This document shows positions 1-64,000 of a stretch of 64,000 bases of DNA, one piece after another. Every line of letters begins with the position of its first letter. Positions within the stretch are counted from its first letter, which is position 1. The stretch comes from Verrucomicrobiales bacterium (GTDB lineage Bacteria > Verrucomicrobiota > Verrucomicrobiia > Verrucomicrobiales > DEV007). The stretch is taken from positions 1 to 64,000 of the forward strand of contig JAEUHH010000099.1 of the NCBI GenBank assembly GCA_016795505.1. Direction: 5' to 3'. The translations under genes were made by a program, and so were the position numbers. The notes under the pieces are model-generated. The model saw only the letters and a list, made by a program, of their open reading frames with translations. It did no database searches and was not told the DNA's origin.

Positions 1-419
1 CAGGCTGGCACCCGTCCTGAGGGCTGAGCGGCTGGCGGGTGAGTCGGCGGTCGATCAAGCGGCCGCCGCTTGACCGGCTGGTGCGTCGCTTGCGCCCACG
101 TCACCGGACGGCGGAGCCGGGGATGGATTTACGACGGTTACACCCTTCGGAAGAAACCCGCGAGGTGATTTGCGCCGAGTGGCGATCGCGTGGGCGATCT
201 GGCGTGCGACAGCGATGCCACAAAGATGGATCGCGGAGGAATTAGAGTTGCGCAGCGCGGCCAATATGAGTCAGTGCCCACGGAGATTTGAGGCGATGAA
301 TCTGAGAAAGTTGCCGAAGGAAATCCGAGAATGGAAAAGAGAGATGTCAGAAATTTTTGCCTGACGCGTAGCGGAGCGCGGTGAATTTAGAGGGACGTGA
401 AAATAAAAGAATTGAAGAA
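1..419. other. Window edge, no convincing gene
   Basis: No frame here has family-like content. A 23-codon stretch open from base 2 to a TGA at 71-73 could be the tail of a plus-strand gene cut by the window edge, but it is too short to judge. From about 260 the sequence becomes clearly more AT-rich than the rest of the window and stays so through the next gene. Confidence 0.4.
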
Positions 420-995
420 ATGAACTCAATGGGAAAATCACTTTTGCCTCTGGCATGTGCTTTCTGGATTCAATCGTACGCCAGATCTCAACCACTCCAG
501 CCAAAGGGTGAAGAAATGTCAGCTCTCCCGCCTTCTCATTTTGAATACCCATCGATGCCATGGTCACCTTTTCATGTCAAATCACGGTTCAGACTCTCTG
601 ATCAACACCAACTCGATTCCTCGTTCTCTTTCGCCGGAATTACCAGCCTGAGCGAAACAGATCCCGTGGCCGCATTTTCATATTCGTTCGCCGGCCTAGG
701 TGAATCTCTACCAGTCTTTCAGGACGAGATCGAAATTGCACGGAAAGAAGATGGTCACGTCGTCATTGAAGCCCTCCGTTCCGAAAGCCGGGACTTCGTC
801 CGCCTCGCACTTGAAGTGATTACAAGTAATAACATTCAACTCGCGGAGACAGATCAGACAGCCGAACAAATCATTTCAGTGCTTCGAGATATGGAACCTG
901 AAACTCTCTCAAAACTCGATCAGGATTTCGAGCAGGGTATTTGGTATATCTCTCCAACGGGATCCTACATCGCCCCAGGTTCGAAGCTTCGGTAG
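420..995 (+). CDS. Hypothetical exported protein in an AT-rich island
   Basis: I do not recognise this family. The ATG at 420 is chosen because it opens a short signal-peptide-like segment (MNSMGKSLLPLACAFWIQS); an in-frame GTG at 381 would add 13 charged residues, and ATG 429 is also possible. The rest of the 191 residues is soluble, with an acidic helical stretch (about 110-170) and no cysteine or catalytic motif that I can name. Base composition is well below the GC of neighbouring genes and codon use is less GC-biased, which suggests recent acquisition. It sits directly beside the broken TIR-like fragment at 1101-1277, so both may be remnants of one accessory insertion. The gene may also be a decaying remnant itself. 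Confidence 0.5.
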   Translation: MNSMGKSLLPLACAFWIQSYARSQPLQPKGEEMSALPPSHFEYPSMPWSPFHVKSRFRLSDQHQLDSSFSFAGITSLSETDPVAAFSYSFAGLGESLPVFQDEIEIARKEDGHVVIEALRSESRDFVRLALEVITSNNIQLAETDQTAEQIISVLRDMEPETLSKLDQDFEQGIWYISPTGSYIAPGSKLR

Positions 996-1100
996 GCATT
1001 CAGCCGATCATAGAGGGGCGTCCCACTAAGGCTCAGGCAAAATTTATTAACTGAAGTGGGGCCGGAAACGTAGCCAGTCGCGAAACGCTTTTATTGAAAT

Positions 1101-1277
1101 TTATTTTTCCGGGAAAATAATAGAAAAGTCCTCCTGAACCACAGGGTGGAAGCCGGGCCGCACGAGATTGGCGGCGAGGATGGTGCGGAAGGTCCGCAGG
1201 TCGCGCGAACAGGCGCTGAGGAAGACGTGGGGCGTCTCGGGGCGGAGGGGAGCGGGGTCGGAGAGGTCGCGGCTCAT
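1101..1277 (-). pseudogene. Truncated TIR-like / DUF4062-type N-terminal fragment
   Basis: The minus strand encodes 58 residues containing HVFLSACSRDLRTF followed by a helix and HPVVQEDF. This pattern (V-F-[IV]-S-[AS]-x-S-R-[DE]-L, about 20 residues, then PVVQ-[DE]-x-F) is how TIR-like/DUF4062 domains begin at the N-terminus of large NACHT, NB-ARC or TPR proteins, many linked to anti-phage defence. Here the frame ends in TAA just after the PVVQEDF block, in an AT-rich stretch, so the rest of the domain and all downstream domains are missing. ATG 1277 places the motif about 17 residues in, as in intact relatives. I call it a remnant; expression as a mini-protein cannot be excluded. Confidence 0.6.
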
Positions 1278-1612
1278 CGGGGTCCCGTGGCACAAGGGCC
1301 GTGGGCAGAATAGCCGCAGGCCCGCGCGAGGGGAAGTGGGAATCTCGGGGCGTCCCCCACCCCAATCGACCCTCTCATTCACATCCGCGCAAGCACCCAG
1401 CCGCTTCCCCGCCGCCTCGCCACCGAGGCCGCCGCCGGCCCGGTCACCGGACTGCCGGGCGTTGCCGCCGCCTTCCCGACGCGGCATTGAACCATTGAAA
1501 CGAGTGCGCTCTGAAGCGGTCAGCCCCTCCCGTTTCGAGCCTTCCCGATGGGAAATTCGACTTGGTTTCGGATTTCGCGTTTCGGATTTCGCCTTTCCGC
1601 CGCAGGCGGCCC
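1278..1612. other. Non-coding spacer
   Basis: GC-rich spacer between the DUF1501 gene and the truncated TIR-like fragment. It contains short direct repeats of GGATTTCG/GCGTTTCGGATTTC around 1563-1590, followed by a small CCGCC-GCA-GGCGG hairpin next to the DUF1501 stop. A related string recurs near 49465-49495, so this is probably a dispersed intergenic repeat. No promoter or RNA gene was recognised. Confidence 0.4.
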
Positions 1613-3043
1613 TCAGATCAATTCCCCGATCGGCCGGGCGCCGGCGGTCAGGTATTGCGGGCGGCCGGTGGGATCGTAGACCTGCGCGGTGGCGGGATCG
1701 ATGCCGAGATGGCGATACAAGGTCGCGAACACCTCGGGATAGGTCACGGGACGCTCGGTCACCTCTGCGGCATGGGAATCCGTCGCGCCAATGACCTGGC
1801 CGGTGCGCAGACCGCCGCCAGCCATCAGGGCCATGCCGACTTTGGGCCAGTGATCGCGCCCGCCATCGCGGTTGATCTTCGGAGTGCGGCCAAACTCGCC
1901 CCACGCGACCACACAGACGTCGTCGAGCATCCCGCGCTCGGTGAGATCCTCGACCAGGGCGGCGAGGGCATGGTCCAGGATGGGGCCGAGCTGCCGCATC
2001 CGGGGGAAATTGTGCGAGTGGGTGTCGAAGTCACTGATCGACACGCTCACCACGCGCACCCCGGCCTCGATGAGCCGCCGGGCCAGTAGGAGCTTGCGGG
2101 CGGCCTGCGGTCCCTCGCTGGTGTATTGGGCGAGGCTGTCGGTCCGCAGCACGGGCGTGTAGCGGTCCAGCACCCGGCGGTCCTCCCGCTCCAGGTCCAT
2201 CGCCTCGGCCAGCCGGCCGGAGGTCAGGATGTCCACCGCCTGACGGCTGAACTGATCCAGCGCCGCCACCTGGCTGCTGGCGGGCTCCAGATCGCGCCGG
2301 ATGGTGTCGAGACGGCGCAGCAGACCGGCGCGATCCTCCAGCCGGCCGAGGCTGACTCCGTCGGGCAGGCCGAGGCTGGCTCCCTGGCCGCGAGCGCCGA
2401 GCCGGGCCAGCTCCCCTTTCATCCCCGGCTCCAGTTCCCGCTGAAACAGGTGCGAGATGTCGGGACGGAAGGCCTGGTGGACCGGTCCGAGAAAGCCGGG
2501 CCTCGCGGAATTCCGGACTTTTCCCCGCCCTTGCATGATGTCCACGAAGGCGGGCGCGGCATCGCCGGGCGATCCCAACAGGCTCCCGACCACGCAGCCC
2601 ATCGCGGGCCAGCCACCGATCGAGGCCAGATCCCGGTCGGTGAAGCCACTCTGGGCCTGATAGGCGTCGTGCTTGCCGGCGGAGCCGACCAGCGACCGGA
2701 TGAAAGCAAAGCGATCAGCCATCGCCGCCACGCGGGGCATCAGCTCGGTGACATGCACGCCGGGCAGCCGGGTCGGGATCGAGCCGAACTCGCCGCGGAT
2801 CTCGGCCGGGGCGTCGGGCTTCGGGTCGATGAGGTCCATCTGCGGCGGTCCGCCGTCGAGATGCACCAGGATGACGGCTTTGCTGGAACGACCCACGCCC
2901 GCCGCGGCTTCGGCTCTCAACAGATCGGGCAGGCCAAGGGCCATCCCGCCGCCGAATCCGGCGAGCCCGGTGCGCAGAAAACTCCGCCGGGACAGACCAT
3001 CGCAGCGCCGCCGGGGACTCGAATCGCCATAGACCGTGAACAT
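1613..3043 (-). CDS. DUF1501 family exported protein
   Basis: 476-residue member of the DUF1501 family (alkaline-phosphatase-like fold, function unproven), abundant in Planctomycetes and Verrucomicrobia. The start at 3043 gives a Tat leader: a twin-arginine SRRSFLRTG about 20 residues in, followed by a Gly/Ala-rich hydrophobic stretch and an AEA-type cleavage region. Family hallmarks visible are HLDGGPPQMDLIDPKPDAP near the N-terminus, the SVSISDFDTHSHNF block, and WGEFGRTPKIN followed by GRDHWP near the C-terminus. It lies 60 bases downstream of the sialidase-like gene on the same strand. DUF1501 genes usually pair with DUF1549/DUF1553 or DUF1800 cytoplasm-exported partners; here the only DUF1800 gene is 60 kb away at the other end of the window. 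Likely periplasmic; substrate unknown. Confidence 0.9.
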   Translation of the reverse strand: MFTVYGDSSPRRRCDGLSRRSFLRTGLAGFGGGMALGLPDLLRAEAAAGVGRSSKAVILVHLDGGPPQMDLIDPKPDAPAEIRGEFGSIPTRLPGVHVTELMPRVAAMADRFAFIRSLVGSAGKHDAYQAQSGFTDRDLASIGGWPAMGCVVGSLLGSPGDAAPAFVDIMQGRGKVRNSARPGFLGPVHQAFRPDISHLFQRELEPGMKGELARLGARGQGASLGLPDGVSLGRLEDRAGLLRRLDTIRRDLEPASSQVAALDQFSRQAVDILTSGRLAEAMDLEREDRRVLDRYTPVLRTDSLAQYTSEGPQAARKLLLARRLIEAGVRVVSVSISDFDTHSHNFPRMRQLGPILDHALAALVEDLTERGMLDDVCVVAWGEFGRTPKINRDGGRDHWPKVGMALMAGGGLRTGQVIGATDSHAAEVTERPVTYPEVFATLYRHLGIDPATAQVYDPTGRPQYLTAGARPIGELI

Positions 3044-3103
3044 GCCGGGAGGATACCCGACCGCCCTCGCTCCGGGCAATCGCCCGGCTGTCCGCATTCA
3101 CGC

Positions 3104-4336
3104 CTAGCGCGCTTGCGGCGGCGCGCCGGCGGCCACCGATTTCCCATCGGGGCTCAGCGCGATGCGGGCGGCCCGCGCGGCCTTGCCATCCAGCTCCTCG
3201 AGCCGCAGGCGCACACTCATGATGTAGGGCTCCTCGCCGTCGGTCCAGTGGCCGTAGGTCACCAGGACGAAGGTGCCGTCGGGCAGCACCTCCACGCCGG
3301 GATAGGTGGTGTCGGCACCTTTCTTGTTGTCCATCACCCGCACCACATACTGGCCCGGCGTGCCCTGGACGAGATCGTCCCAGGTGCCCACCCAGGCCGC
3401 CCAATCGCCCGCCGTCGGCAGCGGCCCGGAGGACTCCTGGGTGCCGATGACCTTCGTCATGCCGGGCGTGATGCCGCGGAAGGTGATGAACAGCCGTCCG
3501 TCGGGACCGTAGTTGCCGGTGTGCCGGTCGCCGGTGAGCGTGATGGGCAGCTCGCGCGGCTCACTCCAGGTGGCTCCCTCGTCGTCGGAAAAGATGATGT
3601 GCGAGTTTTTCCGGCGGGCATTCTCCCGCAGCAGCACGGCGAGTCGCTTGCCGTCGGGCGAGCGGATCACCCCCGGCTCACAGAGATGGACATCGCTCGA
3701 CGAAAAGATCGTCTCGGGCTGGCCCCAGGTGAGCCCGCCATCGGTCGTGGTCGATGAATACAGCGTGAAGACCACCGGCTTGGCCTGCACCGAGCCCTCG
3801 CGGATGAAGCGCCCGTCGTCGTGGAAGAGCACCCGATAGGTGCCGGGCCGGCCTTTCACCGCGAAGTGGCAGCCCATCGTCACGATGCCACCCCAGTCGC
3901 CGACCGGCTTCAGCTCCGACCAGGTGGCGCCATCATCCTCGGTCACCGCCATCCGCACGGGGTAGAGACCGGAAAACATCACGATGCGCTTTTTCCCCGC
4001 CGCATCGGTCATCCGGTGCAGCGTCGGCACCTCCCGCGAGGTGGCCCACGACTCCGGCGTCGGCAGGCGGTCGGACCAGGTGAGGCCGCCATCGCCGGAG
4101 CGCTTGTAAACGATGCCGCCGCGTCCGTGGCCCTTTGGATAGACAGTCAGAATGGTCTTACCATCGTCGAGCAGCGCCGTCGTCGGGTGCCCGAGATACT
4201 GTCCCGCCTCGCGGTCCACCAGGAACTGGCGGTAGTAATCGTCGGCGAGATCGATGTAGGGAATGTCCCCTCCCCGGACCAGAGCCGGGCTGGAGAGGGC
4301 CAGTAGGATCGCGATGAGCGGGCGGGGGATGTGCAT
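3104..4336 (-). CDS. Exported sialidase-like BNR repeat protein
   Basis: 410 residues with a clear signal peptide after the start at 4336 (MHIPRPLIAILLALSSPALVRG). The body is a six-bladed sialidase/neuraminidase-type propeller: four Asp-box (BNR) motifs of the form S-x-D-x-G-x-T-W are visible (SGDGGLTWS, TEDDGATWS, TTDGGLTWG, SDDEGATWS). The early HPTTALLDDGKT block corresponds to the FRIP-like region of the family. Members may cleave sialic acid or other acidic glycans, or simply bind glycans; I cannot verify the catalytic Arg triad, so the substrate is open. Secreted or periplasmic, probably in polysaccharide use. The same-strand DUF1501 gene follows after 60 bases, so the two may be co-transcribed. 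Confidence 0.85.
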   Translation of the reverse strand: MHIPRPLIAILLALSSPALVRGGDIPYIDLADDYYRQFLVDREAGQYLGHPTTALLDDGKTILTVYPKGHGRGGIVYKRSGDGGLTWSDRLPTPESWATSREVPTLHRMTDAAGKKRIVMFSGLYPVRMAVTEDDGATWSELKPVGDWGGIVTMGCHFAVKGRPGTYRVLFHDDGRFIREGSVQAKPVVFTLYSSTTTDGGLTWGQPETIFSSSDVHLCEPGVIRSPDGKRLAVLLRENARRKNSHIIFSDDEGATWSEPRELPITLTGDRHTGNYGPDGRLFITFRGITPGMTKVIGTQESSGPLPTAGDWAAWVGTWDDLVQGTPGQYVVRVMDNKKGADTTYPGVEVLPDGTFVLVTYGHWTDGEEPYIMSVRLRLEELDGKAARAARIALSPDGKSVAAGAPPQAR

Positions 4337-4415
4337 GGCCAAAGCATGCGTCAGGTGCCTGCCCGATGTCACTCGTTTTGTGCGGCATACTCGCAGCGCA
4401 CTCCCGGTCCACCCG

Positions 4416-5261
4416 TCAATACGCCGCCTCCACCCGGATCCCGCGGGCCTCCATCTCCCCCATCTTGTCGGCGGACACCTCGGTGTAGAACAGGTGCACA
4501 AACCGAAGTTCCGGCAGTCCCGCCATCAGCCGGTCCATCGCGGCATTGGTGACGGGAGAATTGCGGAAAGATAAAACCCGCAGTTGGGAGTGCCGCAGGA
4601 TCTCCTCGATGCCGGCATCGGTGACCCGCTCATCGACCTTGAGATCCCGCAGCCGCGGCAGCGGACGCAAATGCCTCAAGCCCGCATCCGAGACCGCCGT
4701 ATCCGTGAGATCCAGGCTGACCAGCCCCGTCAGGCGCGCCAGATGTCGCATCCCGTCGTCCGTCACGGGAGTGCTGCTGAGATTCAGCGCATAAAGACCG
4801 CTCATCCCGCCCACCGTTTCCAAGCCCCGGTCTGTGATGGCCGCGGTGGTCAGGTCCAGCGATTTGAGCCGCCGCATCTCACGCAAAGGCTCCAGATGCG
4901 CGTCTCCCACCGTGGCCACCGCCAGGCACACCCCTTCCAGCGCCGGCATCCGCCGCAGCCTCGCCAGGTCTTCGACCCCGATCGCCGGACTCCCCATGAA
5001 ACCCACCTCCGTCACATCGTCCCAGAAATAAAAACCTGAAGAGGTCCGGGGAAATCCGATCCCGTTGAGAAACCGCGCCGACGGCGCCCCCGGCCTCTCC
5101 CCGTGCCACATCACGTAGCCGCCCATTCGCTCCACCCAGCCCACCCCCTCCCGCTGGACCGAGGCCACCCAGACCCGCCAGCCGAGCCAGCCCAGGCAGG
5201 CCGCCACGATGACCATCACGGCGCGGGCGACCAGCGATCGGGGCAGCATCCAGCGTCTCAT
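4416..5261 (-). CDS. Membrane-anchored leucine-rich-repeat protein
   Basis: 281 residues. The start at 5261 gives a basic N-terminus (MRRWMLPRSLVARA) and one hydrophobic helix at about 14-34, either an anchor or an uncleaved signal. From about residue 85 there are six to seven leucine-rich repeats of the L-x-x-L-x-L-x-x-T-x-[IV]-T-D-x-G type (SLDLTTAAITDRGL, ALNLSSTPVTDDGM, SLDLTDTAVSDAGL), the bacterial version common in Planctomycetes and Verrucomicrobia. These form a curved binding surface; the ligand is unknown. It precedes the sialidase-like gene on the same strand by 79 bases. A longer in-frame reading to 5357 lacks the features of a secreted protein start. Confidence 0.8.
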   Translation of the reverse strand: MRRWMLPRSLVARAVMVIVAACLGWLGWRVWVASVQREGVGWVERMGGYVMWHGERPGAPSARFLNGIGFPRTSSGFYFWDDVTEVGFMGSPAIGVEDLARLRRMPALEGVCLAVATVGDAHLEPLREMRRLKSLDLTTAAITDRGLETVGGMSGLYALNLSSTPVTDDGMRHLARLTGLVSLDLTDTAVSDAGLRHLRPLPRLRDLKVDERVTDAGIEEILRHSQLRVLSFRNSPVTNAAMDRLMAGLPELRFVHLFYTEVSADKMGEMEARGIRVEAAY

Positions 5262-5401
5262 GGCGGCAGTCGGGCAGGGCGGAAAAACACCCCAGACTAC
5301 CCTGTCCACATTATCCCCCGCAACGCCGAATCGGCTCCCGCGGCCATTCCGAACCAAAAAAGCCTTGAATCCAAGCCCTTACCCGGCTCCTTTACCGCCC
5401 T

Positions 5402-6601
5402 ATGTCTACCTTTGCTGAGTTGGGACTCGCCCGTCCCGTCCTGAGAGCCGTCGAGCGCGCCGGTTACACCGCCCCGACACCCATCCAAGCCCAAGCCATC
5501 CCCATCGCCCTCGCGGGCAAGGATGTCGTGGGCGCCTCCCAGACCGGCACCGGCAAGACCGCCGCCTTCGCCCTGCCCATCATCTCCCAGCTCGTCCCCG
5601 GCACCCAGCCGCAGTGCCTCGTGCTCGAGCCCACCCGCGAGCTCGCCGCCCAGGTCGAGGAGCAGATGAAGCGCTTTTCCTACTACCGCCCGCTCAATGT
5701 CGTGCTGCTCCACGGCGGCGTCGGCTACGGAGCCCAGCTCGAGGCCCTCGAGAAGAACCCCGACATCGTCATCGCCACCCCCGGCCGCCTGCTCGACCAC
5801 ATGAGCCGCGGCGCCCTGCGGCTCGATGCCGTGCGCCACCTCGTGCTCGACGAGGTCGACCGCATGCTCGACATGGGCTTCCTGCCCGATGTGAAAAAGA
5901 TCATCGACCAGTGTCCCCGCCACCGGCAGACCCTCTTTTTCTCGGCCACCATGCCGCCCCAGATCGAGACCCTGGCCAACTGGGCTCTCACCGAGCCCAC
6001 CCCCGTCGAGATCGGCGAGCGCCGCTCCCCCGCCGAGACCGTCACCCACGCCTTTTACCCCGTGGCCATGGACCAGCGCAACGACCTGCTCCTCGCCCTG
6101 GTCAACGAGACCCACTTCGAGAGTCTCATGATCTTCACCCGCACCAAAAAAGAGGCCGATACCCTGCACCACCTCGTCCAGACCCACTGCCCCGAGGTCA
6201 AAGTCGCCGTGCTGCACAGCGACATCGCCCAGGCCGACCGGACCAAGGCCCTCAACGGCTTCCGCTCCGGCGAGTTCGACGTCATCATCGCCACCGACCT
6301 CGCCGCCCGCGGCCTTGACGTCTCCGGCGTCACCCATGTGATCAACTACCGCGTCCCCGAGAACGCCGAGGACTACGTCCACCGCATCGGCCGCACCGGC
6401 CGCGCCCAGCAGGAAGGCGACGCCTTCACCATTCTCTCCGCCGACGAACTCGACTACGCCAAAGCCGTCGAATTCTACATCGGCCAAAAAATCGAGCGCC
6501 GGAAGCTCGAGGGCTTCAACTACATCTACACCGCCCTCCTCGACGACTCCCCTCCCAAGCCCCGCAAAAAGCCACCGAAGGGTGGAAAAAGGCGGCGGTG
6601 A
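5402..6601 (+). CDS. DEAD-box ATP-dependent RNA helicase, RhlE-like, with DEVD motif II
   Basis: 399-residue cytoplasmic RNA helicase with the complete motif set: Q motif TPIQAQAIP (26-34), Walker A ASQTGTGKT (45-53), PTRELAAQ (77-84), TPGRL (126-130), motif III SAT (181-183), motif IV IFTRTKKEAD, motif V ATDLAARGLDV and motif VI HRIGRTGRA. Motif II reads DEVD (150-153) instead of the canonical DEAD; the Asp, Glu and last Asp that bind Mg and activate water are kept, so ATPase activity should persist. The C-terminus is a short basic tail rich in Lys/Pro/Arg, typical of RhlE-type proteins that work in ribosome assembly or RNA decay. It is divergent from the LRR gene, with about 140 bases between the two starts. 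Confidence 0.95.
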   Translation: MSTFAELGLARPVLRAVERAGYTAPTPIQAQAIPIALAGKDVVGASQTGTGKTAAFALPIISQLVPGTQPQCLVLEPTRELAAQVEEQMKRFSYYRPLNVVLLHGGVGYGAQLEALEKNPDIVIATPGRLLDHMSRGALRLDAVRHLVLDEVDRMLDMGFLPDVKKIIDQCPRHRQTLFFSATMPPQIETLANWALTEPTPVEIGERRSPAETVTHAFYPVAMDQRNDLLLALVNETHFESLMIFTRTKKEADTLHHLVQTHCPEVKVAVLHSDIAQADRTKALNGFRSGEFDVIIATDLAARGLDVSGVTHVINYRVPENAEDYVHRIGRTGRAQQEGDAFTILSADELDYAKAVEFYIGQKIERRKLEGFNYIYTALLDDSPPKPRKKPPKGGKRRR

Positions 6602-6772
6602 TCGCAGAAAAGCGATCCATCAGCAGCGATCAGGGGTCGGTCACGGGAAAACCGGCCTTCCGAGTAGTATCATTTTCAGCAGACGGCCCCCCAAGCCCCG
6701 TCTGAAAACGGAAAACGGAAAACTGAGGCCCGAAGACCGCCCGCTCTTCACCTCTCACTTTCGCCCGAAACC

Positions 6773-7297
6773 ATGCGCGTCCTCGCCATCGACCCCGCCC
6801 TGCGCAACACCGGGTATGCCGTGCTGGAGCGGATTTCGGCACCCGCGACGCGCGGACGGGCCGGCTACCGCGCCCTCACCTATGGCGTCGTCCGCAACGC
6901 CCCCAAACTCCGGCAGTCTGGCTGCCTCGTCGAGATCCGCCAGCGCATCGCCGATGTCATTCGCGAGCACCAGCCCGACGTCTGCGCCGTCGAGGGCGTC
7001 ATCTACGTCCAGAGCTACCGCACCGCCATCACCCTCGGCGCCGCCCGCGGAGCCGCCCTGCTCGCCGCCGCCGAGCACGGACTGGAGATCTACGAATACG
7101 CCCCCAAGCGCGTCAAACAGGCCGTCGTCGGCCGCGGCGCCGCCGACAAACAGCAAGTCGCCTTCATGATGCGCGCCCTGCTCGGCCTCACCGAGACCCC
7201 GCCCCCCGACGCCGCCGACGCCCTCGCCATCGGCCTCGCCCACTGCCACGCCACCGAACCCGGCAAAGGTCTCCGCGAAGCCCCCGAGCCCATCTGA
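6773..7297 (+). CDS. ruvC: Holliday junction endodeoxyribonuclease RuvC
   Basis: 174 residues, normal length for RuvC, the resolvase that cuts four-way junctions made in recombination and works with RuvAB. The RNase H-like active site is visible: D7 in the first strand (MRVLAIDPALRNTG), E74 in CAVEGVIY, and D146/D149 in PPPDAADALAIGL near the C-terminus. The GAARGAALLAA helix and the YAPKRVKQAVVGRGAADKQQV block are family signatures. ruvA and ruvB are not adjacent, which is common outside proteobacteria. The gene is 171 bases downstream of the helicase gene and is followed by the tRNA-Ser on the other strand. Confidence 0.96.
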   Translation: MRVLAIDPALRNTGYAVLERISAPATRGRAGYRALTYGVVRNAPKLRQSGCLVEIRQRIADVIREHQPDVCAVEGVIYVQSYRTAITLGAARGAALLAAAEHGLEIYEYAPKRVKQAVVGRGAADKQQVAFMMRALLGLTETPPPDAADALAIGLAHCHATEPGKGLREAPEPI

Positions 7298-7342
7298 TCG
7301 CCGATTCCGGCGCCCCCGCCCTGCCTCATCAGAGGATCTCAG

Positions 7343-7430
7343 TGGCGGAGGGGGTGGGATTCGAACCCACGGAACCTTTCGGCTCGGCGGTTTTCAAGAC
7401 CGCTGCATTCAACCGCTCTGCCACCCCTCC
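7343..7430 (-). tRNA. tRNA-Ser (anticodon UGA)
   Basis: Read on the minus strand, 88 nt including an encoded CCA. The acceptor stem GGAGGGG pairs with CCCCTCC followed by discriminator G and CCA. The D arm contains AGAGCGGTTGAATG. The anticodon arm is GCGGT-CTTGAAA-ACCGC, giving anticodon TGA. A long class II variable arm (about CGAGCCGAAAGGTTCCG) marks it as serine. The T arm is GTGGG-TTCGAAT-CCCAC. All stems pair in the sequence, so the call is firm. I saw no integrase or att-like repeat next to it. Confidence 0.97.
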
Positions 7431-7508
7431 GGAAAAGAAATCGCCCCCTGCGACAGGCGCGACGGGCGATCGGCGACCCGCGGAGCCTACCCCATGCCAC
7501 CGCCGGTT

Positions 7509-8159
7509 TCAATGATTCGCCGCGGGAGTTTCGAACTTCGCCGCCATCGTCGCCTGAAATTCCTCCTCCGGGACCAAACCGACCTGCCCCGAGACTCTCA
7601 CCACCACCCGGCCCTTCCGGTAGGGCTGCGGCCCGGCGATGATGGGCTGCTCCGGGTCGTCCGAAGCCGTCATACCGGGACGATAGAGCAGCGGCAGACG
7701 CTCGCCGGTCTCCCCCTGGGCATGGATCAGGTCATCCGTCGGGATAAAGTCGGGAATCAATTCCCCCAAATTCCCGGGCAACTGCCCGAAGTCCGCCTCG
7801 TAGCTCCGGCAGGCGACATAGACCTGACGCGCTTGCGATATTTCCTTCGTCGCCCGGGCCTGTTCCTGCACCGCGGTAAAACTGGGGATCAGCATCGCCG
7901 CGGCGATGGACACCGGAAAAAGTCCGCCGATGAAACCCACCCCACCCGTCACGATGCCCGCGATGGCGAGCCCGCGACCCTTTTGCGACCCCGCCGAGGC
8001 ATCGATTTTCCGGATCGCCACGATGCCCAGGAGGATCGCAGGGATCGAGCCCAGTATCCACAGGCAGGTATTGCTCAAAATCCCCAGCGTCAGGCTCCAG
8101 ATCGCCATGGGCGAGGTCCTGCCTTCGGAAAGTGACAGTGGTGGCGGCGATCCATTCAT
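7509..8159 (-). CDS. DUF4190 membrane protein with pseudopilin-like C-terminal part
   Basis: 216 residues from the ATG at 8159, chosen over an upstream in-frame codon because it begins the conserved soluble lead (MNGSPPPLSLSEGRTSP). Residues about 18-90 hold two hydrophobic helices with the DUF4190 pattern (AIWSLTLGILS, then GIVAIRKI and GRGLAIAGIVTGG). A third hydrophobic segment, AAAMLIPSFTAVQEQAR, followed by ARQVYVACRSYEADFGQLPGNL, resembles the first helix and following region of type II pseudopilin/prepilin-like proteins common in Verrucomicrobia. Probably an inner-membrane protein of unknown role. The family gives no enzymatic function. Convergent with ruvC across the tRNA gene. Confidence 0.75.
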   Translation of the reverse strand: MNGSPPPLSLSEGRTSPMAIWSLTLGILSNTCLWILGSIPAILLGIVAIRKIDASAGSQKGRGLAIAGIVTGGVGFIGGLFPVSIAAAMLIPSFTAVQEQARATKEISQARQVYVACRSYEADFGQLPGNLGELIPDFIPTDDLIHAQGETGERLPLLYRPGMTASDDPEQPIIAGPQPYRKGRVVVRVSGQVGLVPEEEFQATMAAKFETPAANH

Positions 8160-8377
8160 GATGGCACAAGACTGACGAAAAAGGACCATCAAGTCAACCA
8201 CCGAAAGGTCCCCCCGCATGGCCCCGCCATCGTTGGATCTCCGTCAGCCCTCCAATCACTTCCGGATGCCCCGGCACCCATGCCGCCAAAAGCCAATAGC
8301 CAGCGCCAACGGCACATTCTGCATCCATTTCGCATCCATCGCCGGATGCGACGCCCATTCCGTGGACATCCAAAAAC

Positions 8378-8664
8378 TCGCATTTCCAGAACTGCCCTCC
8401 GAACGCCCGGAAAGCCAATCGCATTTCCAGAACTGCCCTCCGAACGTCTGGAAGACCATCCCCGCTTTCAGACGTGCCTTCCAGACGCCTGGAAAGCCAC
8501 TCGCATTTCCAGAACTGCCCTCCGAGCGCCTGGAAAGCCACACGCATTTCCAGAACTGCCCTCCGAACGCCTGGAAAGCCACTCGCATTTCCAGAAGTGC
8601 CTTCCGAACGCCTGGAAGACCATCCCCGCTTTCAGACGTGCCTTCCAGACGCCTGAGGGGCGGC
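8378..8664. repeat. 41-bp tandem array, 7 units, hairpin-forming
   Basis: Seven head-to-tail units with an exact 41-bp period start at 8378, 8419, 8460, 8501, 8542, 8583 and 8624. Five units carry TCGCATTTCCAGAACTG and CCTCCGAACGC blocks; units 3 and 7 are a diverged type with CCCGCTTTCAGACGTGCC. Junctions contain short dyads: CTGGAAA and TTTCCAG separated by 10 nt, and TTCCAG-ACGC-CTGGAA in the diverged type. The period is not a multiple of three and no frame makes a family-like protein, so it is non-coding. There are no unique spacers, so it is not CRISPR. It lies between the DUF4190 gene and the transposase remnant. Confidence 0.85.
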
Positions 8665-8731
8665 CATCGCCATTCCGACCAGACCCGAATGCCACTAGAT
8701 AAAGCCGGTGGGTTGATTGCCCTGCGGATCG

Positions 8732-9075
8732 GATGCCGGAGGCATCACAGCCATTAGCCGGTGGTTGAGGAGCGCAGCGACGACACCACCGGAGAGAAGG
8801 GAAAGGCAACCGAGCATCCCGGAGGGATGCCAGCGGGCGAGACAGCGCGCGGAATGGCGACTGGCTTGCATCCCTCCGGGATGCCCTGGAGTTTCTACCT
8901 TTTCGGGCCATTGAAGACTCATGGTTCGAGGCCCAGTGAAGTTGCGCGCAGCGGTGGATGCATCCAGATTGGCGTCTCCGTTGCCCCAAAGGGGCAAGAT
9001 GGGAAAGCCCAGGGCAGCCATGCCCTGGGTACCCCAGTTCCCCCATTTTTCTCAAGCCCTGAAGGGGCGAAATAC
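8732..9075. repeat. Left REP-like inverted arm of the transposase remnant
   Basis: Contains GATGCCGGAGGCATC with CAGCCATTAGCCGG and GGTGGTTGAGG at 8732-8792, then CATCCCGGAGGGATG and GCATCCCTCCGGGATGCCC with GGAGTTTCT, then the palindromes CCCAGGGCAGCCATGCCC (about 9007) and CCCTGAAGGGG (about 9057). The same strings in the same outside-to-inside order, reverse-complemented, occur on the other side of the transposase at 9540-9746. This is the arrangement of REP/BIME elements around a REP-associated tyrosine transposase. Confidence 0.75.
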
Positions 9076-9079
9076 CGGT

Positions 9080-9532
9080 ATGCCGCAATCACTTGCCCAA
9101 ATCCTGGTGCATCTGGTCTTCTCGACCAAAAACCGGGAACCGTGGTTGACGGACGCCATTCGTGACGAACTGCACGCCTACATTGGCGGCATCGTTGAAA
9201 ACCAAAAGGGAACCTTGCTCAAAGCCGGCTCGGTGAGCGATCACATCCACCTCTTGATCGCCCATCCCAGAACGTGCACGCCTTCCGATCTGGTGCAGGA
9301 AATCAAAACGGGTTCTTCCAAGTAGCTGAAGACCAAAGGCGCGCTATTTGCGAACTTTCACTGGCAGAGCGGCTTTGGGATTTTTTCGATCAGCCCCTCC
9401 CACCGGGCCGCATTGGAGGCTTACCTCGGCAATCAAGCCGAACACCATCGCGTGGTGACCTTTCAGGAAGAATACCGCCGCTTACTGGACAAATACGGTG
9501 TCGATAGGGATGAGCGTTACGTGTGGGATTGA
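9080..9532 (+). pseudogene. REP-associated (IS200-like, Y1) transposase broken by one amber codon
   Basis: The reading frame from ATG 9080 to TGA 9532 (150 codons) translates as a REP-associated tyrosine transposase: MPQSLAQILVHLVFSTKNR at the start, the HUH metal site DHIHLLIAH, EIKTGSSK, then HWQSGFGIFSIS, and the region of the nucleophile, AALEAYLGNQAEHH. The frame is intact except for TAG at 9323-9325, exactly where family members usually have Trp (S-S-K-W-[LI]-K-T). A single TGG to TAG change explains it. The stop removes the catalytic tyrosine helix, so the protein should be inactive. Since everything after the stop is still conserved, inactivation looks recent. Inverted REP-like arms flank it. 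Confidence 0.88.
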
Positions 9533-9539
9533 ACGAGTT

Positions 9540-9746
9540 TGCGCCCCGGTTGCGCCCTTTCAGGGCTTTCGGTTTGGGTGGTGACGCGGACCCAAGGCGC
9601 TGCCTTGGGCTTTCGCATGACGCCCCTGTGGGGCGAAAAATGGAGAAACTCCAGGGCATCCCTCCGGGCTGCCCGAATGGGGACGGATGGACCGGTGGTA
9701 TCGCTGCGCTCAACCACCGGCTAATGGCTGTGATGCCTGCGGCATC
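9540..9746. repeat. Right REP-like inverted arm of the transposase remnant
   Basis: Carries, in inverse order and on the opposite strand, the strings of the left arm: CCCTTTCAGGG, CCCAAGGCGCTGCCTTGGG, GAGAAACTCCAGGGCATCCC, then CCGGTGGT and CAACCACCGG with CTAATGGCTGTGATGCC at 9692-9746. The outermost 55-60 bp match the left arm (8732-8792) with only small gaps. The two arms define the ends of a unit of about 1 kb. Confidence 0.75.
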
Positions 9747-9801
9747 TATTCCGCTCGAAAAACCCATTTGCACCGACGAACCGTCTGAATCCCGCGCCAT
9801 T

Positions 9802-9911
9802 CCGATCCAACCCAGTCCGATCTCCGATCCAACCCGGTCCGACCTCCGATCCAACCCGGTCCGACCTCCGATCCAACCCGGTACGATCGCCGATCAGACC
9901 CGGTTGCATCG
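9802..9911. repeat. 22-bp repeat cluster A (5 units)
   Basis: Five contiguous 22-bp units start at 9802, 9824, 9846, 9868 and 9890. Each has the frame CCGATC, two variable bases, ACCC, a variable middle and a GATCG, ACCT or ATCG end. Units 2 and 3 are identical. This is the largest of six clusters of one dispersed family (others at 17468, 22647, 37528, 50295 and 58793). It lies 65 bases upstream of the exported-protein gene at 9976, with no gene between. Confidence 0.9.
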
Positions 9912-9975
9912 GAAATCGCGCGAAACTTCCCCGCGGCAGGACGGTTTAGGTACGAGGCCCTGACGACTCCCAGCC

Positions 9976-10671
9976 ATGTTTTTGCCTCCCACCCGCCCGA
10001 TCCTGCTGCTGCTGCCCTGCCTGGCAGCCGGTCTGGCTTGGGGTCAGGAGACGGTGCCGCTGAAGCCGGCCGAAGCCCGCGAAATCGGCCTCCCGGAGGC
10101 CGTGGCGCCGGACCACTTCAGCCTGCTGGTCACCCAGTCGCCTTTCACCCGCTCGCTGAATCTCTCCGATTCGCTGATCCTGACCGGCATCGCCACGATG
10201 GATGGCAAGAAAGTCGCCACCCTGATGAACAAGGAGACCAAGGAGACCTACGTCGTCTCCGATGAGCCCAACGCCCAAGGCTGGAAGATGGTCGATGTGG
10301 CCGGCGACGAGGCGCTCGACCGCGTCTCGGCCAAAATCTCAGTGGAGGGCGGCGAAGTGGTGACGGTGCGCTACTCCGACTGGGCGCTGAAGCCAGGCGA
10401 GGCCAAGCCGGCCACCGGCGGCGGCGGCGAGATCCGCGAGGGCGAGCGGCGCGGCTTCGGACGCGGAGAAGGCCGCGGTGAGGGACGCCCGCCCTTTGGC
10501 GGTCCCAGCCCCGAGATGCGGTCCCGCATCGAGGCGTTGCCCGAGGCGCAGAGACAGAAGCTTTTCGATCACATGATGAAGCTGCGCATGGAAAAGCCCG
10601 ACATGAGTTGGGAGGAGCGGGGCCAGGAATTCCAGAAAACGCTGGAGAAAATGGAGAGAAAAGCCCATTGA
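9976..10671 (+). CDS. Exported hypothetical protein upstream of GspD
   Basis: 231 residues with a clear signal peptide (MFLPPTRPILLLLPCLAAGLAWGQ). A folded region at about 25-145 contains SPFTRSLNLSDSLILTGIATMDGKKVATLMNKET, which recalls the periplasmic domain of GspC-like/type II secretion linker proteins: a short beta region handling a conserved regulatory loop. I cannot make this firm. It continues with a Gly/Arg-rich linker (about 145-175, GRGEGRGEGR) and a charged helical C-terminus. It sits 142 bases upstream of the secretin gene on the same strand, and this pairing suggests that it works with that secretin in the periplasm. No membrane anchor other than the signal is present. Confidence 0.75.
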   Translation: MFLPPTRPILLLLPCLAAGLAWGQETVPLKPAEAREIGLPEAVAPDHFSLLVTQSPFTRSLNLSDSLILTGIATMDGKKVATLMNKETKETYVVSDEPNAQGWKMVDVAGDEALDRVSAKISVEGGEVVTVRYSDWALKPGEAKPATGGGGEIREGERRGFGRGEGRGEGRPPFGGPSPEMRSRIEALPEAQRQKLFDHMMKLRMEKPDMSWEERGQEFQKTLEKMERKAH

Positions 10672-10813
10672 CCTGCATCCCCGCCTTGTTCCCGCCGATT
10701 TTCGGACTCGACCTGACCGCAGCTTCATGATGGACTTGTGAGAGGACGCAAAAGCGTCTAAAGCCTTTTGCCGTCCGGTCCGTGCGCGGGTCGGGCGGCT
10801 TTCCGAAACACAC

Positions 10814-13800
10814 ATGAACACACAGACAGGCGTCACGCCTCGCCACCCCGGCGAGGCGAAACGGATTCTTTTCCCCAATGCCCGGCTCGGGCTGCTGCTG
10901 GCATGCCTCGCGACGCCGGCGGCGACCACGATCTCCACCGCACAGACGGCCGCTCCGCCCCCAGTGAATGCCCGGCTGCATCTGCTGGCCCAGGCACAGA
11001 AGGCAGCCGCCCAGACCGAGGCTCCAGCCGCTCCGCCGGCGACTCCAGCCGCACCCGCCGCCGCGGAGGAAAAGCCGGCCCCAGCCGACACTCCCGCACC
11101 CGCCGCTCCTGCGCCTGCTCCAGCTCCCGCCGCCCCAGCGGCTGCCGATGCCGCCGCTCCGGCCCAGACACCCGCAGCGACTCCCGACGGCGCTGCGCCC
11201 CAGGCACCGGGCGCCGGACCGGGTGGTGGACGCAGTGGCTTTGGTCCCGGTGGCGGATTCGGCCCGGGCGGCGGCTTTGGCGGCCGGAGTGGCTTCGGCC
11301 CCGCCGGCGGAGCCGCTGGTGCCGCGGAAGGAGCGACCGGCCTGGTCCAGGGCCCGGGCGGCCGGGTCTCGCTGCAATTTCCGCTGAATCCCGTCTCGGA
11401 CCTGCTGAACATCTACGAGCGGCTCATCGCCAAGACGATCGTGAAGGACACGACGGTCTTCGAAGGGCCGCAGGTGTCGCTGGTGACGCCGGGCGACGTG
11501 GACCGGCAGGAGGCGATCCGCCTGATCGAGGCCACGCTGCTGGTGAATGGCTACGTGATCGTCGCGGAGCCGGACCAGAACAGTGTGAAGGTGCTCTTCG
11601 GCGGCCAGCGCCAGGGCGGGCAGAGCGCTTCCTTCAGCGAGGGCATCGTCATTTACTCCGACGACGATCCGCTGCCGTCGGGCGAGACGCTGGTGGGCTA
11701 CTTCATGAAGCTGGACTTCATCGCACCGGAAACGGCGGCGACTCTGTTCGGAAATCACGTGGTGCTCAATGAATTCGGCCGCATCACCCCCATCGCGACG
11801 CCGCCCGGCCTGCTGATCACCGAGAGCAGCAGCATCGTGCGGCAGTTGATCCAGTTGAAGAAGATTATCGACGTCTCGACGGAGGAGGCTCCGCTGCTGA
11901 CTCAGTTCGTCAAACTCGAGTATGCCGAAGCCAACGTGGTCGCCCAGATCATCCAGGCCGCCATGGATGCCCGGATGGAGGAGCGCCAGCGCCAGAGTGC
12001 CAACGGCCGCACCGTCTCGGGCCAGCGGCCGGCGACCAATCAGCAGGGAGGCAGCGGACAATCCAGTGGTGGCAGTTCCTCATCCGGCCAGCAGCAGCAG
12101 CCCGCCCAGTACGTCCGCCTGCCCGATGGCCGCACCGTCGCCGCGACCAATGCGAATTCGGGCATCGGCACGGCCGACATGCCGGCGGCCCAGGTGATTC
12201 CGGACGACCGCCTGAACCGCGTCATGGTCGTCGCAGCACCGACCGACGTGGCTTATGTCATTGAGATGATCAAGGAGTTCGATCAGCCTCTGGAGAATCC
12301 GGACCCGATCGAGCGACCACTGAATCACGTCAAAGCCAACGACATTCTGCCCGTCATCGTCGACGTGTTGCAGGATACCGGCACCGGCCAGACCATGCTG
12401 CCGGGCGGCCGACAGATCGACACCCGCCCCACTCCGGTGACGAGTTCCCAACTCGCGACTCTGACGGGCGTCAATCGCAACACGCAGAACCAGCAGAACC
12501 GGAACACTTCGGCAGACTCGGACGCGACCACCGCCGTCGGCGGACGGGCGGACCAGATCGCCTTCCCGATCGACGAAGTCGCCCCGCTTTCGGTCCTCGT
12601 CGGCAAGACGCGGCTCATCGCGGATCGGCAGAACAATGCCATCATCGTCATCGGCAACGAGGAAAACCAGAAGATCGTCCTCGACATCATCGACCGCCTC
12701 GACCGCAAACCGCTCCAGGTCTATCTCGCCACCGTGATCGGCGAACTGACGCTGACGGATGAGGTCGAATTCGGGGTCGACTACCTCCAGAAGTTTATCC
12801 AATTCGACAAGAACAATCCGGCCGACGGCGGCATCGCCTCCAGCCTGATCAACAGTCGCGACGAGCTCACCGAATCGGTCGCCGACCTGCGCGACAGCCT
12901 CATCACCACGCCATTCGGACCGGCCTCCGGCCTCAATGTTTACGGGCAAATCGGCGAGTCGCTCGATGTCATCGTGACCGCCCTGCAGAAGAACGAGAAC
13001 TTCAAGGTCCTCTCCCGCCCCGTCGTTTACACGCAAAACGGCAAGCGCGCCGAGATCACCAGCGGCCAGGAAGTGCCCTACCCGGAAAGCTCGCTCAGCG
13101 ACACGAACAACCCGAACTCGGTTCGCTCCACCACCGCCTACAAGGACGTGGTGCTGAAGCTGGAGGTGCTGCCCACCATCAACGAGAACAACGAAGTCAC
13201 CCTCGACGTGGTGCAGATCAACGACCGCGTCGTCGGCGAGCAGTTGATCGACCAGAACCTGATCCCGGTCATCGGCAAGCAGGAGCTGAACACCACCGTG
13301 ACCATTCCCAACAAGTCCACCATCGTCCTGGGTGGTCTCATCGCCGAGCGGGACGACATTTCGGACTCCGGAGTGCCTTTCCTCAAGAACATCCCCATCG
13401 TCGGCAACGCGGTGAAGTCCACCGCCAAGACGAAGGCCCGCACGGAGCTGATGATCTTCATCCAGCCCATCGTGGTTCGGGAGGACTCGGACGCCTTCGC
13501 CGCGAGCCACGACGAGGATGTGCGCAGCGACATCGGAGCCGAAGCCGCGCGGGTTTTCCCCGAGCCGACCGTTCCCACCCTGCAAAACGCCGCCACCGAG
13601 ACCATCGAGATGGAAAAGGAAGCCAGACGGGGCCTCATCGGCCGCCTCGGGCAGCGCATCCTGGGTAAAAAGCCGATCGGTGACGGTCGCCCGGTGATCA
13701 TCGACCCCGCTCCGACCGATCCGAACGTGACCGATGTCGTGCTGCCCGAGTGGCAGCCGGAGCCCACCGCGACGCGGCCTCCCGCCCCGCGCTCGCCGAT

Positions 13801-13816
13801 CCGTCGCAATCGCTGA
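10814..13816 (+). CDS. gspD: Type II secretion-type secretin (GspD-like)
   Basis: 1000-residue outer-membrane secretin subunit, longer than proteobacterial GspD (about 650-700). A signal segment (about 20-45) is followed by a low-complexity Ala/Pro region (about 50-140) and a Gly/Phe-rich stretch (about 140-180). N-domains follow, starting near RVSLQFPLNPVSDLLNIYE, including an N-domain insertion rich in Gln/Gly/Ser (about 395-435). The C-terminal pore domain (about 690-920) has the secretin hallmarks VPYPESS, LKLEVLPTINENNEVTLDV, the KSTIVLGGLI strand and GVPFLKNIPIVGNAVK. The S-domain-like tail is long and charged. No other gsp genes (E, F, G) are nearby, so the rest of the apparatus must be encoded elsewhere. 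The Verrucomicrobia often scatter these genes. Co-oriented with the exported protein upstream. Confidence 0.9.
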   Translation: MNTQTGVTPRHPGEAKRILFPNARLGLLLACLATPAATTISTAQTAAPPPVNARLHLLAQAQKAAAQTEAPAAPPATPAAPAAAEEKPAPADTPAPAAPAPAPAPAAPAAADAAAPAQTPAATPDGAAPQAPGAGPGGGRSGFGPGGGFGPGGGFGGRSGFGPAGGAAGAAEGATGLVQGPGGRVSLQFPLNPVSDLLNIYERLIAKTIVKDTTVFEGPQVSLVTPGDVDRQEAIRLIEATLLVNGYVIVAEPDQNSVKVLFGGQRQGGQSASFSEGIVIYSDDDPLPSGETLVGYFMKLDFIAPETAATLFGNHVVLNEFGRITPIATPPGLLITESSSIVRQLIQLKKIIDVSTEEAPLLTQFVKLEYAEANVVAQIIQAAMDARMEERQRQSANGRTVSGQRPATNQQGGSGQSSGGSSSSGQQQQPAQYVRLPDGRTVAATNANSGIGTADMPAAQVIPDDRLNRVMVVAAPTDVAYVIEMIKEFDQPLENPDPIERPLNHVKANDILPVIVDVLQDTGTGQTMLPGGRQIDTRPTPVTSSQLATLTGVNRNTQNQQNRNTSADSDATTAVGGRADQIAFPIDEVAPLSVLVGKTRLIADRQNNAIIVIGNEENQKIVLDIIDRLDRKPLQVYLATVIGELTLTDEVEFGVDYLQKFIQFDKNNPADGGIASSLINSRDELTESVADLRDSLITTPFGPASGLNVYGQIGESLDVIVTALQKNENFKVLSRPVVYTQNGKRAEITSGQEVPYPESSLSDTNNPNSVRSTTAYKDVVLKLEVLPTINENNEVTLDVVQINDRVVGEQLIDQNLIPVIGKQELNTTVTIPNKSTIVLGGLIAERDDISDSGVPFLKNIPIVGNAVKSTAKTKARTELMIFIQPIVVREDSDAFAASHDEDVRSDIGAEAARVFPEPTVPTLQNAATETIEMEKEARRGLIGRLGQRILGKKPIGDGRPVIIDPAPTDPNVTDVVLPEWQPEPTATRPPAPRSPIRRNR

Positions 13817-13836
13817 TTCCCTGATCGGACCGCCCC

Positions 13837-15138
13837 ATGCGTTCCCACCCGCTTTATCGCCTGATGGCCGGCCTCGCTCTGATCGGCAGCAGCGCGGCCC
13901 TCGCCCAGGAGCCGGCGGCTTCGTCGCTTTGGGATCTCGCGGCCTTGGAAAAAGCCCCCGCCCATCGCTGGATCGACCAGTCGCGCCCCATCCACTCGCT
14001 GCTCTACACGGGCGAGACCTATCAGGGAAAGCCCACCGAAGTCTTCGCCTATTTCGCCAGCCCCGCCACCCTCGCCGGCGGTGGTGTAAAGCCGGCCGAC
14101 CGCTCCTATCCCGCCGTGGTGCTGATCCACGGCGGTGGCGGCACGGCTTTCGCCGAATGGGTACACCTCTGGGCCCGGCGCGGCTATGCCGCCATTGCCA
14201 TGGATCTCTCCGGACGGCGCCCGCCCGAGGTGGAGTACGACCCGCAAACCGGCGCCTTCGTCCGTCACCTCGCCCACGACCAGAAGACGCGCACCCGGCT
14301 GGAGAATGGCGGCCCCGAGCAGGGACATCCCGAGAAATTCGACTCCATCGGCGGCGACCACCGCGACGATTGGCCCTGGCACGCCGTTTCCAGCGTGATC
14401 CGGGCGCATTCGTTGATCCGTTCCTTCCCCGAAGTCGATCCCGACCGCACCGCCGTCACCGGCATCAGTTGGGGTGGCTACACCACCTGCCTGGTCGCCT
14501 CAGTGGACACGCGTTTTCGCGCCGCCGTGCCCGTCTATGGCTGCGGCTTTCTCCACGAGGGCGAGTCGGTGCAGAAAAAATCCATCGACGCCCTCGATCC
14601 TGCGCACCGGGCGGAGTGGGTGCGCCGTTATGATCCATCCAGCCACCTCGTCCGCTGCCGAGTGCCCATCCTGTTCGTCAACGGCACCCACGACATCCAT
14701 TACCCGCTCGACAGCTACCTCCGATCCTATGCCTTGGTCCCGGGTGAGAAATCGATCCGCATCGAGCCGCGCATGGCCCATGGTCATCCGCCCGGCTGGA
14801 AGCCCGAAGAGATCGGCCTTTTCATCGACAGCCACTGCCGCGACGGCAAGCCCCTGCCCCGCCCCGGCCGCCCGGCGATCGCCGCCGACGGGCAGATCAG
14901 CGTGGCGGTCGAAAGCCCCGTAGCCCTGAAAAGCACCACGCTGCATCACAGCACCGCGGACGGTCTCCGCTCCGGGCGCGAATGGCTGAGCACCCCGGCC
15001 ACCATCAACGGCCTCACCGTCACCGCTCCCGCCCCACCGTCGGGGACGAACACCTGGTTCCTCACCATCACTGACGAGCGCGGCGCCCTGGTGAGCACCG
15101 AAGTCGTCTTCTCGCCCCCGCTCCCGTCGGCTCCCTGA
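13837..15138 (+). CDS. Exported alpha/beta hydrolase, probable acetyl esterase or peptidase-like
   Basis: 433 residues with a signal peptide (MRSHPLYRLMAGLALIGSSAALAQ). The hydrolase fold is clear: oxyanion region VLIHGGGGTAF (96-105), nucleophile elbow GISWGG with S211, probable acid D286 in NGTHDIHYP and probable catalytic His in MAHGHPPG (H315 or H317). This architecture matches the prolyl oligopeptidase/acetyl xylan esterase-like hydrolases that Verrucomicrobia export for polysaccharide processing; the true substrate cannot be read from the sequence. After residue about 340 there is an extra beta-rich C-terminal domain of about 90 residues. The gene starts 20 bases after the secretin stop, so it is probably co-transcribed with it and could be a secreted client. 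Confidence 0.88.
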   Translation: MRSHPLYRLMAGLALIGSSAALAQEPAASSLWDLAALEKAPAHRWIDQSRPIHSLLYTGETYQGKPTEVFAYFASPATLAGGGVKPADRSYPAVVLIHGGGGTAFAEWVHLWARRGYAAIAMDLSGRRPPEVEYDPQTGAFVRHLAHDQKTRTRLENGGPEQGHPEKFDSIGGDHRDDWPWHAVSSVIRAHSLIRSFPEVDPDRTAVTGISWGGYTTCLVASVDTRFRAAVPVYGCGFLHEGESVQKKSIDALDPAHRAEWVRRYDPSSHLVRCRVPILFVNGTHDIHYPLDSYLRSYALVPGEKSIRIEPRMAHGHPPGWKPEEIGLFIDSHCRDGKPLPRPGRPAIAADGQISVAVESPVALKSTTLHHSTADGLRSGREWLSTPATINGLTVTAPAPPSGTNTWFLTITDERGALVSTEVVFSPPLPSAP

Positions 15139-15159
15139 GGCGCCGCCCTTTTCCTTTGG

Positions 15160-15525
15160 TCAGCGGGTGGGATCCCACGATTTCATTTCCTGACCGAAGC
15201 CGACCAGCTCATATTCCTCCGCTTCCTCCACATCCTCCTGGAGCGGAGCAAAGCGATCAGCCCGGAAGCCCAGTTCTTGTTTGATGCTGGAGTAGGGATC
15301 GTCCGGATTGAGCAGCTCCTCCAACAGGATCAGGATGTCATAGTCCGCTCCGGCAACGACGAGGTTCGCATCCTTCGTCAGGCCGAACTGGGGATTCGAC
15401 TTGCCCGGCCGCATCGCGCGCACCGTGTAAACGGAATTCTTTTTGGGCAGAGACTTGTAGAGATCGAAGACCCAGGGATCGAACTGGTCGTCGATGCACA
15501 CCACGCGTTGGCCGGTCTGGAACAT
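15160..15525 (-). CDS. Small conserved hypothetical protein
   Basis: 121 residues, soluble and acidic, with no signal peptide. The pattern QRVVCIDDQFDPWVFDLY...VYTVRAMRPGKS near the N-terminus and QELGFRADRFAPLQED near the C-terminus resembles a small family of unknown function that I know from Verrucomicrobia and from prophage-like regions, which have a short SH3-like beta fold. I do not know a function. It is convergent with the hydrolase gene, 21 bases between the stops, and it lies downstream of the Na/Pi symporter on the same strand, 109 bases away. Confidence 0.75.
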   Translation of the reverse strand: MFQTGQRVVCIDDQFDPWVFDLYKSLPKKNSVYTVRAMRPGKSNPQFGLTKDANLVVAGADYDILILLEELLNPDDPYSSIKQELGFRADRFAPLQEDVEEAEEYELVGFGQEMKSWDPTR

Positions 15526-15634
15526 GGTCGGAAAAAGGCGTCGGAGAAGGTTGAATGATGCAATTCAGCGCACCCAATACGACCACCCCTGTGCCGATGC
15601 CAGCAAAAAGCCACGCTTTGCCCCCTGCCGCCCC

Positions 15635-17305
15635 TCAGCTCGCGGCCGGAGGCAACTCCGCGATCGGCCGCACCATCCGGGCGATCCGCTTGGCGAAATA
15701 ATAAATGCGTTTCAGGTTCTCGATCACATCGGACTCGATGCGGAACGCCTCGCTCCGCTGCGGCTCGGCGGCGGCGAGCCGCTCGATCACCCTGGCTTCC
15801 GCCAGATCGGCGAGCCGCTGGATCTCCGCCTTCGCCGCCACCACCGTCTCCGCGGCGGCCGCATCGCGATCGATCAGGGCGTGAATCACCGCGTCCACCG
15901 CCCAGCTCACCTTGCGATGCAGTTCCGCCAGCACCTCACCGGTGCCCTCGCTGATCTCCACGCCCCGTCGGATGCGCTCCATTCCCGCCTCGACCAGGTC
16001 GGTCTCGACCATGTCGCCGATGCTCTCGAAATGGTTCGCCGCCATCAGACAATCGCGCAGCGACTCCGCCTCCTCCGGCCGCAGATGCCGCTGGGACAGG
16101 CGGCCCAGATAGGTCACGATCGCCTCGTGCAGCGCGTCGATCTCATTGTCGTCGCGGCGCAGTTCCTCCAGATCCTGCCGCGTTCCGTAGAGCACATGAG
16201 GTAACGCCCCATGCAGCATCTTCAACGCACCGGCTCCGAGCCGCGACAGCTCCTTGCGCGCCAGATCCAGCGCCACCGGCGCCGTGTCGAGGAACATGTC
16301 GTCGAGGAACTTCACCTCGCTCAGCCGCACCGCATCCTCCGGCCGCACCGGAGCCATCCAGCGGATCAATCGGGCCAGCGGGCCGGTAAAGCCCAGCAGC
16401 AGCACCGTGTTCGCCACATTGAAGACCGTGTGCGCATTGGCGATCTCCCGGACCGTGTCATCGGGCGACAGCCAGCGCACCACCGATGCCATCTCCGGGA
16501 TGAAGCCGGCCCACAACGCCACGCCGATGACATTGAACAACAGATGAGCCAGCGCCGCCTGCGCCGCCTCGCGCGGCTTGCCGATCGCTCCCAGCATCGC
16601 CGTCACGCAGGTGCCGATGTTGGCGCCGAAGATCAGGGCGATTCCTCCCTCCAGCGAAATGAAGCCCTGACCAGCCAGCACGATCACGATCACCGTCGTC
16701 GCAGACGAACTCTGGATCACTGCCGTGACCGCCGCCGCCGTCGCAATGCCCGCCACCGGATGATCCATCCGCCGCATCCAGTCGATGAACGGCTGGTATG
16801 ACTGGAGCGGCCCCGTCGCCTCGCTCATCAGCTCCATGCCAAAAAACAGCAGCCCCAGCCCCATCACCATCGCCCCTTGGAATTCCCCTTTCCTCCCGCG
16901 GCCGATCAGATGCCAGCCAAAGCCGCCCGCCACCAGCAGCAGCGCATAGTCCGTAATGTCGAACGCCGCGATCTGCGCCGTCACCGTGGTGCCGATGTTG
17001 GCGCCCATGATCACCCCGATCGCCTGGCTCAGCGACATCAGCCCCGCCGAGATGAAGCCTATCGTCAGCACCGTCGTCACCGAGGACGACTGGATCACCG
17101 CCGTCGTCAGCGCCCCGGCCAGTGCCCCTTTCAGCGGATTCGTCGTCATCCGCGCGATCCATTGCCGCATCCGGGTGCCTGCGACCACCTTCAGCGACCG
17201 GCTCATCAGGTCCATCCCGTAGAGGAACAACGCCAAGCCACCCGCGACCCCCATCAGCAGGGGGCCGACCGGCAGCGGGACTGACACCGGATCCGCGGGG
17301 GGCAT
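15635..17305 (-). CDS. Na+/Pi cotransporter family protein with PhoU-like domain
   Basis: 556 residues from ATG 17305. The start is chosen because the first membrane helix follows at about 12-30 (GPLLMGVAGGLALFLYGMDLM), whereas the upstream 68 codons look non-coding and overlap a repeat cluster. Two inverted QSSS repeats, the signature of the PNaS family, are present: AVIQSSSVTTVLTIGF and AVIQSSSATTVIVIVLAG. About eight to nine membrane helices occupy residues 10-330. The C-terminal 200 residues are cytoplasmic and helical, with two PhoU-like repeats (for example ANHFESIGDMVETDLVEAG). These proteins import phosphate with sodium, with the PhoU part thought to regulate transport. No pst or pho genes are adjacent. 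Confidence 0.92.
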   Translation of the reverse strand: MPPADPVSVPLPVGPLLMGVAGGLALFLYGMDLMSRSLKVVAGTRMRQWIARMTTNPLKGALAGALTTAVIQSSSVTTVLTIGFISAGLMSLSQAIGVIMGANIGTTVTAQIAAFDITDYALLLVAGGFGWHLIGRGRKGEFQGAMVMGLGLLFFGMELMSEATGPLQSYQPFIDWMRRMDHPVAGIATAAAVTAVIQSSSATTVIVIVLAGQGFISLEGGIALIFGANIGTCVTAMLGAIGKPREAAQAALAHLLFNVIGVALWAGFIPEMASVVRWLSPDDTVREIANAHTVFNVANTVLLLGFTGPLARLIRWMAPVRPEDAVRLSEVKFLDDMFLDTAPVALDLARKELSRLGAGALKMLHGALPHVLYGTRQDLEELRRDDNEIDALHEAIVTYLGRLSQRHLRPEEAESLRDCLMAANHFESIGDMVETDLVEAGMERIRRGVEISEGTGEVLAELHRKVSWAVDAVIHALIDRDAAAAETVVAAKAEIQRLADLAEARVIERLAAAEPQRSEAFRIESDVIENLKRIYYFAKRIARMVRPIAELPPAAS

Positions 17306-17467
17306 CGAGAAAGAGAGGGAAACAACCAGACACCCTCCGCCCACCGGGCATCGCGCCGGACCCGCGGAAAGGTGACGAGACTGTAACACAGACCCACCCG
17401 TCCCCACCAGCCATCCCTTGCCCAAAAGCCGCGCATCGGTTGGCGTGCCGCGACGACAGTCGGGATT

Positions 17468-17511
17468 CCGATGAGACCCTGTTGGATCGCCGATCGAACA
17501 GGGTCTCATCA
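17468..17511. repeat. 22-bp repeat cluster B (2 units, head to head, long palindrome)
   Basis: Two 22-bp units, 17468-17489 and 17490-17511. Unlike other clusters they face each other, giving a near-perfect 41-bp palindrome at 17470-17510: 20-base arms beginning GATGAGACCCTGTT, one mismatch, one central base. It lies between the divergent Na/Pi symporter and delta-60 genes. Confidence 0.88.
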
Positions 17512-17757
17512 GCCCCCCCGGCTTTGTCCCGATCCCACCACCGGTCCGGATCAGGCCAGAATGATGATTTTCAAGGCGTTAGCCAAACAAACGACATTAA
17601 ATGAACTTTACTACCCGGATGACCGGGCCGAAACCGCTCAGATTCTGTTTTTTCAGATTCTGTTTTTTTCATATAGGGAGAGTATTTATTGACAACTTCT
17701 TCCCAAAAGCAGTAGCGTCGCATCCAGTCGTTAAATCATATCCATTTGGAACCGAGT
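17512..17757. promoter_or_regulatory. AT-rich region upstream of the delta-60 gene, tentative promoter
   Basis: An AT-rich stretch (about 17570-17750) within a GC-rich neighbourhood. It contains a tandem 15-bp direct repeat, CAGATTCTGTTTTTT, at 17639-17653 and 17654-17668. A perfect -35 hexamer TTGACA occurs at 17689-17694; the best -10, TAGCGT at 17713-17718 with an 18-base spacer, is poor. Together these look like a promoter region for the delta-60 gene, with low certainty about exact boxes. Confidence 0.35.
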
Positions 17758-20736
17758 ATGAACACTGCTGCTACGCTCACCCGACTCACGGCTCTTATTC
17801 TGCCCATTACTGCCCTGCTGTCAGGCGCGACCGCCACAGCCGCCCCAGGGGATGTCGATGTGCTGAATGCGAATGTATCCGGCGGCACTGTCAACGTCAT
17901 CGCGGTCCAGCCCGATGGGAAAATCCTGATCGGGGGCGAGTTCACCCAGGTGCACGGCATCTCTCGAAACAAGCTGGCGCGCCTGAATCCCGACGGGTCT
18001 CTGGACACTTCTTTTGATCCCAGGCCCAACAACAACGTCACCGGCCTGGCGATACAGCCGGATGGCAAGATCGTGGTGGTGGGGGTATTCACCGTCTTCC
18101 AGCCCCACTTATGTCTCGTCACCATCAACCGCCGCAGCATCGCCCGTCTGAATTCCGACGGCTCGATCGATTCAAGTTTCGACCCCAACCCCAACGCTGG
18201 AATCAATTGCGTCGCGCTGCAGAAAGACGGCAGCATCCTGGTGAGCGGCTTTTTCACCAACTTTCAGCCAAACAGTGCTCCCTCGGCAACTCCAATCAAC
18301 TATCTCGCCCGGCTCAATCCCAATGGGACGGTGGACACCACTTTCAACCTGGGCCCAAGCTCCCCGGCGGACAGCATCGCGATCCAAGACGACGGGAAGA
18401 TCCTGGTTGCCGGCAACTTTCTCTTTTGGCAGGCCCCTGGGGCCCCCACGTTTACCACGCGTCGGTGGATTGCCCGAATCAATCCCAATGGAACGCTCGA
18501 CAATTCGATCAATTACGGCTTTAGCAATTTTGTTCGCTGCATCGTCGTGCAGCCCGATCAGAAGATTCTGTTGGGCGGCTTTTTCACGTCGCTCGGCCCC
18601 ATCGGAGGCCCCACCACAAACTGCTCCAGAATCGCGCGTCTGAACGCGGATGGCACGATCGACACCGGCTTCAATCCCAATGCCAATGGGACGGTGGATA
18701 GCTTGGCCCTGCAGGCAGATGGCAAGATCCTGATCGGCGGCATGTTTTCCTCTCTACAGCCAAATGGAGCCACCTCCCCCACGACCCGCAATCAGGTCGC
18801 CCGGGTGTTCGCGGACGGTTCGCTGGACCCGACTTTCGATCCAAATGCCACGGACGGCATCACGAGTGTCGCGGTGCAGGCCGATGGCAAGGTCCTGATC
18901 GGTGGCGGGCTGAGCTCCCTTCAACCCAATGGGGCCAGCACGCCCACCACCCGGCTCCGCTTTGCGCGCCTGGAGAATGATCCCGCCGTCCAGGTGCTGG
19001 AGATCCCCGATGGCTCCCAGATTTCCTGGCTGCGCAGCGGCGCAGCGCCAGAACTGACGCGGGCCTTTTTCGATTTCAGCGCGGATGGCGGCAGCACCTG
19101 GAGCCCGCTGGGCGAGGCCACCCGTGTCGGCACGTCGTCCAATTGGACACTGACCGGCCTGACGCTGCCTGCAGAAGGCGACATCCGGGCGCGAGGCCTC
19201 GCCGTGGGGGGCCGGTTGTCGGCGAGCCTCAGCCTGATCGGGCAAGAGGCGCCCTTTTCTCTGATCACCGACCCGGTCATCACGCCCCTGACCACCAAGG
19301 GCGATACGGTGCCGGGCGCGGGCATCGATCCGCGCATCCCGGCGGGCGCGCTCTTCACGGCGCTCTACCCGCCGGCCATCAACAGCTCAGGCCAGGTCGC
19401 CTACCGCGCCGCGTGGAAGGCCGGCACCCAGAGCGGCCAGGGCATCTTCGTGGCCGGCACGCTGGCGGTGGCGGTAGGCGAAACGGCACCGGACTCGGGC
19501 GGGGCGACTTTCAAGAGCCTGGGGGAACCGCAGCTCTCGGATGGCGGTCAGGTGGCCTTTCTGGCAATCACCTCGGCGGGGACGAAGGCCGTGTTCACCA
19601 ATCTGGGCGGCACGCTGCGCCGGGCGATCGCCCAAGGTGAGACGCTGTCGACTCCGGTCGGAGCGCGGGTCAAGACGGTGACCACCTATCGCCTCAGCGA
19701 GACGGCGATCGACTGGCAGGGGCGCCTAGTGGAAGGCGTCGGCGGGGTGACCAAGGCATCGGACACCGTGCTGCATCGCTGGACACCGGGATCGGGCACG
19801 GCTGAGGTGCTGCGGGAGGGAAATGCCCTGCTCGGCTCGACGGTGAAAGTTTTCTATCCGCTGGCCGCATCGGCGCCGGGTCAGCCCCAGGATCGACACG
19901 CCGGTCCTGGCGGCGGCGTGCCGGTGCTGGCCGCCCTGGCCGACAAGAGCGTCCACATCCTGAATGCCGAGCCGGGGAACATCGTCTCGGTGGCGCAGTC
20001 GGGCGGCACGTCGGCCGGCGCGCCGGCGGGCACAGTATTCGGATCATTCGGCCTGCCCTTCGGAGCCGGCAACGAGTGGATCGGCGGTTTGGTAAAACTG
20101 AAAACGGGAGTCGGCGGCGTGGCGGCAACCAATGCGCAGGCGATCCTGGTTGGATCGACTTCCGGCTCCTACGAAAGTCTGGTGGCCCGGCAGGGCGACG
20201 CGGCGACCGATGAAGCCGGAGCGGCGTTGGCGGGAATCGTTTACAAATCGTTCAAAGAACCCTTGTTCAGCCCCGAGGGAGACACTGCCTTTCTCGCATC
20301 GCTGGCCGGAACGGTGACCAAATCGACGGATACGGGCATCTGGTCGCGTCCGGCGGGCGCCCCGGCTCCGTTGCTGTTGGCGCGGGAAGGCAGCCCGGCG
20401 GCGGAAGCGGGCGCAGGACCGGTCTGGGCCAAATTTACCGCACTGGCCCAGCCGACAGGCGCCACGGGTACGCTGATCGGCGGGACCCTCGCCGGTGGCA
20501 CCGTGAACAAGGCCAACGACGCCGGCTATTGGGGCCTCGACAGCGCCGGTGACCTGCGACTTCTGCTCCGGGAAGGCGCGACGGTGGACAGCAAAATCGT
20601 CAAATCGATCCACACTCTGAAGATCGTGGCCGGGAGCCTCGGCGTGACGCGTAGCTTCAACGGCAACGGGGAAGTCGTGGCTTTGGTCTACTACACCAAC
20701 GGCCTCAGCGCCATCGTGAGGGTGACGGTGCCGTGA
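17758..20736 (+). CDS. Exported delta-60 / DUF7453 repeat protein
   Basis: 992 residues from ATG 17758 (a TTG 12 bases upstream is in frame). A signal peptide (MNTAATLTRLTALILPITALLSGATATAA) precedes about eight delta-60 repeats of roughly 50-55 residues over residues 40-410. Each has the pattern A-[VI]-Q-x-D-G-K-I-L-[IV]-G-G-x-F...RLN-x-DGS-[LI]-D-x-x-F (IAVQPDGKILIGGEF, LALQADGKILIGGMF). Residues about 500-980 hold a different repeat, with phrases such as PAINSSGQVAYRA, PQLSDGGQVAFLA and LFSPEGDTAFLA, which fits the DUF7453 repeat often found in Verrucomicrobia surface proteins. Both repeat types form beta-propeller-like structures; the protein is probably secreted. No enzymatic motif seen. 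A PEP-CTERM or other sorting tail is absent. Confidence 0.88.
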   Translation: MNTAATLTRLTALILPITALLSGATATAAPGDVDVLNANVSGGTVNVIAVQPDGKILIGGEFTQVHGISRNKLARLNPDGSLDTSFDPRPNNNVTGLAIQPDGKIVVVGVFTVFQPHLCLVTINRRSIARLNSDGSIDSSFDPNPNAGINCVALQKDGSILVSGFFTNFQPNSAPSATPINYLARLNPNGTVDTTFNLGPSSPADSIAIQDDGKILVAGNFLFWQAPGAPTFTTRRWIARINPNGTLDNSINYGFSNFVRCIVVQPDQKILLGGFFTSLGPIGGPTTNCSRIARLNADGTIDTGFNPNANGTVDSLALQADGKILIGGMFSSLQPNGATSPTTRNQVARVFADGSLDPTFDPNATDGITSVAVQADGKVLIGGGLSSLQPNGASTPTTRLRFARLENDPAVQVLEIPDGSQISWLRSGAAPELTRAFFDFSADGGSTWSPLGEATRVGTSSNWTLTGLTLPAEGDIRARGLAVGGRLSASLSLIGQEAPFSLITDPVITPLTTKGDTVPGAGIDPRIPAGALFTALYPPAINSSGQVAYRAAWKAGTQSGQGIFVAGTLAVAVGETAPDSGGATFKSLGEPQLSDGGQVAFLAITSAGTKAVFTNLGGTLRRAIAQGETLSTPVGARVKTVTTYRLSETAIDWQGRLVEGVGGVTKASDTVLHRWTPGSGTAEVLREGNALLGSTVKVFYPLAASAPGQPQDRHAGPGGGVPVLAALADKSVHILNAEPGNIVSVAQSGGTSAGAPAGTVFGSFGLPFGAGNEWIGGLVKLKTGVGGVAATNAQAILVGSTSGSYESLVARQGDAATDEAGAALAGIVYKSFKEPLFSPEGDTAFLASLAGTVTKSTDTGIWSRPAGAPAPLLLAREGSPAAEAGAGPVWAKFTALAQPTGATGTLIGGTLAGGTVNKANDAGYWGLDSAGDLRLLLREGATVDSKIVKSIHTLKIVAGSLGVTRSFNGNGEVVALVYYTNGLSAIVRVTVP

Positions 20737-20840
20737 TTCCGGACTCCGGAACCGCCCGAATAGCGGCCCGGAGCCTACCTCCACCCGCCAGCCGCGGTCC
20801 CGGCTTGCCCCGCGCTTCCCGATCTGCTACGATCCCGATC

Positions 20841-22196
20841 ATGAACGATCAGGAAGCCGCCGCCCGCACCTGGCGCGCCCTCGCCCGGCGCACCGTCCGT
20901 CGTCACAATGCCGGCTGGTGGTTCCAACGGCTCTCCCCCCTGCTCATCGTCGGCAGTCTGGCTCTCGCGGTCGGCATCGTGATCAGACGCACATTCGGCC
21001 ACCCCTTCGTCGCGCATTGGGGACTCCCGGCCGTCGCCGCCGGACTGTTCGCCGTCGCCGCCCTGGCGGCCTGGCTGCTGGCACGGCGTCATTTTCTCGG
21101 CGAGCGGGACGGACTGGTCCGGCTGGAGGATCAGCTCAGCCTGCGCAATGCCCTGACCACCGCGGATCGCGGCATCGGCCGCTGGCCCGACGGCCCCGCC
21201 CCGGACCGGACCATCGACAGCGGCTGGCACTGGCATTGGCCGCGGCTGATGGCGCCCTTTGCCGTCGCCGTCGTAGCGATCGCCGCCGCCCTGCTGATCC
21301 CCATCACCCAGGTCGAGGCCGTGAGTCCCCCACCGTCCGAGCCGCTGGCTTGGGCGCAAATGGAGGAGTGGATGGAGCGGCTCCAGGAGGAGGACATCAT
21401 CGAAGAAACCGCCATCGAGGAGGTGAAGGAGAAAATCGAGGAACTGCGTCAGAAGCCCGAGGAAGAGTGGTTCAGCCACAGCAGCCTGGAAGCCAGCGAC
21501 ACGCTGCGCCAACAGCTCCAGCAGCAGCTCCAGAATCTCGGCACCGAACTCGCCATCGCCGAGCGCGATCTGGCCGCCCTCCAGCACTTCGGCGACCAGA
21601 TGGGACAGGAAACCAAGGAAAAACTCCTCGCCGAGTACGATCAGGCTCTGCAAAACCTGGCCCTCAGCAATCTGCCGCTCAATCCCGAGTTGATGAAGGC
21701 CCTCCAGGGCATCGATCCCCAGAAACTGTCCCAATCCCAGATGAGTGGGATGACTCCCGAGCAGCTCCAGCAGCTCCGCGAGTCCCTGCAAAAAGCCGCC
21801 CAAGCCTGCAGCCAATGCAACAATCCCGGCAACGGCAAAGGCGAGGGCCAGGGGCTGCCGTCCCTCGGCGAGGGCGATGCCGCGCTGGCCGCCCTGCTCA
21901 AGCAGTATGGCCGCGGCGGGGTCACTCGCGGTCCCGGCGAGGCGCCCCTGGCCTTGGCCGAGTCGGAGACGAATCTCAAGACCAACCAGATCGAGGGCGT
22001 GCAGAATACCGACTTTTCCCGAGCCGCCCCCGGCGATGTGCTCGGAATCGGACAGACCGAACACGAAGTCGACCAAACCAAAGCCGGCCCCTCCGCCGCA
22101 GGCGCCGTCGGCAGCGTCGGTCAGGGCGGCGATGCCGTCTGGCGCGAAGCCCTGATGCCGGGAGAAAAGGCTGTGCTCAAGAAATACTTCAAGTGA
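20841..22196 (+). CDS. Membrane protein with large coiled-coil domain, unknown function
   Basis: 451 residues from ATG 20841. Three hydrophobic helices lie at about 30-47, 60-80 and 133-152. Then comes a predicted cytoplasmic or periplasmic coiled-coil, about 170-300, very rich in Glu/Gln/Leu (for example EEDIIEETAIEEVKEKIEEL, QQLQQQLQNLG). It continues with a CSQCNNPGNGKG segment containing a CxxC, and a Gly/Pro-rich tail that ends in a charged motif (MPGEKAVLKKYFK). This layout resembles the uncharacterised membrane proteins encoded near MoxR-ATPase/VWA genes in Planctomycetes and Verrucomicrobia, but those partners are absent here. I do not assign a function. Convergent with folB, 15 bases between the stops. 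Confidence 0.75.
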   Translation: MNDQEAAARTWRALARRTVRRHNAGWWFQRLSPLLIVGSLALAVGIVIRRTFGHPFVAHWGLPAVAAGLFAVAALAAWLLARRHFLGERDGLVRLEDQLSLRNALTTADRGIGRWPDGPAPDRTIDSGWHWHWPRLMAPFAVAVVAIAAALLIPITQVEAVSPPPSEPLAWAQMEEWMERLQEEDIIEETAIEEVKEKIEELRQKPEEEWFSHSSLEASDTLRQQLQQQLQNLGTELAIAERDLAALQHFGDQMGQETKEKLLAEYDQALQNLALSNLPLNPELMKALQGIDPQKLSQSQMSGMTPEQLQQLRESLQKAAQACSQCNNPGNGKGEGQGLPSLGEGDAALAALLKQYGRGGVTRGPGEAPLALAESETNLKTNQIEGVQNTDFSRAAPGDVLGIGQTEHEVDQTKAGPSAAGAVGSVGQGGDAVWREALMPGEKAVLKKYFK

Positions 22197-22211
22197 CCCG
22201 CCGGCGAGCCG

Positions 22212-22568
22212 TCACGGCAGCGACACCCGCACCGCGACCCAGTCGGTCTCCGGGAGGATGAATTTCCGCACCTCGACCGTGACTGCCGTGACTCCGGCAA
22301 AAGCCAGCGTCGCCTGACCCAGTTCCTCGGCCAGCGTCTCGATGAGCCGGCGCTCACCCACGGCCGCCACCCGCTTCAGCGCCTCTGCCACCTCGAAGTA
22401 ATCCACCGTCCGCCCGATCTCGTCGCCCAATCCGCTGAGAGCCGACTCCGGGACGATCTCCACATCCACCGCCACGGTCTGGGCGACGGCGCGCTCCTCG
22501 TCCGGCACCCCGACTCGGGTGTCCAGTCGGAGTCCCCGGATGACTATGCGGTCTTTCTCGGTCTTCAT
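22212..22568 (-). CDS. folB: Dihydroneopterin aldolase
   Basis: 118 residues, the normal size of FolB, which converts 7,8-dihydroneopterin to 6-hydroxymethyl-dihydropterin and glycolaldehyde in folate synthesis. Start at 22568 (MKTEKDRIVIRGLRLDTRVGV). Signatures visible are the GLRLDTRVGVPDEER substrate loop, TVDYFEVAEAL with the conserved Tyr, RLIETLAEEL with the glutamate that binds the pterin, and VEVRKFILPETDW with the conserved catalytic Lys. Cytoplasmic, likely octameric. Other fol genes are not in the window. A small alternative is the related FolX epimerase; the Lys/Tyr pattern favours FolB. Confidence 0.9.
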   Translation of the reverse strand: MKTEKDRIVIRGLRLDTRVGVPDEERAVAQTVAVDVEIVPESALSGLGDEIGRTVDYFEVAEALKRVAAVGERRLIETLAEELGQATLAFAGVTAVTVEVRKFILPETDWVAVRVSLP

Positions 22569-22646
22569 GCGCCGATGAAACAGTCGGATGAGGCACATTT
22601 CAACGCCTACAGAGCCTTTTGACGGCCTGCCCCTTTCGGTCCTCTC

Positions 22647-22712
22647 CGCACAAACAGGGTTGGTACTCCGATGCAACCGGGTTGGATCGGAGAGGAGACA
22701 GGGTCTGATCGG
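22647..22712. repeat. 22-bp repeat cluster C (3 units, minus orientation)
   Basis: Three contiguous 22-bp units (22647-22668, 22669-22690, 22691-22712) read in the minus direction. The middle unit with its next base is dyad-symmetric: CCGAT-N-CAAC, three centre bases, GTTG-N-ATCGG. Lies between folB and the outer-membrane protein gene. Confidence 0.88.
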
Positions 22713-23043
22713 AATTTCGCCCGCCTCCTTCGATCAGGCTGATGAGAATCGAGGCAGCCAGACCGGATAAATGGGGACACCGGTCGGCAACGTTTTTGCT
22801 CTGAAGAAGAGGGGAGCGACATCCACCATTTATAAAATCCATAATTTAGAAATTTCCCAGCCAAAAACAGACTCACTCTTGACGCCAGCCGATTTCTCGT
22901 CTCAAATCCAGCTAACGCGAACCGTGAATCGTACTGAACCTCGCCGCCTCTCTGCGACCCGTCCATCGGTGGGCCAAGGGCTTGGATATCAGGAAGATGC
23001 TGGAAAGCTGCCTTCTTCGTCCCCAAGCCTTCATTGCCAACCG
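22713..23043. other. Intergenic region with AT-rich segment, probable promoter area
   Basis: The divergent gap between folB and the outer-membrane protein gene. After the 22-bp repeats comes an AT-rich segment at about 22820-22900 (ATTTATAAAATCC, AATTTAGAAATTT) that may hold the promoter of the downstream gene; no clear -35/-10 pair with good spacing could be fixed. An open frame runs through from 22771, but its first 91 codons have no protein-like signal. Confidence 0.35.
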
Positions 23044-24351
23044 ATGTACTACCTGCGAGCCCTCCTGTTGCCTTCGTTGCTGGTCTTTTCGCTCCCCGCG
23101 TTTTCGGCCGAACCTGCGCCGCCGGTGGTGAGTTCCCTCGATGCTCCGACCCAGGTGCCGGAGGATTCGGTGCAATTTGAAGGCGATGAGTCGAATTGGC
23201 GCCTGACCGGTGGCTATCAATGGCGACAGATCGGCACGGTCAACTTCCAGAGCGGCACGCATGTGACGAACGGCTTCCTCCGCCAGTGGGAGCGTCGACT
23301 GCGGCGAGGCGGCTCCTCGTCGCGGTCATCCACCGGACCGGGCAGCGACTACGGCCCCTTCAAGGGCGCGGTGGACCGGTTTTACCGGGATGGCTACGTG
23401 AGGCAGGATGGCAACTCCGAATTGACCGGGTGGACTTGGTTCTGGGGCTATGACAACGTGGGTGACAGCCAGTTGATATCTGGCACAAATGTACTTTTCC
23501 ATGCCGATGGCGGCTCTGTCACGCAGACCACTCGCTCTTTTGGGGAACGGATCACGCCCAATTTCGACCCCAATACGGGCTGGGAGTCGGACCTCACGGG
23601 TTCCGGATGGTTTCTCCAGTTGGAAACGCCGGAGATTTACCAATCGGACTCCTGTCTGCTGACGCTCGATTTTTCCTACTCCTTCGCTCAGGCAGATGAT
23701 TCGCGCCAAGGGCCGGGAGCCTACTCGGGGCGCCATCGCGAGGGAGGACGCTACCGCACCACGACCACCACGACCACGGTGGAGGACTTTTACAACAACG
23801 GTGACATCGGAATCCTGCCGAGCAGTTACCAGGGGACTTTCGCCGGTCAGGGACCCGAGATCCGCAATGCGCCCACATCCCGCACCTTTCTCACCACGAC
23901 GACTGGTTCGGGCGGTCCTCTGCCGGGCCGGCTGTTGGGGCTGAGCACGACCCTGCTGGACGAGCGGCTGGAGGTGGACCTGCACACGCTGTCGCTGGGT
24001 CCGAACGTGGTCCGCGAGTGGAAACGCCTGCGGCTCAATGGCTCCGTGGGTCTGGCGCTCAACATCGTGGACTGGAAAGCCCAACTGACCGAAACCCTGC
24101 TGGCATCGCGCAATGGAAGCGACTTTGTCGTGGTGGAGGAATGGACGGCCCGGAACTCCGGCACGGATGTGGTGCCGGGCATCTATCTCGACGCGGCAGC
24201 CAACTATGCCCTGACCACGCGCTGGTCACTTTTTGCGTCGGGCCGATATGACTGGGCAGGCGGCCTGAGCGGATCGGTCGGCCCGTCGAGCTTTTCCCTC
24301 GATCTCGGCGGCTGGACGCTGATGGGTGGCCTGACCTTCGTTTTCCCGTAA
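23044..24351 (+). CDS. Probable outer-membrane beta-barrel protein
   Basis: 435 residues from ATG 23044, chosen because it opens a strong signal peptide (MYYLRALLLPSLLVFSLPAFSA). The mature part is rich in alternating hydrophobic/aromatic strands separated by Gly/Asp/Asn loops, for example SCLLTLDFSYSFAQ, LYTT-free Thr-rich TTTTTTTVEDFY, RLNGSVGLALNIVDW and RWSLFASGRYDWAGGL, and it ends with GGLTFVFP, so an aromatic residue sits close to the C-terminus as in many barrels. No sequence family that I can name. Probably an outer-membrane protein of unknown substrate, resembling the porin-like proteins of Verrucomicrobia. Convergent with the DUF420-DUF1573 gene; only 8 bases separate the stops. 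Confidence 0.72.
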   Translation: MYYLRALLLPSLLVFSLPAFSAEPAPPVVSSLDAPTQVPEDSVQFEGDESNWRLTGGYQWRQIGTVNFQSGTHVTNGFLRQWERRLRRGGSSSRSSTGPGSDYGPFKGAVDRFYRDGYVRQDGNSELTGWTWFWGYDNVGDSQLISGTNVLFHADGGSVTQTTRSFGERITPNFDPNTGWESDLTGSGWFLQLETPEIYQSDSCLLTLDFSYSFAQADDSRQGPGAYSGRHREGGRYRTTTTTTTVEDFYNNGDIGILPSSYQGTFAGQGPEIRNAPTSRTFLTTTTGSGGPLPGRLLGLSTTLLDERLEVDLHTLSLGPNVVREWKRLRLNGSVGLALNIVDWKAQLTETLLASRNGSDFVVVEEWTARNSGTDVVPGIYLDAAANYALTTRWSLFASGRYDWAGGLSGSVGPSSFSLDLGGWTLMGGLTFVFP

Positions 24352-24359
24352 CCGAAAAA

Positions 24360-25538
24360 CTACCGGACCGTGGCCGGGTCCTGCACGGCGAAGTAGAGCA
24401 ACTGCTGGCTGTGCTCCTCCAGTTCGCAATCGGTCTTGATGCGGACGAGGCCGAGCATGATGGCGTCGGTGGAAGCGGGAGTGAGGACGATGCGATACTC
24501 GCGGCCTTCGACGACGGTGTGCAGTTCGGCTTCCACCGTGTCGCGGCTGGAAACGGCCTCCAGGACGCGGATGGGTTTTTCCCGCAGCACTTTGAAAGTG
24601 GCCTCGGCCGGCTTTGCCTCTCCCCCGACGGGCCAGGTGATCATGGCGGGCTCGAGGGCGGCGATGGGCGGGACGTCCACCTTGACCGGCAGGATGTACT
24701 CCAAGGCGCCGGGGATGTCCGTATGGACATAGACGCGCTTTTCCGACTCGCCGGAGAGCTTGGAAATGTCGAAGACCGCCTCGATGGTGGCGGTGGCTCC
24801 GGGAGCGAGGACTTCGACGTCGGCTCCGGCTTTCAGGCAACTGCAGGAGCTGTCCACCTTGGTCAGCCGGACGGGCACGGTGCCGGTATTCTTCGCGACG
24901 AAGGTGGCGGTGAACTCGGTCTGGCCCTCGGCGGCGCGGTGGGCAAACTCCTCCGGCTGGAAACTCAGGGCCCCTCCGGGCGCGGCGGTCTCACCGACTG
25001 GAGCCGGGGGCTGGGTCACGGGATCTGAAGGCGCCGCGGGGACGGCGGAAGCCGGATCCGCGGCAGCCATGGGCGCAACCGCCGCAGGCGCGGCCGTGGT
25101 GGCGGTAAGCGGTGGGAACCACTGGTAGAGCATGAAGTAGATGATGACGCCAGTCACGGACACATACAGCCAGATCGGGTAGGCGAACCGGACCATCCGC
25201 CGGTGGCCGTCGAAGTCTCCGCGCAGCGCCCGCTTCAGCGCGACGAAGATGAGCGGCAGCATGCCGATGGCGAGGGGGATGTGGGTGAACAGGATGATCA
25301 GGTAGATGATTCTGACCGTGGGATAGTCCTTCGGGAACGGGGTGTTGGCATGTCCGAGGAGAACTTTGTGGGTCAGGTAGCAGGCGAGGAACACGGCCGA
25401 CACGACGAGGGCAGCGATCATGCTGCGGGCGTGTCCCCTGCGGTCGCCACGCTTGATCTGGATGAGCGCGAGGATGAGGAAGACGGTCGCCAACCCGTTG
25501 AGGGCGGCATTGATGGGAGGGAAGAGACTCGGGTCCAT
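24360..25538 (-). CDS. DUF420-DUF1573 fusion protein, oxidase-assembly related
   Basis: 392 residues with two parts. Residues 1-145 are a DUF420 domain: four membrane helices with conserved His, including YLTHKVLLGH, FTHIPLAIGMLPL and HRRMVRFAYPIWLYVSVTGVIIYFMLY. DUF420 proteins (CtaM/YozB-like) help mature heme-copper oxidases in Bacillus and relatives. After a Pro/Ala linker (145-200), residues about 205-300 form a DUF1573 domain (TEFTATFVAKNTGTVPVRL, DSSCSCLKAG, LAPGATATIEAVFD). DUF1573 is an Ig-like periplasmic module, and its CSC motif after VDSS is typical. The remaining 90 residues look like a second beta domain. Last gene of the respiratory cluster, 7 bases after the SCO gene, so a role in oxidase copper or heme insertion is a reasonable inference. 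Confidence 0.85.
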   Translation of the reverse strand: MDPSLFPPINAALNGLATVFLILALIQIKRGDRRGHARSMIAALVVSAVFLACYLTHKVLLGHANTPFPKDYPTVRIIYLIILFTHIPLAIGMLPLIFVALKRALRGDFDGHRRMVRFAYPIWLYVSVTGVIIYFMLYQWFPPLTATTAAPAAVAPMAAADPASAVPAAPSDPVTQPPAPVGETAAPGGALSFQPEEFAHRAAEGQTEFTATFVAKNTGTVPVRLTKVDSSCSCLKAGADVEVLAPGATATIEAVFDISKLSGESEKRVYVHTDIPGALEYILPVKVDVPPIAALEPAMITWPVGGEAKPAEATFKVLREKPIRVLEAVSSRDTVEAELHTVVEGREYRIVLTPASTDAIMLGLVRIKTDCELEEHSQQLLYFAVQDPATVR

Positions 25539-25545
25539 GGCAGGG

Positions 25546-26277
25546 TCAGGGCTGGGGTGCGGCTTCGCGGAAGAGGTAGTCTATGTCTCGGAACAGCCGC
25601 TCGACTTCGGCGGGTCCGCGCTGGGGATTCATCACATCGTAATAGCCGCGCAGGTTGGCCTGTCCATCGACGAGGGCGAGCCGCTGGTCGTGGCTGAAGG
25701 GGCCCTCGGCGGCGATGATGGCGGGGTCGGTGTTTTCCTGCACGCCGAAGAACTTGAAATAACGGATCATGTAGCTGCGGATCCGCTCCTCATCGCCGGT
25801 GAGAAACCACCAGCCCGGGACATCGACGCCGCGGGCTTTCACCCAGGCATCCATTTTCTCCGGGGTATCCGCGCGGGGATTCAGACTGACGGAAACGAGG
25901 TGGAAGTCGCCGCGCGCCCCGAACCGCTCGTGGAGCGATTTCATCACTGCGGCCATGCCGAGGCAGCCGCCGGGACAGTCGGTGTACTGGTAGCCGGCGA
26001 CCCAGATTTTCCCCTCCAGTTGGGCAAACGACACGGTCTTGCCGTCGCGGTTGACGGCCTGGAAGTCGATCAGCTTGCCGAGATAGTAGGGCCGCGGATC
26101 GGCGGCCTGCTGGCGGCTGAGCTTGCGGTAGTTGAGCGTCACAAAAACAGAGCCGAGCACGATGATGGCACAGATGCCGGCGATGGTGGACCACCAGAGC
26201 ACGGGATTGAACTGCGGCGCGTCGGCGGGGCTCCGCCGGGCCGGCTGCGGGGTGGAGGGCGGGATTTCCTTCAGCAT
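25546..26277 (-). CDS. SCO1/SenC family copper chaperone
   Basis: 243 residues with one membrane helix (about 28-48) and a periplasmic thioredoxin-like domain. The copper site is complete: C101 and C105 in DCPGGC (CxxxC) and H196 in FSHDQRLALVD. SCO proteins deliver copper to, or keep reduced, the CuA site of oxidase subunit II. The CPGGC variant in place of the usual CPxVC is within family limits. Located between ctaB and the DUF420-DUF1573 gene, 27 and 7 bases away, in the respiratory cluster whose CoxB has a complete CuA site, which gives the likely client. Confidence 0.92.
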   Translation of the reverse strand: MLKEIPPSTPQPARRSPADAPQFNPVLWWSTIAGICAIIVLGSVFVTLNYRKLSRQQAADPRPYYLGKLIDFQAVNRDGKTVSFAQLEGKIWVAGYQYTDCPGGCLGMAAVMKSLHERFGARGDFHLVSVSLNPRADTPEKMDAWVKARGVDVPGWWFLTGDEERIRSYMIRYFKFFGVQENTDPAIIAAEGPFSHDQRLALVDGQANLRGYYDVMNPQRGPAEVERLFRDIDYLFREAAPQP

Positions 26278-26304
26278 GGCAGGGAGTCGGGACGGGGATA
26301 CCTC

Positions 26305-27240
26305 TCAGGGCGCCGGCTTCCAGGCAACCAACGAGGCGGCGAGGATGATGGGCAGGTAAAGGAGGGTGAAGAAGAACAGGGTCCGGGCGTCTTTTCTCTC
26401 TCGGCTGCGATGGAATCGCCAGGCCAGCCAGAGCATGAGGGCACCGGAAAGCCCGCCGGGAACGAGGAACCACGGCGCGACCAGGCCGGTGGCCACCGGC
26501 AGGACCGGCAGCACCAGCACGAGGGCGGAAAAAGCGAGCGCCAGTCGGGCAGTCCGGGTGCCGGCGGCATCGCCATTCGACCACATCACGAAGCCTCCGC
26601 GCTCATATTCCTCGCGGTACATCCAGTTGATGGCGACGAAATGGGGCAATTGCCAGAGGAACAGGACCAGAAACCAGTAGGCGGCTCCCCAGGAGAGCGC
26701 CCCCCCACCCCCGCCGGCCCAACCGATGAGGGGCGGCAGGGCGCCGGACACCGCGCCGACGAGGGTGTTCCCGCTGGAGCGGCGCTTCATCGGGGTATAG
26801 ACGAAGAGGTAGGAAATGAGCGTGGCGGCGGCGAAACCGGCGGCGGGGAGATTGACCTTGATCGCGAGATGCAGGATGCCGAAGGCGGCCAGCACCCAGC
26901 CCAGCACAAAGGCAAATGCCGGCGGCATGCGTCGCGAGGGCAGCGGACGATCGGCAGTGCGCTCCATGCGGGCGTCGGCATCCACCTCCATCAATTGATT
27001 GAACACGGCAGAGCCAAAGGCCGCGAGCACGGTTCCGAGCAGGAGGTGCAACAGGGTGGGAAGATGAAACGAAGCCGCTCCCGACCGGGTGGCGGCCACG
27101 TAGCCACACAGGGTGGTGATGACCACGAGGGTGCTGAGCCGGGCCTTGGTGATGGTGACCAAATCCTGGTGCGCCCGCGACAAAACCGAGCGGACCGCAG
27201 GCAACGGAACGGTCTCGGGCGATGGTGAGGTCTCGGGCAT
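26305..27240 (-). CDS. ctaB: Protoheme IX farnesyltransferase (heme O synthase)
   Basis: 311 residues, normal size, of the UbiA prenyltransferase superfamily. It adds a farnesyl group to heme B to make heme O, the precursor of heme A. The key motifs are present: VTITKARLSTLVVITTL, the first Asp-rich prenyl-diphosphate site NQLMEVDADARMERTADRPLPS (N-x-x-x-D-x-x-x-D family pattern with M-x-R-T-x-x-R-P) and YTPMKRRSSGNTLVGAVSGALPPLIGW. About nine membrane helices. Follows ctaA by 26 bases in the cluster, so heme O made here would pass to CtaA and on to the aa3 oxidase. Confidence 0.94.
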   Translation of the reverse strand: MPETSPSPETVPLPAVRSVLSRAHQDLVTITKARLSTLVVITTLCGYVAATRSGAASFHLPTLLHLLLGTVLAAFGSAVFNQLMEVDADARMERTADRPLPSRRMPPAFAFVLGWVLAAFGILHLAIKVNLPAAGFAAATLISYLFVYTPMKRRSSGNTLVGAVSGALPPLIGWAGGGGGALSWGAAYWFLVLFLWQLPHFVAINWMYREEYERGGFVMWSNGDAAGTRTARLALAFSALVLVLPVLPVATGLVAPWFLVPGGLSGALMLWLAWRFHRSRERKDARTLFFFTLLYLPIILAASLVAWKPAP

Positions 27241-27266
27241 GGCTGATGGCGGAGCCTTACTTTAAG

Positions 27267-28472
27267 TCAGGCCCCTGCCGCTGGCAAAGACCCGCGAGCC
27301 CCGGATCGGGACCGGACGAACTCCTCCAGCAAGGCCTCGCGGCGCCCCGCGAACCAGCAGCGGACGGACAGGCCGAAGGCGATCGCCAGAATGGCCAGGC
27401 CGTTGAGCACGTGGAAGTTGGTGATCCAGAATTTTTTGTGCTCCGGGCTGCCGGTCAGGATCACGAACACGCCGAGAGCGATCTGGGCGATCATCAGCGT
27501 GGCGACGAGGATGCCCTGGCGCACCAGTCCTGCGGGCAGATCCATCCGGGTCCACAACCAGCGGGCAAACGCCAGGCCACCGATGAACACCACCACGGCC
27601 CAGTATTTGTGCGCGAACATGAGCAGGAGGATTTCCGACTCGAATCCGGGAAACAGGCGTCCATTGGTCAACACGATGCCGGTATCGGCAAGACCGCTGC
27701 GGTGATGATGCCGCATCAGGGCGCCTAGGATCAACTGGATGACGATGGCGAAAACCAGCCCGGTGGAGGCGAGGCGCGCGACCCGGATGTGATCGTCGCC
27801 CACCCGGTCGCGTTTTTGCCCCCAACGCGGCGACGTGATCATGCCGATGAGGATGATCAGGCAAAAGAACCCTTGGGCGACACAGCCGTGGATCACCGCA
27901 AAGGTATCGGACACCTCCGTGACCCGAACTCCGCCCAGAATGGCCTGAGCCGTCACCAGGAGCAACGCGAGGGCGGAAAGCCGGACCACGAGCGGCCACC
28001 GGCGCCGCCGCCAACTCCAAATCAGCCAGAAGATCGGTCCGAGTCCGGCAGCACTGCCGAGCAGAAAGAGCATCTGCTTTCTCCCGGCATCCTGCCGCTC
28101 CGCTCCACCGGCGACGAAGAGTCCGAAGGTCAAAGCCAGCCAGACCACCAGGGCGGCGACTTCCACCGCCTGCACCCCGCGCCGGATGTAGGCCCACGCG
28201 AACAGGATCAGCGTCATGATGCCGACCACGGTGGCAAGCAGACGGTGACTGTGCTCCAGAAACGGCACCATATTTTCGAGCCAGCCGGGCGGATTGACGG
28301 AGCCAAGACTCAGGGGCCAATCGGCAAATGCCATGCCGGCCTGCTTGGTGGTGGTGGCCGCCCCCCACCAGATCAACAGCACGGTCATCACCGCCAGCGA
28401 GACGGCGTAGCGGTGGAATGTCCGGGAAACCAAGGGCTTCGGCCCGGCGGAGCTATGGGGTTCAGCGCTCAT
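27267..28472 (-). CDS. ctaA: Heme A synthase (COX15/CtaA family)
   Basis: 401 residues from ATG 28472; this start is preceded by an AGGA four bases upstream, whereas the in-frame ATG at 28499 has none. CtaA oxidises the C8 methyl of heme O to make heme A. About eight membrane helices with paired His residues in two halves, as expected: WWGAATTTKQAGMAFADWP with the N-terminal loop and FLEHSHRLLATVVG in the first half; VIHGCVAQGFFCLI, LLMFAHKYWAVVVFI and FHVLNGLAILAIAF in the second. It starts 153 bases downstream of the coxB stop. The length exceeds Bacillus CtaA (about 305), in line with Cox15-like forms. Confidence 0.92.
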   Translation of the reverse strand: MSAEPHSSAGPKPLVSRTFHRYAVSLAVMTVLLIWWGAATTTKQAGMAFADWPLSLGSVNPPGWLENMVPFLEHSHRLLATVVGIMTLILFAWAYIRRGVQAVEVAALVVWLALTFGLFVAGGAERQDAGRKQMLFLLGSAAGLGPIFWLIWSWRRRRWPLVVRLSALALLLVTAQAILGGVRVTEVSDTFAVIHGCVAQGFFCLIILIGMITSPRWGQKRDRVGDDHIRVARLASTGLVFAIVIQLILGALMRHHHRSGLADTGIVLTNGRLFPGFESEILLLMFAHKYWAVVVFIGGLAFARWLWTRMDLPAGLVRQGILVATLMIAQIALGVFVILTGSPEHKKFWITNFHVLNGLAILAIAFGLSVRCWFAGRREALLEEFVRSRSGARGSLPAAGA

Positions 28473-28625
28473 GTGTCCTGGGAGGGGCGTCGGCATCAAT
28501 CAACCACGCCCGGAGCATTACGTCGCGGCCGCCCCGGAGGGAAACCGCAGAAACGCTGGGAAGGCGGCGGAAAACCGAGGGATCCGCCCCGCCTGAATCG
28601 AACGCCGGTCTGCTGAAGCCGGGCC

Positions 28626-29393
28626 TCACTCCTTCGGGAGCATCGGCGTTTGGCTCGCATACCACTGGTCGAACTCCTCCGCCTCCACCACCCGCAGCGT
28701 GGCCGCCATCTGGGCGTGGCCTGCTCCGCACAACTGGGCGCACACGATGTCCCATTCGCCCGTCTTGGTCGGGACGAACCACATCGGAATCTCCCGGCCG
28801 GGCACGGCGTCCTGCTGGATGAACATGGGCACCAGAGCGAGACCATGGATCACGTCCTTGGAGGTGACCTGAATGATCACGGGACGCCCCTTCGGAATGA
28901 CAAGATCGTTGATCGTGATGAAGTCGTCCTTGGCATTCGGATCCTCGGAGACCAAGCCGATCGCATTCGTCGCAGCGGAGATCCGGAACGGGTCGGTCAA
29001 TCCGACCATCTTGTCGGCGCCGGCGTAGTGGAACGTCCAGCGGAACTGCTCACCGACCGCGCGAATGCGGAGGACATTCGGATCATCCTTCGGCATGTCA
29101 TCGACGCGCTTCGCCCACAGGGGATAGGCAAAGCCAAGCAGCAGCACCACTTCGACGATCACCACGCCGATCTCCAGATGGGTCGAGAAATGGGAGGTCA
29201 CACCGTGATACTGGGCCTTGGGCTGCTTTTTGGCCCGGAAACGCCAGAGGATGTAGACGAGGAACAAACCCCAGCCGACGGCGAGCGCGCCCATGAACCA
29301 ATGGAGCACGGCCAGCATGTGATTGCCGGCGGCCCCGTGTTCGGAGGCGACCTCGGTCATCCAGAGGGCATCGTTGATGGAATCGAAGTTCAT
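28626..29393 (-). CDS. coxB: Cytochrome c oxidase subunit II (CuA)
   Basis: 255 residues from ATG 29393. Two membrane helices (about 30-50 and 72-92) hold the N-terminus, followed by a periplasmic cupredoxin domain (about 105-245). The dinuclear CuA site is complete: H183 (VIHGLALVPM), then C218-x3-C222-x3-H226-x2-M229 in CAQLCGAGHAQM; the middle residue between the cysteines is Gln rather than the usual Glu, whose backbone carbonyl is the ligand. The aromatic electron-entry patch is QFRWTFHY. There is no fused cytochrome c domain, so this is an aa3 rather than caa3 layout. The signal for electron input must therefore come from separate cytochromes c encoded in the same cluster. Confidence 0.95.
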   Translation of the reverse strand: MNFDSINDALWMTEVASEHGAAGNHMLAVLHWFMGALAVGWGLFLVYILWRFRAKKQPKAQYHGVTSHFSTHLEIGVVIVEVVLLLGFAYPLWAKRVDDMPKDDPNVLRIRAVGEQFRWTFHYAGADKMVGLTDPFRISAATNAIGLVSEDPNAKDDFITINDLVIPKGRPVIIQVTSKDVIHGLALVPMFIQQDAVPGREIPMWFVPTKTGEWDIVCAQLCGAGHAQMAATLRVVEAEEFDQWYASQTPMLPKE

Positions 29394-29424
29394 GATCGGA
29401 AAGTGAAAACGAGAGAGTCGGGAA

Positions 29425-29649
29425 TCAATTCTGGGGCTGCGGGGCCATTTGGACGGCTTCCTCCTCGGCAAAGCGCCGGGCGCGCCGGGCCAGATAGACG
29501 ATGAAAGAGATGAAGCCACTCAGCACTGTGAGCAGGATGACCAGCATGAGCCCGACTGCGGCATTGGCGCCGGCCAACGAAGTCGGATCGGCACCCCAGC
29601 AGACGGAGCAGGCCAGCAATTCGGAGATGGGCAGGGCGGGCAGGTTCAT
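29425..29649 (-). CDS. Small membrane protein with CxxC, cluster member
   Basis: 74 residues from ATG 29649. The N-terminal segment MNLPALPISELLACSVCWGAD has a CSVC (C14, C17) just before a single hydrophobic helix (about 27-55, VGLMLVILLTVLSGFISFIVYLA), then a basic RRARRFAEEE tail. Orientation by the positive-inside rule places the CxxC in the periplasm. I know small proteins of this kind in oxidase clusters of Verrucomicrobia and Planctomycetes but no function. It lies five bases from the next small membrane-protein gene and 31 bases from coxB, so it is clearly part of the operon. A periplasmic CxxC makes a role in copper or thiol handling possible, which is only inference. Confidence 0.75.
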   Translation of the reverse strand: MNLPALPISELLACSVCWGADPTSLAGANAAVGLMLVILLTVLSGFISFIVYLARRARRFAEEEAVQMAPQPQN

Positions 29650-29654
29650 GGCTT

Positions 29655-29852
29655 TCAGGTGATGATCCGGCGGGCTTTCTTGAAAAAATACGCTCCGTAG
29701 TAGGCGAGGATACCTCCCAGGATGATGCTGAAAATGCCCATACCCCTCACCTCGGCCCCCTGCCCGGCTACCAGCAACGCCCATGCCCCGAAGGCCAGGC
29801 AAAAGAGCGCGGCCAGAACGATGAACAGGACATGGAAGTGCTTCAGCGACAT
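29655..29852 (-). CDS. Small two-helix membrane protein, cluster member
   Basis: 65 residues from ATG 29852 (MSLKHFHVLFIVLAALFCLAFGAWALL). Two hydrophobic helices (about 5-27 and 37-55) and a short basic end (FKKARRIIT). No recognised domain. It lies between the subunit IV gene (22 bases) and the CxxC protein gene (5 bases), so co-transcription is nearly certain. Probably an accessory or assembly subunit of the aa3 oxidase. Confidence 0.72.
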   Translation of the reverse strand: MSLKHFHVLFIVLAALFCLAFGAWALLVAGQGAEVRGMGIFSIILGGILAYYGAYFFKKARRIIT

Positions 29853-29874
29853 GACAAGTGCGGAAGGGAAAACC

Positions 29875-30219
29875 TCACCGGAGTGCATTCTGAATCGCAT
29901 CGAACGCCTCGGGAATCGGATCGAACAGCGCGAACAACGTCAGGGCCATGAGACCCAGGAAGAAGTAAAAGGTGAAGGTGAGGACCTTGTAAACGAGTCC
30001 CCGCTCATGATTCAGGTGCATGAAAATCAGCGCCACCAGGGAGCTTTTCACCGTGGCAATGATGAGACCCAGAACGACATCGCGCCACCCCATCACCGGG
30101 CCGAAGGGATGCCACCAGTGCGCGGTGAACACCGTCACCACGGTGAAGACAAACAGCGCCGCGCCCACCGCGACGTAGGATTTTTTGAGGCGATCGAGTT
30201 CTTCCTGTGAGGAGGCCAT
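29875..30219 (-). CDS. Cytochrome c oxidase subunit IV (prokaryotic COX4 family)
   Basis: 114 residues with three membrane helices (about 15-35, 45-68 and 80-102). The pattern GWRDVVLGLIIATVKSSLVALIFMHLNHER is the signature of the COX4_pro family: an ATVKA-like helix followed by FMHLxxE. This is the small subunit of aa3/caa3-type oxidases, a structural component without cofactors. It follows coxC by 63 bases. Confidence 0.88.
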   Translation of the reverse strand: MASSQEELDRLKKSYVAVGAALFVFTVVTVFTAHWWHPFGPVMGWRDVVLGLIIATVKSSLVALIFMHLNHERGLVYKVLTFTFYFFLGLMALTLFALFDPIPEAFDAIQNALR

Positions 30220-30282
30220 GGATCTGAGCGGGTTGAAAAAGTCGGACGTTGAATGGGGAAAAGTCGGGAGCGGTTCGCTCGA

Positions 30283-31710
30283 TCACATCAGATACATGAT
30301 CGGGAAGAGGAAAATCCAGACGAGGTCGACAAAGTGCCAGAACAGGCCGCCGACTTCGACGCGGTTGGCCAGATGCTCGGGATTCTTGAGGTAGATGCGC
30401 TTGCCGAAGAACAGGAAGTAAGCCAGCACGAGAGCCCCGCCGATGACGTGCAGGCCGTGCAGACCGGTCATGGTGAAGTAGATCGCATAATAGGTGCCCG
30501 CCCGGGGACCATGGTTGGTCACGAAACGCGCCTGATCGCGCGGGATGGTCACGATCGTCTCGCCATGGTGACCGCCTCCGGCCTCCTCTGATCCGTGGTC
30601 ACCGGCATGAGCGTCGCCGTGGCTGTGGTCGTGGCCATGATCGTGACCGTGGGAGTCGTGGAGGTTGTGGTAATTGACGTAGGGTCCACGAAGGGCCTTC
30701 ACCGGCACCACGCCATCTTCGTAGTACTTTTTGATGCCCTCGATCCGGGAGTCCCGCGTTTCCAGAACCTGCTTCTTGATATCGTCGTTGCCGGTCGATT
30801 CGTGGATCAATTTCCACGCCAGCACCGCATCCTGCTGCTGCATGGGGATCATCTGAAGATTAATGTTGTGCAGCTCGAGCTTGATCGAGTCGTCGATGAG
30901 CTTGCCCTTCACCGTGGTGCGGTCGCGATAGTTGAGAGTTTCCTCGTTCCGCTGGACGATGTAGTGCGGGTCGACGTGCATGTTGAACTTGGCCGTCAGC
31001 TTGGCCTTGGTCACAGCAGGCTCGTCCTTACCCTCCTCCCAGGTGCCCTTGCGGCGCTTCATCTTTTCCGCCACCGCCTCGGCCATGGCCTCGCGACGCT
31101 GCGTGGAGAACCACTTCTTGAATTGGGACAACTTCACCGTCTTGGGATCGTCCTCATCGGCGCCCTCGACGACAGTGAATTCCACATCGCCGGCGTCCTC
31201 GTCGATCTCACCAATGAAACCGGGAATGCCACCTGAGAAATCAACCGTCACCTCCTCGGCCGCGAAGCGAATCTTGTGGGTCCGGTCCAGGATCTTGCCG
31301 CCGAGGATCGAATTGTCGACCAGCTTCACATCGTGGTGATTGAGCAGCTTGTCGCTGTACTCGTAGGCCTTGAAGCCCATGAAAATGACGGCGCAGAGGA
31401 TCACTCCCCACATCCAGCGCTGGAAGACCTGCCATTTGCGCTCCTTCAGGGCCACCCAGGCAAACACGACGAAGACCGACGAGGCGATGAGGACCAGCGT
31501 GTTGATGAAACCGGGCCAGATTTTCTGGACATTGATCCCCATGGGCCAGGGATTGTCGAAACCCGGCTGGGTGCCGACCCGCAGGAAGACATAGGCGGAG
31601 AACAGGCCGCCGAAGAGCATGACTTCCGACGCCAGAAAGAGCCAGACGCCGATCTTGGCATTGTAGAGCCCGGTATCGCGGCGGGCGGTGACTTCGTAGG
31701 GAATTTCCAT
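30283..31710 (-). CDS. coxC: Cytochrome c oxidase subunit III with large His-rich insertion
   Basis: 475 residues, more than double the usual 190-280. Residues 1-120 are the standard front half: TGLYNAKIGVWLFLASEVMLFGGLFSAYVFLR, then two more helices ending with FMGFKAYEYSDKL. The standard back half resumes at about 404 with TYYAIYFTMTGLHGLHVIGG and ends WHFVDLVWIFLFPIMYLM. Between them lies about 280 hydrophilic residues in one unbroken frame: an acidic beta-like region, a charged helical region with KKWFSTQRREAMAEAVAEKM, and a His/Asp cluster near 350-385 (HDSHGHDHGHDHSHGDAHAGDHG in part). In the normal fold this loop is a short periplasmic or cytoplasmic link. No frameshift signs, and the same frame is needed on both sides. 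Located between coxA and subunit IV. Confidence 0.93.
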   Translation of the reverse strand: MEIPYEVTARRDTGLYNAKIGVWLFLASEVMLFGGLFSAYVFLRVGTQPGFDNPWPMGINVQKIWPGFINTLVLIASSVFVVFAWVALKERKWQVFQRWMWGVILCAVIFMGFKAYEYSDKLLNHHDVKLVDNSILGGKILDRTHKIRFAAEEVTVDFSGGIPGFIGEIDEDAGDVEFTVVEGADEDDPKTVKLSQFKKWFSTQRREAMAEAVAEKMKRRKGTWEEGKDEPAVTKAKLTAKFNMHVDPHYIVQRNEETLNYRDRTTVKGKLIDDSIKLELHNINLQMIPMQQQDAVLAWKLIHESTGNDDIKKQVLETRDSRIEGIKKYYEDGVVPVKALRGPYVNYHNLHDSHGHDHGHDHSHGDAHAGDHGSEEAGGGHHGETIVTIPRDQARFVTNHGPRAGTYYAIYFTMTGLHGLHVIGGALVLAYFLFFGKRIYLKNPEHLANRVEVGGLFWHFVDLVWIFLFPIMYLM

Positions 31711-31773
31711 CGGTTGAATCTCGTTCGATTGCGGGTCGGAAAGCGGCGGAGGGGGCGATCGCCTCGGAAAAAA

Positions 31774-33699
31774 TCAGTGTTTGGCCGCCACTTTGGCAGG
31801 CTCGGGGGCACCGGTCTCCTTGTCGGGGACAAACTGCGGCAGGAAATCTTCGTCGGCACCGGGCACGGAATACTCGTAGGCGGTGCGGTAGGTCACCGGC
31901 TCGGTGAGGAAGTTGCCGTGCGGCGGAGGCGTCGGCGTGGCCCACTCCAGAGTGGTGGCATCCCAGGGATTGTCACTGGTGACCTTCTTGCCGTTGAACA
32001 CACTGATGAAGAGGTTGATGACAAAGGGAATCTGCGCCAAGGCCAGCAACCAAGCGGAAGCCGACATGATCAGGTTCAGGTCGATCATGAGGATGTCCTG
32101 GCCCGCGGCCCGGCCGAACAGGAAATTGAAGATTCCGCCGAACACCGAGTCACCCGGCATGAAAAGCTGGCTGGAGATCTGCTGGTAGGCGGCGCCGCCG
32201 TCGAAGGCGCGGCGGTGGAAGCCGGCCATTCCTTGGAAGAACATCGGCAGGAAAATGCCGTTCATGAAAATCAGGGACGGCCAGAAATGGAGCTGACCCA
32301 GCTTTTCGCTCATCATCCGCCCGGTGTGCTTGGGGAACCAGTGATAGATACCGGCGAAAAGAGCGAAAATCGTGCCCGGCGCCACCACGTAGTGGAAGTG
32401 ACCGATCACGTAGTAGGTGTCGTGCAGGTGCAGCACCAGATTGTTGAAAGCCAGCGGCAGTCCGGTGAGACCGCCGATCCCGAACATCGGAATGAAGGCG
32501 GTGGCGAACAGCATCGCCGAATTGAACCGGATCGAGCCACCCCACAGGGAAATCAGCAGCGAGGTGATGAGAATCACCGACGGAACGGAGATGAGCACCG
32601 TGGTCGTCTGGAAGAACGTGCTGACCGATGTGCCCATGCCCGTCAGGTACATGTGGTGCGCCCACACGATGAAGCTGAGGAAACCGAGCACCATGGCGGC
32701 ATAAACCATCACCTTGTAGCCCCACAGCGGGCGGCGGGTGTTGCACGGAATGATCTCGGCGACGATCGCAAACGCCGGAAGGATGAGCACATACACCTCC
32801 GGATGGCCGAGGAACCAGAACAGGTGCTGATAGAGCAGCGGGCTGCCGCCGCCGGCCACATCGAAGGGCTGTCCCGCGACATTGAGGCCCGTCGGGACGA
32901 AGAAACTGGTGCCGACCAACCGGTCCATGATCTGCATGATGGCCGCCACTTCGAGCGGCGGGAACGCCAGCAGGAGCAGGAAGCCCGTCACCAGCATCGC
33001 CCACACGAAGAAGGGCAGGCGCATCCAAGTCATGCCCTTGGCGCGGAGATTGATGATCGTCGCGATGAAATTGACCGCGCCGAGCAGGGACGAGGTGATG
33101 AGCAGCGCCATGGCGAAAAGCCACTGCGTCTGACCGGTCCAGAACTGGTTGGCGTAACCGAGGTCCGTGGTGGTGGCAAGCGGCGAGTAGTTGGTCCAAC
33201 CGGCCTTGGCCGCACCGGACGGGAGGAAGAAGCTGACGAACATCAGCACCCCGCCCAGGAAAAAGCACCAGTAGCTGGCCATATTGAGGCGCGGAAAGGC
33301 CATGTCCGGGGCACCGATCTGGAGCGGCGTCACGTAGTTGCCGAACGCACCGAAAGCCAGCGGCACGACGCCGAGGAAGATCATGATGGTGCCGTGCATG
33401 GCGCCGAACATGTTGTAAAGCTCACCAGTGACCTTGCCGTCGGCATCCAGCCACGACTGGAACCACGGCAGATCGGCGAGAAACGGCACCGGACGGTCCG
33501 GATAGGCGATGCTCCAGCGCATCACCATCATCAGGAAAAAGCCCACAGCCATGAACACCAGCGCGGTGAAGCCATACTGAATGCCGATCACCTTGTGGTC
33601 GGTGGAGAAAATATACTTCTTCCAGAACGGCGGGTCGTGGTGGTCGTGACCGTCGTGGGCGTGCCCGGTGGCATCGTGGAGGGTGGCTTCAGCACTCAT
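31774..33699 (-). CDS. coxA: Cytochrome c oxidase subunit I (aa3 type, A1)
   Basis: 641 residues from ATG 33699. The heme-copper core is complete: low-spin heme a ligand H102 in MFGAMHGTIM; CuB ligand and the His-Tyr cross-link in FLGHPEVYVLILP, where the Glu of HPEVY marks the D-channel of the A1 subfamily; CuB ligands WAHHMY; heme a3 and second low-spin ligand HFHYVV. Twelve helices, plus a C-terminal extension of about 70 residues. The N-terminus carries a short His/Asp-rich segment (HDATGHAHDGHDHHDP), reminiscent of the one inside CoxC. Terminal oxidase reducing oxygen to water and pumping protons. Flanked by the cytochrome c gene (129 bases) and coxC (63 bases). Confidence 0.97.
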   Translation of the reverse strand: MSAEATLHDATGHAHDGHDHHDPPFWKKYIFSTDHKVIGIQYGFTALVFMAVGFFLMMVMRWSIAYPDRPVPFLADLPWFQSWLDADGKVTGELYNMFGAMHGTIMIFLGVVPLAFGAFGNYVTPLQIGAPDMAFPRLNMASYWCFFLGGVLMFVSFFLPSGAAKAGWTNYSPLATTTDLGYANQFWTGQTQWLFAMALLITSSLLGAVNFIATIINLRAKGMTWMRLPFFVWAMLVTGFLLLLAFPPLEVAAIMQIMDRLVGTSFFVPTGLNVAGQPFDVAGGGSPLLYQHLFWFLGHPEVYVLILPAFAIVAEIIPCNTRRPLWGYKVMVYAAMVLGFLSFIVWAHHMYLTGMGTSVSTFFQTTTVLISVPSVILITSLLISLWGGSIRFNSAMLFATAFIPMFGIGGLTGLPLAFNNLVLHLHDTYYVIGHFHYVVAPGTIFALFAGIYHWFPKHTGRMMSEKLGQLHFWPSLIFMNGIFLPMFFQGMAGFHRRAFDGGAAYQQISSQLFMPGDSVFGGIFNFLFGRAAGQDILMIDLNLIMSASAWLLALAQIPFVINLFISVFNGKKVTSDNPWDATTLEWATPTPPPHGNFLTEPVTYRTAYEYSVPGADEDFLPQFVPDKETGAPEPAKVAAKH

Positions 33700-33828
33700 G
33701 GGTCTGTAATCTGTCTGGCGTGCGCGGTTTTTCAATCGGCATTCAGTAATACGGGAGGCGGCTCCTGTGGGAAACCCCGATTCTCCGGCCGAACGCGTCT
33801 TTCAATCCTGATGGGGACTCCAGCGGTG

Positions 33829-34563
33829 TCACTGGGCGGGCTGTCCGGTCTGGGGATCGACCTTGGCACCCGGCAGCATCGAATCCTCGGGAATGGCACG
33901 GAGACCGGCTTCATCCCAGGGTGTCGTCCTGTCCTTAAATTGCTCACGAGCGGCCTTGACCATCTCCGTGGTCACGATGCCATCTTCGCCCTCTTTGAGG
34001 GTGCCAAATTCCCGTCGGATGTAGGTCAACACCTGGGCCACCTTCTCGTCGCCGAGCGTGTCCCACGGGGCCATGATGTTGTTGTAGCCCACCCCATTTA
34101 CGGTGAACGGGCCACTGATGCCCTTCAGCATGATCGCCCCGAGACGAGTCGTGCCGCCATTGACCCACTCGGAGTCCTTCAGCGGCGGGAACAAGCCCGG
34201 CTGGCCGGCGCCGGCAGGCCCATGACAGGGAACGCAGTTGTTGTAGACCTTTTTGCCGTCCTTCATCCACTGATCGATCCAGGCCAGCTTTTCAGCAGCA
34301 GCGTCCCCACCGGCACCAGCAGGGCGCGGGTCGGGGCGATAGTACTTCGTCACATAGATGTCATCGCGGAATCCATTGCTGTAGGCGCCCAGATAGCCGG
34401 CACCCAGAATCAGAACGAGCGCGGTCAGGATCAGGGGACCGAAGGAAATCGGCTCCTTGCCAGTCGGCGGGAGCACCTTCTCACGGCGCACCGCATCATG
34501 CACATCCACCACGCTGCCGCCTTCGGCTTCGTAGTCGAGATTCTTGTCCGGGTTGTCGCTCAT
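33829..34563 (-). CDS. Membrane-anchored monoheme cytochrome c
   Basis: 244 residues. One membrane helix at about 42-60 (PLILTALVLILGAGYLGAY) after a cytoplasmic N-terminus. The periplasmic part has one c-type heme site VPCHG inside NNCVPCHGPAGAGQPGLFPPL; the distal Met is probably within NIMAPWDTL. The first 40 residues (VRREKVLPPTGKEPISFGP) and the position suggest a CcoP-like role, but only one heme is present whereas CcoP has two. Located between the CcoO-like gene (41 bases) and coxA (129 bases), so it may bring electrons from ACIII to CuA. Confidence 0.9.
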   Translation of the reverse strand: MSDNPDKNLDYEAEGGSVVDVHDAVRREKVLPPTGKEPISFGPLILTALVLILGAGYLGAYSNGFRDDIYVTKYYRPDPRPAGAGGDAAAEKLAWIDQWMKDGKKVYNNCVPCHGPAGAGQPGLFPPLKDSEWVNGGTTRLGAIMLKGISGPFTVNGVGYNNIMAPWDTLGDEKVAQVLTYIRREFGTLKEGEDGIVTTEMVKAAREQFKDRTTPWDEAGLRAIPEDSMLPGAKVDPQTGQPAQ

Positions 34564-34604
34564 CGATTCGTTCAGAGATCTGGATCGGGAAAAAGTCGGG
34601 TTTC

Positions 34605-35303
34605 TTACTGCGCCGGCGCCTCAGCCGGAGCCGCCTCGGCCACAGCGGGGCGGATCGAGGCGGGCAGTTTCGCATCCTTCCGGCGGGAAAGCAGGTAATC
34701 GACCAAAGCCTCGGCTTCCGGCGTCGGCACCACGACAAATCCTTCCTCGGGGGCGAATTTGCCCTCCAACTTCAGCGCAGCATCCCGGCCGTCAGCAGGA
34801 ACGAGCCGATAGAGATGGCGGAAACCCGGCATGATCGATTCGTGGGTGTTAGCCCGCGGGTTGTAGAGCTGGATATGCAGTTTCTCACGATCCGTCAGAC
34901 GAGTGCCGACATTGGCCAGATCCGGGCCGATCCGCTGGTAGCCCAACTGGGCATAGCCCTCACCGATGTAGTCTTCCGGACGGGTCTCACGAGCCAGCCC
35001 CTCTTCTTCGCGACCACCCCAGCCGGGACGCCACATGTCGGGGCCTGCATAGGTGGGACGCACCATCTGGGTGTGGCAGTAGGCACAGCCTTCACGACGG
35101 TAGATCTCCGCACCGTAGTCGCTGGCACCCGCCCGCACCATGTTCGGGTCGGGATAGGCGACAAAGCCGGCTTCGTCGCTTTCGGCATAGGGCACCGGGG
35201 CCGCACTCGACTGCTTCACATACGGCAGGAGCACGAGGAACAGCCACGGAAAGCCGAAAGCCACGCCCAGCCAGGAAAAGAGTCTCCAGAGATCGTTTCT
35301 CAT
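34605..35303 (-). CDS. CcoO/FixO-like membrane-bound cytochrome c
   Basis: 232 residues from ATG 35303 (a TTG 12 bases upstream is in frame). N-terminal helix about 8-28, then a monoheme cytochrome c domain: EIYRREGCAYCHTQMVRP is the CcoO heme site, followed by the CcoO signature GYAQLGYQRIGPDLANVG and distal-Met candidate IMPGFRHLY. Close to the subunit II of cbb3 oxidases, which passes electrons to subunit I. Here its neighbour (35361-36845) is a CcoN-like protein that has lost the active-site ligands, so this protein may instead relay electrons between ACIII and the aa3 oxidase. The C-terminal 30 residues are an Ala/Pro/Glu tail. Confidence 0.88.
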   Translation of the reverse strand: MRNDLWRLFSWLGVAFGFPWLFLVLLPYVKQSSAAPVPYAESDEAGFVAYPDPNMVRAGASDYGAEIYRREGCAYCHTQMVRPTYAGPDMWRPGWGGREEEGLARETRPEDYIGEGYAQLGYQRIGPDLANVGTRLTDREKLHIQLYNPRANTHESIMPGFRHLYRLVPADGRDAALKLEGKFAPEEGFVVVPTPEAEALVDYLLSRRKDAKLPASIRPAVAEAAPAEAPAQ

Positions 35304-35360
35304 CGCTTGTTTCAAGAAGTGCCCGTGTCTGTTGCTTGCCAGTGGTGCGAAAAGTCAGTC

Positions 35361-36845
35361 TCAGTGATGCCCGCCGGCACCCGCCAGCGCGACCGCCTCT
35401 TCCGCGCTGCCCACGGAACCCGGCTCGGCATGGATGAGCGTCGGTCCGGCCGAGCGGCGTCCGCGACCGATGAACATCAAGGCCAATTGATAAAAGAAAC
35501 CCAGGTTCGCCGCCGCAATCAGCAGCCAGGCGACGATCCGGCCCACGATCCAGCCGTTGGCCACCTCGACGGAGCGGACGAACGCCTGATCCCACTGGTT
35601 CATCTGACCAGCCTGGGCAAATCCACCCACCAGCATCGTCAACACCACCGTGCCAATGCCATAGGTGGAAAACCAGAAATGGCCACGGATCAGGGTCGGC
35701 GACGGCCATTCACAACCAGTGATGCGCGGGACGATGTAGTAAATCGCCCCAAAAGCCGCCATGGAGAAGAATCCGTAAACCGCCAGCGTATCCAGACCGA
35801 CCACGAAGTGGCTGAACTGGAGCACCTGGCTCAGGCTGAAAAAGGACGACACCCCCGACAGCACTGCGTATGCGAGGAACATCAGCACCCCGAACAGGGT
35901 GAAACGCAGCGTCGGGCTGTATTCCCACAGCTTCTGGCGCCCGCGGAGGGTGAACCAGAAATTCGCACCCGCCGCCACGACCGCGACGATGATGAAGATC
36001 GAGGCAGCTCCGCTCACCGCCGGGATCCAGGCCGGGAAGGGACCGCCGACATAGCGTTGAAATCCCGTCCAACCGGCCAGAACGGCCAGCGCCCAGAAGC
36101 CCACCTGGGCCAGCGGATAGCTGTGGATCGGGCGACCGGCGATCTTCGGAACCAGATAGTAGGCCGAAGCCAGCGCCACGGGGGCAAACCAGAAATAGAT
36201 CAAATTGCTCATATACCAGGCATTGATCCCGGTGCTCATGGTCGCCGCACCCTCGTCGCCGACCAGCAGATTGGCCGTGGCGAAAATCCACGGGAACCAC
36301 AGCGCCGCCCCGATCAAATACATCTCCGAGACGTACACCTCGCCAGCCCGACGGGCGCGGAACATCGGGATCAGCCACAAAGTGACCATCAGGTAACCGA
36401 TGAAAAGCAGCGGAGCCACCCAGACCGGGAAATCCAGCCAAGGCATTGAGCGCCCCAGACCGGCCCACACAGTGATCACCGCCACCGCGACGCCCGCATT
36501 CCACAGATGGCCGGCGACGATGACCGTCACCGGGTTCTTCAACTCGTTCCGAGTCAGTCGGGCCATCAGCCAGATCATCACGCCGAGCCCCGCCTGCATC
36601 GCCCATCCGTAGACGAGGGCGAGCATGTGAACGGGGAAAAGCCGGCTGTATCCCAGCCACGGGCAATCCTCCCACAGCGTCGGGACCCGGAGCTTCAGCC
36701 CGCTCAGGAAGCCCAGCAAGGTCGCCACGAACAACCAGGCCGCCGCACTGGTGAAGAAAAACAACACCGGATACCGCACCGAGCGGTCAATCGCCGCGCG
36801 TTCGCGAATGTCTTCAGGTGTGGCTTGGTTCAGGTCGAGACTCAT
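35361..36845 (-). CDS. CcoN-like (cbb3 subunit I) protein lacking active-site ligands
   Basis: 494 residues, about 12 membrane helices, clearly of the cbb3 subunit I family by helix order and motifs such as YLVPKIAGRPIHSY, YIVPRITGCEW and the early heme helix SRLFPVHMLALVYGW (H73). Positions where CcoN binds the catalytic site are changed: Y-G-H-N (CuB His) is YMSN at 211-214; the GPHH pair of CuB ligands is TGFQ at 260-263; and the G-H-V-H heme-ligand motif is GLDT at 350-353. So the CuB site and the heme b3 ligand are gone, and the second low-spin ligand too. Oxygen reduction is not expected. It is co-transcribed with a normal-looking CcoO-like gene (57 bases), suggesting a structural or proton-handling role. 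Family members with altered ligands exist (NO reductase types), but those keep His ligands. Confidence 0.88.
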   Translation of the reverse strand: MSLDLNQATPEDIRERAAIDRSVRYPVLFFFTSAAAWLFVATLLGFLSGLKLRVPTLWEDCPWLGYSRLFPVHMLALVYGWAMQAGLGVMIWLMARLTRNELKNPVTVIVAGHLWNAGVAVAVITVWAGLGRSMPWLDFPVWVAPLLFIGYLMVTLWLIPMFRARRAGEVYVSEMYLIGAALWFPWIFATANLLVGDEGAATMSTGINAWYMSNLIYFWFAPVALASAYYLVPKIAGRPIHSYPLAQVGFWALAVLAGWTGFQRYVGGPFPAWIPAVSGAASIFIIVAVVAAGANFWFTLRGRQKLWEYSPTLRFTLFGVLMFLAYAVLSGVSSFFSLSQVLQFSHFVVGLDTLAVYGFFSMAAFGAIYYIVPRITGCEWPSPTLIRGHFWFSTYGIGTVVLTMLVGGFAQAGQMNQWDQAFVRSVEVANGWIVGRIVAWLLIAAANLGFFYQLALMFIGRGRRSAGPTLIHAEPGSVGSAEEAVALAGAGGHH

Positions 36846-36880
36846 GGGTCAAAAGAGCAGATCGGCAAAATCATTCAGCA

Positions 36881-37516
36881 TCACTTGGCAGGCGCGGCCG
36901 GAGCCGGAGTCGCAGGCGCAGCCGGTGCGGGAGTCGCAGGCGCAGCCGGGGCGGGAGCCGCAGGCGCAGCCGGGGCCGGAGTCGCCGGTGCAGCCGGGGC
37001 CGGAGTCGCAGGTGCAGCCGGGGCCGGAGTCGCAGGTGCAGCCGGGGCCGGAGTCGCCGGTGCAGCCGGGGCCGGAGTCGCCGGTGGAGCCGGCGCGGGA
37101 GTCGCTGGTGCGGCCGGTGCGGGAGCCGCCGGTGGAGCCGGTGCGGGAGTCGCAGGTGCAGCCGGGGCCGGAGTCGCAGGCGCAGCCGGAGCCTGGCTTT
37201 GTTTCATGAACGTCGGCGAACCTGGGACGATCAATTCGGTCTTGGCGGCTTTCTTGCCCTTCAGCGTTTCGAGCGTTGCGGGCAGCGCCTTCTGGATCGC
37301 CTCGGGAGCCAATGCTGTCGCCTGGGCCGCGCGGACCTCGACCAGATTCTTGGCGCGCTCCTGGGAACGCTCCGCCCAGCCGGGTTCCACGACCTCATGC
37401 GGTCCGGCCACCTTCAGGGCCAGCCACAGAACGGCGCCGAAGCTGACAAATGCCAGCAATCCGGCCCAGAAAGCCCGGAATCGATTGGTGGCGGTGTCTC
37501 CAGGGTGCTCGCTCAT
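36881..37516 (-). CDS. Membrane-anchored protein with Ala/Pro octapeptide repeats
   Basis: 211 residues from ATG 37516. A single helix (about 15-38, FWAGLLAFVSFGAVLWLAL) is followed by a short helical domain (about 45-105) and then a C-terminal low-complexity tract of about 100 residues made of APAAPATP-type octapeptides. At the DNA level this is a 24-bp tandem repeat between about 36890 and 37195, which should vary in copy number. Pro/Ala tracts of this kind span or anchor to the periplasm or cell wall in other proteins. It sits between actF and the CcoN-like gene in the operon; preceding the gene is repeat cluster D. Possibly a linker that holds the ACIII and oxidase complexes together, which is only inference. 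Confidence 0.8.
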   Translation of the reverse strand: MSEHPGDTATNRFRAFWAGLLAFVSFGAVLWLALKVAGPHEVVEPGWAERSQERAKNLVEVRAAQATALAPEAIQKALPATLETLKGKKAAKTELIVPGSPTFMKQSQAPAAPATPAPAAPATPAPAPPAAPAPAAPATPAPAPPATPAPAAPATPAPAAPATPAPAAPATPAPAAPATPAPAAPAAPAPAAPATPAPAAPATPAPAAPAK

Positions 37517-37527
37517 GGGTGGAAATT

Positions 37528-37593
37528 CGATCAAAGAGGGTTCGGTCGGAGAAGCAACAGGGTTGGTTCGGAGGACAAAGAGGGTCTGGTCGG
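37528..37593. repeat. 22-bp repeat cluster D (3 units) inside the respiratory operon
   Basis: Three 22-bp units (37528-37549, 37550-37571, 37572-37593) read in the minus direction, in the 97-base gap between actF and the Ala/Pro repeat gene. As both genes run on the minus strand with short gaps on either side, these units should be transcribed in the mRNA. Confidence 0.87.
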
Positions 37594-37613
37594 AAAGTCG
37601 GCTCAGTGAGGAA

Positions 37614-39116
37614 TCAGTTCACCACGTTGAGGGATTCGTCCAATCGCGGGTCGCGGCAGGGATAGAGGCTGCCTTTGCCAAGGAAATGCATCAGGCCAAA
37701 TCCAAAGAGGCCAGCCACGGAAATCCACGCCAGAAGATCGGTCCACACCGCCCCGGGAATGATGAGGGACTCTCCGTGGGTCAGCGAGGGTCCGCGCTCC
37801 GGAATGATGATCCAGTAAACGTCGAAGAAATGCATCAGCAGCGTCCAGCCGGCGATGGCACAGATAACAGTCGGCTTTTTCTTGAAGCCCTGGATCAACA
37901 GGATCGTGAACGGCACAAAGAAGTGGCCGATGACGAGGAAGGCGATCGAGTAGGGATTCCAGAAGTCGGTGTTGCGGGTCAGGTAGAACTTCGTCTCCTC
38001 GGTGATGTTGGCATACCAGATCAGGAAGAACTGGGAGAAGGCGATGTAGGCCCAGAAAATGGTGAAGGCGAGCAGGAGCTTACCCATGAGGTGGTAGTGC
38101 TCCATGGTGATGACCTCCTTCAGGTAGCCAGCCCGCCTGAGCAGGGTGACCAGGATGATGAGGAACGCCATCGAGTTCAGCGCGGCTCCGGCGAACAGGT
38201 AAACGCCCCACATGGTCGAGAACCAGGCGTAATCGAGAGCCATCAGCCAGTCGAACACGAGGAAGGTCCACGCCGTGGCAAACAGCGGGAGGAAGCCGCA
38301 GGCGGCGCGGCGCATGCGCCGGAAGAACTTCGGATCGCCCGTCTCGTCGCTCTTGATCGACCAGTGGCGGAGGAAATAGATGATACCGAACAGGGCGGCG
38401 CCGTAGAAGAAAAAGCGGAAGTGCCAGAACGCCTCGTTCAGGTAGCCCTTCTTCTTGTAAAGGAGCACGTTGGAGTGCTTGAAGTGCTCGTACTTGAGCT
38501 GCTCCTTGATTTCTTCGTCAGAGCCCAGCGCGGCTTTGGCAGTCTCGAGACGGCCCTTGGCAGCGGCGAGTTCGGCATTCAGATACACCTTCTCCCCTTC
38601 GGTCGCCTTGGCGAGCGCGGCGGCATTTTCCTTTTCCATCGCCAGCAGCGAGGTCTCCGCCGCCTTGAGGTTCTCGGTCAATTGGGCCCGACGGGCAGCC
38701 AGCTCATGCTCGGCATGCTCGACGGCTTCGGCCTTGATCTTGGCGCGCTCGGGGAACCACTCCCAGAGGGCGTCGCGGAAGCCGGGCGCGAGGAGCGGGA
38801 GCGCGAGGACAAAAATGACGATGACGACGCTGCCGAGATTCTCCATCAAACGACGGATGACAATGCCCCAGCCCGAATTCGAGGCGTGATGAAGCAGAGT
38901 CCAAAAGATGCCACCGACGGTGAGGCTGAGGAAATAGATGAGCGCAAACAGCCAGGAGTAGGCCATGGCACCGCGGAATTGCTCACCGGAAGCCGAAGCG
39001 ATGATGAAAAACAGCACCGCCGCCCCGGCGCCGCCCATGAGCAGCACCCATTTGAGCAAGCCGGGGGAGAATTTCTCGCCCTGCGCGTAGTGATCTGCGT
39101 TTTTCAGTCCAGCCAT
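37614..39116 (-). CDS. actF: Alternative Complex III subunit ActF with coiled-coil insertion
   Basis: 500 residues from ATG 39116; related ActF proteins are about 400-430. It is a membrane protein of the NrfD-like type with ten or so helices; conserved segments include FSLTVGGIFWTLLHHASN-like text (YFLSLTVGGIFWTLLHHAS), FDWLMALDYAWFSTMWGVY and EHYHLMGKLLLAFTIFWAYI, then GHFFVPF. ActF helps anchor the complex and may carry a proton path. Between the third and fourth helices there is an insertion of about 80 residues (about 125-205) that is a charged alpha-helical coiled coil (HELAARRAQLTENLKAAE, AAAKGRLETAKAALGS). Its ACIII neighbours are all present upstream; 52 bases separate it from actE. 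Confidence 0.93.
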   Translation of the reverse strand: MAGLKNADHYAQGEKFSPGLLKWVLLMGGAGAAVLFFIIASASGEQFRGAMAYSWLFALIYFLSLTVGGIFWTLLHHASNSGWGIVIRRLMENLGSVVIVIFVLALPLLAPGFRDALWEWFPERAKIKAEAVEHAEHELAARRAQLTENLKAAETSLLAMEKENAAALAKATEGEKVYLNAELAAAKGRLETAKAALGSDEEIKEQLKYEHFKHSNVLLYKKKGYLNEAFWHFRFFFYGAALFGIIYFLRHWSIKSDETGDPKFFRRMRRAACGFLPLFATAWTFLVFDWLMALDYAWFSTMWGVYLFAGAALNSMAFLIILVTLLRRAGYLKEVITMEHYHLMGKLLLAFTIFWAYIAFSQFFLIWYANITEETKFYLTRNTDFWNPYSIAFLVIGHFFVPFTILLIQGFKKKPTVICAIAGWTLLMHFFDVYWIIIPERGPSLTHGESLIIPGAVWTDLLAWISVAGLFGFGLMHFLGKGSLYPCRDPRLDESLNVVN

Positions 39117-39168
39117 GATCCGTGGTGAAAGAGTGGGGTGTCGGTCTGTCGGTGGGTCCGGAAGGGTC

Positions 39169-39771
39169 TCATTTGCTGCCACCCGCCGCCTGCATGGCGC
39201 GGACGTAAGCCGTGATCGCCCAGCGGTCGGCCGCGGGGATGGCGCCATTGTAGGGGCCCATCAGGCCCTTGCCGTGGGTGATGGTCCAGAAAATCTGTCC
39301 ATCGGGCATGGCCACGACGCGGGGATCGAGAAGGTTGGCCGTCGGCGGGATCGCCCAGTATTTCGAGACGATGCCCTGGCCATTTCCGGAGGTGCCGTGA
39401 CAGGGAGTGCAGAAGATCTGATAACGCTCCTGACCGCGCTGAAGCAGCGCATTGTCGACCGTGACTTCGGCCGGCATGCCGTCGCCGTAATAATCGCCGA
39501 AAGTTCCGTTCAGGAAGTACTCGCTCTCCGCCGGCGCCGAATCAGGGGAAGTCGGGAAGGTGTAGCCGATCGGCACGGTGTTCGCGACGGGCTTGCGGGC
39601 TCCCTGGCCGTTTTCGAAGAACTCGCTGGGCTTCTGGAACTTCAGTTTGTCCTGCCAGTCCATGTCATTGAAGACATAAAGCGGCGGCTTGGAGAACTTT
39701 TCACCGCGGGGGCCGATCCCCACGGCGAACATCACCGCCACAGCAAAGAGAATGAGAAAAAACCAGCGCAT
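39169..39771 (-). CDS. actE: Alternative Complex III subunit ActE, monoheme cytochrome c
   Basis: 200 residues with an N-terminal signal/anchor (MRWFFLILFAVAVMFAVGIG). One c-type heme site CTPCH in YQIFCTPCHGTSGNGQGIVSKY, with a distal Met candidate in TITHGKGLMGPYNGAI. This is the ActE cytochrome that accepts electrons from ActA/ActB and passes them to the oxidase or a soluble carrier. Gene order actD-actE-actF is as in other ACIII operons; 45 bases from actD. Confidence 0.93.
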   Translation of the reverse strand: MRWFFLILFAVAVMFAVGIGPRGEKFSKPPLYVFNDMDWQDKLKFQKPSEFFENGQGARKPVANTVPIGYTFPTSPDSAPAESEYFLNGTFGDYYGDGMPAEVTVDNALLQRGQERYQIFCTPCHGTSGNGQGIVSKYWAIPPTANLLDPRVVAMPDGQIFWTITHGKGLMGPYNGAIPAADRWAITAYVRAMQAAGGSK

Positions 39772-39816
39772 TTCGTTCGATTCAGTTCGGAAGCCGTCGT
39801 CGCATTCTTTCCTTCA

Positions 39817-40374
39817 TCACGCATCGACCCGCTCGATCGCCTTGGCGCCGATGGACTCGAGGAATTCAGTCGTCTTGTCTTCCCGGAACTTGGGATCCTT
39901 CGATTCGATCACGAGGAGGAATCCGTCGTCGGAGAATTTCTTGAAAAGGGCCGATTCGAACAGCGGATGATTCCACCGCGGCAGCAGCACGAAGATCAAC
40001 AACCCGAACAGGGTGGCGAAGGCCGAAAAGAGAATGGTCAATTCGAATGTGACCGGGAAAAAGGCCGGCACCGTGTTCAGGTTGGTCGGCTTGCCCTGCA
40101 CGATGGTGGGATAGAGATTCACCTGGGTGAAAAACTGAAGGATCAGCGCGGTGGTAAAGCCGGTGACGCCACCGCAGAGGACCACGCCCGAAAGCCAGCT
40201 CTTTTTCAGCCCCATGGCATGATCCATGCCGTGGATCGGGAAGGGCGTGTGCACATCCCAGCGCTTGAACCCGGCGTCGCGGACCTTTTCGGCAGCGTGG
40301 TAGAGATCCGACGCGCTGTCGAACTCGGCCACGATCCCGAAGATCTGCTTGGTGCTGGCGGTAGTGGTGCTCAC
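39817..40374 (-). CDS. actD: Alternative Complex III subunit ActD (DUF3341)
   Basis: 185 residues, DUF3341 family. An N-terminal soluble segment with IVAEFDSASDLYHAAEKVRDAGF and the family signature RWDVHTPFPIHGMDHAMGL precedes two membrane helices (about 60-82 and 103-130) and a soluble C-terminus that again contains a DGFLLVIE-SKD strand. ActD has no cofactor and holds the ActC/ActF membrane core. It lies 61 bases after actC. Confidence 0.94.
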   Translation of the reverse strand: MSTTTASTKQIFGIVAEFDSASDLYHAAEKVRDAGFKRWDVHTPFPIHGMDHAMGLKKSWLSGVVLCGGVTGFTTALILQFFTQVNLYPTIVQGKPTNLNTVPAFFPVTFELTILFSAFATLFGLLIFVLLPRWNHPLFESALFKKFSDDGFLLVIESKDPKFREDKTTEFLESIGAKAIERVDA

Positions 40375-40435
40375 TGGGTGAGAAAAGAGTGGTGAATGGT
40401 GTTTCGAAAAAAGGGACAGCGTCCGGGAGGACCGG

Positions 40436-41869
40436 TTACTTGGACCTGCGGCCTTCGCGCAGTTTTTTCCAGTCGTGGTAATGGGGGTCGGCCTGCGGCA
40501 ACACGCCTTTCACTTCGGCGATGGCTATGACCGGCAGGAAGCGCAGGAAGATGAGGAACAACGACATGAAGAGGCCGAACGATCCCGCGAACATCAGTTT
40601 CTCAACCCAGGTCGGGCTGTAAAGACCCCATTGACCAGGCAGGAAGTCGACCGACACCGAGGTCGGGATGATGACGAAGCGCTCGAACCACATCCCGGCG
40701 TTCACGAAGTTCGCGATGATGAAGACGATCCAAAGATTTTTCCGCGCCTTCTCGAACCAGAAAACCTGGGGCGCGATCACGTTGCAGAAGAACATGCAGT
40801 AGTAGGCCCACGTGTATGGCCCACTCAGGATGCGGAGATGGAAGGCATCGGTCTCATACTTGTTGGCGCTGTAGTAGGAAATGAACAGCTCCATGATGTA
40901 GGCATAGCCGACGATCGTCCCGGTGAGCAGGATGATTTTCGCCATGTTGTCGATGTGCTTCATCGTGATGAGGTCCTGCAGACCGTAGATGAGGCGGCAG
41001 GGCAGCATCAGGGTCAGCACCATGGCGAATCCGCCGAAAATGGCGCCTGCCACGAAATAGGGCGGGAAAATGGTAGTGTGCCAACCGGGAACCACCGACG
41101 TGGCGAAGTCGAACGACACGACCGAGTGGACCGAAAGCACCAGCGGAGTCGACAGCGCCGCCAGAAGCAGGTAGGCCATTTCGTAGTGCTGCCACTGACG
41201 GTTGCCGCCGCGCCAACCGAGGGCGAAGAAGCCGTAAGCCAGCTTGCGAAACTTGGTCCTGGCCCGATCCCGCAGGGTGGCGAGGTCTGGAATCAACCCG
41301 ATGTACCAGAATATGACGGAAACAGTGAAGTAGGTCGAAACGGCAAACACGTCCCAGAGCAGCGGGCTCTTGAAGTTCTGCCAGATGGCATTGGAATTCG
41401 GCACCGGAGCGAGGAACCACACCATCCAGAAACGACCGACGTGGAAGCCGGGGAAAATTCCGGCGCACATCACCGCGAAGAGAGTCATCGCCTCCGAAGC
41501 CCGGTTCACCGAGGTGCGCCACTTCTGGCGGGTCAAGAACAGAATGGCGGAAATGAGCGTTCCGGCGTGGCCGATACCGATCCAGAACACGAAATTCACG
41601 ATGTCCCAACCCCAAGCGACAGGATGGTTCATCCCCCAGATCCCGACACCGGTCGAAACGAGGTAAACGAGGGTGAAAATCAGACACCCAGCCAGAATTG
41701 CCGACGGGATAAACAGAAACCACCAACCCAAGGGCTGACGATTCTCCACAATGCCGCAAATCCGCTCCGTGATCCAACTGAAGGACCGGTTGTTCAGCAC
41801 AAGCGGCTCGCGTGCCACTCCCGGAGCTTCGGAGGGATGCACGCCTTGGTCTGTCGTTCCTGTGGGCAT
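40436..41869 (-). CDS. actC: Alternative Complex III subunit ActC (NrfD/PsrC-like)
   Basis: 477 residues, ten-helix NrfD-like quinol-binding membrane subunit. Characteristic pieces are [31 protein letters not shown] (with the His/Gly quinol-site region), [38 protein letters not shown] and [23 protein letters not shown]. In ACIII, ActC oxidises menaquinol near ActB's [3Fe-4S] cluster and may hold one proton path. Close spacing to actB (91 bases) and actD (61 bases). Confidence 0.95.
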
Positions 41870-41960
41870 GTGAAGTCGAATCGGAAAAGGGAAAACAAAC
41901 GGAGGTCAGGTCTCGTCAATCAGTCGGTTGTGGAATCGGTCCTCTTCGTCCGGGAGATTT

Positions 41961-44900
41961 TCAGTGCATGTCAGCGGTCACTTTGCCGACTCGGTCGGCA
42001 CCGGGCATCTTGGGATTCGGGTTCTTGATCCGCGCCAGATAACTGGTGCGGGGACGCGTGCCAATGTATTTCAGCAGTTCGTACTGTCTGGGGTGGCCAT
42101 CGTGACCGTCGCCACCCATCTTGCCTTTGACCTTGGTCACCAGATCATCAGCATTTTTCCAGTTGCCGAAAACAATGGCACCAGTCGGGCAAGCGTCCTG
42201 ACAGGCCGTGGTCACGGAATTCGCGGGCACCTGAACCTTGTCCGAGTCGCGGGCGGCCACTTTGGCAGCCACCTTCGCAGCACTGAGGCGCTGGACGCAA
42301 TAGGTACACTTCTCGATCACACCACGCATGCGGACCGTGACGTTCGGGTTCTTCTGCAACTGCTCACTGGTGCGGGCGCGACCATTGGCCGGAGCCAGCG
42401 GACCCCAGTAAAGATTGTCGATGGAACGCTTGTTGTAGTCGAAGTAGTTGAAACGACGAGCCTTGTAGGGGCAGTTGTTCGCGCAGTAGCGGGTGCCGAT
42501 GCAGCGATTGTAGGTCATCGCATTGAGACCGTCGCCAGTGTGAACCGTGGCATTGACGGGGCAGACCGTCTCACAAGGCGCCGCCTCGCACTGCTGGCAC
42601 GCGACCGGTTGCGGGAGCATTTCGACTTGGTCATCATCCACGCGACGCTGACCGGGCCGACCGGCTTTTTCGAAGTCCAGGCCCATTTCCGAAATCGTCT
42701 TCGCGTCGTAGGGCGACGAAAAATAGCGATCCATCCGGATCCAGTGCATTTCACGACCGTTGATGACCTGCTCCTTGCCAACGATTGGAATGTTGTTCTC
42801 GCTCTGGCAGGCAATCGAACACGCATTGCAGCCCAGGCAGGAATTCAGGTCCACCGCCATGGCCCACTGATGATCGGGATCGACCCGAAACTCATGACCG
42901 TCGATGGCCGGACCCTCGTTACGCTGATTGCGCTCGCTTTCCGGGTTCGCGTAATCCGGCCCCTCGTAAAACGTGACGTTCTCAGGAATGTGGCTGTCCA
43001 TCCCCTGCTTCCCGGCGAAGTCAGGCTTCTCCCGATACATGTCGACCGTGCCTTCGCGAACGATCTCGCGGCCTTCCATCGAGTAGTGCTCAGCCGTGAG
43101 CGCGAGCGGGTGTTTGCGGTCGGTTTTCTTCGCCGCCGCCCCGGAGAGGACAAACGGGGAAGCCACCGAGCGGAGCCCCCACACAGAAAAGCCAACACCC
43201 GTGGCGATGGAACCGAGGTCAACGGGCTCACCATCACTACCCTGCACATCGCCATAGTAACCCGCGGCGACCTGAATCGTGAAATCCGCCTGACCGGGAT
43301 TGATCAGCGCAGGCAATTGAACCGTGGCCCCACCGGCGGAAACCTCCACCACATCGCCATTCTCCACCTCCAAAGCCTCGGCGGTGGCGCGACTCATCAG
43401 GGCGGCATTGTCCCACGTCAGTTTCGTGATCGGATCGGCCGCTTCCTGCATCCAGCCGTTGTTCACGAAACGGCCATCCCAAGTCGAGGAACCGGGCACG
43501 ATTTCAACTTCGATCGAGCCTGCGTAGGGGATCGGAGCAAAGGTGAAGGCGCCCAAGGCGGCACCGACTTTGGCCGCATCGACCGCGGCATTGGCCACCG
43601 GGAAGGCGGAACCCTTCGCAAAACCATCGCGCACCGTGAGACGCCAGTCACCACCGGGAACTGCCGCCGCGAAGGTGGCCTTCACCGCCGCCAATGCAGG
43701 CGAATCTGGCTCAGGCTGTCCCGGAATAGGCGCCGCCGGAGCGGGGGCATCAGCCGGAGCCGGCTCATTGAGCAACGAAAGCAGGAACTCCACCTCCGAC
43801 AGCCCACCGTTCATCGGATGGATCATCGGCTGCTGGACGGAATACATCCCGGTCTCGGAGCGCCAGTCGCCCCATGACTCCAGATAATGCGCCGCCGGCA
43901 CATGCCACGAAGCGGAAAGGGAGCTCAGATTGCGACGACCACCGAAATGCACCACCGTCTCTACCTTGGCGAGCGCGTCAGCCCACTTCAGATCCGCCGG
44001 CGCATCGGCCGCCACGTCGGATTCGGTCATCAGGAAAAGCGTCTTCACCTTCCCCTCGCCCACCGCCTTGGCCAGGTCAGCGAGGCCGGGCAGCGACTTC
44101 GCGCCGGTTTGAACCAGCGAAATCGAAGCCGACTCACCCGCGAAAGCTCCCAGCGCGGCATTTACCGCCGCCACCAGCAAATGCACTTCGGTCGGCTGAC
44201 GGGAACCCGCCACCACCAGCGCCTTGCCCTTGGCAGCCACCAAGTCGGCGGCGCACTCGCGGATCCACTCATTATTGAAAACTGCCGCATTGATCTTCGC
44301 CAAAGCCGGTTGCAGCGCCGCAGTCAGAGCCGCATCGCCCGCACCCTTGGCCACTTCGGCTGCCAGCAGCACCGCCACCTGCGGAATCTGGCTCGAAGCC
44401 AACCGGTAGCGATGATCCGCCATTCCACCCGTCAGGGTGAAAGCCGCCTCCACCGCGTAGAGACGATTCATTTCCTTACCCTCGTCAACCGCCTTGCGGC
44501 CGCGGGCAAATTGCATCGCCGGGTCCTCGCCAACCTTGTCGAGACCGAGGAAATCGGCATCCAACGACAAGATTCGGGTCGCCCGGTCAAAACGCGGCAC
44601 CTGAGCCACACCCTCGCCGAAAAGCTGCCCCTCGGCAGCGGAACGACCGGCCGGAATCAGCGCCTCGTAGCGATAGACCTTGGCACCGGCAAACTTCGCC
44701 ACCACCTCGCCCATCAGGCGATCACGCGTCGGCGCATAGCCAGCCCCAACCAGGAAAGCCACCCCATCACCCTTGGCCGCCTTGCGGAACGCGGAAAGAA
44801 ATTCACCCTCGAATGCCGCCGCATCGGCCGCCTCACCCTTTTTCAGATACTCCCGAGAGCGATCCGGATCGTAGAGATCCAAAATCGAAGCCTGGGTAAA

Positions 44901-45320
44901 AGCATCGGAACCTCCGGACACCAGCGGATGCAGCTTGTTGCCATCCACCCGGGTCGGACGCCCTTCGTGAGTCGTGACCACCAGAGGATCGCAGCCGCGA
45001 CCACTCAGCCGGCCCTTGGCGCTGGCATAGTAGAGCGCCTTCCCCGGCACGACCCATTCGACATGCTCGTTGTAGGGCACCAAGTGGCGCACCGGACGAT
45101 GGCACCCCACCGCACCGAAGCCAGCCAGCGCAGTCGCCGCGCCCATCAGCTTCACAAAGTGACGGCGCGACACGTCGTCCAACTCCAGCTCGGCAGCGCC
45201 CTGCGGGAACTCCCGCTCGAGCCAGCCCCGAAATTCGGCGGAATTCTCCAGTTCACCCAGGCTGCGCCAATACTGACGGCCCGTTTCCCGAGATTCCGGA
45301 TGTTGCCACTGACGTTTCAT
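41961..45320 (-). CDS. actB: Alternative Complex III subunit ActB (molybdopterin-like plus Fe-S domains)
   Basis: 1119 residues, fusion of a molybdopterin oxidoreductase-like domain (B1, about 75-720) and an NrfC-like iron-sulfur domain (B2, about 780-1080). A Tat leader with SRRHFVKLMGAATALAGFGAVGC opens the mature part, so it is exported folded. The B1 domain in this family binds no molybdenum. B2 carries four cysteine groups: CLGCNACSIAC; CQQCEAAPCETVCP; CIGTRYCANNCPYKARRFN; and CTYC with CQDACPTGAIVFGN, enough for three [4Fe-4S] and one [3Fe-4S]. ActB takes electrons from quinol at ActC and delivers them to the hemes of ActA. The front 50 residues (KRQWQHPESRETGRQYWRSL) are the MoCo/4Fe4S TAT leader type. 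Confidence 0.96.
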   Translation of the reverse strand: MKRQWQHPESRETGRQYWRSLGELENSAEFRGWLEREFPQGAAELELDDVSRRHFVKLMGAATALAGFGAVGCHRPVRHLVPYNEHVEWVVPGKALYYASAKGRLSGRGCDPLVVTTHEGRPTRVDGNKLHPLVSGGSDAFTQASILDLYDPDRSREYLKKGEAADAAAFEGEFLSAFRKAAKGDGVAFLVGAGYAPTRDRLMGEVVAKFAGAKVYRYEALIPAGRSAAEGQLFGEGVAQVPRFDRATRILSLDADFLGLDKVGEDPAMQFARGRKAVDEGKEMNRLYAVEAAFTLTGGMADHRYRLASSQIPQVAVLLAAEVAKGAGDAALTAALQPALAKINAAVFNNEWIRECAADLVAAKGKALVVAGSRQPTEVHLLVAAVNAALGAFAGESASISLVQTGAKSLPGLADLAKAVGEGKVKTLFLMTESDVAADAPADLKWADALAKVETVVHFGGRRNLSSLSASWHVPAAHYLESWGDWRSETGMYSVQQPMIHPMNGGLSEVEFLLSLLNEPAPADAPAPAAPIPGQPEPDSPALAAVKATFAAAVPGGDWRLTVRDGFAKGSAFPVANAAVDAAKVGAALGAFTFAPIPYAGSIEVEIVPGSSTWDGRFVNNGWMQEAADPITKLTWDNAALMSRATAEALEVENGDVVEVSAGGATVQLPALINPGQADFTIQVAAGYYGDVQGSDGEPVDLGSIATGVGFSVWGLRSVASPFVLSGAAAKKTDRKHPLALTAEHYSMEGREIVREGTVDMYREKPDFAGKQGMDSHIPENVTFYEGPDYANPESERNQRNEGPAIDGHEFRVDPDHQWAMAVDLNSCLGCNACSIACQSENNIPIVGKEQVINGREMHWIRMDRYFSSPYDAKTISEMGLDFEKAGRPGQRRVDDDQVEMLPQPVACQQCEAAPCETVCPVNATVHTGDGLNAMTYNRCIGTRYCANNCPYKARRFNYFDYNKRSIDNLYWGPLAPANGRARTSEQLQKNPNVTVRMRGVIEKCTYCVQRLSAAKVAAKVAARDSDKVQVPANSVTTACQDACPTGAIVFGNWKNADDLVTKVKGKMGGDGHDGHPRQYELLKYIGTRPRTSYLARIKNPNPKMPGADRVGKVTADMH

Positions 45321-45357
45321 TCGTTCGAAAAAGATTCCGCTGCGTTGGCGACGATCA

Positions 45358-46128
45358 TCAACGGTGACAAGCCGCGCAGTCCTGCGGCGGATTCACCTTC
45401 CACAAATCCTTCAAATAAGCTCCCATGGCCTCCTGGCTCCACTCCTTGCCCTCATGGCCCGCCTTCACCTCGGCCACCGGCTTGCCAGCCTTGTCCGCCA
45501 CGTAGGCGTAGAAAGCCTCGCGATCCTTCTCGTCCATGCCGTGGGCCGACCAGTCGAGATTGGTGATCTGATCGAGCGGACGCAGATGCGACTCCACATT
45601 CCGGTGACAATCCAGACAGAAGCTCATGCTCAGAGGCTTCTCGTGGCTCACGACCTCCATCTCATTGACCTTGCCGTGACACTCCACACAACTCACCCCA
45701 CGATTCACGTGGGCCGAGTGATTGAAATACGCGTAGTCCGGCGTCTCGTGGATCTGCACCCACTGGATCGGCTGGCCCGTGTACTTCTCGTAATTCGGAT
45801 CCATCGCCTGGCGCAGCGGCTCCAGCTTCGGGCTGTCCGACTTCACCTTGCCCGGCCCGTGGCAGTTCCAGCAGACCTGCGCATTCGGGATGTTCGAGTG
45901 CGACGAATTCTCCACATGACTGTGGCAATAGCGGCAGTCCATGCCGTTCTGCCCCACGTGCAGCGCGTGGTCAAAAGGGATCGGTTGCTGTGGCTGATAT
46001 CCCACCCGCGTGTATTTCGGGGTGAAAGAGTACCAGATCACCGCAATCGCAAGCGTGCCGATACCGCCCAGACCAATCAAGGCCTGCACCGGCAACAAGT
46101 TAAGCCAACGTGGAAAAATGTTCCCCAT
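45358..46128 (-). CDS. actA: Alternative Complex III subunit ActA, pentaheme cytochrome c
   Basis: 256 residues from ATG 46128, with a membrane helix near the N-terminus (LPVQALIGLGGIGTLAIAVIWYSF). Five CxxCH sites are visible: CRYCH, CWNCH, CVECH, CLDCH and CAACH (the last in QDCAACHR at the very end). ActA is the first gene of known ACIII operons and relays electrons from the iron-sulfur clusters to ActE. No promoter could be fixed in the roughly 107 bases between it and plsC. It opens the 22-kb cluster; the next gene, actB, starts 37 bases downstream. Confidence 0.96.
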   Translation of the reverse strand: MGNIFPRWLNLLPVQALIGLGGIGTLAIAVIWYSFTPKYTRVGYQPQQPIPFDHALHVGQNGMDCRYCHSHVENSSHSNIPNAQVCWNCHGPGKVKSDSPKLEPLRQAMDPNYEKYTGQPIQWVQIHETPDYAYFNHSAHVNRGVSCVECHGKVNEMEVVSHEKPLSMSFCLDCHRNVESHLRPLDQITNLDWSAHGMDEKDREAFYAYVADKAGKPVAEVKAGHEGKEWSQEAMGAYLKDLWKVNPPQDCAACHR

Positions 46129-46235
46129 TTGAGATTCGATCGGCGCTAGTAAAGAGCTTGTGAAAAATTTCACAAGCGGATTTCTCAGAAAAAATTTACG
46201 ACCCCTCCCCCGGCCCGGAAACGCCCCCGGAGAAA

Positions 46236-46889
46236 TCAATTTCCGCCTTCGGCAGGCGACTCATCCTCCGGCAGTTTCAGCGCCGCGATGGCCTCCATGG
46301 CCCGGTCGCTGAGCGCCTGATACAGCTCCTTGCCCGAGAGCCCGGAGGACTCCAGCAGGTGGTTCAAATCCAGCAGATCCCCCACCACCAGAGTGAGCCG
46401 CTTCGGCCAGGGAAAAGACGCCCCCCGGGGCAGCGCCTCGTAGGCACCATACAGCCGCACCGGCAGCACCGGCACCCGGGACTTCGCGATCAGCATCCCG
46501 ATGCCCTGCGCGCCTTTCTCCTTGAGCTGGCCATCCAGCGTGCGCTCGCCCTCGGGGAAGATCAGCACCTTCTCACCCTGCTGGACCAGTTGCAGGATGC
46601 GCTTGATCGTGCTCAGTTCCGGCCGCGCCTGGTCCACCGGGATCGCATTGCAGTGCGTGTAGGCCCATTTCGCCGCCGGATTGCTGAACAGCGTCTTGCG
46701 CGCCATGTAGTGGATCGGCCCCGGGAACGCCGAGCCGATCATCGGCGGATCGAGAAAGCTCGTGTGGTTCGCCACCACCAGACAGCCGCCCGGCACCGCC
46801 AGTTTTTCCCGATGGATCACCCGCCGGCGGAAGTAAACCGCCGCCACCAGCCGGGACATCGTGTAGCCCACTCGATACCAGAACGTCAT
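46236..46889 (-). CDS. plsC: 1-acyl-sn-glycerol-3-phosphate acyltransferase
   Basis: 217 residues. The acyltransferase motifs are present: NHTSFLD with H42 and D47 (HX4D) and FPEGERT (111-117). An N-terminal helix likely anchors it in the inner membrane. PlsC adds the second acyl chain to lysophosphatidic acid, forming phosphatidic acid for phospholipids. The gene runs in the same direction as the ACIII cluster, 107 bases upstream of actA, but is functionally unrelated. Confidence 0.93.
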   Translation of the reverse strand: MTFWYRVGYTMSRLVAAVYFRRRVIHREKLAVPGGCLVVANHTSFLDPPMIGSAFPGPIHYMARKTLFSNPAAKWAYTHCNAIPVDQARPELSTIKRILQLVQQGEKVLIFPEGERTLDGQLKEKGAQGIGMLIAKSRVPVLPVRLYGAYEALPRGASFPWPKRLTLVVGDLLDLNHLLESSGLSGKELYQALSDRAMEAIAALKLPEDESPAEGGN

Positions 46890-47003
46890 GACAAAAGAAA
46901 CGGCAGACCGCGCCGCAGCCCACTGTCTAAGCCCGATTTCACCGCGAAATCAAATGGGAACTCGCCGCCACCGGTCCGCCAGGGCCCGGCGCGCTACGCC
47001 CCG

Positions 47004-47714
47004 TCACTCCGCTGGCACGATCTCGAATTTCCGGAATGCCACCGGCCCATGGTCGCCCTGGATGCGGAAGGGCCCCTTTGCCGCTTCCGGCTCCTTCCCA
47101 CCCCGCGTCGGCCCCGTCACCTCCACATTCTCGTGAATGACCTTGCCGTTGTACACCACCTTCACAAACCGCGCGTTCTCCGTCTTCTTCCCCGTCGCAT
47201 CGAACCGCGGCGCCCGGAACACGATCTCATAGCTCTGCCACTCGCCCGGCGCCCGGCTCGCGTTCATCTTCGCCACCGTGCCCTCGTAGCCCTTCGGATC
47301 GCGCTTCTCGTCCCAGCGCTCATAGATCGAGCCCCCGTCATGCACCGTCAGCGCCCCGTCCGCCTTCCCAAAGCTGTCCAGAATCTGCACCTCGTAGCGT
47401 TCCTGAAAATAAATGCCCGAGTTCGACCCCTTCGGAATCATGAATTCCACCCGCACCGTGCAGTCGCCATACTCTGCCTTCGTGATCAAATCCGCCGCCT
47501 TGCCCGACTCCCCGTTGATCAGGATGCCCGTGCCCGGCTCCAGCCGCGACCACCGCTTTTCCTTGGCGTCTCCCTCCACCGCCTTCGCCACACTCCAGCC
47601 GGCCGGCTGGCGAAAGGCATCGAGCGAGTCGAACGAGAGCACGACCGGTTCAGCAGCCACTCCAGTCATCAGACCGGCGGCAGCCACACAGTAAACAGCG
47701 AGGCAGGTTTTCAT
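47004..47714 (-). CDS. Exported DUF1080 (3-keto-disaccharide hydrolase-like) protein
   Basis: 236 residues with a signal peptide (MKTCLAVYCVAAAGLMTGVAAE). It is a DUF1080 concanavalin-like domain: the typical pieces are W-S-R-L-E-P-G-T-G-I-L-I-N, DCTVRVEFMIPKGSNSGIYFQERYEVQILDS, the EWQSYEIVFRAPRF strand, VVYNGKVIHENVEVTGPTRG, and the closing GDHGPVAFRKFEI. DUF1080 members hydrolyse or bind sugars, and some are 3-keto-disaccharide hydrolases. Adjacent by 10 bases to the FAD oxidoreductase gene, in the same direction; the pair may work on exported sugars, which would match a ketosugar pathway. Confidence 0.9.
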   Translation of the reverse strand: MKTCLAVYCVAAAGLMTGVAAEPVVLSFDSLDAFRQPAGWSVAKAVEGDAKEKRWSRLEPGTGILINGESGKAADLITKAEYGDCTVRVEFMIPKGSNSGIYFQERYEVQILDSFGKADGALTVHDGGSIYERWDEKRDPKGYEGTVAKMNASRAPGEWQSYEIVFRAPRFDATGKKTENARFVKVVYNGKVIHENVEVTGPTRGGKEPEAAKGPFRIQGDHGPVAFRKFEIVPAE

Positions 47715-47724
47715 GCCCCCACTC

Positions 47725-49224
47725 TCAGGCCTTCGGCGCCCGTTTCAACTCCTCGAACGGCACCTCGTGCGGCAGCGCCCCCTCCCGCGCCGCGATCGCA
47801 CACGTCAGCCCCGCCGCCTCGCCCATCGCCACCGCATTGCCCGTCACCCGGTAGCTGCTGTGCGCGATGAAGCCCCCGCTGATGCAGCGCCCCGCCAGCA
47901 TCAGACCATCCAGATCCTTCGCCAGCAGCGACCGCAGCGGGATGTCGTACGGCTGCGACTTGAACGGCTTGCTCTCGATCTCCTTCGTCTTCCCCGGGTC
48001 CGTCGAGTGCACATCGATGGGAAACTTCACGTGACAGATCCCGTCGTCGAACGTCGCCCCATTCTTCAGATCCTCATCAGTCACCGTGTAGCGACCGTGG
48101 ATGCGCCGCGCCTCCCGCGTGCCGATCTGCTCCCCCGTGCAGATGATCTCCGCCCCCCGCCACGGACCACCCAGCTTCCGCAGTGCCGCGATCAGCGCAT
48201 GGTTTTCCCGCCGCGCCTCCAGCGTCGCCCGCGTCACATCGTCCGCATTGATCGCCGACACCTGATACTGATGATTCGCCATCATCGCATAGAGCCCGTC
48301 GTGGATCTCGAAAATGCTCGGCCCCCCGTAGCTCGGCTCCACCCCCGCCCGGCGCAGCTCCGCCAAGAAGTTCGACTTTCCCCTCCCCAGCTTCCGCTCC
48401 TCCGCCACATGATTCACAAAGGGCGCGATCTCATCCGTCTTCACGCCCACAAAGAGCGCCATCAGGCTCATCGGCTGCGTCACCCCGTCCCCCGGCCGGC
48501 CAAAGTCAAAGCCGCAGCCCGCCTGCGCCGCCAGATCCCCGTCCCCCGTCGCGTCGATGAAATTCCGCGCCGTCCACCCCTCCCGGCCCGACTTCGACTC
48601 CGTCACGATCGCCGACAGCCGCCGCCCCTCGTCCGCCACCGCCCCCACCACCCGCGTGAACAGCCGGAGCGTCACTCCCGCCTCCACCAGCATCTCCTCC
48701 AGCATCAGCTTCATCGGCTCCGGGTGATACACCCAGGCCCCGCCGAAAAAACGCCCGTTTTTCTCCGCCGCCAGCCGCTTCAGCAACTCGCTCATGATTC
48801 CTGGCTTTCCGTTGCCGTCCAGGATCCACGACAGCATCCCCGCCGTCCAGATCCCACCCACACAGCCGTGCACCTCGATCAGCGCCGTCTTCGCCCCGCT
48901 CCGCGCCGCCGCCAGCGCCGCCGCAAAGCCCGCCGGCCCCGCCCCGCAGACGATCGTGTCAAAGTCACCCGCCACCGGGATGTCCCGCGCCGCCTCGTGG
49001 AACCACCCATCGCCCCGCAACGCCCCCGCCGTCCGCACATGCATCCGCTCATTCGTCCCGAAGACCGGCTCCACCGCCCCCGCCGGACGCCGCGGCGGCA
49101 TCGGTCGCGGCGGGACATTCCCCGGATTCACCCGCTCCTGGGCCGGGGACAGCCCAGCACCAGTAGCAAAGGCTCCCGAACCCAAAGCCAGGCGACGAGC
49201 AAACGAACGACGATCGAGGGACAT
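47725..49224 (-). CDS. Exported FAD-dependent oxidoreductase
   Basis: 499 residues with a twin-arginine leader (DRRSFARRLALGSGAFATGAG). The FAD-binding Rossmann motif is DTIVCGAGPAGFAAALAAARSGAKTALIEVHG, followed by GGIWTAGM, and the second FAD piece ARNFIDATGDGDLAAQAG. A C-terminal LAGRCISGGFIAHSSYRVTGNAVAMGEAAG is typical for the FAD_oxidored family, widespread in Planctomycetes/Verrucomicrobia and often next to DUF1080 or sulfatase genes. Substrate unknown; the context favours a carbohydrate. Periplasmic after Tat export. Shares a likely operon with the DUF1080 gene downstream. Confidence 0.92.
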   Translation of the reverse strand: MSLDRRSFARRLALGSGAFATGAGLSPAQERVNPGNVPPRPMPPRRPAGAVEPVFGTNERMHVRTAGALRGDGWFHEAARDIPVAGDFDTIVCGAGPAGFAAALAAARSGAKTALIEVHGCVGGIWTAGMLSWILDGNGKPGIMSELLKRLAAEKNGRFFGGAWVYHPEPMKLMLEEMLVEAGVTLRLFTRVVGAVADEGRRLSAIVTESKSGREGWTARNFIDATGDGDLAAQAGCGFDFGRPGDGVTQPMSLMALFVGVKTDEIAPFVNHVAEERKLGRGKSNFLAELRRAGVEPSYGGPSIFEIHDGLYAMMANHQYQVSAINADDVTRATLEARRENHALIAALRKLGGPWRGAEIICTGEQIGTREARRIHGRYTVTDEDLKNGATFDDGICHVKFPIDVHSTDPGKTKEIESKPFKSQPYDIPLRSLLAKDLDGLMLAGRCISGGFIAHSSYRVTGNAVAMGEAAGLTCAIAAREGALPHEVPFEELKRAPKA

Positions 49225-49576
49225 GGCTAAAGAGAGGTTGGTTGGGGGTGGATAAAAGATTGTCAGAACCGGCCCACATTTTTCCGCAAAGCCAGCGAAT
49301 GGTCCACGCCTTTTCCGGCCCCGCCCATCCGCCCAGCCTCATCGCTTCAGAAGAGCAGCCCGGAGCCTCCCGGTGAAAAGCAAGGGAATGGGTGGCAAAA
49401 GAATGGCCGTTTCGGCTTTGAGTCATCCCAGTTTTGAAATGGGAAATTGCTTCAAATTGAGAGCTTAGGATTTCGGATTTCCGCCATCAGGCGGCCCTGC
49501 GCCTCTACGAGAATCCCGTCAGGCGTCCCCCCATCTGCGAGAACGAGAACCACTGCCCAACCAACCGCAGAAAAAC
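49225..49576. other. Non-coding spacer before the second 41-bp array
   Basis: Upstream region of the FAD oxidoreductase gene, with no recognisable gene. The string GGATTTCGGATTTCCGCC and CAGGCGGCCCTG near 49468-49500 resembles the spacer at 1578-1615, suggesting a dispersed repeat. Confidence 0.4.
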
Positions 49577-49860
49577 GCTCGTCCCGCCGTCCGCGCCCCA
49601 AACGAGAGTCGAAAAACGTTCGTCCCGCCGTCCGCGCCCCAAACGGGAGCCAAAAAACGTTCGTCCCGCCGTCCGCGCCCCAAACGGGAGTCAAAAAACG
49701 TTCGTCCCGCCGTCCGCGCCCCAAACGGGAGCCAAAAAAGTCCGTCCCGCCGTCCGCGGCCCAAACGGGAGCCAAAAAACGTTCGTCCCGCCGTCCGCGG
49801 CCTAAACGGGAGCCAAAAAACGTCCGCCCCGCCCTCCGGGCCAAGGGATTCGATTCCAAA
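49577..49860. repeat. Second 41-bp tandem array, 7 units
   Basis: Seven units with the block GTCCCGCCGTCCGCG starting at 49581, 49622, 49663, 49704, 49744, 49785 and 49826: the spacing is 41 bp except one 40-bp step (49704 to 49744). The rest of the unit is CCCAAACGGGAG and CCAAAAAACGTTC. Unit 7 is diverged. All frames run open but have no protein-like composition other than the repeat, so it is non-coding. Its period and copy number equal those of the array at 8378, but the sequences do not match. No unique spacers, therefore not CRISPR. Confidence 0.87.
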
Positions 49861-49996
49861 ACACTCCGGAGGCAGCCCCAACCGAACCCTCTCTTGGCGC
49901 GCTTTTGTCCAAGGAACACGAAAAACCCCGCCACCCGCCGGTCCAACGCCGCCTGATCGAACGCCACCCCTCGCCCGAGCCCCCACCTCCGGCCGA

Positions 49997-50270
49997 TGCG
50001 GCGTTCCTTCAGAACGCATCCCTCCACCCCGGCCCTTTTCCCAGGGTTTCACCCTGGGCTGGTATGCCTGGCCCCTTTGGGGCCGACCGATCCGGCCGTT
50101 ATGCTCACAACTACCATTGCACCCAACGGACCCGTCTTTTATCCGCCCTGCCACGCCACGCCACGCCACGCCAGCCCAAAAAATGTCCCAACGGGACATC
50201 GCATACCAGCCCAGGGCAACGCCCTGGGTATCCTATCGCACCCATCCCCGCGTTCTGAAGGAACGCCGCA
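49997..50270. repeat. REP-like inverted repeat pair
   Basis: Perfect 21-bp outer arms at 49997-50017 and 50250-50270 (core GGCGTTCCTTCAGAACG). Inside, CCCAGGG and CCCTGGGCTGGTATGC at about 50040-50066 face GCATACCAGCCCAGGGC and GCCCTGGGTA at about 50200-50230. Additional palindromes CCCCTTTGGGGCC and GTCCCAACGGGAC lie between. No transposase inside. The GGGCTGGTATGC string recurs at 60860 and 61515, so it belongs to one REP family. Confidence 0.8.
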
Positions 50271-50294
50271 TTCCCGCCAGATCGCGCCTCCCCT

Positions 50295-50338
50295 CCGATC
50301 CAACCCTCTTGCATCGCCGATCCAACCCTCTTTCATCG
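50295..50338. repeat. 22-bp repeat cluster E (2 units)
   Basis: Two 22-bp units (50295-50316 and 50317-50338), both CCGATCCAACCCTCTT with a short variable end and ATCG. About 190 bases upstream of rpmI. Confidence 0.87.
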
Positions 50339-50488
50339 AAAAACACCCCTCTCCCCGGCCCCGCTCCTCACCTCTCCTGCGCCCCTCTCTCTCCGACGCA
50401 ACATCCTTTCCGCCCCTCCGCGCAGAAATCCCCCCGGCGTCGTTTTCTCAGGCACCAGGCGGCTCGGCGGACTTTTTTAAAAACCCGG

Positions 50489-50516
50489 TTGCGCCCCCGG
50501 CAAATCCGTTTAGAAT
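50489..50516 (+). promoter_or_regulatory. Tentative rpmI promoter
   Basis: TTGCGC at 50489-50494 and TAGAAT at 50511-50516, with a 16-base spacer. The -10 ends only 10 bases before the rpmI ATG, and no ribosome-binding site precedes the ATG, so if used the transcript would be nearly leaderless. A weak call. Confidence 0.3.
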
Positions 50517-50526
50517 CCCCGCCGCT

Positions 50527-50736
50527 ATGGCTCGCACAGGTGGTAAAGCTAAAACTCGCAAATCGGTTGCCAAACGTTTCAAGGTGACCGGTAGCGGTCG
50601 GATTATGCGTCGGAGACAGGGTAAAAGACACCTGAATCGCCGCAAGAACTCGAAACGGCTGCGCCGTCTCGCTCAAGGTGTCCTTTGCGCCAAGGTGGAC
50701 GAGCCGGCCATCAAGGAAAACCTGCCTTTCCTTTAA
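50527..50736 (+). CDS. rpmI: Ribosomal protein L35 (bL35)
   Basis: 69 residues, normal for bL35. It begins MARTGGKAKTRKSVAKRFKV and has the typical basic core with GSGRIMRRRQGKRHLNRRK and the RRLAQGV turn. Start 50527 is fixed by the family N-terminus; there is no Shine-Dalgarno sequence. It precedes rplT by 170 bases. The usual infC gene in front is absent, so the cluster starts at rpmI. Confidence 0.96.
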   Translation: MARTGGKAKTRKSVAKRFKVTGSGRIMRRRQGKRHLNRRKNSKRLRRLAQGVLCAKVDEPAIKENLPFL

Positions 50737-50906
50737 TCTCTTTCCCGCTGGTGCCTCCTCGCGGAGGGATCGCGGAAAACCCAACCAGCATCCAGCCGAC
50801 TGGCGGCGCGGCCGGGACAAAAGCCCCGGCCTACCGTCGTCTGATCGAACGAGCGAGTCGGCGGATCCAAATCGAAAACAACAGCCCGTTCGGAGGATAA
50901 TACACG

Positions 50907-51287
50907 ATGCCACGCGCTACCAACGCACCCGCCAGCCGCAAACGCCGCAAACGCTGGCTCATGAAAGCCAAGGGATTCTACGGATCCCGTTCGAAACTCT
51001 ATCGCTACGCCAAAGACGCCGTCTTCAAGGCGCAGACGTGGGCGACCCGTGACCGCAAGACCCGCAAGCGCAACTTCCGCGCCCTCTGGATCCAGCGCAT
51101 CAGCGCCGCGGTCCGGGAGCGGGGCATGACCTACTCGCGTTTCACCGAGGGCCTGAAGGCCGCCGGCGTGGAGCTGGACCGCAAGGTCCTGGCCGATCTC
51201 GCCGTGCAGGACCCGAACGCCTTCGGCGCCATCGTGGAGCAGGCCAAAGCTGGTCTCGACGCGAAGGCGAACGCCGCCAGCGCCTGA
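50907..51287 (+). CDS. rplT: Ribosomal protein L20 (bL20)
   Basis: 126 residues. Family signatures: MPRATNAPASRKRRKRWLMKAKGFYGSRSKLYRYAKDAVFKAQTWATRDRKTRKRNFRALWIQRISAAVRERGMTYSRF in part, with the RKR-FRxLWIxRI block. A GGAGGATAAT lies before the start and gives a good ribosome-binding site. L20 assembles the 50S subunit and in many bacteria represses its own operon; no L20 leader structure was recognisable here. Confidence 0.97.
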   Translation: MPRATNAPASRKRRKRWLMKAKGFYGSRSKLYRYAKDAVFKAQTWATRDRKTRKRNFRALWIQRISAAVRERGMTYSRFTEGLKAAGVELDRKVLADLAVQDPNAFGAIVEQAKAGLDAKANAASA

Positions 51288-51363
51288 TGTCAGGTGGCAC
51301 TGGCCTCCAGCCGGTGTCAATGCTCCGTGTCGCCCCGGATTCTCATGCCCCGAGCGACGGTCC

Positions 51364-51382
51364 CATGGGCTGACAGCCCATG
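51364..51382. repeat. 19-bp palindrome overlapping an upstream pheS start codon
   Basis: CATGGGCTGACAGCCCATG, arms of nine bases around one A. Its right end provides an in-frame ATG at 51380, upstream of pheS. Strings of this kind are multicopy REP-like elements in Planctomycetes and Verrucomicrobia, so that ATG is probably not the true start. Confidence 0.6.
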
Positions 51383-51394
51383 CCACGCACCTCC

Positions 51395-52411
<1,017 letters not shown>

Positions 52412-52471
52412 TTCGGACCGGGAAATGGTGCTTGCCACGGTCGCGACCCTCCGGTTAGGATCGCCGCCATT

Positions 52472-52624
52472 ATGTGGAATATCATCATCGGCATCGTTTT
52501 CGTCATCGGCGGTCTCACCGGCAAACTGGCGCTGATCGGCACGAACAGTGGCGGTCTGCTGGCTCTTTTCGGAGCCGGCCTGATCGTCTGGGGGGTTGTG
52601 CAGATCGCCAAATCGCGGAAGTGA
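52472..52624 (+). CDS. 50-residue small membrane protein
   Basis: ATG 52472 to TGA 52624 encodes MWNIIIGIVFVIGGLTGKLA followed by a second helix (LLALFGAGLIVWGVVQIA) and a basic end KSRK. Two hydrophobic helices with Gly-rich pattern (IGGLTG) are typical of small inner-membrane proteins conserved in many bacteria, of unknown function. It lies 60 bases after pheS in the same direction. Support is from composition and the clean frame only. Confidence 0.6.
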   Translation: MWNIIIGIVFVIGGLTGKLALIGTNSGGLLALFGAGLIVWGVVQIAKSRK

Positions 52625-52681
52625 CCCGGGGCGCGCCTTGCGATGGCCCCCATCCAGAGCCATCCTGCCGTCCCTGACTCC

Positions 52682-53656
52682 ATGTCCCGCCCACCCGCAC
52701 TCCCCGACCCCGAGCAGGCCATCCTGCGGCGGGCCAGCTGGCTCTCCTTTTGGGTCGGCGTGCTCATGCTCGGCATCAAGTCGGCGGCCTGGTGGCTCAC
52801 CCGCTCCTCCGCCATCCTCAGCGACGCGGCGGAGTCGGTCGTGCATGTCGCCGCGGTGGCTTTCGTGGTTTACAGCCTGAGACTGGCCCAGAAACCGCCG
52901 GATCACGACCATCCCTACGGCCACGCGAAGATTTCCTTCTTTTCAGCCGGCTTCGAGGGCGGTCTCATCTCCATCGCCGGCCTTTTCATCCTCTGGCAGG
53001 CCATCGGCCAGTGGATCAGCGGCGCGCAGCCCCAGCACCTCGGCCTGGGCACCGCCCTCACCGGGGTCGCCCTGGTCATCAACGGCGCGCTGGGCTGGTG
53101 GCTGCTCCGGCTGGGGCGACGGCGCGGCTCGCTCATCCTGGTGGCCAATGGCAGCCATGTCCTCACCGACGCCTGGACCAGCATCGGCGTGCTCGCCGGC
53201 CTGCTGCTCACCTGGCTGACCGACTGGATGGTTTTCGACCCCATCTGTGCCATCCTCGTGGCGCTGAACATCCTCTGGTCGGGCGTCCGGCTGATGTGGC
53301 ACAGCGCGAGCGGCCTGATGGACCGCGCCGATCCGGAGGTCAATGCCGCGCTTTCCGAGCGGCTCGATCGTGCCACCGCGGCGCTCGGCATTTCCTGGCA
53401 CCAGATGCGCCACCGCCACCTCGGCGACGGTCACTGGGTCGATGTCCACCTCGTCTTTGATGACAACACGACCGTGCGGGACGCCCATGTCATCGCCACC
53501 GAGATCGAGCGCGAGATCCGCTCGGAGCTCGGCGCGGCCACCATCGTCACCACTCATTTGGAGCCGGCGGAAGACCACGCGCGCATCCACGGCCACCCGC
53601 CGGGTGCCGCCGCGCCCCCTGCCACAGCTTCCGAAAGCGGTCACCACCCCGACTGA
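52682..53656 (+). CDS. Cation diffusion facilitator (CDF) family metal transporter
   Basis: 324 residues from ATG 52682; an in-frame ATG at 52643 would add 13 residues. Six membrane helices with the CDF metal sites: SDAAESVVHV in helix 2 (D-x-x-x-[DE] pattern), the HDHPYGHAK loop signature after it, and HVLTDAWTS (H-x-x-x-D) in helix 5. The cytoplasmic C-terminal domain (about 205-290) with WVDVHLVFDD and THLEPAED binds additional metals; a short His-rich tail (HARIHGHPPG and GHHPD) closes the protein. It exports Zn, Fe or related ions for protons. The SDAAES helix 2 site resembles that of iron/manganese CDF members, though Zn cannot be excluded. Confidence 0.92.
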   Translation: MSRPPALPDPEQAILRRASWLSFWVGVLMLGIKSAAWWLTRSSAILSDAAESVVHVAAVAFVVYSLRLAQKPPDHDHPYGHAKISFFSAGFEGGLISIAGLFILWQAIGQWISGAQPQHLGLGTALTGVALVINGALGWWLLRLGRRRGSLILVANGSHVLTDAWTSIGVLAGLLLTWLTDWMVFDPICAILVALNILWSGVRLMWHSASGLMDRADPEVNAALSERLDRATAALGISWHQMRHRHLGDGHWVDVHLVFDDNTTVRDAHVIATEIEREIRSELGAATIVTTHLEPAEDHARIHGHPPGAAAPPATASESGHHPD

Positions 53657-53746
53657 CGGACCCATCCGCGGTCGAACTCGCCCGGCAACGATTTTTTTGC
53701 TTTCCCAACTCGTCCGGATTCGCTTGAATGCGGCGATTCGGTACCC

Positions 53747-56632
53747 ATGCCCGCCTCCCGTCATCTGCCGCCGCTTTCCGCCGGTGCTCTCGCCCTGGGC
53801 TGGCTGGCATGTCTCGTCCTGAGCCAGACGACGACCGCGCAGACCCCACCGCCTCCGGCTGCCGCGCCGGCTGCGCCCGAGACGCCGCAGTCGCTCATCG
53901 AGCGGGCCCGGGCGGCTTATGCGGCCGGGGATTTCGCAACCGCCGAGGTGGCCTTCGAGCGCTTTTTCACCGATTACGGCCCCGCGCCGGAGGCCCAGGA
54001 AGCCGTGCGCATCCACACGCCGCTGCTGGCGGTCTGCAAAGTGGCCACCAAGAAGTATGCCGAGGCGCTGACCTGGATCGACAAGGCTTTCGCCGATCCG
54101 AAACTCGATCCCGTCCTCGCCGATGAGCTGAACTTCTGGAAAGGCATCGCCCTCATGACCGAGGGCCAGCTCGTCGAGGCCCAGCACGCCTTCGGCGGCT
54201 ATTGGGCCAACGAATCGCATCAGCCGGCGAAGCGCTACGAGGCGCTGATCCTGTTCGCCACCCTCTACCTCCAGCAGGAGTTCCCCGCCGAAGCCGCCGA
54301 TTTTCTCTCGGAACAATTACCCAAGATCCAGGACCTCGCCCCCGAAGCCGCCAGCCGCGCGGTCGTCCTCCAACTTTACGCGCTCCTCCAAGCTGGCGAG
54401 ACCGACCGCGCCCTCGCCCTGATCCGCGAGCAGTATCCCCGGCTCCCGACCATGACCCAGGTCATCAGCTTCCAGACGCTCGCCCTCCAACTCGGCTCCC
54501 GGCTGCTGGAGGAAAAGCGCTGGCTCGATGCCATTGCCTGCCTCCAGCGCATCGCCCCGCGCGAGCGTCTCCTCGGCTGGCAGCGCGACCGGCTGGCGGA
54601 TATCGACCGCCGCATCGCCGAGTGGCGGTCCAATCCGAATGGCCAGTCCCGCGTCTTTCAGTTGGAGGCCGTCCGCCGCCGGGTCGAGCGCGAGGTGGCC
54701 AATTTCGAAAAGATCGAGCACTTCGACTCGGCCCTGCGCCTGCGGCTCGCCAGCGCCTTCCAGGGCATGGGCCGCTACCGCGAGGCCGCGCTGGTCATGG
54801 AGGACATGCTGCGCACCCTGCCACCCGACCCGGTCGTCGATTCCGCCAGCCTCGCCCTGGTCCAGTGCTGGATGCAGATCGCCCGCTGGCCGAAGGCGGT
54901 GGAGGCGGCTGAGCTGTACGAGCAACGTTTCGGCCGCTCCGGACAGCACCTCGCCACCGTCCTTTACCTCAAAGCCGAGGCCCTGCGCGAGGATCTCCAG
55001 TTCGGCCCGGCCCAGCTCGCCTATGGTGACCTCGTCGAGGCTTTCCCCGCCGATCCCGTCGCGCCCAAGGCCCTGTTCATGCAGGGATTCCTCTACCTCC
55101 AGCAGGACGACAACGAAGGAGCCCTCTACCAGTTCGACCAGGTCGCGAAAAAGCACCCCGACTCCCCGCTCGTCGATGACGCGGCTTACTGGAGCGGGAT
55201 GGCACTCTCCTTTTCCAAGGACTACGCCGGCGCCCGCCAGGCCATGCAGGACTACCTCGATCGGTTCAGCCGCGACAGTGCCACCCCGAAATATCGGAAG
55301 GAAGCCGTCTTCCGCATCGCCGTCTGCACCTTCTCGCTCGGCGAGTATCCCGAGTCCATCGCGCTGCTCGACGAGTTCCTCGCCCAGCATCCCGACGATC
55401 CCCTCGCCGACGAAGCCCGCCTGCTCCTCGGCGACGCCCTCGCCGCCGAGGGCGACATCGACCGCGCCCTCGCCGCCTACCAGGCCATCCGGCCGGAGTC
55501 GACCCGCTTCCACGAGGAAGGCTGGTTCAAAATCGGCAACGCCCGCAAGCTCACCGGCGAATTCGACGCCATGCGCACCCACTTCGAGCGCTTCATCCAG
55601 CAGCACCCCGACAGCCAGCGCCTCCCCGAGGCCGTCTATTGGCTCGGCTGGATCGACATCCAGGCCGGCAAACTCGAGGCCGCCCGCGACAGCTACTGGC
55701 AGACCATCGCCCAGCACGGCAACCGGCCCGACCTCTACTCCATGGACGACCTCATCGCCGCCCTGCCGAAAGTCTATCAGGGCGATGGACAGGCCGGTCG
55801 TCAGGCACTGCTCGATGAGTTGGAGAAATTCCAGACCCTCGCCGAGTCCGGCCAGCGCGACACCCTCGCCCTCCGCTGCGCCTGGGGACGCGCCCGCGTG
55901 CTCGCCACCGACGATCCCGCCCGCTCCCAGGCCGCCCTGCTGACCGCCTCCAGCCGGATCGACCCCAAGGTTCACAACCCCCTCGTCACCGTCGACTGCG
56001 CCGATGCCCAGTTTGCCGCCGGCAACCACCTCGTCGCCCGGAATCTCTACACCGAGATCCGGCGCTGGCACCCGCGCACCATCCACAAGGACCGCCTCTA
56101 CGCCGGCCTCGGCCGGATCGCCGAAGCCGAAGGCGATGCCGACGCCGCCCTCTCGTGGTATGACAAATTCGAGAAGGAAACCGCCGCCTCCGCCGCCCTC
56201 GGCGAGATCCGGCTCGCCCGCGCCCGGTTGCTCATTCAAAAAGGCCAGGCACCCGCCGCCCGCGAGTCCCTGCTCGCCCTGCTGGAGACTCCCGGCGTGA
56301 CCGCCGCCACCAAGGCCGAGACCCTCTACGCCCTCGGCGAGTCCCACCTCGCCGTCGGAGAGAAAAAGATCGCCCTGCCCTACTTCGAGCGCATCTACGT
56401 CGCCTACGGCCGGTTCGCCGATCTCAATGCCCGCGCCTACCTGCGCCGCGCCACCACCCTGGAGGAGCTGGGCCTCACCGCCGAAGCCGCCGAGGTCTAT
56501 CGCGAACTCGCCGGACGCCAGGACCTCGCCACCACCGAGGAAGCCCGCCTCGCCACGGAAAAACTCCGCACCCTGGCACCCACTCCGCCCGAGCCTGCCC
56601 CGCCTGCTGAGAAAGGAGGCCCGGCCTCATGA
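53747..56632 (+). CDS. Exported TPR-repeat protein of the ExbB/ExbD/VWA operon
   Basis: 961 residues with a signal peptide (about 1-32, LSAGALALGWLACLVLSQTTTAQ). The rest is a long array of TPR-like helix pairs, for example IERARAAYAAGDFATAEVAFERFF, ALFMQGFLYLQQDDNEGALYQFDQV, and AVYWLGWIDIQAGKLEAARDSYWQTI; later ones follow the YbgF/outer-membrane lipoprotein pattern of A-x-Y-W-x-G-x-x-x-x-x-x-Y-x-x-A. Periplasmic scaffold; no enzyme motif. Ends by a 4-base overlap (ATGA) with the next gene, hence translational coupling in the operon that runs to the VWA gene. Tol-Pal systems also carry a TPR-type YbgF, which supports a TolQR-like module. Confidence 0.88.
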   Translation: MPASRHLPPLSAGALALGWLACLVLSQTTTAQTPPPPAAAPAAPETPQSLIERARAAYAAGDFATAEVAFERFFTDYGPAPEAQEAVRIHTPLLAVCKVATKKYAEALTWIDKAFADPKLDPVLADELNFWKGIALMTEGQLVEAQHAFGGYWANESHQPAKRYEALILFATLYLQQEFPAEAADFLSEQLPKIQDLAPEAASRAVVLQLYALLQAGETDRALALIREQYPRLPTMTQVISFQTLALQLGSRLLEEKRWLDAIACLQRIAPRERLLGWQRDRLADIDRRIAEWRSNPNGQSRVFQLEAVRRRVEREVANFEKIEHFDSALRLRLASAFQGMGRYREAALVMEDMLRTLPPDPVVDSASLALVQCWMQIARWPKAVEAAELYEQRFGRSGQHLATVLYLKAEALREDLQFGPAQLAYGDLVEAFPADPVAPKALFMQGFLYLQQDDNEGALYQFDQVAKKHPDSPLVDDAAYWSGMALSFSKDYAGARQAMQDYLDRFSRDSATPKYRKEAVFRIAVCTFSLGEYPESIALLDEFLAQHPDDPLADEARLLLGDALAAEGDIDRALAAYQAIRPESTRFHEEGWFKIGNARKLTGEFDAMRTHFERFIQQHPDSQRLPEAVYWLGWIDIQAGKLEAARDSYWQTIAQHGNRPDLYSMDDLIAALPKVYQGDGQAGRQALLDELEKFQTLAESGQRDTLALRCAWGRARVLATDDPARSQAALLTASSRIDPKVHNPLVTVDCADAQFAAGNHLVARNLYTEIRRWHPRTIHKDRLYAGLGRIAEAEGDADAALSWYDKFEKETAASAALGEIRLARARLLIQKGQAPAARESLLALLETPGVTAATKAETLYALGESHLAVGEKKIALPYFERIYVAYGRFADLNARAYLRRATTLEELGLTAEAAEVYRELAGRQDLATTEEARLATEKLRTLAPTPPEPAPPAEKGGPAS

Positions 56633-57555
56633 ATCCGCCCCGTCTGCTCACCGGGCTGGCCATCGCCCTCTTGCTCCCCGCCGCCGCCATCGGCGCCCAG
56701 GATGATGTCCTCCATCTCAAAGACGGCACCACCGTGCGCGGCCGCATCGTCGCCATCACGGACAACATCCTCACCTACGAGACCGCCATCGACCTCGGCG
56801 CCGGTCGCACCGCCAGCGCCCGGCCCACCATCCCGACACCATCGGTCGAGTTCATCGAGTTCGCCCCGCTGCCCGGCGAAGTCGAGTTGATGGCATCACC
56901 CGCCACCGCCGATCCCGCCGCCCTCCAACAGCTCTGGGACGAAGCCGCCAAGCACCTCCACCGGCCCCGCTCCCGCGCCGGCCGCATCGGCCTCGCCTAC
57001 GCCGACCGCCTGCTCACCCTGCCGGAGAATTTCCGCCGCGAGTTCGCCCTCACCCTCTACGACCGGCTCCTCGAGCGAGACTGGGATCCCGCCAACAAGA
57101 TCGCCGCCCAGAAAGGCCGCCTCCGCGCGCTGATCCTGTTGGGAAAACTCGACGAAGCCACCACCGAGGCCCGCCGCCTCGCCGCCGAATCCGACGACCC
57201 CGAAATGCTCATCGAGGCCCGCCACGCCCTCGCCCAGGCCGACTTCACCGCCCTGCGCGCCCTCGAGGCCGAGCATCCCCGCTGGCAGGAGGACGACACC
57301 GTCCGCCCCGAGCGCGAGCGGCTCTATCACGCCGCCGTCGACGGCTTCCTCTGGCCCTTCCTCTTCCACGGCACCCTGGAGCCCCTCGCCGCCCGCGGCC
57401 TCGCCGCCGCCGCCGAGATCCACCGCTTCGCCGGCCGCCCCGACGAGGCCGATGCCTGCCTCCGCGACCTCGCCGCCCTCTACCCCGGGGTGCTGCCGGC
57501 CCACCCCGCCGCGCCGCCTTCCACTACGACTCCATCCCTTTCACCACCACCATGA
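56629..57555 (+). CDS. Exported hypothetical protein in the ExbB/ExbD operon
   Basis: 308 residues with a signal peptide (PPRLLTGLAIALLLPAAAIGAQ). Residues about 24-75 hold a small beta domain of the LKDGTTVRGRIV type (an SH3/Sm-like strand pattern seen in exported Planctomycetes and Verrucomicrobia proteins). The rest is alpha-helical with two or three TPR-like pairs (for example RLRALILLGKLDEATTEARRLA). Overlaps the TPR gene by 4 bases at its start and the exbB gene by 4 bases at its end, so the three are translationally coupled. Function unknown. Confidence 0.82.
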   Translation: MNPPRLLTGLAIALLLPAAAIGAQDDVLHLKDGTTVRGRIVAITDNILTYETAIDLGAGRTASARPTIPTPSVEFIEFAPLPGEVELMASPATADPAALQQLWDEAAKHLHRPRSRAGRIGLAYADRLLTLPENFRREFALTLYDRLLERDWDPANKIAAQKGRLRALILLGKLDEATTEARRLAAESDDPEMLIEARHALAQADFTALRALEAEHPRWQEDDTVRPERERLYHAAVDGFLWPFLFHGTLEPLAARGLAAAAEIHRFAGRPDEADACLRDLAALYPGVLPAHPAAPPSTTTPSLSPPP

Positions 57556-58364
57556 TCGCACCTCCCCTCCCTTCCGCCCTCCGACGCCTCGCTGCCATCT
57601 GGCTCATTGGACTGTGCCTCGCCGCCCCGTCCCTCGCCCAAGAGACACCCGCGCCGGCCGCCGATGCCGCGCCGCCACCCGCCGCCGTGCCCGAGACCAA
57701 ATCCGCGCTCGATGTCTATCGCGACGGCGGCTGGTTCATGCATGTGCTGCTGGTCTGCTCCATCGGCACCATCGCCGTGGTCGTCTATTGCTTCGTCCAG
57801 CTCACCCCGAAAAAGATGGCGCCCAAGCCCCTCGTCGACCGGGTCAATGCCTGCATGGCGGCCAAGGATGTCGGCACCGCCTACCAGCTCTGCCAGTCCA
57901 GCCCCAATCCCTACGCCAACGTCATCTCCACCGCCCTGCTGAAGGTCAATTTCGACCGCGACCTGTCGAACAAAGCCAGCATGGTCGAAGCCGCCGCCGA
58001 ATCCCTCGACGAGGAGGAGCACAAACAGATGGTCTGGGTGAACTACCTCAACGTCTTCGCCACTCTCGCCCCCATGATCGGACTGCTCGGCACCGTCTGG
58101 GGCATGATCGAGAGCTTCGACCAACTCGCCTCCGGCAAGACCGAGCCCCAGGACCTCGCCGGCGGCATCCAGAAAGCCATGATCACCACCGCCGGCGGCC
58201 TGCTCGTCGGCATACCCGCCATGTTCTTCTACTTCCTCTTCCGCGACAAGCTGCAGGGCCTCATCACCACCATCCAGAAGCACGCCAGCTTCGCCATCGA
58301 CATCCTCAGCGGCGAGATCCGGCTCGAAGGGGCCCAGCCCGAATCGGAACCCGCCGACACCTGA
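57552..58364 (+). CDS. exbB: ExbB/TolQ/MotA family proton-channel protein with signal-like N-terminus
   Basis: 270 residues. A signal-like hydrophobic segment (about 10-30) precedes a Pro/Ala linker; three membrane helices then follow as in ExbB/TolQ: about 60-85 (MHVLLVCSIGTIAVVVYCFVQL), and in the C-terminal half LAPMIGLLGTVWGMIESF and GGIQKAMITTAGGLLVGIPAMFFYFLF. The segment IGLLGTVWGMI with the Gly/Thr of the ion path and EALxTTAxGLLVGIP are the family signatures. With the two ExbD proteins it would use the proton motive force to drive a periplasmic partner. Seven bases separate it from exbD. Confidence 0.9.
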   Translation: MIAPPLPSALRRLAAIWLIGLCLAAPSLAQETPAPAADAAPPPAAVPETKSALDVYRDGGWFMHVLLVCSIGTIAVVVYCFVQLTPKKMAPKPLVDRVNACMAAKDVGTAYQLCQSSPNPYANVISTALLKVNFDRDLSNKASMVEAAAESLDEEEHKQMVWVNYLNVFATLAPMIGLLGTVWGMIESFDQLASGKTEPQDLAGGIQKAMITTAGGLLVGIPAMFFYFLFRDKLQGLITTIQKHASFAIDILSGEIRLEGAQPESEPADT

Positions 58365-58371
58365 TTCCGCC

Positions 58372-58776
58372 ATGCGCCGCCGCCGTTCCAGTGCCGGGGA
58401 AGTCAGCTTCCAGATCACCCCCATGATCGACATGACCTTCCTGCTGCTCATCTTCTTCATGGTCACCTCGAAGCTGAGCGACCAGAAAGTCAACGTCCCC
58501 GTCAACCTGCCCGTCGCCGTCAGCGCCGTCGCCGCCGGAAAGATCGCCCGCGACATCGTGAACATCGATGCCGAGGGCCGCTACTACATCGGCGACCGCC
58601 CCGCCACCAAGGACGAACTCACCGCCCACCTCCGCGCCCGCTTCCGCGACTTTCCGCCCCTCCAGGTCTATCTCCGGGCCGATAAAAACACCCCCGCCAA
58701 ACAGGTCCGCGAAGTCATCGACCTCGCCGGCGAGGCCGGGGCCCTCGATGTCATCCTCGGCACCTACCAGAAATAA
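58372..58776 (+). CDS. exbD: ExbD/TolR family protein 1
   Basis: 134 residues. Basic N-terminus (MRRRRSSAGEVSFQITPMID), then one helix with the essential Asp D20 in the MIDMTFLLLIFFMVTSKL motif, then a periplasmic domain ending PLQVYLRADKNTPAKQVREVIDLAGEAG, where VYLRAD is typical for ExbD/TolR. Transmits proton flow energy from ExbB. The second ExbD follows after the 22-bp repeat cluster F. Confidence 0.92.
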   Translation: MRRRRSSAGEVSFQITPMIDMTFLLLIFFMVTSKLSDQKVNVPVNLPVAVSAVAAGKIARDIVNIDAEGRYYIGDRPATKDELTAHLRARFRDFPPLQVYLRADKNTPAKQVREVIDLAGEAGALDVILGTYQK

Positions 58777-58792
58777 TGAGCCACCCACCCTT

Positions 58793-58858
58793 CCGATCCG
58801 ACCCGGTTGCCGCTCCGATCAGACCCTGTCTCATCGGAGATCGTACCCTGTCCCATCG
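58793..58858. repeat. 22-bp repeat cluster F (3 units) between the two exbD genes
   Basis: Three 22-bp units (58793-58814, 58815-58836, 58837-58858) fill most of the 94-base gap between the exbD genes. Unit 2 with its next base is dyad-symmetric: CCGAT-N-AGAC, three centre bases, GTCT-N-ATCGG. The genes on both sides run in the same direction, so the repeats are probably transcribed. Confidence 0.88.
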
Positions 58859-58870
58859 GATTCCCACCCC

Positions 58871-59317
58871 ATGAGAAAACGCCGCCGCCGCCGGACCTCC
58901 CTGGTCGAGATGCAGATGGGGCCCATGATCGACATGGTCTTCCTGCTCCTCGTCTTTTTCATGGTCTCCGCCAAGCCCGTGAAGCCCGAGATGGACATCC
59001 CCCTCGGTCTGCCCGGCCAGGTCGCCCAGGATGAGGCCGTCGAGATCCCCGACGAGGCCCGCATCCTGATCCAGCCCGACGGCACCGTGATCCTGAACGA
59101 GCAGCCGCTCGACCAGCCCGATTCCCGTTCCCTGCCCGAGTTGGTCGCCGTACTCGACCGTTTCAAGAAAGCCGCCGACGCCTCCCGCACCAAAGCCCTC
59201 GTCACCGTCGCCCCCCACGACACCGTCCCCCACCAGCGCCTCGTCGATGTCCTCAACGCCTGCGCCGAAGCCGGGATCACCGGAGTGACGCTGGCGGGAG
59301 CGGAGGGGGAGGAGTGA
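58871..59317 (+). CDS. exbD: ExbD/TolR family protein 2
   Basis: 148 residues from ATG 58871 (MRKRRRRRTSLVEMQMGPMID). Conserved Asp D21 lies in MIDMVFLLLVFFMVSAKP. The periplasmic domain (about 45-148) shows the ARILIQPDGTVILNEQPL strand pattern, TKALVTVAPHDTVPHQRLVDVLNACAEAGITGVTLA. The first ExbD is similar; TolQ/ExbB-like systems commonly have two ExbD genes. The longer upstream reading through cluster F is not protein-like. Confidence 0.92.
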   Translation: MRKRRRRRTSLVEMQMGPMIDMVFLLLVFFMVSAKPVKPEMDIPLGLPGQVAQDEAVEIPDEARILIQPDGTVILNEQPLDQPDSRSLPELVAVLDRFKKAADASRTKALVTVAPHDTVPHQRLVDVLNACAEAGITGVTLAGAEGEE

Positions 59318-59415
59318 GGAGTTAAAAGTAAAAAGTAAAAAGTGGGAAAGTGCGGGCAGAGAGAAAGCCAAAGTGAAATAGACACGATCTGCAACGACCC
59401 ACCACACCCGTTACC

Positions 59416-59503
59416 ACTCTTCACTCTTCACTCTTCACTCTTCACTCTTCACTCTTCACTCTTCACTCTTCACTCTTCACTCTTCACTCTTCACTCTTCA
59501 CTA
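59416..59503. repeat. Heptanucleotide microsatellite (TTCACTC)n
   Basis: About 12 exact copies of the 7-mer TTCACTC run from about 59416 to 59503, in the 271-base gap between exbD2 and the VWA gene. To both sides are related AT-rich short repeats: AAAAGTAAAAAGTAAAAAG at 59325 and CTTTTCACTTTTCACTTTT near 59530-59550, which are inverted to each other. Copy number should change by replication slippage. Confidence 0.85.
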
Positions 59504-59588
59504 CACTCCCCTTCTCACCTTTTACTTTTCACTTTTCACTTTTCACTTTTTACCTTCCCACTCTTCACCCACCAACCTTCTTCCCAAA

Positions 59589-60668
59589 ATGATCTCCATC
59601 AACCTCCCCAGCCCGGCACCGGAGCCGCAGCGGCGGTCGCCGGCATCGGCGGAGACGCGGGCGCGGGCGAACCGGCGGGCGCTGATCGGATCCATCGTGC
59701 TCGGCAGCATCGTGGTGCATGCCCTGGGATTGGTCATCTTCGCCGCGTGGCAGGTGGCGGTCTATTTCACCCGGCCCGAGGCGCGGTTCGAGATGCGCAA
59801 GGTGGTCAAGATTCCGGCCAAGACGCCGGAGCACAAAATGAACGTCGCCAAACACGAGGCCATGGCGCCGAAGCCGGTCTTCAATGACAAACTCGTCAGC
59901 ACCCGGCCCGCGGACTTTTCCCTGCCGCCGCTGCCGGAGATCGATCTGGCCCAGATGCTGCCGCTCGACCCGTCGGAGTTGATCGCCGATCAGGTCAGCG
60001 GCCTCGCCGGGTCGGCCGGACTCGGCAGCGGGCTGGGCGCGGGACTCAGCGGCGGCGGCGGCACCGGCGACGGGATGAGCTTCTTCGGCGTGGCCGCCCA
60101 GGGCCAGCGCATCGTGCTGCTGTTCGATGTGTCCAGCAGCGTGGTCAATCAGGCCGCCGCCGTCGGGGTGCCGCTGGCCCGCATCCGCGAGGAGACGCTG
60201 AAGCTGATCGACGGGCTGAAACCCGCGGCCCAGTTTTCCATGATCCAGTTCACCCAGAACTACAAGCCCTTCAGCACCGAGCTGCTGCCCGCCACCGAGC
60301 CGAACAAGCAGGCGGCCCGCGACTGGGTGGCCAATGAGTGGAGCGAGAGCGGCACCCTGGCCGGCCGCGGCGTGGTCACGAATCCGCGCGGCCTCGTCAC
60401 GGTGCTGGAGCAGGCCTTTGCGATGCGGCCGGACCTGGTCTTCCTGATCAGCGATGCCAGCTTCCAGTGGCGGGCCGGCGAGGGCGGCGGCATCACCGAC
60501 ATTCCCTACGACGAGCTGGGGAAAGCCATCGAGACCCTGACGAAATCACTGCCCCAGCCCGCCCCGATTCACCTGATCGGCTTCGCCCCCGACGAGGAGG
60601 ACGCCAAGGAATGGCGCCGCATCCTCCGCCGGACGGGCGGGGAGTTGCGGGAGTTGAAGGGGGAGTGA
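59589..60668 (+). CDS. Membrane-anchored VWA-domain protein of the ExbB/ExbD operon
   Basis: 359 residues. The N-terminus is cytoplasmic and basic; one membrane helix follows at about 32-60 (RALIGSIVLGSIVVHALGLVIFAAWQVAV). The segment 65-115 is a TonB-like Pro/Lys linker (KVVKIPAKTPEHKM, APKPVF). From about 165 a von Willebrand factor A domain begins, with MIDAS motif D180-x-S182-x-S184 in LLFDVSSS, and the later T and D of MIDAS are likely in the STE/ISDAS region. In place of the C-terminal TonB domain the protein ends in VWA. It follows exbD2 in the same direction, separated by the microsatellite. Confidence 0.88.
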   Translation: MISINLPSPAPEPQRRSPASAETRARANRRALIGSIVLGSIVVHALGLVIFAAWQVAVYFTRPEARFEMRKVVKIPAKTPEHKMNVAKHEAMAPKPVFNDKLVSTRPADFSLPPLPEIDLAQMLPLDPSELIADQVSGLAGSAGLGSGLGAGLSGGGGTGDGMSFFGVAAQGQRIVLLFDVSSSVVNQAAAVGVPLARIREETLKLIDGLKPAAQFSMIQFTQNYKPFSTELLPATEPNKQAARDWVANEWSESGTLAGRGVVTNPRGLVTVLEQAFAMRPDLVFLISDASFQWRAGEGGGITDIPYDELGKAIETLTKSLPQPAPIHLIGFAPDEEDAKEWRRILRRTGGELRELKGE

Positions 60669-60789
60669 GGTGGCGAGGCTGAGGTGCCGCCGGAAGGGCT
60701 CGCGGGGCGCGGCGTTGAGGACCAGCCACCCATAAAAGGTGAAACGGCCGGTCGGGCCGCCGCATCCGGCGAGGAAAGGGCCACCGCGA

Positions 60790-60900
60790 ATGCGAAGCTG
60801 GATGCGACGCCCCTTCAGGGCGTGTTGTTTGGTGGTGGTCGTTTCCCAGGGCGTTGCCCTGGGCTGGTATGCGGGCGCGCCGTTGGCGCTCGTTGAGGTG
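60790..60900. repeat. REP-like element, left copy
   Basis: Contains GCGACGCCCC, a TTCAGGGCG palindrome half, GTTTCCCAGGGCGTTGCCC and GGGCTGGTATGC, then GGGCGCGCCG. A direct copy of about 90 bp occurs at 61451-61540, and the GGGCTGGTATGC string is also in the pair at 49997-50270. Confidence 0.75.
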
Positions 60901-60926
60901 GGTAATGTTTTTCGGGGGCGCTCGTT

Positions 60927-61150
60927 GAGGCGGGTGCTCGTCGAGGTGGGTGCTCGTTGAGGCGGGTGCTCGTTGAGGCGGGTGCTCGTTGAGGCGGGCG
61001 CTCGTCGAGGCGGGTGCTCGTCGAGGTGGGTGCTCGTCGAGGTGGGTGCTCGTCGAGGCGGGTGCTCGTCGAGGCGGGTGCTCGTCGAGGCGGGTGCTCG
61101 TTGAGGCGGGTGCTCGTTGAGGCGGGTGCCCGTTGAGGCGGGTGCTCGTT
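60927..61150. repeat. 16-bp tandem array, about 14 units
   Basis: Fourteen consecutive units of GAGGCGGGTGCTCGTT (T/C variants at three positions) from 60927 to about 61150, without interruption in period. Partial or diverged units extend on both sides (about 60890-60926 and 61151-61220). All frames are non-coding. The array lies between two REP-like copies. Confidence 0.88.
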
Positions 61151-61344
61151 GAGGCGGGCGATGTTCGGGATCGGCGCTGGTTGAGGCGGGTAATGTTTGG
61201 CAATAGCGCTCGTTGGCGGGGCACCTTTTGAAGTGGCCGTTGTTTGGCGTGGGCGTTCTTTTTTGGCGATTCATGGCATTCGGGCCGCGGAGGTTGGATC
61301 ACGTCGGCGCGGAGTTTCCCAATGACCGAGGGATGATCCACGAA

Positions 61345-61545
61345 ACACCGGGCTGAAGGCCCGTCGGCATACCAGCCCAGGGCATCGCCCTGGGTACGGG
61401 CCACCAATACAGGTGAAGCGCCCTGAAGGGGCGCCGCATCCATCGATCGCCGCATGCGACGCCCCGTAAGAGCGTTTTGTTTGGGGGTGGTTGTCTCCGA
61501 TGGCGTTGCCCTGGGCTGGTATGCGGGCGCGCCGTAGGCGCTTTT
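61345..61545. repeat. REP-like elements, right copies
   Basis: GCATACCAGCCCAGGGC and GCCCTGGGTA at about 61368-61395 (inverse of the left-copy string), CCCTGAAGGGG near 61421, then a direct copy of the 60797-60890 sequence at about 61451-61540 with GGCGTTGCCC and GGGCTGGTATGCGGGCGC. Typical of REP clusters. Confidence 0.75.
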
Positions 61546-61725
61546 TTTGCCCGGGCGCACTTTTCGGCGAAAAAAAGTTCGATTATGGAAATTTTAGATT
61601 GAAGTTCGGTGCGGCTTTCCGCTAAAACGGCGTCGCGTTTTTCGGATTTTTGCGTTGGTCGCTCCCGATTCCCGGCCCGGGGGCTCTGGCGCCGCCCCCT
61701 TCACCCTCTTTCTCCCCCGCGAGCC

Positions 61726-64000
61726 ATGCACCGCTCTTTTTTCGTCCATCGGTTGACTGCGCCCAGGTTGCTCACTGTGGCCGCGGGCCTCATCGCAATG
61801 GCCGGCGTCGGCCGGGCGGACACGGACCGCGATGGCGACGGCTATGACGATCTCTGGCAGCGCCTCCACGGCGCCACGGTGGCGAATCTGCCGCTGGCGG
61901 AGGACGCGGACGGGGACGGCGCCACCAACGGGGACGAAAGCGAGGCGGGCACCGATCCGCGGGACGCGGCGAGCCACCTGAAGATCGTGGAGACGGCGGA
62001 ATCGGGCGGCACGGTGACGCTGAGCGTGGAGTCGGTGGCGGGCAAGCGCTATCAGGCCCGCCAGGGTGCCTCGCCGGGTGGTCCGTGGACGGACATCGGC
62101 TCGCCGGTGACGGGCACGGGATCGATCGTGCAGATCGCGGCTCCGGTGGGTGCAGGCGATCGGAAGTTTTTCCGGGTGGCGGTATCGGACCAGGACACGG
62201 ACCTGGATGGGGCGACGGACTGGGAGGAAGGCGTGCTGGGCACGGACCCGAATGCCACCAACAGCGCCTCGAACGCGAGCGGAGGTGTGGCGACGGACGG
62301 CGAGACGCTGCTGGGTCTGCTGAGCCTGTCGCTGACGGCCGAATCGCCGGAGGCAGTGGAGAAATCGGGCACGACGGCGGCCTTCCGCCTGAGCCGGAGC
62401 CACGGGACGATGCCGCTGACGGTATCCTACGCGACGGCGGGCGCGACGGATGACAAGAAGGGCTCGGCGGCGGCGGGTGATTACAACCTGAACGGCGCGG
62501 CGGGCGGCCTGGTGACGATCCCGGCGGGCCAGCCATCGCGGCTGATCCAGGTGACGCCGGTGCTGGACCCGACGCCGGAGGTGCCCGAGACGCTGGCTCT
62601 GCTGGTGACGGCGGCGGGCGCAACGCTGCGGGCGGAGGTGAAGATCAAGGATGCCCCGGTGACGGAGGAGAACCGGAAGCTTTTCGTGGCTTACCTGGGC
62701 CGGGAGGCCGGGGTGGCCACGACGGCGACGGGCGTGGCGACGGCGCTGGTGGAGGGCGACAACGATCGCGCGCTGGTGAGCCTGACTTTCAGCAACCTGA
62801 CGTCGATGCAGAACACGGCTTACATCCGCGTGGCGGGTGATCTGGAGGTGGCGCGGATCCCGAATGGTCAGGTCTCGGGTCACTCGTGGAACATCCGGGC
62901 CGCCCAGATCCTGCTGACGGATCAGGCGGCCCTCGACGCGCTCTATGCGGGGCAGCTCTATGTGAGCATCTCCAGCGCGGACAATCCGGGCGGCGAGATC
63001 CGGGGAAGCTTCCAGCCGGTCAGCGGCTCGGTGGCGGAGCCGCCGGCACCGCCGTCCCCGCCGGTCTATGGCAGCACGGAGTATCCGAACCTGGCGGCGG
63101 CGGGGGTCAACAACAACACGCCGCTCGACCGGGACATCGTGCGATTCCTGATGCAGGCGACCTACGGGCCGACGCCGGAGGCGATCCAGGAGGTGCGCGA
63201 TCTGATCGCGGCAGCCGGCAACAACGCCCACGCCGGCTATGCGGCCTGGATCGACAGGCAGATGAGCACGGCGGCCGGCGATGCGCCATCGCCTTCGCTG
63301 CACACACTGGTGATGGCGGCGGACATCGAGGAGTTCATCCTGCGCGGCAACAAGCCGGTCACGTTCGGCAATGATCCGCAGTTCGGCGGCAACTCGACGC
63401 AGTTCAACACGGGCACCCGGGGTTGGGACCCCAGTTCGATCCACCAGAACAATTACCCCTTCGAGGCCAATCGCCGCCGGGAGTGGTGGACGCTGGTGCT
63501 GAACACCCGCGCCCAGCTCCGCCAGCGGATGGCGCTGGCGCTGTCGGAGATCGTGGTGATCTCGGAGAACGACACGACTATCGACACGTACCACTACGGG
63601 GCGGCGAACTACTGGGACATGCTGGCGAACAATGCCTTCGGCTCCTACCGGACCATCCTGGAAAAGGTGACTTACAGCCCGCAGATGGGGGTGTATCTGA
63701 GCCACTTGAAGAACCAGAAGAAGTCCGGCTCGATCAGTCCGGACGAGAATTTCGCCCGCGAGATCATGCAGTTGTTCTCCATCGGTCTGGTGCAGCGGCA
63801 CCTGGATGGGAGCCTGAAACTGGACGCGGTGACGGGTCTGCCGGTGTCGACCTATGACCAGGGAGACATCACGGAGATGGCCCGGGTGATGACGGGGCTG
63901 AGCTTTGGCAAACGGCACGCCAATGTCTCGAATGTCCCGACCTACCCGTCGGCCTCGACCCAGTCGATCGGGGCGGTGCAGGACAACACGAGTTTCACCC
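61726..64000 (+). CDS. Exported DUF1800 protein with Calx-beta and CHRD domains (partial, runs off the window)
   Basis: The frame from ATG 61726 is open to the end of the window (758 codons); the C-terminus is missing. A signal peptide (about 1-30) is followed by a calcium-type acidic repeat DTDRDGDGYDD and DADGDGATNGDE (about 31-70), a second such region DQDTDLDGATDWEEG, and a Calx-beta-like domain (about 205-310, SGTTAAFRLSRSHGTMPLTV in part). A CHRD domain follows at about 320-430 (RKLFVAYLGREAG, VSISSADNPGGEIRGSFQ). DUF1800 begins near DIVRFLMQATYGPTPEAIQEV and continues with NFAREIMQLFSIGLVQ and EMARVMTGLSFG. DUF1800 proteins are exported in Planctomycetes and Verrucomicrobia and often pair with DUF1501; function unknown. 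Confidence 0.92.
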   Translation, partial: MHRSFFVHRLTAPRLLTVAAGLIAMAGVGRADTDRDGDGYDDLWQRLHGATVANLPLAEDADGDGATNGDESEAGTDPRDAASHLKIVETAESGGTVTLSVESVAGKRYQARQGASPGGPWTDIGSPVTGTGSIVQIAAPVGAGDRKFFRVAVSDQDTDLDGATDWEEGVLGTDPNATNSASNASGGVATDGETLLGLLSLSLTAESPEAVEKSGTTAAFRLSRSHGTMPLTVSYATAGATDDKKGSAAAGDYNLNGAAGGLVTIPAGQPSRLIQVTPVLDPTPEVPETLALLVTAAGATLRAEVKIKDAPVTEENRKLFVAYLGREAGVATTATGVATALVEGDNDRALVSLTFSNLTSMQNTAYIRVAGDLEVARIPNGQVSGHSWNIRAAQILLTDQAALDALYAGQLYVSISSADNPGGEIRGSFQPVSGSVAEPPAPPSPPVYGSTEYPNLAAAGVNNNTPLDRDIVRFLMQATYGPTPEAIQEVRDLIAAAGNNAHAGYAAWIDRQMSTAAGDAPSPSLHTLVMAADIEEFILRGNKPVTFGNDPQFGGNSTQFNTGTRGWDPSSIHQNNYPFEANRRREWWTLVLNTRAQLRQRMALALSEIVVISENDTTIDTYHYGAANYWDMLANNAFGSYRTILEKVTYSPQMGVYLSHLKNQKKSGSISPDENFAREIMQLFSIGLVQRHLDGSLKLDAVTGLPVSTYDQGDITEMARVMTGLSFGKRHANVSNVPTYPSASTQSIGAVQDNTSFT

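Follow-up and report, generated by a model that had tools for sequence, protein, structure and literature searches.

Repeated loss of metal ligands in an ACIII-linked CcoN homologue of Verrucomicrobiota: a probable membrane anchor for cytochromes c

What does an oxidase subunit do once the residues that hold its metals are gone? The question is raised by a 64,000-nucleotide stretch of DNA from a Verrucomicrobiales bacterium (contig JAEUHH010000099.1; hereafter the window), in which a homologue of CcoN, the catalytic subunit I of cbb3 oxidases, is encoded between the genes for ACIII and those for an A-type oxidase. All of these genes lie on the minus strand in the order ActA-B-C-D-E-F, a small transmembrane (TM) protein, the CcoN homologue ("window CcoN" below), CcoO-like and CcoP-like cytochromes, CoxA, C, D, B, CtaA, CtaB and Sco, with the six act genes in sequence on one strand.

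45358..46239, minus strand: ActA, pentahaem cytochrome with five CxxCH motifs and without a sixth haem domain
41961..45320, minus strand: ActB, iron-sulfur subunit
40436..41869, minus strand: ActC
39817..40374, minus strand: ActD
39169..39771, minus strand: ActE, monohaem cytochrome with one CxxCH
37614..39248, minus strand: ActF, from position and homology to operon relatives
36881..37534, minus strand: small single-TM protein with a Pro/Ala-rich tail, between actF and ccoN
35361..36845, minus strand: window CcoN, a CcoN-like 12-TM subunit of 494 aa without the CuB, haem b3 and second haem b ligands
34605..35315, minus strand: CcoO-like membrane-anchored monohaem cytochrome c (CAYCHTQM); FixO PF02433, E 4e-14; alternative ATG at 35303
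33829..34563, minus strand: CcoP-like monohaem cytochrome c (CVPCH); PF00034
31774..33735, minus strand: CoxA, intact A-type oxidase subunit I; PF00115, E 2e-132, and TIGR02891
30283..31710, minus strand: CoxC, from position and homology
29875..30219, minus strand: CoxD, subunit IV-like
28626..29519, minus strand: CoxB, CuA subunit without a CxxCH haem motif

The reading frame of window CcoN (36845..35361, minus strand) runs uninterrupted for 494 residues, and its CcoO-like partner, identified by the FixO match, carries the c-haem motif CAYCH. A sequence-only reading of the window had described the gene as intact within an ACIII operon and the CcoO-like partner as keeping its haem; both statements hold, for the window and for its relatives. 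The small TM protein is a conserved companion of actF and ccoN, methanotrophs included; it ends in a Pro/Ala repeat in the window, as against a cytochrome c domain in four relatives (L037, L038, L055, L058). The window's genome is not short of haem-copper enzymes: on other contigs (C53:38273-39610 and C71:69550-70773) it also encodes a canonical CcoNO fusion that bears the ligands and a NorB of the cNOR type.

Profile and structure comparisons place window CcoN firmly in the cbb3 subunit I family, as the sequence-only reading had it. The protein passes the curated cut-off of the Pfam COX1 family (PF00115; E 6e-42, 144 bits against 34.8) and fails the equivalog cut-off of the narrower ccoN profile TIGR00780 (94 bits against 583). 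The nearest solved chains are the CcoN subunits of cbb3 oxidases 9g6b and 3mk7 (E ~1e-21). An AlphaFold2 model made with 37 relatives (pLDDT 92, pTM 0.92) has the CcoN fold, superposing on CcoN of 3mk7 with a Z of 45.4 and an r.m.s.d. of 2.1 Å over 443 residues. Z is lower for the nitric oxide reductase subunit NorB (39.8) and for A-type subunit I (~34). We also considered window CcoN as a NorB and rejected this, both on the lower Z and on the absence of the His ligands for the haems and FeB.

We assigned the ligand and active-site positions by alignment to the solved CcoN chains (9g6b, 3mk7) and to ligand-bearing relatives:

36627..36629, minus strand: codon of H73, first haem b ligand (TM2) and the sole ligand His left
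36204..36215, minus strand: YMSN (residues 211-214) in place of YGHN; CuB ligand 1 (TM6) is S213
36075..36077, minus strand: A257 in place of the active-site (cross-link) Tyr of TM7
36054..36059, minus strand: Q263-R264 in place of the CuB His-His pair (TM7)
35787..35798, minus strand: GLDT (residues 350-353) in place of GHVH, the haem b3 and haem b ligands (TM10)

Only one of the six metal-ligand His residues, H73, is therefore left in window CcoN. All three CuB ligands are replaced (S213, Q263, R264), the haem b3 axial His of TM10 is L351, and the second axial His of haem b is T353, so that H73 stands without its partner. The alignment agrees with the changes read from the sequence at 211-214 and 350-353 and with the retention of H73. 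The CuB pair, which had been read as TGFQ at 260-263, is one residue off and falls in GFQR at 261-264, with the His residues absent as described. The loss of the TM7 Tyr had been missed and adds to the five replaced His. Further Arg, Glu and Asn residues near the cofactors, invariant (100%) among ligand-bearing relatives, are altered as well (for example R to F70, N to L75, E to P135 and E to D138). We rejected misalignment or substitute ligands, as no other His has become conserved within the ligandless clade. We considered H346 of TM10 (QFSHF) as a new partner ligand and rejected it, as its presence is not coupled to that of H73 across relatives. Window CcoN is thus confirmed as an intact homologue of cbb3 subunit I that has lost its catalytic centre.

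This state is not peculiar to one genome. A strong homologue of window CcoN is present in 155 of the 190 genomes of the window's order; any match at all is found in 158, three of which match canonical CcoN only, and the genomes without a match belong mostly to one genus with small genomes. The arrangement throughout the order is ActABCDEF, small TM protein, ligandless CcoN, CcoO, CcoP. H73 is kept in ~84% of the order's sequences and is Phe in some close relatives of the window (L041, L044, L046, L048 and others).

Homologues also occur elsewhere in the class and beyond, including Planctomycetes (Gemmata sp. IIL30, Pan216), and wherever the flanking DNA suffices their usual place is directly after the act genes and before CcoO and CcoP. 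In other orders the protein in this same operon position has all six His and the Tyr. In a scan of named genomes, made on a narrower alignment since the alignment of all types was too divergent, 76 of 80 loci had the full ligand set, including those of Coraliomargarita sp. SDUM461004, Cerasicoccus maritimus, Geminisphaera colitermitum and MAGs labelled Chthoniobacter. The sequence-only reading had asked whether the ligands are always absent from ACIII genomes, and had named conserved His at the ligand positions, or poor conservation of the gene in related clusters, as grounds for abandoning its view. Conservation across the order disposes of the last of these. Conserved His at the ligand positions do exist, though in other orders and not in the window's lineage, where the ligands are absent order-wide.

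Two of the ligand-bearing genomes, G190 (99% complete) and G319 (98%), encode the ligand-bearing CcoN as their only COX1 homologue, and we found no cytochrome bd in either; the protein is therefore probably the terminal oxidase there. These genomes measure 1.3-1.7 Mb, and their loci (L064, L109) possibly represent sole ACIII-cbb3 respiratory chains. Every ligandless genome in our COX1 census has at least one further COX1 homologue somewhere.

The wider set of loci held several other arrangements. Away from the act genes, some Opitutales genomes (L072, L081) encode another type of CcoN, which bears the ligands and is accompanied by a dihaem CcoO. Six Planctomycetes clusters (L179, L183, L185, L187, L192, L197) encode an ActC of ~650-710 aa, and a separate ActD was not seen in them, which suggests an ActC-ActD fusion. 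In five loci, ActE carries seven CxxCH motifs. Two MAGs titled Akkermansia muciniphila (L148, L184) carry a ligand-bearing ACIII-cbb3 operon, which the small-genome genus of the window's order is without; these MAGs are probably mislabelled.

Both ligand states can be compared on one tree, which we built carefully from 86 sequences after removing the ligand columns. It implies five changes of ligand state, with four to six in bootstraps and at least three forced by well-supported branches; five is an estimate, as the long branches L070, L073 and L083 are loosely placed. All canonical CcoN sequences in the tree are ligand-bearing. A single origin of the ligandless state was recovered in 0% of bootstraps on the final tree. 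The full His set in other orders argues for repeated loss rather than for a family that never had the ligands. Intermediates exist: L175 has lost the TM7 CuB pair and the Tyr and keeps the haem His, while five loci (L059, L118, L174, L177, L186) keep the low-spin haem b His pair alone. Most sequences of the window's order keep only H73, and other ligandless relatives keep none. Read as a series, a direction that the states themselves do not prove, this suggests that O2 chemistry was lost first and haem b later.

The presence of a maturation gene tracks that of the ligands. In ligand-bearing operons, a small gene just upstream of ccoN, between actF and ccoN, encodes CcoS/FixS, and several of these small ORFs exceed the Pfam FixS cut-off. 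With a CcoS profile built from 15 copies and seeded from ligand-bearing loci, all 85 ligand-bearing loci proved to have CcoS between actF and ccoN (five of these repeat a genome reached via two collections, giving ~80 distinct operons), as against 1 of 78 ligandless loci. That one locus is L175, the earliest intermediate; the group that retains the haem b pair already lacks CcoS. Genome-wide, the profile found CcoS in seven of seven ligand-bearing genomes and in none of 18 ligandless ones, bar one marginal match (E 0.03). For window CcoN, this ACIII-type profile found no CcoS in the operon or genome-wide. Loss events are few, so this near-perfect association of ccoS and ligands is not significant on independent pairs (two for, none against, one tie). 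In R. capsulatus, according to PMC8267372, CcoN depends on CcoS to obtain haem b, b3 and CuB, and in its absence an inactive CcoNOQP complex still assembles (Kulajta et al. 2006, Koch et al. 2000, as cited there).

Loss of ligands has not been accompanied by decay of the gene. Pairwise dN/dS among closely related ligandless genes is ~0.02-0.27, similar to ligand-bearing genes, with dS saturated in many pairs (rows involving L026 were left out as an artefact of stripped X residues). Ligandless ccoN genes are under purifying selection. Catalytic and channel residues that are 100% conserved in ligand-bearing sequences are free in ligandless ones, and ~40 fold and surface sites are fixed in both alike. 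D20, P185, W186, E379, W380 and a C-terminal PTL are invariant in ACIII-linked CcoN of both kinds and not in canonical CcoN. The partners keep their haem sites, with the CxxCH motif of CcoO present in 86 of 86 ligandless loci and that of CcoP intact in 86 of 87; CoxB has a haem motif in none of 35, and ActA has five haems in all but one. The order-wide absence of ligands, together with the low dN/dS, indicates that window CcoN is neither a chance product nor a pseudogene.

The methanotrophs of the same class show the most eroded form. In the pMMO-bearing genomes (L074, L075, L076, L098), which we linked to published strains via pMMO and gene order, CcoN lacks the ligand sets of haem b, haem b3 and CuB alike; a model of one such protein (pLDDT 83) retains the fold, with TM-scores of 0.83-0.86 to CcoN. 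In one pMMO genome whose COX1 genes we checked (G225), the remainder comprise two coxA genes of A type, two genes of B type and a single NorB, with no ligand-bearing C-type oxidase found among them. Verrucomicrobial methanotrophs are repeatedly said to carry a high-affinity cbb3 oxidase beside ACIII (PMC8498564, PMC6688271, PMC8170126, PMC10205796, PMC11102522), and one paper links it to their growth at low oxygen (PMC6688271). Our results correct this genome-based inference: in the pMMO genomes examined, the CcoN of the published "cbb3" lacks the ligand set. In pMMO-bearing G251, a nitrous oxide reductase (nos) cluster sits between actF and the ligandless ccoN (L076:11479-18046), and the same nos placement is published for Methylacidiphilum caldifontis IT6 (PMC11102522).

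Overall, we consider it probable that window CcoN is a repeatedly inactivated pseudo-oxidase, kept as a membrane anchor that holds the CcoO and CcoP haems on ACIII and so passes electrons to aa3. Its ancestor would have been the catalytic subunit of an ACIII-linked C-type (cbb3-like) O2 reductase, encoded in the order ActABCDEF, small TM protein, CcoS, CcoN, CcoO, CcoP that is intact still in other Verrucomicrobiota and Planctomycetes. The O2-reducing centre and then the low-spin haem may have been lost, along with ccoS, when a different oxidase became able to take the electrons (in the window, the aa3 of this operon), and the 12-TM body may have been retained because it anchors CcoO and CcoP, hence two c-haems, to ACIII. 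ACIII and the oxidase are linked by gene position in the window and may associate physically, and we infer that the subunit is haem-free, docks on ACIII and lies beside an electron route from menaquinol through the ActB/ActA haems and the haems of ActE and/or CcoO/CcoP to CuA of the haemless CoxB and on to aa3. As both the sixth haem domain of ActA and a haem domain on the oxidase are missing, and two c-haem proteins are encoded in between, the simplest reading is that CcoN goes on holding CcoO and CcoP against ACIII and has ceded its own catalysis to aa3.

The sequence-only reading had placed the subunit between ACIII and aa3, which suits the window and its order and does not extend to all relatives. 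We ruled out that ligand loss is always paired with an adjacent aa3, as counterexamples occur both ways: CoxA lies downstream of a ligand-bearing CcoN in seven loci (L060, L120, L122, L124, L132, L134, L136), and many ligandless operons, among them the Opitutales type and L062, L071, L073 and L080, have no adjacent aa3 gene. A dedicated ACIII-aa3 bridge thus cannot be the general role, and in such operons electrons from the CcoO/CcoP haems may go to a soluble carrier or to an aa3 whose genes lie elsewhere. A broader claim we favor only narrowly: that stepwise loss of CuB, b3, haem b and the maturation factor turned the oxidase, in several lineages, into a lasting subunit of ACIII with no cofactors of its own and with a c-haem wire docked on it, so that ACIII would have nine or ten subunits (ActABCDEF, the small TM protein and CcoN, CcoO and CcoP) and the methanotroph "cbb3 oxidase" would not exist.

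The evidence bears unevenly on other explanations. That H73 persists in ~84% of the order is more than expected were it meaningless, and counts against a haem-free anchor. It would suit a cytochrome-b-like membrane relay in which H73 and a non-canonical second ligand still hold one low-spin haem b, and the five relatives outside the order that keep both haem b His without CuB or b3 suggest that a relay stage may have existed. The second low-spin haem ligand is gone, however, no replacement His has become conserved, H73 is Phe in several close relatives, the methanotrophs have no ligand at all, and ccoS is missing even where the haem b pair survives. A relay through CcoN itself is therefore unlikely, and of the earlier "relay or scaffold" the scaffold is the better half. 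We regard as equally doubtful that the protein is a purely structural ACIII subunit, stabilizing ActC/ActF or oligomers, with CcoO and CcoP serving other acceptors such as soluble cytochrome c. Its place directly 3' of the act genes, even without an adjacent oxidase gene, fits this idea, and the residues invariant only in ACIII-linked CcoN suggest a shared partner; the idea does not predict that CcoO and CcoP, haem motifs intact, follow CcoN in essentially every cluster.

An enzyme still reducing O2 or NO through different ligands would explain the cbb3-type annotation of published methanotroph genomes (PMC8498564, PMC6688271, PMC10205796), but there is no conserved alternative set of His or Glu, and the Tyr, the proton-path and propionate sites and ccoS are all lost. 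These losses make such an enzyme very improbable. We know of no haem-copper reductase that functions without the His of TM6, TM7 and TM10. Least credible of all is a pseudogene in decay that persists through its linkage to the operon: the catalytic residues are indeed gone, but the frame is open across the order, dN/dS is low, ~40 fold and interface residues are invariant, and full-length genes persist in at least three independent lineages, a conservation that refutes it.

An anchor for CcoO and CcoP, as we propose, would offer a possible answer to how ACIII passes electrons to an aa3 oxidase that has none of the additional haem domains described in Flavobacterium and Rhodothermus. Within a single operon layout the relatives span the steps from working oxidase to dead scaffold, a natural series that was run independently at least three times, includes intermediates and is accompanied by loss of the dedicated maturation gene. 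It makes a non-catalytic role of an oxidase subunit testable. We found no description of a ligandless ACIII-linked CcoN in the open-access literature.

Known systems share parts of this arrangement. With the CcoN of cbb3 oxidases (3mk7, 9g6b), window CcoN has in common the fold, the 12 TM helices, the CcoO partner, the motifs on the side of the K-path (YYxVPK...RPxxSY) and H73; it differs in lacking five of the six ligand His and the Tyr, and in its monohaem CcoP, missing CcoS and ACIII operon. ACIII-cbb3 clusters of Opitutaceae and verrucomicrobial methanotrophs (Refojo et al. 2010, as cited in PMC8498564) have the window's order of ActABCDEF, ccoN, ccoO and a cytochrome c. CcoN was taken as working in the published reports, whereas here it is ligand-bearing or ligandless by lineage, and ligandless in methanotrophs. 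The ACIII-aa3 supercomplex of Flavobacterium johnsoniae and the ACIII-caa3 of Rhodothermus marinus (PMC8552683, PMC5928083) likewise join ACIII and A-type oxidase genes in one operon, with direct electron transfer presumed. In these, the final transfer from ACIII to the oxidase goes through a mobile sixth haem domain of ActA or a cytochrome c domain on the oxidase (PMC8552683); in the window, by contrast, ActA has five haems and CoxB none, and CcoN, CcoO and CcoP are encoded in between. The R. capsulatus CcoNOQP formed without CcoS is likewise a cbb3 complex that assembles without a working CcoN, though as a laboratory mutant rather than a natural, fixed state. In the cytochrome bd family, the CydA' subunit of CydAA' is reported to lack ligands. 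CydA' would thus also be a ligand-poor copy of an oxidase core that evolution has kept, on an unrelated fold and with other partners.
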